NCBI GenBank assembly: GCA_021813425.1
Contig: JAKAKQ010000270.1
Span: 1-35,523 of the forward strand
DNA: 35,523 bases
Direction: 5' to 3'
Source: Nitrospirota bacterium
GTDB taxonomy: Bacteria; Nitrospirota; Thermodesulfovibrionia; Thermodesulfovibrionales; UBA6898
Shown here: one piece after another, positions 1 to 35,523 of the stretch
How positions within the stretch are numbered: position 1 is the first letter of the stretch
Layout: each line of letters starts with the position of its first letter
The notes under the pieces: generated by a model
Databases searched by the model: none
What the model saw: only the letters and a program-made list of their open reading frames with translations
Told to the model about the DNA's origin: nothing
Translations under genes and position numbers: made by a program

Positions 1-2
1 CA

Positions 3-995
3 ATCAAGGCAGAGGTTGACCGAAATCGTAAGCCGGGTCGCTTTCTACTTACCGGATCTGCAAATGTAATGCTTCTGCCGAAGCTCTCCGAATCCCTGGC
101 CGGACGGATGGAGATACTGACCTTGTGGCCTTTATCACAGGGAGAAATAGAAGGGGTGAGGGAAGGCTTTATTGACGCAGTGTTTGGTGATAAGCTGCTT
201 TCTTCTTCAAAAGCCGCTGAAGACAGGACTCAGACTATAAAAAGAATATTGCTTGGCGGATATCCAGAAGTTATCGAGAGGGCAACTCTCTCGCGGAGAA
301 AGGCGTGGTTCGGCTCATATATAACCACTATCCTCCAGAGGGACGTGCGGGACCTTGCACATATCGAGGGACTTACCATTTTGCCAAGGGTATTATCTCT
401 TATAGCAGCCAGGGCTGCCTCTCTTCTTAATTTTTCAGAACTTTCAAGAAGCATCGGAATACCTCAAACTACCCTGAAGCGGTATATGAGCCTTCTTGAG
501 ACGACCTTTCTTTTGCAGCCTTTACCCGCGTGGTCAGGCAACCTTGGCAAGAGACTTGTAAAGGCCCCTAAGATCATGCTCGGCGACACAGGACTTGCAT
601 CAAATCTTATTGGTTTATATGAGGATGGTGTGGAAGCTCATCAGGGTGGCATCGGTGCGGTTCTTGAAAACTTTGTCACAATGGAGTTAAGGAAGCAGGA
701 GGCCTGGTCTCAAATTCAGCCTCAGGTTTTTCATTTCCGGACCCAGACCGGACAGGAAGTCGATATCGCACTTGAAAGCACCGCGGGGAAAGTCGTAGGT
801 ATCGAGACCAAGGCCGGAAAGACAGTGAATGCCCAGGACTTCAAGGGGCTTCAGGCTATGTCAGAATCACTGGGCCGGCGTTTTCACAGAGGCATAGTCC
901 TTTATACAGGCAGTGAATGCCTCCCCTTCGGCAAAAACATGCAAGCCTTGCCTGTCAGCGCGCTTTGGACCCTTGGCGCCTTGAAAAATACTTAA
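3..995 (+). CDS. ATP-binding protein of the AAA/DUF4143 type, 5' truncated by the window
   Basis: Frame is open from base 3 (IKAEVDRNRKPGRFLLTGSANVMLLPKLSESLAGR), upstream of the listed ORF start. C-terminus HFRTQTGQEVDIALESTAGKVVGIETKAG resembles the nuclease-like DUF4143 region. Confidence 0.85.
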   Translation: MKAEVDRNRKPGRFLLTGSANVMLLPKLSESLAGRMEILTLWPLSQGEIEGVREGFIDAVFGDKLLSSSKAAEDRTQTIKRILLGGYPEVIERATLSRRKAWFGSYITTILQRDVRDLAHIEGLTILPRVLSLIAARAASLLNFSELSRSIGIPQTTLKRYMSLLETTFLLQPLPAWSGNLGKRLVKAPKIMLGDTGLASNLIGLYEDGVEAHQGGIGAVLENFVTMELRKQEAWSQIQPQVFHFRTQTGQEVDIALESTAGKVVGIETKAGKTVNAQDFKGLQAMSESLGRRFHRGIVLYTGSECLPFGKNMQALPVSALWTLGALKNT

Positions 996-1131
996 TGCAA
1001 TGATCTTTGATGCAAAGATGAAGGTGCTGATTGATTGAAACTCCGGACCCCTTAGCACAATATCCTCTATTGATTCTATTTTCCTGCTGCGCTAAACTTC
1101 TTTTGTGGAGAGAATTAAAACATGAACATAA

Positions 1132-1734
1132 ATTGGTATCCTTCTCAAATGCAATAACTGGCAGGATTTCAAGGTTCAGTTACAATCATTAAATGAAAAT
1201 CAAAAAGGCAACTGTTTTGAATCTCTGACAAAATACTTCCTTCAGTTACACCCAGAATATGTCACTCTGCTCAAAAATGTATGGCTTTTACGGGATGTTC
1301 CGTATTCTATAAAGAAAAAGCTTAACCTGCCGGAACCTGATGAAGGCATAGACCTTATTGCAGAAACTAAGGACGGCGGGTTTTGGGCAATTCAGTGTAA
1401 ATACCGTGATGATGAAAATATATCACTTAACCGCAAAGAACTAAGCACCTTTACAGATCTCTCTTTTAATATATGCAGACATATTGAGTTCGGGCTAATC
1501 TGTACAAACACAGACCGTTTCAGCCGCAAGCTCTCCCTCTATGGCAACAGGGTAAGTTTCTGTAGCGGCGATGTTTGGCGTGCCCTTGATAGAGAATTCT
1601 TTAGCCGTTTCCATAAGCAGCTTGAAGGCAAAGCTGTTCCTCCGAAACCGCTAAAACCCCTTCCTCATCAAAAAAAGGCCATCCAAAATGCGTTTAGACA
1701 TTTTATAGAAGAGAAAAACTGTAGGGAAAGTTAA
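1132..1734 (+). pseudogene. Remnant of the N-terminal restriction-endonuclease-like domain of a large helicase/restriction protein (type ISP-like)
   Basis: Open frame without an in-frame ATG: NWQDFKVQLQSLNENQKGNCFESLTKYFLQLHPEYV...EPDEGIDLIAETKDGGFWAIQCKYR (PD-(D/E)XK-like D...QxK)...LPHQKKAIQNAFRHFIEEKNCRES*. It ends just where helicase motifs would start. Confidence 0.7.
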
Positions 1735-2048
1735 AAAGGGAAGGAAGAAAGCCTGATGATATTCCATATAAACCAGAAAGAACTTATAAGAATAAAGGGT
1801 GGATTAGCTTTAGCGATTGGCTTGGTTCTGCAAATGTTGCAAATCAATTCAAAAAGTTCCGTAAGTATACGGTAGCGCAGAAATTTGTTCATAACTTAAA
1901 ATTGAAAAATGTAGAACATTGGAGAAAATATTGTAAGAGTGAATTACTCGGAATAGGAATGAAACCAGCAGATATTCCTTCTGCACCGAACCAGACTTAC
2001 AAGAACAAGGGCTGGGTTTCGTGGAAGGATTGGTTAGGGACAGGTTAA
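1725..2048 (+). pseudogene. Fragment with integrase-associated W/Y/P repeat units
   Basis: Frame lacks a convincing start: KPDDIPYKPERTYKNKGWISFSDWLGSAN...HWRKYCKSELLGIGMKPADIPSAPNQTYKNKGWVSWKDWLGTG*. Two copies of the P-x-D-I-P-x-x-P-x-x-x-Y-K-N-K-G-W...DWLG unit. Confidence 0.6.
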
Positions 2049-2225
2049 AAATCAATGATGAGAGAAAAGTGCGCCATGACTAATAGACATATGAACCAAC
2101 TCATCCTTTGGTGGCAGGTCTTTAATTTTGCTATTGCCATTTCTCATTTCTTGCCATATTTTCGCTCAAGCTAAATTTTCATTATGATATAATGTCTTAC
2201 CATAGGCTAAAAATCAAAAAAGATA

Positions 2226-2531
2226 ATGATAATAACTGATATTTTTAACAACTCAATTGAACTTACTGATGAGAGATGGGCGCACATTATCAGGGAACAT
2301 CCTGAAGTCGAGTTTTACAAAGAGAAAATACAGGAAGTTTTGTCGTTGCCTGACTATGTAAAGAAAAGCAAGAGAGATGCTGAGGTTTTGCTTTACTATA
2401 AACATTACGGTGATATTTTTGACGGAAAATATTTGCTTGTGGTAGCAAAGAAGGGATTGCGTTCATTTGTTCTTACCTGCTATATTACTGATATAATAAA
2501 GATAGGAGAGACCTTATGGGAAAAGAAATAA
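2226..2531 (+). CDS. PBECR2-like (barnase/EndoU/ColicinE5/RelE-like) nuclease-fold protein, putative toxin
   Basis: 101 aa; IELTDERWAHIIREHPEV...PDYVKKSKRDAEVLLYYKHYG...FVLTCYITDIIKIGETLW pattern. Overlaps the downstream gene. Confidence 0.65.
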   Translation: MIITDIFNNSIELTDERWAHIIREHPEVEFYKEKIQEVLSLPDYVKKSKRDAEVLLYYKHYGDIFDGKYLLVVAKKGLRSFVLTCYITDIIKIGETLWEKK

Positions 2532-2746
2532 AGATGGCTTATGACGACGAGGGTGACATTCTTGACATTTCGATAGGTGATCCTGAAAAAGCTATTTCTA
2601 AAGAAGTAGAAGATGACTTCTTTCTGAGGGTTAATCCTGACAGCGGTGAAGTGGTTGGATTTTCAGTTTTAAATTTCAGGAAATGGTTTAGGGATGCAAA
2701 AGACATCAAAACTCTTCCTATCAAAGCTGAACTGGCTGTTTCCTAA
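2516..2746 (+). CDS. DUF2283-family protein, putative antitoxin
   Basis: MAYDDEGDILDISIGDPEKA...DFFLRVNPDSGEVVGFSVLNFRKW is DUF2283-like; start overlaps the upstream gene by 16 nt. Confidence 0.75.
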   Translation: MGKEIKMAYDDEGDILDISIGDPEKAISKEVEDDFFLRVNPDSGEVVGFSVLNFRKWFRDAKDIKTLPIKAELAVS

Positions 2747-2895
2747 CCTCATTATCTTTTCCCTTCACCCGCCTCAATTTCTCTGCCTGCTTCAAAAAAC
2801 TTCCAATCCCTCTCCCACAGTTTAAGAGCAGAAGCACCATAACTCTATTGCCAAAAGTTCCAATGTCAGTAGTGAAAAAGCGGGTCAGTTTATTT

Positions 2896-3246
2896 TTATG
2901 ATTGAGCTGAAACAATCGCCTTCAATTTTTTCTTTAACTCAGGCAGGTCTTCCCTAACCACATCCCAGACAGTTTCAAAATCCACAGTATCATACGCATG
3001 AATGATACGATTTCTCATTCCAATTATCTTTCGCCATTCTATTTCCTTATGTCTTTCTCTGAAAGAGGCCGTAAGTTTTGATGATGCCTCGCCTATTATC
3101 TCCAAATTTCTGACAACTGCATCCATCAGTAATTCATTCTTCATGAAATCTTCTCTTTCAATGCCTTTGCAGAATTTGTTTATTTTCTTTATTGCCGATA
3201 GTATATCATCAACATAAACCAGATTATCTTTCCTGATTTTTTTCAC
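2896..3246 (-). CDS. hepT: HepT-like ribonuclease toxin (DUF86)
   Basis: RNRIIHAYDTVDFETVWDVVREDLPEL contains the RX4HXY motif (R-NRII-H-A-Y). 4-nt overlap with the nucleotidyltransferase gene. Confidence 0.88.
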   Translation of the reverse strand: MKKIRKDNLVYVDDILSAIKKINKFCKGIEREDFMKNELLMDAVVRNLEIIGEASSKLTASFRERHKEIEWRKIIGMRNRIIHAYDTVDFETVWDVVREDLPELKKKLKAIVSAQS

Positions 3247-3521
3247 AATATTGCAGTGAGGTCTTTTTCGATATATGGTTTAAGTCGTGGTTTAATTGAA
3301 CGGTATATTACAACATCTACGTTTTTACCGGTTTCATCTTCCAGTTCCTGCTCGACGCCAACCAAATCAAGCAGTGAAAATTTCCCCTTCGGAGGCTCAA
3401 TAGCTATATCTATATCGCGGTATCTTTCTTTTCTTGCAAAGCTGCCGAATAGATAAGCTTCCCTTATCCCATGCTCGCTTAATACTTCTTTTATTGTTCT
3501 AATAATCTGCTCGCGCTTCAT
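3243..3521 (-). CDS. mntA: MntA-like minimal nucleotidyltransferase antitoxin
   Basis: AYLFGSFARKERYRDIDIAIEPP is the GSFARG...DxD nucleotidyltransferase motif. Confidence 0.88.
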   Translation of the reverse strand: MKREQIIRTIKEVLSEHGIREAYLFGSFARKERYRDIDIAIEPPKGKFSLLDLVGVEQELEDETGKNVDVVIYRSIKPRLKPYIEKDLTAIL

Positions 3522-3646
3522 AGTCTGCCCTATCCTTATACACCTAAAATTATCATAAAAAAACTTAATTTAGCAAGAAATTATCTGAGGGCATTACCTC
3601 AAGGACCGCCTTCCATCCTCTCCCTTTTTCCATATCCCCAACAATC

Positions 3647-4738
3647 TTAATATTCCCTGTACTTCATCGCCTCAAGCACACGTTCCTTGGCAATTTCTAC
3701 AGCGGCCTGTCTGGGGAGAATATTTTCGTTTTTCGACTTCTCAAGTATCAGTTTTGTATTTGTCTTTATCCTTGTCGATATGGCATCAAAGGCCTCTTTT
3801 TCTATCTTCTTTGCATATTCCATCGCCGCCATAATAACGCCGCCTGCGTTTGCTATGAAATCAGGGATCGAAAGGATTCCCTTGCTATGCAATATTTCTT
3901 CCGCATCCTGTGTCGCCGGGATATTTGCCCCCTGGAGTATCAATCCTGCTTTTATTAAATGGACATTATCCTTGTTAATGACATCAGGGGTTGCTGCAGG
4001 GATCAGTATGTTGCAGTCAGATGAAAAAACATCTTCAACTTTTTGTCTTGCACCGTCCTTATAATTTATCACGCTGCCGGTGGCGGACTTCGCCTCAATA
4101 AGTGATTTAATATCGATTCCATCCGCATTATAAATTGTACCTCCTGTATCACTTGCAGCAACTATCACAGCGCCTTTTTCTGACAGAAACCTTGCTGCTG
4201 CCTTTCCGACGCTTCCGAACCCCTGAATTGCTACCTTCGCACCTTTTAGTGTGATCCCTGCAAAAGGACATGCTACTTCAGCGCATTCAGCCAGGCCGAA
4301 CCCTGTTGCACCGACCTTATCGAGCGGTAGACCGCCTATTTCCTGAGGTAGGCCGACTGCCCTTCCTATTTCATCATGAATCCATGCCATGCATGCTTCA
4401 TCGCTTCCCATATCAGGTCCTGGTATATATTCATTCAATCCCCTGATCTGTCCGGCAAATATCCTGAAATGCCGTTCTTTGTTCCGGTCTGTTGGATCGG
4501 CTATTATCCCGGCCTTGCCGCCGCCGTGCGGAATGCCTGCAATAGAGTTTTTCATGGTCATTGTCCTTGCAAGCCGCATCACTTCTTCAACAGTTACTGA
4601 CAGCGAGACCCTCACGCCTCCAATGGATGGACCGAGGGCGGTATTGTCGACAACCACAAATGCCTTGAGACCTGTCTTCTGGGAATAAAGATACATGACT
4701 TTTTGAGGTCCGAGTTCATCAAATCTTATCTCACACAT
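3647..4738 (-). CDS. Glu/Leu/Phe/Val dehydrogenase
   Basis: MCEIRFDELGPQKVMYLYSQKTGLKAFVVVDNTALGPSIGGVR...GIPHGGGKAGI...VAIQGFGSVGKAAARFL. Start set at MCEIR because the ORF-track extension reads into a repeat. Confidence 0.9.
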   Translation of the reverse strand: MCEIRFDELGPQKVMYLYSQKTGLKAFVVVDNTALGPSIGGVRVSLSVTVEEVMRLARTMTMKNSIAGIPHGGGKAGIIADPTDRNKERHFRIFAGQIRGLNEYIPGPDMGSDEACMAWIHDEIGRAVGLPQEIGGLPLDKVGATGFGLAECAEVACPFAGITLKGAKVAIQGFGSVGKAAARFLSEKGAVIVAASDTGGTIYNADGIDIKSLIEAKSATGSVINYKDGARQKVEDVFSSDCNILIPAATPDVINKDNVHLIKAGLILQGANIPATQDAEEILHSKGILSIPDFIANAGGVIMAAMEYAKKIEKEAFDAISTRIKTNTKLILEKSKNENILPRQAAVEIAKERVLEAMKYREY

Positions 4739-4774
4739 AATAAATACCCCGTTTTTGAAATTTAAAAAAATGAA

Positions 4775-4912
4775 ACTAATGTGCTGTCTGTAACACTTCT
4801 CTACACTGTCATTGCGAGGAATGAAGTGACGAAGCAATCTAAAGACGAGATTCTTCGCTTCGCTCGGAATGACAGAATGAGTAAGGTTATTTTAAGACAG
4901 CACACTAATAGT
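4775..4912. repeat. Nested inverted-repeat element upstream of the Glu/Leu dehydrogenase gene
   Basis: Outer imperfect inverted repeat TAATGTGCTGTCT (4777-4789) / AGACAGCACACTAATA (4895-4910). Inner hairpin-like core gtcattgcgagg...ctcggaatgac. Confidence 0.6.
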
Positions 4913-4943
4913 ATTCCGGCTTTAACAAACTTGCATACCGTTG

Positions 4944-5234
4944 TTACTTCTTCCCGAATATGCTGCATATTGACCGTCCCAATTCCTTGTCAACAATAAA
5001 GGCGCTGTCAAGGTGCAATTCAACTATAATGTCTATTTTATCAATCAGATTTCCCATGTTCTTCATACATCCAACTATCTGGATGATCCGGATATTTCCC
5101 ATATCAAACAGTCTGCTTATCTGTTCCATGTGTGCATTGCTTCGGCCGTATATTTCATCGATTATAAGTATAATATCATCCTTTGTGATCAGCAGTTCAT
5201 TCAGATCCTCAACTATCCTGATATCTTTTTTCAA
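4944..5234 (-). CDS. C-terminal part of a split P-loop NTPase-like protein (Walker B-like)
   Basis: DDIILIIDEIYGRSNAHMEQISRLFD. In the same frame as the upstream ORF, separated by TAG TAG. Start would be TTG. Confidence 0.45.
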   Translation of the reverse strand: MKKDIRIVEDLNELLITKDDIILIIDEIYGRSNAHMEQISRLFDMGNIRIIQIVGCMKNMGNLIDKIDIIVELHLDSAFIVDKELGRSICSIFGKK

Positions 5235-5261
5235 TGACAGAATATATTTGAGATATTTCTA

Positions 5262-5483
5262 CTAGCTGCCTGGCCGCAGTTTCCCTTCATAATCAAGAGG
5301 GTTCCCTGAATAGCAAACGTTGGTGTTGTCTTTGACCGCCATGACAGTGTTTGTTATTTTCCCGACCCCCTCGATGCCGCAGATGAGCACATTTTTGCAG
5401 CAGTCAATAGCCTTCCTTATATTCTCAGCATTATCTTTTGTGAAGATAATGTTTACGCAACCTTCTTTAGAATTGTTTTTCAT
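5262..5483 (-). CDS. N-terminal part of a split P-loop NTPase-like protein (Walker A)
   Basis: NVLICGIEGVGKITNTVMAVKDNTNVCYSGNPLDYEGKLRPGS*; GxxGxGKx(T) motif. Confidence 0.5.
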   Translation of the reverse strand: MKNNSKEGCVNIIFTKDNAENIRKAIDCCKNVLICGIEGVGKITNTVMAVKDNTNVCYSGNPLDYEGKLRPGS

Positions 5484-5556
5484 AGTGAAATTTTCAAATA
5501 CATTGTACCATATCCTCTTAAAAACGGACTTTCAGAAATATCCTTGTCTAATACAC

Positions 5557-5741
5557 TTAATTCATAAATTTTACTGAATGCCGAAAGGATATAGTATTTG
5601 AGCGGTTTTATTTGGCCGATATTCAGACAGTATATATTTTGATAAATAAAGAGGGCAAATTCCTCGGAGGTCGAAGACCGAGAATGAGCGAGGATACTAT
5701 GTCCTTTCGTTATTATCATAGTTTATGAATTATCCGGGCTA
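5557..5741. repeat. MITE-like palindromic element, copy 1
   Basis: Stem CGAAAGGATATAGTAT (5582-5597) / ATACTATGTCCTTTCG (5694-5709). Interior and outer GTTTATGAATTATCCGGGCT (5721-5740) match, inverted, the element at 14057-14246. Confidence 0.75.
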
Positions 5742-7358
5742 ATCCCTCATCAGCCTGAATACAGACAACAAGCCCAAAATTACTGCAGCAGCGGCTGCAA
5801 CAAGTGCAAGCGTTTTATTCCCGATCAATATAAAAAAGAGTGAAGACGCAGCGGTTGTCACAGTCAGGATCACGAGCATCATGACATTTGTCATGGACTT
5901 GAACTGGCCTGTGATCTTCTGCATCTCTGATTTTGAAAGCCTGAAAGACAGTTCACCCCTGTTTGCCTTTGAGAGAAATTCATTTATTTGTAAAGGCAAA
6001 CCCCATAGACTCCCTATTTTATCTCTCAGGTCCGTAAAAATCTGCTCTCTCTGCTCCCTGTGGCTTCCCCTGAGGAACTCTTTTATATAGGGCTTTCCGA
6101 TTTCGATGATATTTATTTCGGGGTTAAGATTGAAAGCGATCCCGTTCAGTATCCCTATAGTCCTTCCAAGGAGTATGAAGTTGTTTGGTATCTGTATGTA
6201 TTTAATAATGCTGATGATATTCTCTATCTCTTCGGAGATGTCATCAACAGAAAGGGCCTTAAGTTCCGCCGGGGTGATATCCCTGTATTTGTCTATCAGG
6301 GATTGTGCAACATTGGTTAATGCACCATAATCAGCTCCCTCTATAATAAAACCCATTTTTTCCATCGATTCTATTATCCTAGATGTATTCCTTTCAACCA
6401 GGGAATTGGCAAACCTTCGCAGTTCTCTTTTTATAGTGTCAGGTATGGCCTGCACCATGCCGAAGTCGACAAATACCAGCTTCGGACCTTCCATCACAAA
6501 TATATTCCCCGGGTGTGGGTCGCCGTGGAAGAAGCCGTGGATAAAGATCATCTTTGAATATGCCTCTGCAACGAGATTTACGGTCTCCTTGCAGTTAATG
6601 CCCGCTGCCTTAACAGCAACACAGTCTGTTATCTTGATGCCTCCGACGAATTCAAGTGTTAAAACCTTCGGTCTTGTGTAATCCCATTTTACAAGTGGTA
6701 TTATTATCCTTTCATCTTCCCTGAAATTCTCCCCGAACCTTTCGGCATTTTTACCCTCCTGAATATAATCAAGCTCAGTCCTGATTATCTTCGAAAACTC
6801 TTCATGGAGTATCTTGAGGTTTATATTCCCATGCCTGCCCCGCATTATCTTTACAAGTACATAGAACATCTTTATGTCGGTCTCTATGATCTTCTCTATA
6901 TCAGGGTACTGGATTTTAACGGCGACTTCCTGGCCATTTTTAAGGACTGCCTTGTGGACCTGCCCGAGTGATGCGGCTGCAACCGGCTCTTCATCAAATT
7001 TCGAAAAAATATCTTCAGGGGCTGAACCAAATGCATCGATAAGCTGTCTTTTTATCTCAGGGTAATCATGGGGCGGGACCTGATCCTGAAGTTGAGAGAG
7101 CTCGGATATATATTCATCCGGAAGAAAATCTATCCTCGAACTCAGAAACTGCCCGACCTTGATCATAACGCCTTTCATCTCAATGGCCTTTTTCCTTATA
7201 AGAGAGGCGTTTCTTTTATGGAGCTTTTTAAGGTAGGCAGATTGTGTCCCGGAAGACATAAAGATCATAAATATCTTTGCAGCTTTATAGGAAAGCAATA
7301 TCCTTAGCGCTACAAAGAGCCCTTTTAAAAATCTTCTCCGATAATATATTTTTGTCAT
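5739..7358 (-). CDS. ABC1/UbiB/AarF family kinase-like protein
   Basis: KGVMIKVGQFLSSRIDFLPDEYISELSQLQDQVPP...EPVAAASLGQVHKA...HGFFHGDPHPGNIFVM...VFVDFGM; two C-terminal TM segments. Confidence 0.93.
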   Translation of the reverse strand: MTKIYYRRRFLKGLFVALRILLSYKAAKIFMIFMSSGTQSAYLKKLHKRNASLIRKKAIEMKGVMIKVGQFLSSRIDFLPDEYISELSQLQDQVPPHDYPEIKRQLIDAFGSAPEDIFSKFDEEPVAAASLGQVHKAVLKNGQEVAVKIQYPDIEKIIETDIKMFYVLVKIMRGRHGNINLKILHEEFSKIIRTELDYIQEGKNAERFGENFREDERIIIPLVKWDYTRPKVLTLEFVGGIKITDCVAVKAAGINCKETVNLVAEAYSKMIFIHGFFHGDPHPGNIFVMEGPKLVFVDFGMVQAIPDTIKRELRRFANSLVERNTSRIIESMEKMGFIIEGADYGALTNVAQSLIDKYRDITPAELKALSVDDISEEIENIISIIKYIQIPNNFILLGRTIGILNGIAFNLNPEINIIEIGKPYIKEFLRGSHREQREQIFTDLRDKIGSLWGLPLQINEFLSKANRGELSFRLSKSEMQKITGQFKSMTNVMMLVILTVTTAASSLFFILIGNKTLALVAAAAAVILGLLSVFRLMRD

Positions 7359-7395
7359 AGGCCAAATATCCTATATCTGTCAGTTATGCCAAAGA

Positions 7396-8166
7396 TCAGC
7401 CCTTACCCTTCATCTTCTTCTCTATCTGCCGGCATATACCGTACAGCATCTGTAATTCCCATTCGGTAAGTCCTGCCCTGCCGATAAAATGCCTCAGGTT
7501 ATTAATGATCTTTTTCTTGAGGTTCCTGTCGCCCATCGGGATATACTCAAGCAGTTCCAGAATGCCTGAAATCCTTTCGTATAAGGGCGATATATCTCCA
7601 TGATCCAGTAAAGACCGGCGTTTGAGGACTGGAGGTCCTTCACCTTTATCTTCGTCACCCGCAATTTCCGGATAGAAGCCTGATTTCGAGAGCTCGTAGG
7701 CAATAATCAGGACCGCCTGGGAAAGGTTCAGGGAAGGCTGGATCTTGCTGCTGGGGATCGTCAGCATGAAACCGCACTCCTCCACTTCGTCATTAAAAAG
7801 CCCCCTTGCCTCTCTTCCAAAAAGGATCGCTGTTTTATTATTTCCGGCTATATCAAAAATCCTCCTGGCGCCACGTTCCACCGGAAAAATCATGCCGCGC
7901 CTTTTGCCCATCCTCCTCGTTGTTCCGACAACTATTGCTTTGTCTTTTATTGCATCCTGAACCGTAGTAAATATCTCCGCAGAATCTAAAACATCGTGGG
8001 CATTACGGGCAAACCATCTCCCCTCACCGGTCATCGAAGGAGGAGGTTTTACAAGGCAAAGGTTCCTGAAGCCCATATTTTTTATCGCCCTTGCCGAGGC
8101 GCCGATATTGCCTGGCTCCTTCGGCTCCACAAGGACAAAATATATATTATCCTTCCAGTCTTTCAT
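7396..8166 (-). CDS. TrmH/SpoU-class RNA 2'-O-methyltransferase, TrmJ-like
   Basis: VLVEPKEPGNIGASARAIKNMGFRNLCLVKP...AILFGREARGLFNDEVEECGFMLTIPSSKIQPSLNLSQAVLIIAYEL. Confidence 0.9.
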   Translation of the reverse strand: MKDWKDNIYFVLVEPKEPGNIGASARAIKNMGFRNLCLVKPPPSMTGEGRWFARNAHDVLDSAEIFTTVQDAIKDKAIVVGTTRRMGKRRGMIFPVERGARRIFDIAGNNKTAILFGREARGLFNDEVEECGFMLTIPSSKIQPSLNLSQAVLIIAYELSKSGFYPEIAGDEDKGEGPPVLKRRSLLDHGDISPLYERISGILELLEYIPMGDRNLKKKIINNLRHFIGRAGLTEWELQMLYGICRQIEKKMKGKG

Positions 8167-8264
8167 GCCATAGTTTATCAGGTATCAAAGGCTTTTTGCA
8201 GTTTAAACATTGATGCTTTACAAACAAAGCTCTTTTTCTTATTATTGTTAAAAGGACAAAACAG

Positions 8265-10001
8265 ATGAAGATCTTACGTATAGCACTTGCACAGATAAAC
8301 TCTACGGTCGGGGACCTCCCCGGCAATTCCAAAAAAATCGTGGAATATATCAAGAAGGCGAAAAGGCATAAGGCCGACATAGTGGCCTTTCCGGAACTCG
8401 CTGTTACAGGCTATCCCCCTGAGGACCTTATCCTTAAGCCCCAGTTTATAAGGGATAATATTGCAGAGATAAAGAAGATTGGCGGTAAGGTTTCCGGCAT
8501 AACAGCCATAATAGGGTTTGTTGATCTGAAACAGGATAAAAGCATATGCAATGCAGCAGCAGTAATTGCTGAAGGAAGGATAATCGATGTGTATCACAAG
8601 ATTTTTCTGCCGAATTATGGAGTGTTTGATGAATTCAGATATTTCAGGTCAGGAAAGAGGTTTCCTGTATATAGCCTGAACAATATAAAGATCGGGATTA
8701 ACATATGTGAAGATATTTGGCACAGTGACGGCCCGGCCCGTATTCAGTCGCTTGCAGGCGCCGAAGTGATAATAAACATCAACTCTTCACCGTACGAGAG
8801 AGGCAAGCACTTGAGAAGGGAGAAAATTTTAGGTGAAAGGTCTTCACAGAACAAGGTTATGATCGCATACCTTAATTCTGTAGGCGGCCAGGACGAGCTG
8901 GTGTTTGACGGCTTCAGCATGGTTTATGACCACAGGGGTTGTTTGATGGCAAGGGGGAAGCAGTTTAAGGAAGATATGATGATCATAGACCTTGATATCG
9001 AACAGGTCAGGAGATTCAGAAAGGTCAAAATATCATCAGAAAAACATAAAATGACAAGATTGGCAGGTAAAGTCGAAAAGATTAAAATCCCTGCATTTGA
9101 GCGTACCGAAAGAAAATCACCTGGGCATTTTTATATAGAGCCCGTGTTGCAGTGCGAAGAAGAGATATACAGGGCGCTTGTGCTCGGGACATCTGATTAT
9201 ATCAGGAAGAACGGGTTCAAGGGCGTTGTTATCGGCCTTAGCGGTGGGATTGATTCGTCCCTTGTTGCCTCGATCGCAGTCGATGCGATCGGAAGGGAGA
9301 ATGTGACCGGACTGTTCATGCCGTCAGGATTTACTTCAAAAGAGAGCAGGGAAGATGCGTTTGAGCTTGCTCAGAATCTCGGCATTAATATAATAGAAAT
9401 ATCTATCGAAGATATTATGAAGGGATACATTAGAGTGCTTTCAAGCAAGTTCAGCGGCAGGGGAGAGGACACAACAGAGGAAAACCTGCAGGCCAGAATT
9501 CGGGGCAACCTCCTGATGGCGTTTTCCAATAAATTCGGCTGGCTCGTACTTACAACAGGAAATAAGTCTGAAATGAGTGTTGGGTATGCTACACTTTATG
9601 GAGATATGGCCGGAGGTTTCGCGGTCATAAAGGATGTGCCCAAGACACTCGTGTATGAGATATGCAGGTGGAGAAATTCGGAAGGGAAAGACAGGGTAAT
9701 CCCTGAAAGGGTATTATGGAAAGAACCTACTGCTGAGCTTAAGCCTGATCAAAAAGACAGCGATACCCTCCCTCCTTATCCAGTGCTTGACCCGATACTC
9801 AAGGCATATATCGAGGACGAAATGAGCTTTGAGGAGATCCTGAAACTCGGATGCGAACCTGAATGTGCTAAAAAGGTTATAGACATGATAGACAAAAGCG
9901 AGTATAAAAGGAGACAGGCGCCGCCAGGGATAAAAATAACTGCCAGGGCCTTTGGCAGGGACAGGCGGTTTCCAATAACAAACAAGTACAGGAGTTACTG
10001 A
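8265..10001 (+). CDS. nadE: Glutamine-dependent NAD+ synthetase
   Basis: N-terminal nitrilase-like domain (FPELAVTGYPPEDL, GINICEDIW) and C-terminal synthetase domain (VIGLSGGIDSSLVASIAVDA). Confidence 0.96.
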   Translation: MKILRIALAQINSTVGDLPGNSKKIVEYIKKAKRHKADIVAFPELAVTGYPPEDLILKPQFIRDNIAEIKKIGGKVSGITAIIGFVDLKQDKSICNAAAVIAEGRIIDVYHKIFLPNYGVFDEFRYFRSGKRFPVYSLNNIKIGINICEDIWHSDGPARIQSLAGAEVIININSSPYERGKHLRREKILGERSSQNKVMIAYLNSVGGQDELVFDGFSMVYDHRGCLMARGKQFKEDMMIIDLDIEQVRRFRKVKISSEKHKMTRLAGKVEKIKIPAFERTERKSPGHFYIEPVLQCEEEIYRALVLGTSDYIRKNGFKGVVIGLSGGIDSSLVASIAVDAIGRENVTGLFMPSGFTSKESREDAFELAQNLGINIIEISIEDIMKGYIRVLSSKFSGRGEDTTEENLQARIRGNLLMAFSNKFGWLVLTTGNKSEMSVGYATLYGDMAGGFAVIKDVPKTLVYEICRWRNSEGKDRVIPERVLWKEPTAELKPDQKDSDTLPPYPVLDPILKAYIEDEMSFEEILKLGCEPECAKKVIDMIDKSEYKRRQAPPGIKITARAFGRDRRFPITNKYRSY

Positions 10002-10192
10002 TGGAAGAATTAAGGGTTTGTTTAAACTGCAGGCATGAAAAGGGATTCAACATTTTTTTTAAAAAAAGCAAGGATGGTAAAGGCAAGGTCAAGATATGCC
10101 TGATATGTCCTAACTGCGGACAGTCCTCTGACATCGGCTGGACTACATCCAGCATTAAGTCGTTCAAGGCAGAGAAGGGCCTAATTTATTGA
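10001..10192 (+). CDS. Small zinc-ribbon-like protein
   Basis: CLNCRHEKGF...CLICPNCGQSSD: CxxC...CxxC pairs. ATG overlaps the nadE stop. Confidence 0.7.
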   Translation: MEELRVCLNCRHEKGFNIFFKKSKDGKGKVKICLICPNCGQSSDIGWTTSSIKSFKAEKGLIY

Positions 10193-10443
10193 TGGGATAT
10201 TTGAGGATTATCCTGGTCGCCATATCAATATTGATTTTTATCTCTTCAGCATATCCGGAGAATAAGGAAGGTTTCCAATTCTCAAAGCAGCCCGAGTTGC
10301 AGCAGATAAAACCAAAGAAGCCGGTAAAGATCAAGCTCAGGCGAACTCAAAAAGACGGATACATATGGGAACTTACAGGCGATGACGCTGATGAGATTAT
10401 AAAGACCGATAGAAAACTAAGAAAGATGCTGAATGTGCAGTGA
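10189..10443 (+). CDS. Small secreted hypothetical protein
   Basis: N-terminal hydrophobic segment LRIILVAISILIFISSAYPE; 4-nt overlaps with both neighbours. Confidence 0.65.
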   Translation: MMGYLRIILVAISILIFISSAYPENKEGFQFSKQPELQQIKPKKPVKIKLRRTQKDGYIWELTGDDADEIIKTDRKLRKMLNVQ

Positions 10444-11264
10444 AGGGAATTCTCTATATCGTATCAACTCCGATAGGGAATCTTGAGGATATTAGTCTTC
10501 GGGCTTTAAGGGTTTTGAAAGAGGTTGATGTTATTGCTGCAGAGGATACAAGACATTCGCTTAAGCTCCTTAATCATTATGGCATCTCCAGACCTTTGAT
10601 AAGCTACTGTGGAGAGAAGGAAAAGGCAAGGTCTGAAGAGGTGATCAAGAGGCTTAATTCAGGACAATCAGTAGCATTGATATCTGATGCAGGAACCCCG
10701 GGCATATCAGACCCGGGCAGTGTCTTGATAAAAAAGGCTATTGAAGAGGGGATCGATATAATCCCGGTCCCCGGACCTGCGGCTTTTGTTGCAGCACTTT
10801 CGATATCAGGTTTTTCGACTGAGGAGTTTATCTTCTGCGGATTCCTTCCTGCAAAGAAATCCCAAAGGCAAAAGGCATTAAAGGAGCTGAGTCTTGAAAA
10901 AAGGACTATTGTCATATATGAGGCCCCGCACAGGATACTGGAGTCTGTTGCCGATATAAATGAAATATTCGGAGAAAGAAATGCGGTCCTTGTAAAGGAG
11001 ATAACAAAGCTCTATGAGGAAGTGATAAGAGGGAAGATACCGGAAATACTTAAACGTTTGAACAGCTCAAAGATAGCAGGGGAGTATGTCATAGTGGTTG
11101 AAGGCAAACCTGAAGAGATAAAAGCGAATATTGAGGATGCTATGATGGAGATAAAGTCACTCATAAGAAAAGGACTTGGCAGAAAAGATGCGGTTAAACG
11201 GATTGCTGAGGAATACGGCCTCAGCAAGAAAGAACTTTACGACAAAAGTCTTGCAGGAGGTTGA
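10440..11264 (+). CDS. rsmI: 16S rRNA (cytidine(1402)-2'-O)-methyltransferase
   Basis: LYIVSTPIGNLEDISLRALRVLKEVDVIAAEDTRHSLKLLNHYGI...SDAGTPGISDPG; GTG start. Confidence 0.96.
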   Translation: MKGILYIVSTPIGNLEDISLRALRVLKEVDVIAAEDTRHSLKLLNHYGISRPLISYCGEKEKARSEEVIKRLNSGQSVALISDAGTPGISDPGSVLIKKAIEEGIDIIPVPGPAAFVAALSISGFSTEEFIFCGFLPAKKSQRQKALKELSLEKRTIVIYEAPHRILESVADINEIFGERNAVLVKEITKLYEEVIRGKIPEILKRLNSSKIAGEYVIVVEGKPEEIKANIEDAMMEIKSLIRKGLGRKDAVKRIAEEYGLSKKELYDKSLAGG

Positions 11265-11268
11265 GGCT

Positions 11269-11544
11269 ATGGTTAAACTTAAACCTTTAGCGTTGGGCAT
11301 AGCCCTTGGCACAGTATGGGGTGTATCTATTTTTGTAACTACCTGGATTTCTTACTATACCCACTATGGCAGGTTGTTTCTCGAGGTGCTCGCACAGTCT
11401 ATATATCCGGGATATACGATAACACGGCTCGGGAGCTTCTTAGGATTAATATACGGATTCCTTGACGGTCTGGTCAGCGGGACAGTGATAGGGTGGATAT
11501 ATAACAAGATTGCCGGCTTGTCGGCCAAACAGCTTGCGAGCTGA
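11269..11544 (+). CDS. Small membrane protein, holin-like
   Basis: MVKLKPLALGIALGTVWGVSIFVTTWISYYTHYG...LGLIYGFLDGLVSGTVIGWIYNKI. ATG at 11269 preceded by gcaggagg; the ORF-track start at 11176 is inside rsmI. Confidence 0.6.
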   Translation: MVKLKPLALGIALGTVWGVSIFVTTWISYYTHYGRLFLEVLAQSIYPGYTITRLGSFLGLIYGFLDGLVSGTVIGWIYNKIAGLSAKQLAS

Positions 11545-11565
11545 ATTGCTGTTTAAGGAGGTCTA

Positions 11566-12687
11566 ATGTCAAAGGTCTACTTCGCATCTTCACGTACAAA
11601 AAAATGGAGTTACGACGACAGCATGCCGGGTAAACTGGAAAGGCTTTTGAAGGAAATAGGCATGATGAATTATTTCAGCCCTGATGAATGGGTTGCAGTA
11701 AAGACCCATTTTGGCTCTGAAGGCGCACACAGGATAGTAAGACCGGTCTTCTTAAGGAAGGTTGTGGATGCCCTGAAAAGAATAGGGGCCAGGCCATTTG
11801 TTACAGATACTGTAAGGATAAAGGGCCTTGATTATCTTGAGGTTGCAAACCAAAACGGGATAAATCATCTTTCAGTAGGCTCTCCGGTTGTCCTTGCAGA
11901 CGGTCTTTACGGTAATGATAATTTGATGGTCAAGGCAGGGGAGATTCTTGGTGAGATTGCGATAGCCTCAGTTATTTATGATGTCCCGGCCATGGTTGTC
12001 TGTTCTCATGTGAAGGGGCATATTAATTCGGGGTACGCTGGGGCGATCAAGAACCTTGCAATGGGAGGGGTGAGCGGATATCACCGCACATACGGATGGA
12101 AATGCGGGAGAGGTTCAATGCATACAATAGGGGAAGGAGAGCTTGTCTGGGATGCTGAAAAATGCGAATTGTGCTATCAGTGCAGGGATGTATGTCCGCT
12201 GGATGCCATTCAATTTAAGGATGATGAACTGGTTTGGGAAGATAATGTATGCTGGAGGTGTGGAAGGTGCGAGCGGGTCTGCCAGTCCGAGTCCCTGACA
12301 CTTCCCGGGGACAGCGAGAGATTCATACGTTCACTTGCTGAGGCTGCACGTGCTGTAATAAGTACCTTTGAGCCAAATAAAATAATCTATATTAATTTTA
12401 TGGCAGAGATCCAGCCTGAATGTGACTGTATGCCTGCCGCAGATGTCCCTGTAATTCAGGATATAGGAATCCTTATATCTGAAGATATCGTATCTATAGA
12501 GCAAGCGAGCATTGATATGCTTCTCGGATCGCTTCCCCTGCCGGGTTCTCTTGCAAATGACAGGGATATAAAAGATGGAGAAGACATTATAATGAAATTA
12601 CACAATAAGCCCTATATCTTACAGATAGAAGAAGCTGAAAGGCTTGGTCTTGGTTTAAGAAAATATGAACTTATTGAAATAAAATAA
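11566..12687 (+). CDS. DUF362 domain-containing ferredoxin-like protein
   Basis: KTHFGSEGAHRIVRPVFLRKVVDALK plus two 4Fe-4S motifs (CELCYQCRDVCP, CWRCGRCERVC). Confidence 0.92.
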   Translation: MSKVYFASSRTKKWSYDDSMPGKLERLLKEIGMMNYFSPDEWVAVKTHFGSEGAHRIVRPVFLRKVVDALKRIGARPFVTDTVRIKGLDYLEVANQNGINHLSVGSPVVLADGLYGNDNLMVKAGEILGEIAIASVIYDVPAMVVCSHVKGHINSGYAGAIKNLAMGGVSGYHRTYGWKCGRGSMHTIGEGELVWDAEKCELCYQCRDVCPLDAIQFKDDELVWEDNVCWRCGRCERVCQSESLTLPGDSERFIRSLAEAARAVISTFEPNKIIYINFMAEIQPECDCMPAADVPVIQDIGILISEDIVSIEQASIDMLLGSLPLPGSLANDRDIKDGEDIIMKLHNKPYILQIEEAERLGLGLRKYELIEIK

Positions 12688-12695
12688 AAAAAAGT

Positions 12696-12724
12696 GCTGC
12701 TGTCCGTGGGATGTGGACAGCAGC
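12696..12724 (-). terminator. Perfect 10-bp hairpin; as an intrinsic terminator it points to the minus strand
   Basis: gctgctgtcc-gtgggatgt-ggacagcagc, preceded on + by an A tract (T tract on -) and not followed by T on +. Confidence 0.55.
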
Positions 12725-12793
12725 TTAGGGGAGGTAACGAGGCGCTTAATGATTATATAAAAACAGACTTTTAGAGAATTGTCAAGGAAAATA

Positions 12794-12808
12794 TATAGGT
12801 AACCTATA
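12794..12808. promoter_or_regulatory. 15-bp palindrome upstream of the Crp/Fnr gene
   Basis: TATAGGT-A-ACCTATA, 7-bp perfect arms. Confidence 0.4.
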
Positions 12809-12880
12809 AATTCTAATTTTAGAAACTCTATTAAATTTTATTAGTTTGTAATTTGTCCTTTTTTTTATTATTCTACTTCT

Positions 12881-13549
12881 ATGTTTGACATCAGGCAGGT
12901 ATCGATATTCAGCACATTAATCCCACAGGAAGCCAGAGAGATAATTCCGTATCTTATGCCTGACAAATTCGTAAAAAAAGAGACCATTTTTTCCGAGGGC
13001 GACCAGTCTGAATGGTTCTATATTGTTACAAAAGGGAAGGTTAAGATAACAAAGATATCCCAGGAAGGCAAAGAGATAATTTTAGAGATCATTTCACCAA
13101 AAGATTTTTTTGGCGGTATAGCTGTTGTAAGGGGATTCCCTTATCCTGCCAATGCCGTTGCTATGGATGATACAGAGGTCCTGAAAATCTCGAGAAATAA
13201 TCTCATGAAGATAATGGACAGATTCCCGAACCTTATGTATTGTATGGCAACTAATATAGGGGACAGGATAAAAGACTCTCACGAGATGATCAAGAGTATA
13301 GCTCTCGAAAAGGTGGAATCAAGGATTGCATCACTGCTTATAAAACTGTCGGACAAGGCCGGGGAAAAGACTGCTGACGGTATGATGATAAACATCAAGC
13401 TTACAAAGCAGGACATAGCAGAAATGGTCGGGACAACAGTAGAGACATCCATCAGGACCATGAGCAAGTTTTCAAAGCAGGGGCTGATAGCATCAAAGTC
13501 CGGAAGGATTGTTATCAGGGACCTCGAAAAGCTGAAGTCCCTGACATAA
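12881..13549 (+). CDS. Crp/Fnr-family transcriptional regulator
   Basis: cNMP-binding-like N-domain (ETIFSEGDQSEWFYIVTKGKVKI) and HTH LTKQDIAEMVGTTVETSIRTMSKFSKQGLI. No FNR-type cysteine cluster. Confidence 0.94.
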   Translation: MFDIRQVSIFSTLIPQEAREIIPYLMPDKFVKKETIFSEGDQSEWFYIVTKGKVKITKISQEGKEIILEIISPKDFFGGIAVVRGFPYPANAVAMDDTEVLKISRNNLMKIMDRFPNLMYCMATNIGDRIKDSHEMIKSIALEKVESRIASLLIKLSDKAGEKTADGMMINIKLTKQDIAEMVGTTVETSIRTMSKFSKQGLIASKSGRIVIRDLEKLKSLT

Positions 13550-13555
13550 ACGGTT

Positions 13556-13957
13556 TTATGCTTTGGGCAGAAGGGTCGCAAGCATATTGTAAAAAAACAA
13601 ACCGATCGAGACCACCTGTAGCGCTCCGAAAACTGCTGCAAATCCTTCAAAAGTCTTCAAAGGCATAAACACATTCAGCGTGTAAAATAAAAGCATGCCG
13701 ATGAGGCTGATGTTTGCTGCAAGGAAATGCAATTCTCCAAGTTGTGGATATCTAAGCGGTCTTCCGGAAAACCGTGGCAGAACATGGTATCCGACCCCGT
13801 AGATCATCATCGAGACCCATCCGAGCATATTAAGATGGGAATGCACAAACTTTAGCGACATTAGAGAGGGATACCTCAGCATGCATACGCCCAGTATTGA
13901 TGAGATTCCAAGATAGATTATGCTTGAGATAATAAAATTTTTGACAAACCTGTCCAT
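13556..13957 (-). CDS. Miniature cytochrome oxidase subunit I (CcoN/NorB)-like membrane protein
   Basis: 133 aa, about 4 TM segments; LKFVHSHLNMLGWVSMMIYGVGYHVLPRFSGRPL resembles heme-copper oxidase subunit I. SD aaggagg before ATG. Confidence 0.7.
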   Translation of the reverse strand: MDRFVKNFIISSIIYLGISSILGVCMLRYPSLMSLKFVHSHLNMLGWVSMMIYGVGYHVLPRFSGRPLRYPQLGELHFLAANISLIGMLLFYTLNVFMPLKTFEGFAAVFGALQVVSIGLFFYNMLATLLPKA

Positions 13958-14021
13958 ATTTCCTCCTTAAAATATTTACATGATTTCTGCATTAATCATA
14001 TAACAGAAAATTCAAGCCGTC

Positions 14022-14037
14022 TATGATAAATGTCATA
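14022..14037 (-). promoter_or_regulatory. Crp/Fnr-type operator, -41.5 of predicted promoter for the mini-oxidase gene
   Basis: TATGA-taaatg-TCATA. -10 TATGAT on minus strand at 14000-13995. Confidence 0.65.
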
Positions 14038-14056
14038 AAGCATCTTTATTATTCAT

Positions 14057-14246
14057 AGCCCGGATTATTCATAAACTGTTGCAGGTGGAAGGCGGGATAT
14101 AGTACTCTCGCTCATTCTCGCTGCGCTCCGAGGCTTTTGCCTCTTGATCTAACAGAAACATACTGTCGGAATATCGGCAAAAGAAACCGCTCGAATACTA
14201 TATCCCGCCTCATTCTGGCTTGCTTTGTTTGAAATTCATGAATAAT
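14057..14246. repeat. MITE-like palindromic element, copy 2
   Basis: Stem AGGCGGGATATAGTA (14090-14104) / TACTATATCCCGCCT (14196-14210). Outer AGCCCGGATTATTCATAAAC (14057-14076). Matches copy 1 in inverted orientation. Confidence 0.75.
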
Positions 14247-14301
14247 GTGAGATAGAAAAGGCTGGGAGTTTATCAGATGCTGACAATTCAACTCCTACAA
14301 G

Positions 14302-14317
14302 TATGACAAAGGTCATA
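14302..14317 (+). promoter_or_regulatory. Crp/Fnr-type operator, -41.5 of predicted promoter for the DUF1858 operon
   Basis: TATGA-caaagg-TCATA; -10 TAAAAT at 14339-14344. Confidence 0.65.
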
Positions 14318-14376
14318 TCATTCATTTTTCTCATCGGCTAAAATGAAGATATAAAAAATTAAATAAGGAGGATAAG

Positions 14377-14586
14377 ATGAACGCAACAAAAAAACTCGTG
14401 ACAAAGGATTCCATAATCGGAGATGTTATCAGGGAACAGCCGGGTGCAAAAGACGTCATACAGAAGTATTTCGGTGGCGGATGTTTTACCTGTCCGGGAA
14501 TAAATATGGAGTCAATAGCTTTTGGGTCCATGATGCATAACCTTGACCCTGACAAGATTGTGAAAGAAATAAACGAACTGGCATAA
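14377..14586 (+). CDS. DUF1858 domain protein (hybrid-cluster-associated redox disulfide-like)
   Basis: MNATKKLVTKDSIIGDVIREQPGAKDVIQKYFGGGCFTCPGINMESIAFGSMMHNLDPDKIVKEINELA; SD aaggagg. Confidence 0.85.
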   Translation: MNATKKLVTKDSIIGDVIREQPGAKDVIQKYFGGGCFTCPGINMESIAFGSMMHNLDPDKIVKEINELA

Positions 14587-14619
14587 TAGTCAGGCCTGAG
14601 AAACCGAGGAGGAATAAAA

Positions 14620-14748
14620 ATGGCATTAAAATGTTTTATCTGTGGAATATCGGACAAAGAAAGGGTTTTGCTCAAGTGTGTGCATGAAGGCGACGAAAAG
14701 TATGTATGTGTAAGATGCCTGCCTGTTCTCATTCACGGCGGCCATTAA
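14620..14748 (+). CDS. 42-aa four-cysteine zinc-ribbon-like microprotein (absent from the ORF track)
   Basis: MALKCFICGISDKERVLLKCVHEGDEKYVCVRCLPVLIHGGH*; SD gaggagg upstream; CxxC...CxxC. Confidence 0.7.
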   Translation: MALKCFICGISDKERVLLKCVHEGDEKYVCVRCLPVLIHGGH

Positions 14749-14765
14749 TATGTTAATATCTTTCA

Positions 14766-15608
14766 ATGCGCAGGATAGGAGTACATACCTCTATTGCAGG
14801 AGGGCTGCATTGCAGCTTAGAAAGGGCAAGAGAACTCGGATGCAATACACTTCAGATCTTTTCGCACAATCCGAGGGGATGGTCTGTAAAGGGCAGAGGC
14901 CCGGATGAAATAAGGTCATTCAGAGAATTAAGAAAGACATATGACATTGCACCTGTATTTATCCATACGTCATATCTGATCAATTTAGCTTCGAGGGACC
15001 GGGATCTGATAGGAAAATCTATAGATATGGTTATCTTCGAGATGAATATAGCAGATGAGATAGGAGCTGATTATATTGTTTTGCATACAGGGAGCGCAGT
15101 AGGTGAAGACCCAAAAACCGCAAGGAAAAGGGCTATAGACTGTCTTTCCCAGGTTTCAGAAAAGGGAAAATGGAATGCAGGGCTTTTGCTTGAGAATACA
15201 GCGGGGGAAAAGGGGGATATCACATCAAAGATCCGGGAGATTTCTGAAATATCAGATAAAACCCCTGCCGGTCTGATCTCAGGCATATGCGTAGATACAT
15301 GCCATGCTTTTTCTGCAGGATATGATTTCAGATCAATTAAAAGCATAAAATTGATCTCAGACGAGATTGATCAATATATCGGCAGAGAGAAAATAAAGCT
15401 TCTGCATCTTAATGACTCAAAAGGTGTGCTCGGCTGCGGAGTTGACAGGCATGAACATATTGGTAAGGGGAAGATAGGCATGAAAGGCTTCAGGGATTTA
15501 TTGAACTATCCTTTTTTTATTGATATCCCCATAATCCTTGAGACACCCAAAAAATCAGAAGATGATGACAAAAGAAATTTAAAGGCTGTAAGAAAGTTAA
15601 TCAATTAA
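14766..15608 (+). CDS. nfo: Endonuclease IV
   Basis: IGVHTSIAGGLHCSLERARELGCNTLQIFSHNPRGW...GICVDTCHAFSAGYD...LLHLNDSKGVLGCGVDRHEHIGKG. Confidence 0.95.
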   Translation: MRRIGVHTSIAGGLHCSLERARELGCNTLQIFSHNPRGWSVKGRGPDEIRSFRELRKTYDIAPVFIHTSYLINLASRDRDLIGKSIDMVIFEMNIADEIGADYIVLHTGSAVGEDPKTARKRAIDCLSQVSEKGKWNAGLLLENTAGEKGDITSKIREISEISDKTPAGLISGICVDTCHAFSAGYDFRSIKSIKLISDEIDQYIGREKIKLLHLNDSKGVLGCGVDRHEHIGKGKIGMKGFRDLLNYPFFIDIPIILETPKKSEDDDKRNLKAVRKLIN

Positions 15609-15729
15609 TCGAATATCTTCTAATAATCCCGCATATAATTCTCAGTTCATCGTCTATTTCATAAAAAACCTGATTAATAAATCCCTTTATATTTCAAATT
15701 TGCAGGAATAAATCATATATGTAAATGAC

Positions 15730-15840
15730 TGTTTATTCGATGAAACGATTGTATTCTGCAGGTATTCTGTCCATTCAGCATATTGAATGATTTGTATTAA
15801 ATTAAAAATGGGTTGTTTATTAAAAATAAAACGATTGTAT
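15730..15840. repeat. Direct repeats TGTTTATT-(5/7)-AAACGATTGTAT upstream of the wHTH gene
   Basis: Copies at 15730-15754 and 15814-15840. Confidence 0.5.
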
Positions 15841-15879
15841 ATCAAAAAATAAAAAATGTTATGAATTGTAATTTTTTTG

Positions 15880-15909
15880 TTGACAAACCTAAAAACTCTG
15901 TTATATATT
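15880..15909 (+). promoter_or_regulatory. Sigma70-like promoter of the wHTH/pseudo-NTase gene
   Basis: TTGACA (15880-15885) - 18 bp - TATATT (15904-15909); ATG at 15922. Confidence 0.65.
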
Positions 15910-15921
15910 TATAAACAGAAA

Positions 15922-16488
15922 ATGTCAAAACAGGTACGAGATACATTAAAAAGTTTGTTCTCCTCCTCAGTAAGGGCTGATCTGCTGGCCCTTCTTCTTA
16001 ATAATCCCGAAGAAAAGTTCTATGTCAGAGAGATAGCAACCCTTTTAAGAAAGAACCCCTCAGGCGTAAAAAGAGAGCTGGACAATCTTGAGAAAATGGG
16101 TATACTCACAAGCAAAAGAGTTGCAAATCTTAAATATTTTCAGGCAGAGAAAAAATCACCACTATTCTCAGAACTCAAAAGTCTTATAGCAAAATCACTA
16201 GGTATCCCTGGCGCTCTTAAGGCTTTATTGAAAACATCGGGTGCTAAAATCGCATTCATTTATGGTCCTTTTGCTGAAAATGAGGATTCTGATACTGTTA
16301 ACCTTTTTATTGTAGGGCCTTCATCCCTGGTTAATGAAGGTTTCAAAGATATTGAAGAAAAATTTAACAAGAAAATCATTGCAAGCACAATGGATGAAAG
16401 CGAGTTTAAGAGCAAAAAGGAAGTCAGCGATGCCGATTTAGAAAAGCTCCTGTCAGGTGATAAGATAATGCTGATGGGGAAGCTTTAA
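15922..16488 (+). CDS. Winged-helix regulator fused to a degenerate nucleotidyltransferase domain
   Basis: MSKQVRDTLKSLFSSSVRADLLALLLNNPEEKFYVREIATLLRKNPSGVKRELDNLEKMGIL...IAFIYGPFAENEDSDTVNLFIVGP. ORF-track start 15877 lies inside the promoter. Confidence 0.75.
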   Translation: MSKQVRDTLKSLFSSSVRADLLALLLNNPEEKFYVREIATLLRKNPSGVKRELDNLEKMGILTSKRVANLKYFQAEKKSPLFSELKSLIAKSLGIPGALKALLKTSGAKIAFIYGPFAENEDSDTVNLFIVGPSSLVNEGFKDIEEKFNKKIIASTMDESEFKSKKEVSDADLEKLLSGDKIMLMGKL

Positions 16489-16532
16489 TTCAAACTTCCC
16501 CGGTTTTCGGGGATGGAAAGGTGGTGAAGAAA

Positions 16533-16619
16533 ATGGCAGTTAAAAAGAAAGCAGCAGCAAAGAAACCGGCTGCAAAGAAGCCGGCAGCAAAGAAGTCAGC
16601 AGCGAAGAAGAAAAAATAG
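16533..16619 (+). CDS. 28-aa histone H1-tail-like Lys/Ala/Pro peptide
   Basis: MAVKKKAAAKKPAAKKPAAKKSAAKKKK*; 15-bp tandem repeat; downstream terminator. Confidence 0.65.
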   Translation: MAVKKKAAAKKPAAKKPAAKKSAAKKKK

Positions 16620-16642
16620 TTTATAAGATCTGTTTTTTCTAT

Positions 16643-16675
16643 GGCTGGAGAATGGCAGTTCTCCAGCCTTTTTTT
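16643..16675 (+). terminator. Rho-independent terminator
   Basis: ggctggagaa-tggcag-ttctccagcc followed by ttttttt. Confidence 0.9.
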
Positions 16676-16754
16676 GTTGTGTTAGCATGATTATAGTAGC
16701 ATAATTGACAGAAATTTTGGAGAAAAAATTATAAAAGCCTTAACCCTTTGATTT

Positions 16755-17642
16755 TTAAGTATTTATATGTAAAACAGGGCTTGTGGGTATTTGTTGTTCT
16801 GTCAATATGTCCCAAGCATCAGGTGTTGAAAGCAATTTTTTCAAGAACCTGATATTTGCCGAATGTCCTGATTTGTTTGCGATAATATGACCGTATATCG
16901 GAAAACCTATAAGTGAAAAATCTCCAATAGAATCAAGTACTTTATGGCGCACAAATTCATCTTTAAACCTTAGCCCGGAGGAGTTCAGTATGCCGTTTTC
17001 TCCGAGTATTATTGCATTGTCAAGTGAGCCGCCTTTTGCAAGGCCGTTTGTACGGAGATATTCGATATCTTTCAGGAACCCAAAAGTCCTTGCAGGAGCT
17101 ATCTCTCTGGCAAAGTTTTCTTCAGTAATATCAAGACTGAGTCTCTGTTCGCCGAAACTATAATGACTAAAGAATATACTGTATGTTATGCGAGTGCCAT
17201 TATATGGAAGAGCGGCTATTTTTGCATGACCATCTTCAAAGATAAAAGGTCTCTTTATCCTGAGAAAGGGTCTTTTTTTGCCCTGCTTTGCAATGCCGGC
17301 CTTAAGAATTATACTGATCAATTCTGTTGCGCTTCCATCTAAGATAGGAACCTCAGGGCCGTTTATTTCTATGATTATATTGTCTATACCCAGTCCGGCG
17401 AGTGCAGACAGCAGATGCTCAACGGTCCTTATCTTGACCCCGTCATAACCTATTGTTGTTGCAAAGGCAGTGTCGATCACAGAACCGGTATGTGCCTTTA
17501 TAACAGTATGTTTATCAGTTCTGACGAACGTTACGCCAGCATCTCTTGATGCTGGTTTGATGGTTACTTTTGAGTGTCTGCCGGTGTGAAGGCCTATACC
17601 CTCAAAACTTACCTCATTTTTTATAGTTCTCTGTAATCGCAT
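16755..17642 (-). CDS. lpxC: UDP-3-O-acyl-N-acetylglucosamine deacetylase
   Basis: RTIKNEVSFEGIGLHTGRHSKVTIKPA...TVEHLLSALAGLGIDNIIIEINGPEVPILDGSA. Confidence 0.96.
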   Translation of the reverse strand: MRLQRTIKNEVSFEGIGLHTGRHSKVTIKPASRDAGVTFVRTDKHTVIKAHTGSVIDTAFATTIGYDGVKIRTVEHLLSALAGLGIDNIIIEINGPEVPILDGSATELISIILKAGIAKQGKKRPFLRIKRPFIFEDGHAKIAALPYNGTRITYSIFFSHYSFGEQRLSLDITEENFAREIAPARTFGFLKDIEYLRTNGLAKGGSLDNAIILGENGILNSSGLRFKDEFVRHKVLDSIGDFSLIGFPIYGHIIANKSGHSANIRFLKKLLSTPDAWDILTEQQIPTSPVLHINT

Positions 17643-17755
17643 AATTATAATTTTAGATAAGCAAATATGGTGCCAGATATTATTTGCTTTTATATCAAAG
17701 GGTGAGAATGACTGAAGTGTTGATAAATATCCTCATATGTATAATGTTCGATACA

Positions 17756-19189
17756 CTACTCTTCTTTTTTGCAGGTACCGCCGACAACAATCTCAGGTAT
17801 CCTGATTGTCGGTATTGCATCAGAAACAGGAACTCCCTGTGAGTCTTTCCCGCATGTACCGATTGAAAATCCAAGGTCATTCCCGACCATGTCTATGGAT
17901 TTCAGGATTTGAGGGCCGTTTCCTGTTAATGTAGCCCCTCTTACCGGATCCCCCTTTTCCCCTTTTTCTATAAGATAACCTTCCTGGACATCAAAGACAA
18001 AGTCACCTGTCACGGTGTTCACCTGCCCGCCACCCATTTTTTCAACGAGAAGTCCTTTCTCCAAAGAGCACAGGATCTGCTCAGGGGGAGTATACCCTTC
18101 TGCAATGAAGGTGTTTGACATCCTTGGTATTGGGCGGTGCTGATATGATTCGCGTCTGCCATTACCTGTTGACTGAACACGATCTTTCATTGACGAAAGT
18201 CTGTCATACATGTAATTTCTCAGGATACCGTTCTCCACAAGAACGGTCCTCTGTGAATGTGTGCCTTCATCGTCAAACCTGAATGATCCCCTTTTTTGTG
18301 CAAGCGTAGCATCATCTATAACTGTTATGAGTTTCGACGCCACCTGGCTTCCTGTCTTGCCTGAAAACACTGAAAGCCCCTGTTGTGCAAGGTCTGCCTC
18401 GAGTCCGTGACCTATAGCTTCATGTATCATGGTCCCCCCTGCGCTCGATGATATTACAACAGGCATTCTTCCGCCGGGAGCTCTCTTTGCCGTCAGCATC
18501 ATTATTGCACGTCCTGTTGCCCTTAGGCTTAACTCTTCAATGTCATTTTTTTCAAAAAGTTCAAAACCTGTCAACCCGCCAACGGATTCATATCCTGTCT
18601 GGATAATATTGCCCTGGACCGCAATTATCTGAATAATTGCAGATGTATATATTCTTTCATCTACGGCAACAAAACCATCCGATGTAGCAATCTGAACCTT
18701 CTGGACTGAATCCCTGTATACAGCTGTAACCTGTTTTATCCTGCTGTCGGATGCTCTTGAAATGCTGTCAGCCTTTCGGATGACGGATATTTTATTGTGT
18801 AAAGGTATATCCCATGGGAACAATTTTATATCAAAATTCATAGATGGTCTCTTGACAGTAAGATCAACCATGGAATCGACAGGTTCTTCTCTGGCAGCCC
18901 TGCTTGCATATGATGCAGCCTGCATCAAGGCTTCTTCAGAGAAGTCATTGCTGAATGCATATGCTGTTTTGCCTTTGTATATAAGCCGTATGCCTGCACC
19001 TGCCTTTGTACCGGTTATGATTTTCTCGAGTTTGCCGTCTTCGATCACGAGTGAAGTCAGTTTTTGATGTTCCATGAAAACATCTGCATATTCCCCGCCG
19101 TGTGAAAGGGCTTTATTAATCAATCTTAGCTGAAATTCTTTGTCGAGCAAAGGTTCCTCACTACTGCCAATAGAATTATTTATCTTCAC
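17756..19189 (-). CDS. tldD: TldD/PmbA family metallopeptidase
   Basis: GGTMIHEAIGHGLEADLAQQGLSVFSGKTG; HExxxH motif and TldD C-terminal features. Confidence 0.92.
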   Translation of the reverse strand: MKINNSIGSSEEPLLDKEFQLRLINKALSHGGEYADVFMEHQKLTSLVIEDGKLEKIITGTKAGAGIRLIYKGKTAYAFSNDFSEEALMQAASYASRAAREEPVDSMVDLTVKRPSMNFDIKLFPWDIPLHNKISVIRKADSISRASDSRIKQVTAVYRDSVQKVQIATSDGFVAVDERIYTSAIIQIIAVQGNIIQTGYESVGGLTGFELFEKNDIEELSLRATGRAIMMLTAKRAPGGRMPVVISSSAGGTMIHEAIGHGLEADLAQQGLSVFSGKTGSQVASKLITVIDDATLAQKRGSFRFDDEGTHSQRTVLVENGILRNYMYDRLSSMKDRVQSTGNGRRESYQHRPIPRMSNTFIAEGYTPPEQILCSLEKGLLVEKMGGGQVNTVTGDFVFDVQEGYLIEKGEKGDPVRGATLTGNGPQILKSIDMVGNDLGFSIGTCGKDSQGVPVSDAIPTIRIPEIVVGGTCKKEE

Positions 19190-19236
19190 AAATTAATTAC
19201 CGGGAAATATAATGTAAGCTATTATAACACTAAATA

Positions 19237-19363
19237 GTTTCTGTTGCGGATAACACTGAAAACACTAAATGTCATTCTGAGCAAAGCGAAGAATCTCATG
19301 AACTCAACGAGTTGCGAGACCCTTCACTTTGTTCAGGGTGACAAATAACAGCTTCCGCAACAG
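19237..19363. mobile_element. Candidate MITE-like insertion
   Basis: TIR CTGTTGCGGA (19241-19250) / TCCGCAACAG (19354-19363). Flanking 10-bp direct repeats ACACTAAATA at 19227-19236 and 19364-19373. Core gtcattctgag...cagggtgac. Confidence 0.5.
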
Positions 19364-19399
19364 ACACTAAATAAGTTAGCCGCTCATAGCGCCAGAATG

Positions 19400-19441
19400 T
19401 AACCTATAACCTATGAGCCGTGAGCTGAGAACCATGAGCTG
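19400..19441 (+). repeat. Degenerate heptanucleotide tandem array before the mtnP RBS
   Basis: taaccta|taaccta|tgagccg|tgagctg|agaacca|tgagctg. Confidence 0.6.
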
Positions 19442-19455
19442 TACAGGAGGTATTT

Positions 19456-20241
19456 ATGCCGATATTCGGTATAATCAGCGGAAGCGGGTTTTATGACATA
19501 CCAGGGCTGGAAATTACAGATTCAGTAAAATTAAGCACTCCATACGGAGAACCATCAGATGTTTACAGGATAGGGTCATTATCAGGAAAGGAGATGGCTT
19601 TTCTGCCGAGGCACGGTACAATGCACCATATCCAGCCGCATAAAATAAATTACAGGGCAAATATATGGGGTTTCAGGGAGTTAGGCGTTAAGAGGATTAT
19701 TTCAATAAGCGCCTCGGGCGGAATAAATATTGAGATGAACCCCGGCATGATTACAGTGCCTGATCAATTGATTGATATGACAGAAGGAAGGCAGTCAACT
19801 TTTTATGATGAAGACGAAGTTGTCCATATTGACCTTACCGAACCATTTTGTCCTGACATGAGGAGTTATATTCTTAAGGCATCACAGAAATCCGGTGTCG
19901 CCTTAACCGGAACAGGCGTCTATATATGTACTAACGGTCCAAGGCTTGAGACAGCAGCCGAGATTAAGGCATTTTCAATGCTGGGGGCTGACATGGTTGG
20001 AATGACAGCTATGCAAGAGGCTGTGCTTGCAAGGGAGTTGGAGATATGTTTTGCCGGCATATCCGTCATAACCAATTATGCTGCGGGAATAGCCGGAAAA
20101 AGGCTTTCAGCAGCCGAGGTTGTTGAGACGATGCAGGGATCTTCCGAAAAAGTCTCGTTATTATTAAAAGACTTTTTTGCTCTGGATTTCCCAGAACCTG
20201 CCTGCTCATGCTGGAAGGCTCTGAAAGACGCAAGAATATAG
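19456..20241 (+). CDS. mtnP: 5'-methylthioadenosine (or methylthioinosine) phosphorylase
   Basis: GIISGSGFYDIPGLE...FLPRHGTMHHIQPHKINYRANIWG...GTGVYICTNGPRLETAAEI; SD aggagg. Confidence 0.93.
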   Translation: MPIFGIISGSGFYDIPGLEITDSVKLSTPYGEPSDVYRIGSLSGKEMAFLPRHGTMHHIQPHKINYRANIWGFRELGVKRIISISASGGINIEMNPGMITVPDQLIDMTEGRQSTFYDEDEVVHIDLTEPFCPDMRSYILKASQKSGVALTGTGVYICTNGPRLETAAEIKAFSMLGADMVGMTAMQEAVLARELEICFAGISVITNYAAGIAGKRLSAAEVVETMQGSSEKVSLLLKDFFALDFPEPACSCWKALKDARI

Positions 20242-20289
20242 GTGTTCAATAACAGATTATTAAAACAGTATTTGAGGTAAAATAGGGAT

Positions 20290-21660
20290 ATGCAGACAAT
20301 CCTTTTGGTGGAAGACAAGGAATCAATGGCCCAGATGCTTAAGGAAACCCTTGAATCAGAAGGATACAGGGTTGTTGTTGCAGGCGACGGACAGGAAGGC
20401 ATGAGGCAGATAAAAGAGAGTCATTTTGATCTTGTTCTTTCTGATCTGAAACTGCCGAAGAAAGACGGGATTGAAATTCTCAGGATAACAAAGGCTGAGA
20501 GTCCTTTAACGCCTGTTATAGTGATGACGGCATTCGGCACTATAGAGACTGCTGTGACAGCCATGAAAGAGGGTGCATTCGATTTTATAACAAAACCTTT
20601 TGATACAGACCACTTGCTGTTGTTGATAAGACGGGCTCTCGAGGCGCAAAGACTGCATACCGAAAATATACTCCTTAAGGATGAACTGGCCTCAAGGTAT
20701 GGAATGCCTATGATAATAGGCAAGAGCAGGGGCATAAGTGAAGTTGCCCAGAATGTCCAGAAAGTCGCTCCCGGAAAGACGACGGTTTTACTCCTTGGTG
20801 AAAGCGGGACGGGCAAGGAACTCTTTGCAAGGGCGATACATAACCTCAGTCCAAGAAGCCCTTATCCTTTTGTCCCGATAAACTGTGCGGCAATTCCCAG
20901 GGAACTGCTTGAATCAGAATTGTTTGGTCATGAGAAGGGCTCTTTTACAGGTGCAGACGCAAAAAAACTCGGCAAGTTCGAACTTGCAGATAAAGGGACG
21001 ATATTCCTTGATGAAATAGCCGAGATGGCTCTGTCGCTTCAGGCGAAGATCCTGAGGGTGATACAGGAAGGAGAGATCGAGCGCGTTGGCGGCGTAAAAT
21101 CCATTAAAATTGATGTGAGAATAGTTGCTGCCAGCAATAAGGACATTGAAAAGGCGGTAGAAGACAAGATGTTCAGGGAAGACCTGTATTACCGGTTAAA
21201 TGTATTCCCGATAGTAATACCGCCGTTACGTGAAAGGAAGGATGATATCCCGCTTCTTGCAGAATATTTTATAAATAAATATTGTGTTGAGCTGAAAACA
21301 GGTCATAAAAATATTTCGAAGGATGCGCTTGACCTGCTTTTGAATTATCCGTGGAAGGGCAATGTCAGGGAACTCGAAAACTGCATAGAAAGGGCTATAA
21401 TCCTTTGTGAAAATGATGTAATCAGCCCCGACCATATTGCGCTTAATCAGCAGGTGTCAGTCGAGAGTTCTTTCAGGACTCTTCCTATGGGTGGGACCCT
21501 TGAGGACGTTGCTAAAGTAGCAACGAGAATTGTGGAGACGCAACGGATAATACGCGCCCTGAAAGAGACAAAGGGAAATAAAAGCAGAGCTGCGGAGACA
21601 CTGCAGGTCAGCTATAAGACGCTCCTGACAAAGATAAAGGAATACGGCATTGAGTCCTGA
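20290..21660 (+). CDS. NtrC-family sigma54-dependent response regulator
   Basis: REC domain, AAA+ (GESGTGKELFARAIHNLS, GSFTGA) and Fis-type HTH NKSRAAETLQVSYKTLLTKIKEYGI. Confidence 0.97.
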   Translation: MQTILLVEDKESMAQMLKETLESEGYRVVVAGDGQEGMRQIKESHFDLVLSDLKLPKKDGIEILRITKAESPLTPVIVMTAFGTIETAVTAMKEGAFDFITKPFDTDHLLLLIRRALEAQRLHTENILLKDELASRYGMPMIIGKSRGISEVAQNVQKVAPGKTTVLLLGESGTGKELFARAIHNLSPRSPYPFVPINCAAIPRELLESELFGHEKGSFTGADAKKLGKFELADKGTIFLDEIAEMALSLQAKILRVIQEGEIERVGGVKSIKIDVRIVAASNKDIEKAVEDKMFREDLYYRLNVFPIVIPPLRERKDDIPLLAEYFINKYCVELKTGHKNISKDALDLLLNYPWKGNVRELENCIERAIILCENDVISPDHIALNQQVSVESSFRTLPMGGTLEDVAKVATRIVETQRIIRALKETKGNKSRAAETLQVSYKTLLTKIKEYGIES

Positions 21661-21680
21661 TACGATGTAATGAGGAACGC

Positions 21681-24326
21681 ATGAACTTGTTAGATGACAA
21701 AAAACGGCTGCAAGCGATAATTGATGCCATGGGGGATGGTGTCAGCATTCAGGACACTGATTTTAGAATTTTATATCAGAACCAAAACCATAAAAAGCTC
21801 ATCGGGGAGCATATAGGAGAGTATTGTTACAAGGCATATGAATATCAGGATAAAGTCTGTGAAGGGTGCCCTGTTGCAATGTCTTTTAAAGACAACAAGG
21901 TTCATATGGTGGAAAGAAGTGCCGCCACTGAAAAGGGGATATTTCACGTTGAAATTACAGCATCGCCTTTACTGGATGAAGAAGGTAACATCATAGCAGG
22001 CATAGAAATCGTCAGGGATATTACCAACCGCAAAAAGATAGAGGGCGAGCTTAATGAGAGCGAAAAACGTTACAAGAAGCTCACAGATTCGGTAACAGAC
22101 TATATTTATACTGTAAAGGTCGAAAATGGACATGCTGTGAAGACATATCACGGCCCGGGTTGTGTCGCAGTAACTGGTTATACATCCGGGGAATATGAAA
22201 CAGACCGCTTTCTCTGGTTCAACATGGTACATGACGAAGACAAAGATAAGGTAAGAGAACATGCAGAAAAGGTTATTTCAGGACAGGCAGTATCATCTAT
22301 AGAACACAGGATAATCTACAAGAACGGTCATGTCCGGTGGGTGAAAAATACCCCTGTACAGCATTTCGATGAAAAGGGATTTGTTACGGCCTATGACGCA
22401 CTTATCAGCGACATCACAGAGCGTAAAATAACCGAGGATGCGCTGAAAGCATCAGAGAAAAAATACCGGGACCTTGTAGACAATGCCTCTGTAGGGGTAT
22501 ATCAGACCAACCTGAAGGGTGACATTCTGTATGTAAACCAGGCCTTGTTGAGCATCTTTGAATTCGAATCCCCTGAAGAGATGATGTCTTTTGGTGTTCT
22601 GGCAAGATATAAAAACCCCAAGGATAGAGAGGGCTTTATTGAAATGCTTAAAAAAGCAGGCAATGTAAAGGATTTTGAGTCCGAAGTTTTTACAAGGTCA
22701 GGCAAGATAAGGACAGTCATCCTGAGCGCATCTCTTGACAGGGAATTTATATCAGGGATGCTTATTGATATCACAGAGCGTAAAAAAGCGGATGATGAAC
22801 TGAGAGAAAGTGAAGCCAGGTTCCGCAGACTTTCAAATGAATTCCAGGCGCTTCTGGACGCTATCCCTGATATCCTGACACTGCTCTCCCCCGAGCTAAA
22901 AGTAATATGGTCAAATCGTTCTTATTCTGCTGCATTGGGCAAGGAGACCGATTATGTGATTAATAGATACTGCTATGAATTATGGCATAACCGAACCGAA
23001 CCATGTGATCCGTGCCCGGTTCAAAGGAGTTTTCGTACCGGTAATGCAGAGATTGAAGTGGTCCCAACCCCTGACGGCAGACTGTGGGACCTCAGGACAT
23101 TCCCTTTGAAAGATGAAGACGGGATTGTAAACAGTGTTATTGAGGTCGGCAGGGATATTACAGAGCACCGGAAGTTAGAAGAGCAGCTCAGACAGTCCCA
23201 GAAGATGGAGGCTGTCGGGCAATTGGCCGGGGGCGTTGCCCATGATTTCAACAATATCCTCACAGCAATAATCGGGTATGGAAACCTGATGCAGATGAAG
23301 ATAAAAGAAGATGACCCCTTAAGGGTCCATATAGAGCAGATACTCTCATCCTCGGAGAGGGCTGCTAATCTGATCAGGAGTCTCCTTGCCTTCAGCAGAA
23401 AACAGATAATGAACCCCAAGCCTTTGAACCTTAACGAGATAGTCGAAAGAGTAACGAAGCTCCTGTCAAGACTGATCGGCGAGGATATTGAACTAAAGAT
23501 TGTTCTGACTGACAGGGCTCTTACAGTAATGGCCGATTCAAGCCATATAGAGCAGGTCCTGATGAACCTTGCAACAAATGCCAGGGATGCGATGCCTAAT
23601 GGAGGGTCGTTGACCATAGAGACTGAAGCAGTAAATATAGATGAGGAATTTATAAAGGCGCATGCATACGGTAAGCCCGGAGAATATGCCCTCATCTCCA
23701 TTTCAGATACCGGAGCAGGAATGGACGAAAAGACGAAGGACAAGATATTCGAACCGTTTTTTACCACCAAGGAAGTTGGGAAGGGGACAGGTCTCGGGCT
23801 TGCAATGGTATACGGCATAATAAAGCAGCATGATGGATATATCCATGTATATAGTGAACCGAATGAGGGCACGACATTCAGGATATATCTGCCTGTGATC
23901 GAGTCAGAGGTCGAAGAGATAAAACAGAAAGACCTTCAATCTGTTGAAGGAGGCACAGAGACCGTGCTTGTAGCAGAGGATGATGCGTCAGTAAGGGGAC
24001 TTATAAAAGATATGCTTGGAAGGTACGGATACAATGTCATAACTGCGGAAGACGGAGAGGATGCCGTGAAAAAATTTTCGGAGAACAGGGGAATGGTTCA
24101 GCTTCTTCTTTTTGATGTAATAATGCCCAGGAAGAATGGAAAAGAAGCATATACAGAGATCAAAAAAATAAAATCCGACATAAAGGTTATATTCATCAGC
24201 GGATATACGGCAGATATTATACACAAGAAAGGGATACTCGAAGAGGGATTGAATTTTATCCTTAAACCTATCTCGAAAAATAATCTGTTAAGGAAGGTGA
24301 GAGAAGTCCTGGATAAAGACAGATAA
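21681..24326 (+). CDS. Multi-PAS hybrid sensor histidine kinase with C-terminal receiver
   Basis: Several PAS/PAC repeats, H-box VGQLAGGVAHDFNNILTAIIGY, GTGLGLAMVYGI, terminal REC. Confidence 0.97.
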   Translation: MNLLDDKKRLQAIIDAMGDGVSIQDTDFRILYQNQNHKKLIGEHIGEYCYKAYEYQDKVCEGCPVAMSFKDNKVHMVERSAATEKGIFHVEITASPLLDEEGNIIAGIEIVRDITNRKKIEGELNESEKRYKKLTDSVTDYIYTVKVENGHAVKTYHGPGCVAVTGYTSGEYETDRFLWFNMVHDEDKDKVREHAEKVISGQAVSSIEHRIIYKNGHVRWVKNTPVQHFDEKGFVTAYDALISDITERKITEDALKASEKKYRDLVDNASVGVYQTNLKGDILYVNQALLSIFEFESPEEMMSFGVLARYKNPKDREGFIEMLKKAGNVKDFESEVFTRSGKIRTVILSASLDREFISGMLIDITERKKADDELRESEARFRRLSNEFQALLDAIPDILTLLSPELKVIWSNRSYSAALGKETDYVINRYCYELWHNRTEPCDPCPVQRSFRTGNAEIEVVPTPDGRLWDLRTFPLKDEDGIVNSVIEVGRDITEHRKLEEQLRQSQKMEAVGQLAGGVAHDFNNILTAIIGYGNLMQMKIKEDDPLRVHIEQILSSSERAANLIRSLLAFSRKQIMNPKPLNLNEIVERVTKLLSRLIGEDIELKIVLTDRALTVMADSSHIEQVLMNLATNARDAMPNGGSLTIETEAVNIDEEFIKAHAYGKPGEYALISISDTGAGMDEKTKDKIFEPFFTTKEVGKGTGLGLAMVYGIIKQHDGYIHVYSEPNEGTTFRIYLPVIESEVEEIKQKDLQSVEGGTETVLVAEDDASVRGLIKDMLGRYGYNVITAEDGEDAVKKFSENRGMVQLLLFDVIMPRKNGKEAYTEIKKIKSDIKVIFISGYTADIIHKKGILEEGLNFILKPISKNNLLRKVREVLDKDR

Positions 24327-24379
24327 TGGTTTCACTGTAACCTTGACAGTATTAAGCCCCTGGAATTAATATAAAAATC

Positions 24380-25066
24380 ATGATTAAACCCAAACTTTTC
24401 CCGATGCTGTTTCTGTGCCTGCTTTTGGTCCCTGTTTTTTCAAGCAGGGTTGCAGCAGAAGAGGCTAAAAAAGATACAGATGAGCCGGGTGTTGAAGAAC
24501 AGGAGAAAAAGGCGTTTGAGATTTTCCAGAAGATCCTTGAGCTTGCTGAAAATACCGACAGGATGACTGTTCTGCCAAAGATCGAGGCTGCATACGGAGA
24601 TATTATTGAAAAATATCCGAAGGCCTCAATACACCAGGAATCTTACTGGAGGCTTATGTCAGTCTACCTTAATGATTATAACCCTCCTGTTTTCGGAAAG
24701 GCCGAAAGTCTGTACAGTGAATTTTTAAAAAATTATCCGAATTCAACCCTGAAAAACATGATCGATGATAATCTCTCAAACAGCTATTACAGCAATGCAA
24801 AATGGGAAAAACTGCTCAAGTTCCATACACCTGTCGTCAAGAAATTCATTGAATTATCGTCAGAGAAGCAGTCTCTTGAAAAAGAGAACCTCTCAAGGCC
24901 CCAGGAAATGTTTATGTATTCAGAGGCAAAATTTAACCTTGGCGACCTTACAGAGGCAGAAAAAGGTTATAGGATCGTTATCGCACTTTTCCCCGGTTCA
25001 AAAGAGAGCGCGGTCTCGAAAGAGAGATTAGAAGAAATAAACAAGAGAAAGCCCCAAAATAAATAA
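24380..25066 (+). CDS. Secreted TPR/outer-membrane-assembly-like protein
   Basis: Signal peptide LFPMLFLCLLLVPVFSSRVAAEE; TPR-like helices (YPKASIHQESYWRLMSVYL, AEKGYRIVIALFPGSKESAVSKERLEEI). Confidence 0.7.
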   Translation: MIKPKLFPMLFLCLLLVPVFSSRVAAEEAKKDTDEPGVEEQEKKAFEIFQKILELAENTDRMTVLPKIEAAYGDIIEKYPKASIHQESYWRLMSVYLNDYNPPVFGKAESLYSEFLKNYPNSTLKNMIDDNLSNSYYSNAKWEKLLKFHTPVVKKFIELSSEKQSLEKENLSRPQEMFMYSEAKFNLGDLTEAEKGYRIVIALFPGSKESAVSKERLEEINKRKPQNK

Positions 25067-25081
25067 TCCCGGAGGAATTTT

Positions 25082-25837
25082 GTGTCAGGACATTCAAAGT
25101 GGTCTCAGATAAAACATAAAAAGGCGCATACAGACGCAAAGAGGGGAAAGGCATTCACAAAAATCGTTAAAGAGATCTCGATAGCTGCGAGACAGGGCGG
25201 CGGCGATCCTGCCGGCAATCCGAGATTGCGCACAGCTATAGAAAAGGCCAAGGAAGTAAACATGCCTGGTGACAACGTGAAGAAGGCGATCATGAAGGGG
25301 ACGGGCGAACTCCCGGGTGTTTCATACGAAGAAATTGTATATGAGGGATACGGGCCTTCAGGCGTTGCGGTAATGATCGAGGTGTTGACAGATAACAAAA
25401 ACAGGACCATTCCCGAGATAAGGCATATTCTGTCCAGAAACGGCGGAAGCCTTGGTGAGACAGGGTGTGTTTCATGGATGTTCGATAAAAGAGGATATAT
25501 ACTGGTCAGTAAATCAAAGGCGTCTGAAGACTCTGTTATGACGGCTGCTCTGGATGCAGGGGCCGAGGATATGAAAAACGATCCCGGGGAAGGCAATTAT
25601 GAAATAATCACAGCTCCTGAGGATTTAAATACTGTTAAAGCGGCACTTGAAAAGGCGAATATACCAATCGAATCTGCCGAAGTGACAATGCTCCCCAAAA
25701 ACTATGTGGTTCTGGATGCAAAGCCTGCGGAACAGATGATAAGGCTTATGGATGCCCTCGAAGACAATGACGATGTCCAGAACGTGTATGCCAATTTTGA
25801 TATACCTGACGATGTGGCTGAGAAGGCCGGCAGATAA
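25082..25837 (+). CDS. YebC/PmpR/TACO1 family protein
   Basis: [43 protein letters not shown] start. Confidence 0.97.
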
Positions 25838-25908
25838 ACAGTGCGAATATCAGATAATCCGGACATTGAAATAATGATGTCCATGGATTTATTATAAACA
25901 TACAAACG

Positions 25909-26529
25909 ATGGGCAATTCTATTCGGGCTACCCTCAAGAGAAAATTTATCGCAGGGCTTTTTGTCTCGATACCTGCGATCATAACCGTTCTGGTGATCGG
26001 CAAGTTCATCAGTTTTGTCGACGACCTGCTTGAACCAGTATATTTCAAGATACTCGGATATCACACCAGGGGTCTGGGTTTTATTTCAGCATTAGTCCTC
26101 ATTTTCCTGGTCGGCATAATATCAACGAATGTATTCGGGAAGAAAATTATAGGGTATCTTGAAAACATCTTTTTGAGACTGCCTGTATTTAAAGGTTTTT
26201 ATACAGCTGTGAAACAGCTTGTCGATGCGTTCTCACCCGACAACCAGACATCATCTTTTAAGAAGTTCGTTGTTATCGAATATCCGCGGAGAGGTTCATA
26301 TGCGTTCGGTTTCCTTACAAAAGAGTGCACGATAAAGGCGGAAAATTCCGGAAAGGAATCCTGCCTCAGGGTTGTTTACGTCCCGACAAACAACCTTTAT
26401 CTCGGTGAGATTGTAATGGTGCATGAGGACGCTGTTTTTTATACGGATATACCTATCGATGAAGGTATAAAGATCATCCTTTCAGGAGGGATCGCGGCTC
26501 CGATCAGGATTGGAGAGGCTAAAGAATGA
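25909..26529 (+). CDS. DUF502 family membrane protein
   Basis: KRKFIAGLFVSIPAIITVLVI...VSFVIEYPRRGSYAFGFLTKE-type region; two TM segments. Confidence 0.92.
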   Translation: MGNSIRATLKRKFIAGLFVSIPAIITVLVIGKFISFVDDLLEPVYFKILGYHTRGLGFISALVLIFLVGIISTNVFGKKIIGYLENIFLRLPVFKGFYTAVKQLVDAFSPDNQTSSFKKFVVIEYPRRGSYAFGFLTKECTIKAENSGKESCLRVVYVPTNNLYLGEIVMVHEDAVFYTDIPIDEGIKIILSGGIAAPIRIGEAKE

Positions 26530-27944
26530 AGACCGCATGTGTCATACTTGCTGCAGGGCTTGGCAAGAGGATGAACTCTGCTGTTCCAAAGGTATTGCAC
26601 AATGTCGCGGGTATTCCCATGATTCAGAGTGTTGTGAATACGGCCCTGAGGTTAAGACCTGATAAGGTTATCGTAGTCGCAGGACAGCATATTGACCTGA
26701 TAAGAAAATCATTGGCGGCAAAAGGTGTTGTCTTTGCGTTGCAGAAAGAGGCAAAAGGCACAGGTCATGCCCTGTTGTGTGCCCGGCCCGCCTTAGGAAA
26801 TCTCAAGGGGCTTGTTGTTGTGATGAACGGCGATACCCCTCTTTTAGATCCTGATACAATAAAAAGGTTTATCAACCTCCATAAGAAAAACAAAAATGAT
26901 ATTTCGGTAATCTCCTTTATAGCAAAAAACCCCGGCAGTTACGGAAGGGTCGTGAGGGATAAGTCAGGGAAGGGGTTGTCGATTATTGAAGATAAAGATG
27001 CTGATCAGGTACAGAAAAAGATACACGAGGTGAACAGCGGAGTATATGTCATAAACAGTGATGCAATGTCCATTCTTAAAGATATAAGGGAAAACAGCTT
27101 AAAAGGGGAATACTATCTTACCGACATAGTTGCACTGGCTTATCAAAAAGGATTGAAGACATCTGCTTACTGCATAGGGTCAGAAGAAGAATTTATGGGA
27201 GTGAATACAAGGGAAGAGCTTTATAAGGCGTCATACCTGATGAAGAAAAATATTATAGATAAATGGACCGGGAAAGGGGTAAATTTCCTTGATGCCGGTT
27301 CGGTCTTTATCCATCCTGATGCGCATATTGGAAGAGGCACAACAGTGTATCCCAATGTCTATATCGAAGGACATACTGAAATAGGCAGGGATTCAACAAT
27401 ATACCCGAATGTAAGGATCCTCAACAGCAGGATAGGCAATAAGGTTACAATCAAGGATTCAACGGTGATAGAAGACTCCGACATAAAAGACAGGGCTTCA
27501 GTCGGGCCTTTCGCTCACATAAGGCCGGGCTCTGAAATAGGCAGCGAGGCCAGGATAGGCAACTTTGTAGAATTGAAGAAGGCGATCGTCGGAAGCGGCA
27601 CAAAGGCATCACATCTGAGCTATCTCGGCGATACAAAGATCGGCAGGGGCGCCAATATAGGAGCCGGAACAATAACCTGCAATTATGACGGCAAAAAGAA
27701 GCACGTTACCATTATTGAAGACGGCGTCTTTGTCGGGAGTGATTCCCAGCTTGTTGCTCCTGTGAGGGTTGGGAAAGGCGCTTATATAGGCGCAGGTTCT
27801 ACAGTGACAAAGGACATCCCGCCAGGGGCCCTTGCCATAAGCAGGGTCGAGCAGCGCAATATATTGAAATGGGCCAGAAGAAAATCAGCAGTAAGCAGTC
27901 AGAAATCAGAAGCAAGAAAAGGGAAGGGGAAAAAGAAGGTGTAA
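26526..27944 (+). CDS. glmU: Bifunctional N-acetylglucosamine-1-P uridyltransferase/acetyltransferase
   Basis: CVILAAGLGKRMNSAVPKVLHNVAG and left-handed beta-helix hexapeptides; 4-nt overlap with the DUF502 gene. Confidence 0.97.
   Translation: MKTACVILAAGLGKRMNSAVPKVLHNVAGIPMIQSVVNTALRLRPDKVIVVAGQHIDLIRKSLAAKGVVFALQKEAKGTGHALLCARPALGNLKGLVVVMNGDTPLLDPDTIKRFINLHKKNKNDISVISFIAKNPGSYGRVVRDKSGKGLSIIEDKDADQVQKKIHEVNSGVYVINSDAMSILKDIRENSLKGEYYLTDIVALAYQKGLKTSAYCIGSEEEFMGVNTREELYKASYLMKKNIIDKWTGKGVNFLDAGSVFIHPDAHIGRGTTVYPNVYIEGHTEIGRDSTIYPNVRILNSRIGNKVTIKDSTVIEDSDIKDRASVGPFAHIRPGSEIGSEARIGNFVELKKAIVGSGTKASHLSYLGDTKIGRGANIGAGTITCNYDGKKKHVTIIEDGVFVGSDSQLVAPVRVGKGAYIGAGSTVTKDIPPGALAISRVEQRNILKWARRKSAVSSQKSEARKGKGKKKV
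27885..27926 (+). repeat. Heptanucleotide tandem array in the glmU 3' end
   Basis: tcagcag|taagcag|tcagaaa|tcagaag|caagaaa|agggaag, encoding the SAVSSQKSEARKGK tail. Confidence 0.6.
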
Positions 27945-27945
27945 T

Positions 27946-29772
27946 ATGTGCGGGATAATAGGATATATAGGGAATAAGAATGCGGTCACGGTCATACTTG
28001 AAGGTCTGAAGCGCCTCGAATACAGGGGCTACGATTCTGCCGGGATAGCTTTTTTCCTTGATAGAAAGATAGATGTGAGGAGATGCAAGGGCAAGATCAA
28101 GGATTTAGTGTCCATGATCGAGACTGAAAATCTGGCAAGCAATACCGCTATCGGACATACAAGATGGGCTACACACGGCAAACCCTCTGAAGAGAACGCC
28201 CACCCTCACAGGTCAGGGGGGATCGTTTTAGTCCATAACGGCATCATCGAGAATTACCTCCAGCTAAAGAAAAAACTGGTCGAAAAAGGATACAGCTTCG
28301 AATCAGAGACGGATACGGAAGCGCTCTGCCACCTTATTAAAGATCATGCTGAAAACCTTCCGCTTGAAGAAGCCGTCAGAGAGGCGCTGAAAGAAGTGAA
28401 GGGCGCATATGCGATCGCTGTCATTAATGAAAAGGAACCCAACAAGATCGTCGGTGTCAGGAAGGACAGCCCCCTTGTGGTCGGGATAGGCGACGGCGAA
28501 TATTTCATAGCATCGGATGTGCCGGCATTCCTGCATTATTCAAGAGAGGTTATATTCCTTAATGAAGAAGAGATGGTCGTGCTTACAAATGACGGCGTGG
28601 TCGTTACAACCCTTGACGGCTCTGGTGTGCAAAAGGAGATTAAATCCATAACATGGAGCCCTTCCATGGCTGAAAAGGGCGGCTACAGGCATTTTATGCT
28701 CAAGGAGATATTTGAGCAGCCGCGCGCTGTCAGCGATACGCTGAGGGGAAGGTTCTCTATCGAAAGCGGTGAGGTGAACCTCGATGAATTCGGACTTACT
28801 CCGGATATTTTAAGGGATATAAAGAAGGTATTTATTGTAGCCTGCGGAACTTCATGGCATGCGGCGCTTACCGGCAAATATATGATAGAGGAACTCGCAA
28901 GGGTCCCTGTTGAAGTCGATATAGCGTCGGAGTTCAGATACAGGAACCCGCTGATCAGTTCCGACAACCTGATGGTAGTAATCACCCAGTCGGGTGAAAC
29001 TGCCGATACGCTTGCTGCACAGAGGGAGGCAAAGAAACTGGGGGCCAGAATACTCACCATATGCAATGTAGTGGGGAGCACGTCGGCAAGAGAGGCGGAT
29101 GCGGTTTTTTATACTCATTCCGGACCTGAGATCGGCGTTGCATCAACCAAGGCATTTATAACGCAGGTTACTGCTGTCTACCTGCTGGCTATAGCGATGG
29201 GACAGGTTGCAGGCAGGATAAATCAGGGGGTTTCGAAAGAATTATTGAATGAACTCCTCCTGATGCCGCTGAAGATAGAAAAGTCTCTGGCTTCCGAAGA
29301 TATGGTAAAGGAGATCGCCAAAAACTACTTTAAGGCAAGAGGATTTATATATCTAGGAAGGAACATTAATTATCCGATAGCGCTCGAAGGGGCGCTGAAA
29401 CTTAAAGAGATATCATATATACACGCAGAAGGGTATCCGGCAGGAGAGATGAAACACGGGCCTATAGCGCTGATCGACGAAGACCTCCCTGTAGTTATCC
29501 TTGCCCCAAAGGACAATCTCTTTGACAAGATGATTACCGGCATGCAGGAGGTAAACAGCAGGGGCGGAAACATCATCGCCATCTCAAACGAAAGTAACGG
29601 TGAAGTCTGTGAAATTTCGAAAAACTGCGTTCTTGTCCCGGATTCAAATGCTTATTTGTCCCCTATGCTTTTAGCAGTGCCCCTGCAATTGCTCGCTTAT
29701 CATATAGGCGTCTTGAGGGGGTGCGATGTCGACCAGCCGAGGAATCTTGCCAAGAGTGTCACTGTTGAATAA
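27946..29772 (+). CDS. glmS: Glutamine-fructose-6-phosphate aminotransferase
   Basis: MCGIIGYIGNKNAVTVILEGLKRLEYRGYDSAGIA...two SIS domains. Confidence 0.98.
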   Translation: MCGIIGYIGNKNAVTVILEGLKRLEYRGYDSAGIAFFLDRKIDVRRCKGKIKDLVSMIETENLASNTAIGHTRWATHGKPSEENAHPHRSGGIVLVHNGIIENYLQLKKKLVEKGYSFESETDTEALCHLIKDHAENLPLEEAVREALKEVKGAYAIAVINEKEPNKIVGVRKDSPLVVGIGDGEYFIASDVPAFLHYSREVIFLNEEEMVVLTNDGVVVTTLDGSGVQKEIKSITWSPSMAEKGGYRHFMLKEIFEQPRAVSDTLRGRFSIESGEVNLDEFGLTPDILRDIKKVFIVACGTSWHAALTGKYMIEELARVPVEVDIASEFRYRNPLISSDNLMVVITQSGETADTLAAQREAKKLGARILTICNVVGSTSAREADAVFYTHSGPEIGVASTKAFITQVTAVYLLAIAMGQVAGRINQGVSKELLNELLLMPLKIEKSLASEDMVKEIAKNYFKARGFIYLGRNINYPIALEGALKLKEISYIHAEGYPAGEMKHGPIALIDEDLPVVILAPKDNLFDKMITGMQEVNSRGGNIIAISNESNGEVCEISKNCVLVPDSNAYLSPMLLAVPLQLLAYHIGVLRGCDVDQPRNLAKSVTVE

Positions 29773-29864
29773 CAGAGGAATTATTAAAAAGCCCAGTAGA
29801 TTTAAAGTGCCCATATTTGTTATTCTATTACGTCTGGAACAAATAGATGTCAAAAGGAAGTCTA

Positions 29865-31958
29865 ATGCAAGATCTAAACCCCCAACAGCTTGAAGCCTTA
29901 AAATACGTTGAAGGTCCTTTGCTGGTATTGGCAGGCGCGGGCAGCGGGAAGACAAGGGTGGTTACCCACAAATTTGCCTATCTTGTAAAAAAACAGAAAT
30001 TCTCTTCTGATTCCCTGCTCGCGGTTACTTTTACAAACAAGGCCGCAAATGAGATGAAAGGCAGGATCCGGGATCTGGTCAACGGAGAAATAACATCTTC
30101 ATGGATCGGCACATTACATTCCCAGTGCGGCAGGATCCTTCGCAAAGAGATAAAAAGCCTCGGTTATGATACGGATTTCTCGATATACGATGAAGATGAC
30201 AGATGTAATCTCATCAGACATATATTAAAAGAGATCAGGATTTATGAGGCCCTGTATAAAGGTGTCTCATCAAGGATTAACTACCTGAAGGCATCTTTGA
30301 TCGGACCGGAAGAATTTCTGTCCGCAGGCGATGGATTCGGCTTTGATGAAAAACTGGCAAAGGTCTATGTCAGATACCAGGATGAACTCAAGAGAAGCAA
30401 TGCGCTTGATTTCGATGATCTGATCATGATGAGCGTCAAGCTGTTCCAGGAACACCCCAAAATACTCAGGAAATACCAGGACCAGTTTTCATATCTGCTG
30501 GTTGATGAATTCCAGGATCTGAACTTTGCCCAGTACCAGCTCATCAGACTTCTGTCAAAACACCATAAGAATATCTGTGCAGTAGGGGACGATGACCAGA
30601 GTATATATAAGTTCAGAGGGGCTGATGTCAGGCATATCCTGAATTTCGAAAAGGATTTTCCCGGCACAAAGATCGTCAGGCTCGAAAGGAACTACCGCTC
30701 TACACAGAATATACTCGATGTTTCCAATGCAGTAATCTCTCTTAATTACAACAGGAAAGAGAAAAAGCTCTGGACTGAAAGGGGCACCGGTGAAAAGGTG
30801 CATTTCTGCTGGCTCGACAGCGAAGAAGAAGAAGCCAAACATATTGCAAAGATCGTTAAGGAACTCTTCTTAAAGGGCGCTTATTCCTACAGAGACATAG
30901 GTATACTTTACAGGGTTAATCTTCAGTCCCGGGCGGTGGAGGATGCACTGCGCGAAGCAGGACTGCCTTATAACATAGTGGGCGGGATCGGCTTTTATCA
31001 GCGGAAGGAGATCAAGGACATGATCGCCTATGCACGTCTTGTGGTGAACCATGGAGATAATGTCAGCCTCAGGAGGATAATAAACACACCTTCCCGCGGT
31101 ATAGGCGCTGCAACGCTTTCGAAGATCGAGAACGAGGCCAGGAAGAAATCCATATGCCTTTTCGACTCATTGAAATTATGTGTGCGCGGTAACGGGATAG
31201 TTACGTCGACAAAAGACAAGCTGGGCAATTTTGTGAAGCTGATAGAAAAGTTGTCCTCTGTAACATACAAGAGCGCAGCAGAGCTGTTAAGCAGCGCAGC
31301 AGAAAAATCAGGGTACCTTGAGACGCTTGACGAAGAGAGAAGACAGAATATTGATGAACTTATATCTTCGGCTGAAGGCAGGAATATTCAGGAGTTCATC
31401 GATAGGGCGTCATTGATGACAAACATTGACGAGTCTGCCGAAGGCGACCGTATTTCACTGATGACCCTTCATAATGCAAAGGGACTCGAATTCCCTGTTG
31501 TTTTTGTTACAGGTCTTGAGGAAGGAATACTCCCGTATTTCAAGGCCTCTGACAATGATGATGAAATAGCCGAGGAGAGGAGGCTCTTTTATGTGGGTAT
31601 GACAAGGGCAAAAGACCTCCTGCTTCTGACCGGCGCCCGCAAGAGGAGACTGTATTCAAGGGTGCAGGACCAGGAACCATCAAGATTCCTGAAAGACCTG
31701 CCGAAGAATTGCTGCTGCTGGATCGAGAAGATTACAGCCCCCAAGACATTTAAAAACTTAAACGGCAAAAAGAGGGTTCTGCCCAAAAAGATCAGGCCTC
31801 TTTTTTCATCAGGCTGCAGGGTTAAACATCCCGTTTGGGGGGTCGGCGTTGTACGGGACTCTTACGGCGATGGCGATGACCAGAAGGTCATGGTTAATTT
31901 CCCGAATATAGGGTTGAAAAGGCTTTCCCTGAAACTTGCCAATCTCACAAAGATATAA
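29865..31958 (+). CDS. UvrD/PcrA/Rep superfamily 1 DNA helicase
   Basis: LNPQQLEALKYVEGPLLVLAGAGSGKTRVVT...DEFQDLNFAQ...GDDDQSIYKFRGAD. Start at ATG 29865 preferred (SD aaaaggaag); track start is 29847. Confidence 0.95.
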   Translation: MQDLNPQQLEALKYVEGPLLVLAGAGSGKTRVVTHKFAYLVKKQKFSSDSLLAVTFTNKAANEMKGRIRDLVNGEITSSWIGTLHSQCGRILRKEIKSLGYDTDFSIYDEDDRCNLIRHILKEIRIYEALYKGVSSRINYLKASLIGPEEFLSAGDGFGFDEKLAKVYVRYQDELKRSNALDFDDLIMMSVKLFQEHPKILRKYQDQFSYLLVDEFQDLNFAQYQLIRLLSKHHKNICAVGDDDQSIYKFRGADVRHILNFEKDFPGTKIVRLERNYRSTQNILDVSNAVISLNYNRKEKKLWTERGTGEKVHFCWLDSEEEEAKHIAKIVKELFLKGAYSYRDIGILYRVNLQSRAVEDALREAGLPYNIVGGIGFYQRKEIKDMIAYARLVVNHGDNVSLRRIINTPSRGIGAATLSKIENEARKKSICLFDSLKLCVRGNGIVTSTKDKLGNFVKLIEKLSSVTYKSAAELLSSAAEKSGYLETLDEERRQNIDELISSAEGRNIQEFIDRASLMTNIDESAEGDRISLMTLHNAKGLEFPVVFVTGLEEGILPYFKASDNDDEIAEERRLFYVGMTRAKDLLLLTGARKRRLYSRVQDQEPSRFLKDLPKNCCCWIEKITAPKTFKNLNGKKRVLPKKIRPLFSSGCRVKHPVWGVGVVRDSYGDGDDQKVMVNFPNIGLKRLSLKLANLTKI

Positions 31959-31968
31959 ATTTGACAGA

Positions 31969-32247
31969 ATGAACATTTCTATAGATCATCTGGCCAGGCT
32001 TGCAAGATTGTCTCTTTCTGATGACGAGAAGAAGCTCTTCGAAAATCAGATAAACAGCATACTTAGTTATGTCGACAAACTCAATGAACTCGATACTTCA
32101 AATGTAGAACCGACTTCACATGTGATTTCACTAAGCAATGTTGTGCGGGATGATCTGCCCGGGACCTCCCTTGGCAGGGAAGAAGCCCTGATGAATGCGC
32201 CGGACCGCACGGATAAATTCTACAGAGTCCCGAAGATAATAGAATGA
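31969..32247 (+). CDS. gatC: Asp/Glu-tRNA amidotransferase subunit C
   Basis: MNISIDHLARLARLSLSDDEKKLFENQINSILSYVDKLNELDTSNVEPTSHV. Confidence 0.93.
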   Translation: MNISIDHLARLARLSLSDDEKKLFENQINSILSYVDKLNELDTSNVEPTSHVISLSNVVRDDLPGTSLGREEALMNAPDRTDKFYRVPKIIE

Positions 32248-32277
32248 AGAAAAAACAGCTATCAGCATTTTTAAGAA

Positions 32278-32310
32278 CTATTCACTATTCACTATTCACT
32301 TTTCACTTTT
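32278..32310 (+). repeat. Heptanucleotide tandem array before the panD RBS
   Basis: ctattca x3, cttttca, ctttt (about 4.7 units). Confidence 0.8.
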
Positions 32311-32320
32311 CGGAGGCGGT

Positions 32321-32677
32321 ATGTTGAGGTGCATGCTCCGCGCAAAGATCCACATGGCAACGGTCACGGAATCCAATCTCGAATATGAAGGCAGCATCAC
32401 AATCGATGAAGCTATATTGAAGGAGTCCGGCATACTTCCTTATGAACAGGTGATGATCAGCAACCTCAATAACGGAGAGAGGTTTGAGACATACGTAATT
32501 GCCGGCAAGAAAGGCTCAGGCATGTTCTGCCTCAACGGCCCTACGGCAAGAAAGGGCGCTGTCGGAGACAAGATAATCATATTCTGCTACGGTTATTTCG
32601 AAGACCGCAGGATAGGGAAAAACAAGCCAAGGATAGTTATCCTCGATTCAAAGAACAGGATAAGCAAAAAGAAGTAG
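32321..32677 (+). CDS. panD: Aspartate 1-decarboxylase
   Basis: MLRCMLRAKIHMATVTESNLEYEGSITID (Gly-Ser processing site); FCLNGPTARKGAVGDKIIIFCYG. Confidence 0.95.
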   Translation: MLRCMLRAKIHMATVTESNLEYEGSITIDEAILKESGILPYEQVMISNLNNGERFETYVIAGKKGSGMFCLNGPTARKGAVGDKIIIFCYGYFEDRRIGKNKPRIVILDSKNRISKKK

Positions 32678-32710
32678 CCGGATCGGGCATCAGGCCTGGT
32701 CTGCACTTGA

Positions 32711-33469
32711 TCAAACTTTTTTCTTGATAACAATTTCTTCCTGGCTTTCCAGAATATCTCCTGCCAGAAGGTCTATTACATAGTCGGTTAATCTGATCGA
32801 ATCGTCTCTGGAAATATCCTTGAATTCTATTGCTATGCCAGGGGGTATTTTGAACAGAGCGCCAAAAATCCCTTTTACATATATGACAATGCCTTTCAGA
32901 TCAAGGGAGTGCCCGTCTTTTAATGGTAATTGAACTTCCAATTCCGAGCCGACAGGGAAAGGATCTTTCTTCCTAAGATATATTCCACCTTCAGAGAGAG
33001 TCTCTGCATATAAATCATGCTGTATTCCGTTAAAAAATACGGATACCTTTTTATTGAATTGGGAGCGAAGATGTTTCCTTTTTATTCCCATCCGGGAGAA
33101 TATGCAGTCCTGCAGGATATCATGCAGTGAATCTATATCTACCGGTTTCACCAGATATCCCATGCATCCGAGTTCTTCACATTTTTTTATCGTTTTTTCG
33201 TTTGAATCGACAGATACCATAACAACCGGTATTCTGAATGTCTGTTTGTCGTTTTTTATATGTTTCAAAAGCGTAATGCCGTCCATTAAAGGCATATTTA
33301 CATCTATCATTATTAAATCAGGGCCGACCAATTGCAGGAGTTTTAATGCCCCTATCCCGTTTTCAGTGGGTATTATCTGAAACCCCATTCTCTTAAGAAG
33401 CATGGAGATATACATTAAAAAAGTCTTGTTATCATCTGCGATAAGGATCGTCTTTTTTCTGAATTCCAT
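32711..33469 (-). CDS. Response regulator receiver with PilZ domain
   Basis: REC (ILIADDNKTFLMYI, LIMIDVNMPLMDG) and PilZ-like RSQFNKKVSVFFNGIQHDLYAETLSEGGIYLRKKDPFPVGSELEVQ. Confidence 0.85.
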   Translation of the reverse strand: MEFRKKTILIADDNKTFLMYISMLLKRMGFQIIPTENGIGALKLLQLVGPDLIMIDVNMPLMDGITLLKHIKNDKQTFRIPVVMVSVDSNEKTIKKCEELGCMGYLVKPVDIDSLHDILQDCIFSRMGIKRKHLRSQFNKKVSVFFNGIQHDLYAETLSEGGIYLRKKDPFPVGSELEVQLPLKDGHSLDLKGIVIYVKGIFGALFKIPPGIAIEFKDISRDDSIRLTDYVIDLLAGDILESQEEIVIKKKV

Positions 33470-33653
33470 TCTCTATAACCTTTCTCCGAAACTTTTTAAA
33501 ATTTATTCAAAAGTAACATCCATGGCTAACCGGGTATAATTTTTATCCGGTTTTAATGCAAATAATATTACTTTATAATACCATGGATTGAAGTCGAGCA
33601 GGGGTCAAAAAATATCTAATGCGCTTTGCCTGTCCACCTGCTACAATTCCTTT

Positions 33654-34655
33654 ATGAATACCACATACCTTGGGAAACTGGATTGCGCCGACCCGCTTTA
33701 TGAGATACTTCTGTCAAAGGCATGTCCTGATGTTAAGGGGCCTCTTTTCCATGTCAACAGGATGGCCTCCGGCAGGGTGTATAAATATACAGAGGAAAAG
33801 AGCAGGGTCGCCATTATCGGGAAATTCTTTAAGACCGATGACATAAAACAGGACAGGATTTCGAGGATAAAGGGCGAATATAATAACCTCAGGATAATCA
33901 GGGGATATGGATTCGATTCCTTTCCCAATTATGTTGTCCGCCCGATCAGCAGGGACGAGAGGATCGGGCTTGCGCTGATAGAGGAATTCATTCAGGGAAA
34001 AGACCTTGACCATTATTTCAGAAAGGCGATATATAATGATAACGGTGATGTTTTAAAGGACAGGCTTTCGAGACTTGCATCATTTCTATATGCCTTCCAT
34101 AAAAGAACAGAAAACGGAGATTATGTCGGGCTTGATTTTGTGAGCGCCTATTTCCGGAAGGTGCTGAACAAGCTGTATAAACAGACTGTGATATCTGATT
34201 CAGACAGGAAAGAATATCTTAAACTGATGGACAGATGGCTTAACAGGACAATAATACAGAAGGCAAAAAACGTTATCGTGCACGGCGATGCAACCCCGAC
34301 CAATTTTATATTTACGGACAACGGCGGAGTGGTCGCAATAGACCTCGAGAGGATGAAGAACAGCGATAAGATATTTGATGTCGGTATGGTCTGCGGAGAG
34401 ATTAAACATGCATTCTTATGGAGGATAGGTAATCCATTCAGGGCAGAATCCTTTATACGGCATTTTCTTAAAAGTTATTCGAGCCATTTTGATGATTATA
34501 AAACAGCATTCAGAAAGATCACATCGAGAAACCCTTTTTATATGGCGTTGACAGAGCTCAGGATAGCGAGGAATTCCTACCTCGACTGGAACTACAGGAA
34601 AAGACTTGCGCGCGAGGCGATGGAATGTCTCAGGTGGGGACTGAAACTCGAATGA
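33654..34655 (+). CDS. Aminoglycoside phosphotransferase/choline-kinase-like protein
   Basis: VIVHGDATPTNFIFTDNGGVVAIDLERMKNSDKIFDVGM matches HGDxxxxN...DxE kinase motifs. Start moved to MNTTYLGK. Confidence 0.8.
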   Translation: MNTTYLGKLDCADPLYEILLSKACPDVKGPLFHVNRMASGRVYKYTEEKSRVAIIGKFFKTDDIKQDRISRIKGEYNNLRIIRGYGFDSFPNYVVRPISRDERIGLALIEEFIQGKDLDHYFRKAIYNDNGDVLKDRLSRLASFLYAFHKRTENGDYVGLDFVSAYFRKVLNKLYKQTVISDSDRKEYLKLMDRWLNRTIIQKAKNVIVHGDATPTNFIFTDNGGVVAIDLERMKNSDKIFDVGMVCGEIKHAFLWRIGNPFRAESFIRHFLKSYSSHFDDYKTAFRKITSRNPFYMALTELRIARNSYLDWNYRKRLAREAMECLRWGLKLE

Positions 34656-35362
34656 AAAGGGCGGTCTTTTTTGACCTCTACGGCACATTGATCGAGATAA
34701 GGACGGACGAGTACGACCCCTGGGTGTATTCCGTGCTTTCGCAGTATCTTTCATACCATTCTGTCAACATAGACGCAGAGGAATTGAAAAGGGGTTATTT
34801 CGACGGCATCAGGCAGCATCTGGAACAGAGCACGGAGCCCTATCCCGAAGTCGACATCTATAAGGTCTTTCACAACATCATGCACAAATACGGGAGTAAA
34901 AAATATTCAGAGACTATAGTCCTCGATACTATAATGCTTTTCAGGTCATTGACCATCAGGCAATTCGGTGTATTCCCCGGGCTTTACGAAGCGCTGGTTT
35001 CAATCGGCAAAAGATATAAAACAGCGATAATCTCTGATGCGCAATGGTCATTTTCTGAATCCGAGATCAAAAAGCTCGGGCTTGACCGTTTCTTCAGGCT
35101 CAGGATACTGTCTTCCCGGTTCGGGTTTAAGAAACCCGATACGAGAATGTTTACCATGGCAATGGGAAAAATGAAGGTCACTCCGGATGAATCCGTATAT
35201 ATAGGCGACAACCCTCCTAAAGACATCGTAGGCGCCAAGAAGGCAGGGATGAAGTTCATACTCTTCAGGTCTGAATGCAGGTCTTACAATGGTTTCCAGC
35301 CTGATAAATGTTTTAACGACTACTCCGAACTGGAAGATATATTAGAGAGAGTCTGGTTATAA
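34652..35362 (+). CDS. HAD-family hydrolase
   Basis: MKRAVFFDLYGTLIEIR...TAIISDAQWSF...FGFKKPDTRMF...VYIGDNPPKDIVGAKKAGMKFI; 4-nt overlap with the upstream gene. Confidence 0.92.
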   Translation: MKRAVFFDLYGTLIEIRTDEYDPWVYSVLSQYLSYHSVNIDAEELKRGYFDGIRQHLEQSTEPYPEVDIYKVFHNIMHKYGSKKYSETIVLDTIMLFRSLTIRQFGVFPGLYEALVSIGKRYKTAIISDAQWSFSESEIKKLGLDRFFRLRILSSRFGFKKPDTRMFTMAMGKMKVTPDESVYIGDNPPKDIVGAKKAGMKFILFRSECRSYNGFQPDKCFNDYSELEDILERVWL

Positions 35363-35401
35363 ATTGCCTTTGCTTTGTCTTGTCGAATTATCCAGATCCT
35401 C

Positions 35402-35430
35402 TTGACAGGTAATTACTGTTAATCTATACT
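35402..35430 (+). promoter_or_regulatory. Near-consensus sigma70 promoter of the TetR gene
   Basis: TTGACA-N17-TATACT. Confidence 0.8.
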
Positions 35431-35459
35431 GAACAATAGTTCACATGAACAAGCGTTCA
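35430..35459 (+). promoter_or_regulatory. Two TetR-type operator palindromes
   Basis: TGAAC-aata-GTTCA (35430-35443) and TGAAC-aagc-GTTCA (35446-35459). Confidence 0.75.
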
Positions 35460-35523
35460 GGTATAGAATCAAAAAAGAAGATCCTCGGGGCGGCCGTAAA
35501 GGTTTTCTCCAGATACGGCTATG
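35445..35523 (+). CDS. TetR/AcrR family regulator, N-terminus only
   Basis: MNKRSGIESKKKILGAAVKVFSRYGY; 3' truncated by the window. Confidence 0.85.
   Translation, partial: MNKRSGIESKKKILGAAVKVFSRYGY

Follow-up and report, generated by a model that had tools for sequence, protein, structure and literature searches.

Organization of the regulator locus

The locus lies in a window of 35,523 nucleotides, by which we mean the whole stretch of DNA that was analysed. The source genome, that of an uncultivated bacterium, is a draft of 3.51 Mb, 98% complete; the related genomes compared with it are also drafts, and genes were assigned as simple open reading frame calls. The following features were recognized in the window:

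12881-13549, plus strand: regulator of the CRP/FNR family, 222 aa, recognition helix TTVETSIR (assigned from Pfam, orthologues and an AF2 model)
13556-13957, minus strand: mini-CcoN, a four-helix membrane protein of 133 aa, related to the CcoN segments around the H-x-H heme ligands
13995-14000, minus strand: predicted -10 hexamer TATGAT of the mini-CcoN promoter, starting 21 nt past the end of operator 1
14022-14037, no strand assigned: putative operator 1, TATGATAAATGTCATA, predicted centre at -41.5 for the minus-strand mini-CcoN gene
14302-14317, no strand assigned: putative operator 2, TATGACAAAGGTCATA, predicted centre at -41.5 for the DUF1858 operon
14339-14344, plus strand: predicted -10 hexamer TAAAAT of the DUF1858 operon, starting 21 nt past the end of operator 2
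14365-14373, plus strand: ribosome-binding site AAGGAGGAT, assigned from sequence
14377-14586, plus strand: DUF1858/TIGR03980 ('hybrid cluster protein-associated redox disulfide domain') protein, 69 aa
14620-14748, plus strand: microprotein of CxxC-C-CxxC type, 42 aa, with an LPVLIHGG tail
14766-15608, plus strand: endonuclease IV-like gene (AP_endonuc_2; nfo), Pfam PF01261 at 144.8 bits

The mini-CcoN gene had been described as mini-oxidase-like in an earlier, sequence-only reading of this DNA, a description that did not survive closer comparison. Its sequence profile matched CcoN, subunit I of the cbb3 oxidase (PDB 8smr, E=3e-8), with nucleotides 13559-13957 aligning to residues ~302-390 only; this segment includes the H-x-H heme-ligand motif, and H39, H41 and H58 of mini-CcoN are invariant in the alignment, whilst the segment of CcoN that carries the CuB ligands is missing. 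The AF2 model (pLDDT 86) comprises four helices, and a structure search with it returned heme-copper oxidases first (7qho_D, TM 0.76), no match having an E-value below 0.001, so that it is the sequence profile that carries the relationship; the Pfam COX1 score was below its cut-off. A complete mini-oxidase or heme-copper oxidase subunit I was thus rejected, there being four helices, an H-x-H segment and no CuB-ligand region. Without copper ligands, mini-CcoN cannot work as an oxidase by itself, and it is plausibly a heme-b protein devoid of CuB.

The neighbouring operon had been read as encoding a DUF1858 protein and a four-cysteine microprotein. The former assignment was upheld, with 47 bits in Pfam (cut-off 32.2) and 51.2 bits for NCBIfam TIGR03980 (cut-off 44.95); the latter required correction, as the microprotein possesses five cysteines (C5, C8, C20, C30 and C33), all invariant in 15 sequences. 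Its 14 orthologues are 64-79% identical, and no Pfam or NCBIfam family exceeded the cut-off for this protein. The endonuclease IV-like gene begins 17 nt past the microprotein stop codon and, since the adjacency is kept in 13 family loci, where the same order occurs within ~22-136 nt, it is probably the last gene of the DUF1858 operon. As a likely operon member, it links the module to DNA repair.

Operator sites and promoter geometry

The two TATGA-N6-TCATA palindromes had been noted previously as perfect, and both are exact at the positions given above, with no further exact match anywhere in the window. When one mismatch was allowed, four matches were found against 1.9 expected from shuffling, which lies within the shuffled range, and the two one-mismatch matches found elsewhere represent the chance level. 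The window alone is therefore no proof of function, and for this reason the test was sought in relatives. Provided that TATGAT and TAAAAT are the -10 hexamers, both operators would be centred at -41.5, as had been claimed, each hexamer starting 21 nt past its site.

This spacing recurs in related genomes. Among 45 aligned promoters, the best -10 hexamer was positioned 21 nt past the site in 32 and 22 nt past it in another five, where shuffling expects 1.7, and a set of 67 promoters from further candidate genes showed the same peak (27 at 21 nt, 9 at 22 nt). The distance from site to predicted -10 hexamer is that of the class II CRP/FNR arrangement, for which a separate -35 element would not be needed. 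In the 45-promoter alignment the ten half-site bases were fixed by the search pattern; the base following the half-site, which was left free, was C or T in all 45 on one side and A or G in 44 of 45 on the other, the four central spacer bases and the flanking positions being variable. Judged from this alignment, the full consensus is TATGAYnnnnRTCATA. A literature search at the level of titles retrieved no relevant title for this motif, and the recognition word was not found described before.

The intergenic gap at this locus is long because a copy of a dispersed inverted-repeat element (14064-14246) lies between the two promoters. This element, present in ~40 copies in the genome including another at 5587-5741, is outside the regulon. 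No Rfam match was obtained within the window.

Conservation of the operators in relatives

Lack of the sites in orthologous loci had been named as one of the outcomes that would refute the proposed regulon. The exact site was found in 50/58 mini-CcoN and 38/40 DUF1858 upstream regions (distinct Nitrospirota regions, near-identical ones removed), and 2000 shuffles of these regions never yielded more than one exact site. A first count in related genomes had given the exact site in 25 of 26 mini-CcoN and 20 of 21 DUF1858 promoters; in 80 named contigs, which share some genomes with that first set, it was present in 43/50 mini-CcoN promoters (49/50 with one mismatch) and 31/32 DUF1858 promoters. 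On the strength of these comparisons, we consider both palindromes to be conserved operators. The layout of the locus, with the regulator gene followed by the oppositely oriented mini-CcoN gene, the site or sites, and the DUF1858 and five-Cys genes, is preserved in most of the related genomes with regulator matches. Upstream of the regulator, a DUF362/ferredoxin gene (11566-12687) is a conserved neighbour in the family, and no operator was seen before it.

The regulator protein

The regulator combines an N-terminal cNMP-type jelly roll with a C-terminal winged helix-turn-helix, the architecture of the CRP/FNR superfamily, and both its Pfam domains scored above cut-off (cNMP_binding, PF00027, 3e-24; HTH_Crp_2, PF13545, 5e-20). 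Its AF2 model (pLDDT 90) was matched by Foldseek to CRP/GlxR, the nearest solved structures being cAMP-binding proteins of this kind; no NCBIfam equivalog was reached at its cut-off. Matches were retrieved from 39/41 related genomes (E <= 1e-30), with orthologues mostly 52-83% identical across the order, and the closest named relatives reside in Nitrospirota MAGs, several of them labelled Thermodesulfovibrionales.

The domains and residues agree with the earlier description of a Crp/Fnr-type protein that has the helix VETSIR and no FNR cysteine cluster. The N-terminal FNR-type cluster is absent from the regulator (P0003) and its orthologues, in which C121 is the only conserved cysteine, and an FNR-type Fe-S cluster is consequently unlikely; an Fe-S FNR was rejected on these grounds and on the operator, which is TATGAYnnnnRTCATA instead of TTGATnnnnATCAA. 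The phosphate-binding cassette reads GGIAVVRGFPYPANA, invariant at most positions, and lacks equivalents of E72 and R82, the CRP residues that contact cAMP. With no Glu/Arg cassette, cAMP is unlikely as the signal and a cAMP-type CRP was rejected. Autoregulation through the same site was likewise rejected, the best match upstream of the regulator having four mismatches here and two to four in orthologues.

In CRP numbering the recognition helix reads V(180)-E(181)-T-S-I(184)-R(185), with E, I and R invariant in 20/20 aligned orthologues, and the invariant Ile occupies the position of the FNR Ser. FNR likewise has V at 180, and for this reason we suspect that the Ile at the Ser212 position helps to set half-site base 3, which is A in TATGAYnnnnRTCATA. 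Residue 180 itself has been tied to half-site base 3 across HcpR, DNR and NnrR (Rodionov et al., PMC1274295).

Members of the regulon

In its own genome the Y/R form of the site occurs nine times, compared with once for a reversed control, and eight of the nine sites are upstream of genes. The exception, C350:9433, lies inside a coding ORF and was dismissed as probably due to chance. Outside the window, sites precede a norC-norB pair, a CBS-domain gene and a NapH-like gene (two sites) on contig C50, a cupin gene followed by a ferredoxin gene on C362, and nrfH-nrfA-napA on C349. Pfam and NCBIfam identified a NorC-type cytochrome c, the COX1 family for NorB, NrfH above cut-off and Cytochrom_C552 for NrfA; NorB and NorC were named from Pfam and residue patterns, with no equivalog above cut-off, and the NapA match is a partial, contig-internal stretch.

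A scan of this genome and its relatives for the motif near hcp, nor and DUF1858 genes, as the sequence-only reading had proposed, thus located sites before norCB here, before DUF1858 in the relatives counted above, and before hcp in eight relative genomes, 69-95 nt ahead of the start codon (two were tested, and both exceeded the TIGR01703 cut-off by far). An hcp gene with a site was not found in the source genome, whose single Prismane match is of CODH size. Further genes behind the site in relatives encode frdX-like ferredoxins, a flavodiiron protein, a multiheme cytochrome, cupins and CBS-domain proteins. In three genomes classed as Nitrospira-like by a nirK neighbourhood like that reported for Nitrospira (PMC5596200), the site separates a regulator of 33-36% identity from an adjacent nirK-like multicopper gene (L310, L311 and L312), and TATCCT, TATGGT and TATCCT follow exactly 21 nt past the site. 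The postulated redox or nitrosative-stress module is supported by norCB, nrfHA-napA, hcp, nirK-like, flavodiiron and frdX-like members; of the small Crp/Fnr regulon that had been envisaged, the operators stand as conserved in orthologous loci, and the membership extends far past the two promoters of this locus.

Distribution of sites and regulator

In a survey of 108 genomes from the phylum, an orthologue of at least 50% identity went with a mean of 6.24 sites (control 0.59) and an orthologue below 33% or none with a mean of 0.91 (control 0.21), the control counts of the 33-38% group being included only in part. Site number was associated with presence of the orthologue at p = 3e-11, a value that overstates independence because the genomes are interrelated. 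Some genomes have few sites despite an orthologue (G038, one; G026, two), and in the draft assembly of G016, which has eight sites, no orthologue was found. Only one further full-length CRP/FNR match was obtained from the source genome, and its helix, VRAVVNR, is unrelated. The adjacent regulator, named earlier as the reader of the sites, is the best candidate for that role, as the sites track its orthologues; another regulator might also recognise AT-rich sites such as TATGATTTAAATCATA.

Comparison with known systems

By targets and residues, the regulator resembles HcpR (HcpR1/HcpR2), a CRP/FNR protein of anaerobes without the FNR cysteine cluster, whose half-site varies with the recognition-helix residues (Rodionov et al. 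2005, PMC1274295). Both share hcp, ferredoxin-like and nrfHA targets and a nitrosative-stress logic, and the operator that in HcpR precedes hcp and ferredoxin-like genes has its counterpart in the relatives, before hcp in the eight genomes and before frdX-like ferredoxins. The half-site TATGAY matches none of those published for HcpR, namely TGTGA (Desulfovibrio), TTGAC (Geobacter and others) and GTAAC (HcpR2) (PMC1274295), and the targets here also include norCB, mini-CcoN, DUF1858, five-Cys microprotein, nfo, cupin and CBS genes. DNR and NnrR are likewise CRP/FNR activators of nirK, nor and related genes without a cysteine cluster, though the DNR site is TTGATnnnnATCAA (PMC1274295), whereas position 3 of the half-site is A here. 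A Nitrospira CRP/FNR homologue has been grouped with NnrR (PMC8510549), and another account (PMC5596200) notes that several Nitrospira carry a copy of fnr ahead of nirK, comparable to the regulator homologue, nirK-like gene and operator at our three Nitrospira-like loci; the portions of that account drawn on here mention neither an operator nor a link to a Thermodesulfovibrionales regulon. No paper joining Nitrospirae and HcpR was found in the literature that was searched.

Proposed mechanism and alternatives

The best reading of these data is that the regulator is a class II activator of the HcpR/DNR/NnrR kind, with a new half-site, and that it serves nitrogen-oxide and NO-defence genes. The sequences show the sites, their conservation, their spacing to a -10 hexamer, the gene content and the co-occurrence; the identity of the binding protein, activation as opposed to repression and the NO signal are inferred. 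We consider it likely that a homodimer of the protein encoded at 12881-13549 would bind TATGAYnnnnRTCATA, centred at -41.5, and activate transcription in the class II CRP/FNR manner, most likely when its N-terminal domain senses NO or a nitrogen oxide related to it; this signal is proposed because the gene set points to it. Heme sensing is known for HcpR (PMC12750200). The regulator sequence offers no proven heme ligand, and the counterpart of Met68 of Porphyromonas gingivalis HcpR (PMC12750200) could not be assigned. Locally it would control mini-CcoN, whose gene is divergently oriented, and the operon of DUF1858 and the five-Cys microprotein, probably with nfo, and the other targets in this genome would be norCB, nrfHA-napA, the cupin-ferredoxin operon and the CBS-domain and NapH-like genes. 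The local genes may serve in the reductive removal of NO and the repair of NO damage, through a DUF1858 thiol redox protein, a metal- or thiol-binding microprotein, a heme-b-type membrane protein and an AP endonuclease.

The unremarkable one-mismatch count in the window would allow the palindromes to be chance features of an AT-rich intergenic region, an origin that was rejected and whose probability we regard as practically nil in view of conservation and -10 spacing far above shuffles and the nine genomic sites, eight of them upstream of genes, against one in the control. Another transcription factor might read TATGAYnnnnRTCATA and the neighbouring CRP/FNR gene be a bystander, as the sites of G016 with no detected orthologue would permit; the symmetric 16-bp operator with CRP geometry, the conserved adjacency of regulator and site, their co-occurrence across the phylum and the failure to find a further CRP/FNR protein with an E..R helix in the genome make this very improbable.

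The same regulator and operator could instead respond to oxygen limitation or general redox state, as FNR or FixK do, the NO genes then being part of an anaerobic respiration regulon. The nrfHA-napA, NapH-like and cytochrome targets would suit such a role, and oxygen sensing is frequent among CRP/FNR regulators; yet the cysteine cluster that an Fe-S sensor would carry at its N-terminus is absent from the regulator, the most repeated targets of assigned function (hcp, norC, nirK-like, flavodiiron and the TIGR03980 domain) are reactive-nitrogen genes, and Nitrospira-like genomes, probably those of aerobic nitrite oxidisers, retain the site at nirK, all of which leads us to consider an oxygen or redox signal unlikely. 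Action mainly as a repressor released by its signal has a precedent in HcpR2 of D. desulfuricans, proposed to repress hcp (PMC5701242), but appears improbable here, as a predicted centre at -41.5 that replaces the -35 element and is constant over dozens of promoters is what class II activation predicts.

Returning to activation by nitrogen oxides, we propose a broader reading, in which our confidence falls slightly short of even: that a Nitrospirota-wide nitrogen-oxide regulon exists with its own operator class (TATGAYnnnnRTCATA, V/T-E-T-x-I-R helix), and that its most conserved targets form an undescribed NO-defence module (the CcoN-derived four-helix heme protein, TIGR03980 thiol protein, five-Cys microprotein and AP endonuclease) rather than known NO enzymes. 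Thermodesulfovibrionales and Nitrospira are important in sulfur and nitrogen cycling and are mostly without genetics, and a readable operator would allow their nitrogen-oxide genes to be listed from sequence. The operator further suggests possible control of Nitrospira nirK, indicates small uncharacterised proteins as conserved parts of a nitrogen-oxide response and would extend the helix-operator code of the HcpR-like proteins by another half-site.

Additional genes behind the operator

The operator was also observed repeatedly before genes of a CPSCS-type family of ~150 aa with no Pfam match (L155:2524-2970; also L158, L165, L178 and L071). A single gene run behind the operator in a distant family of this phylum (L317:1359-2767) encodes a NIR_SIR-domain protein, a cupin and mini-CcoN, which connects mini-CcoN with the regulon by evidence independent of the DUF1858 locus.
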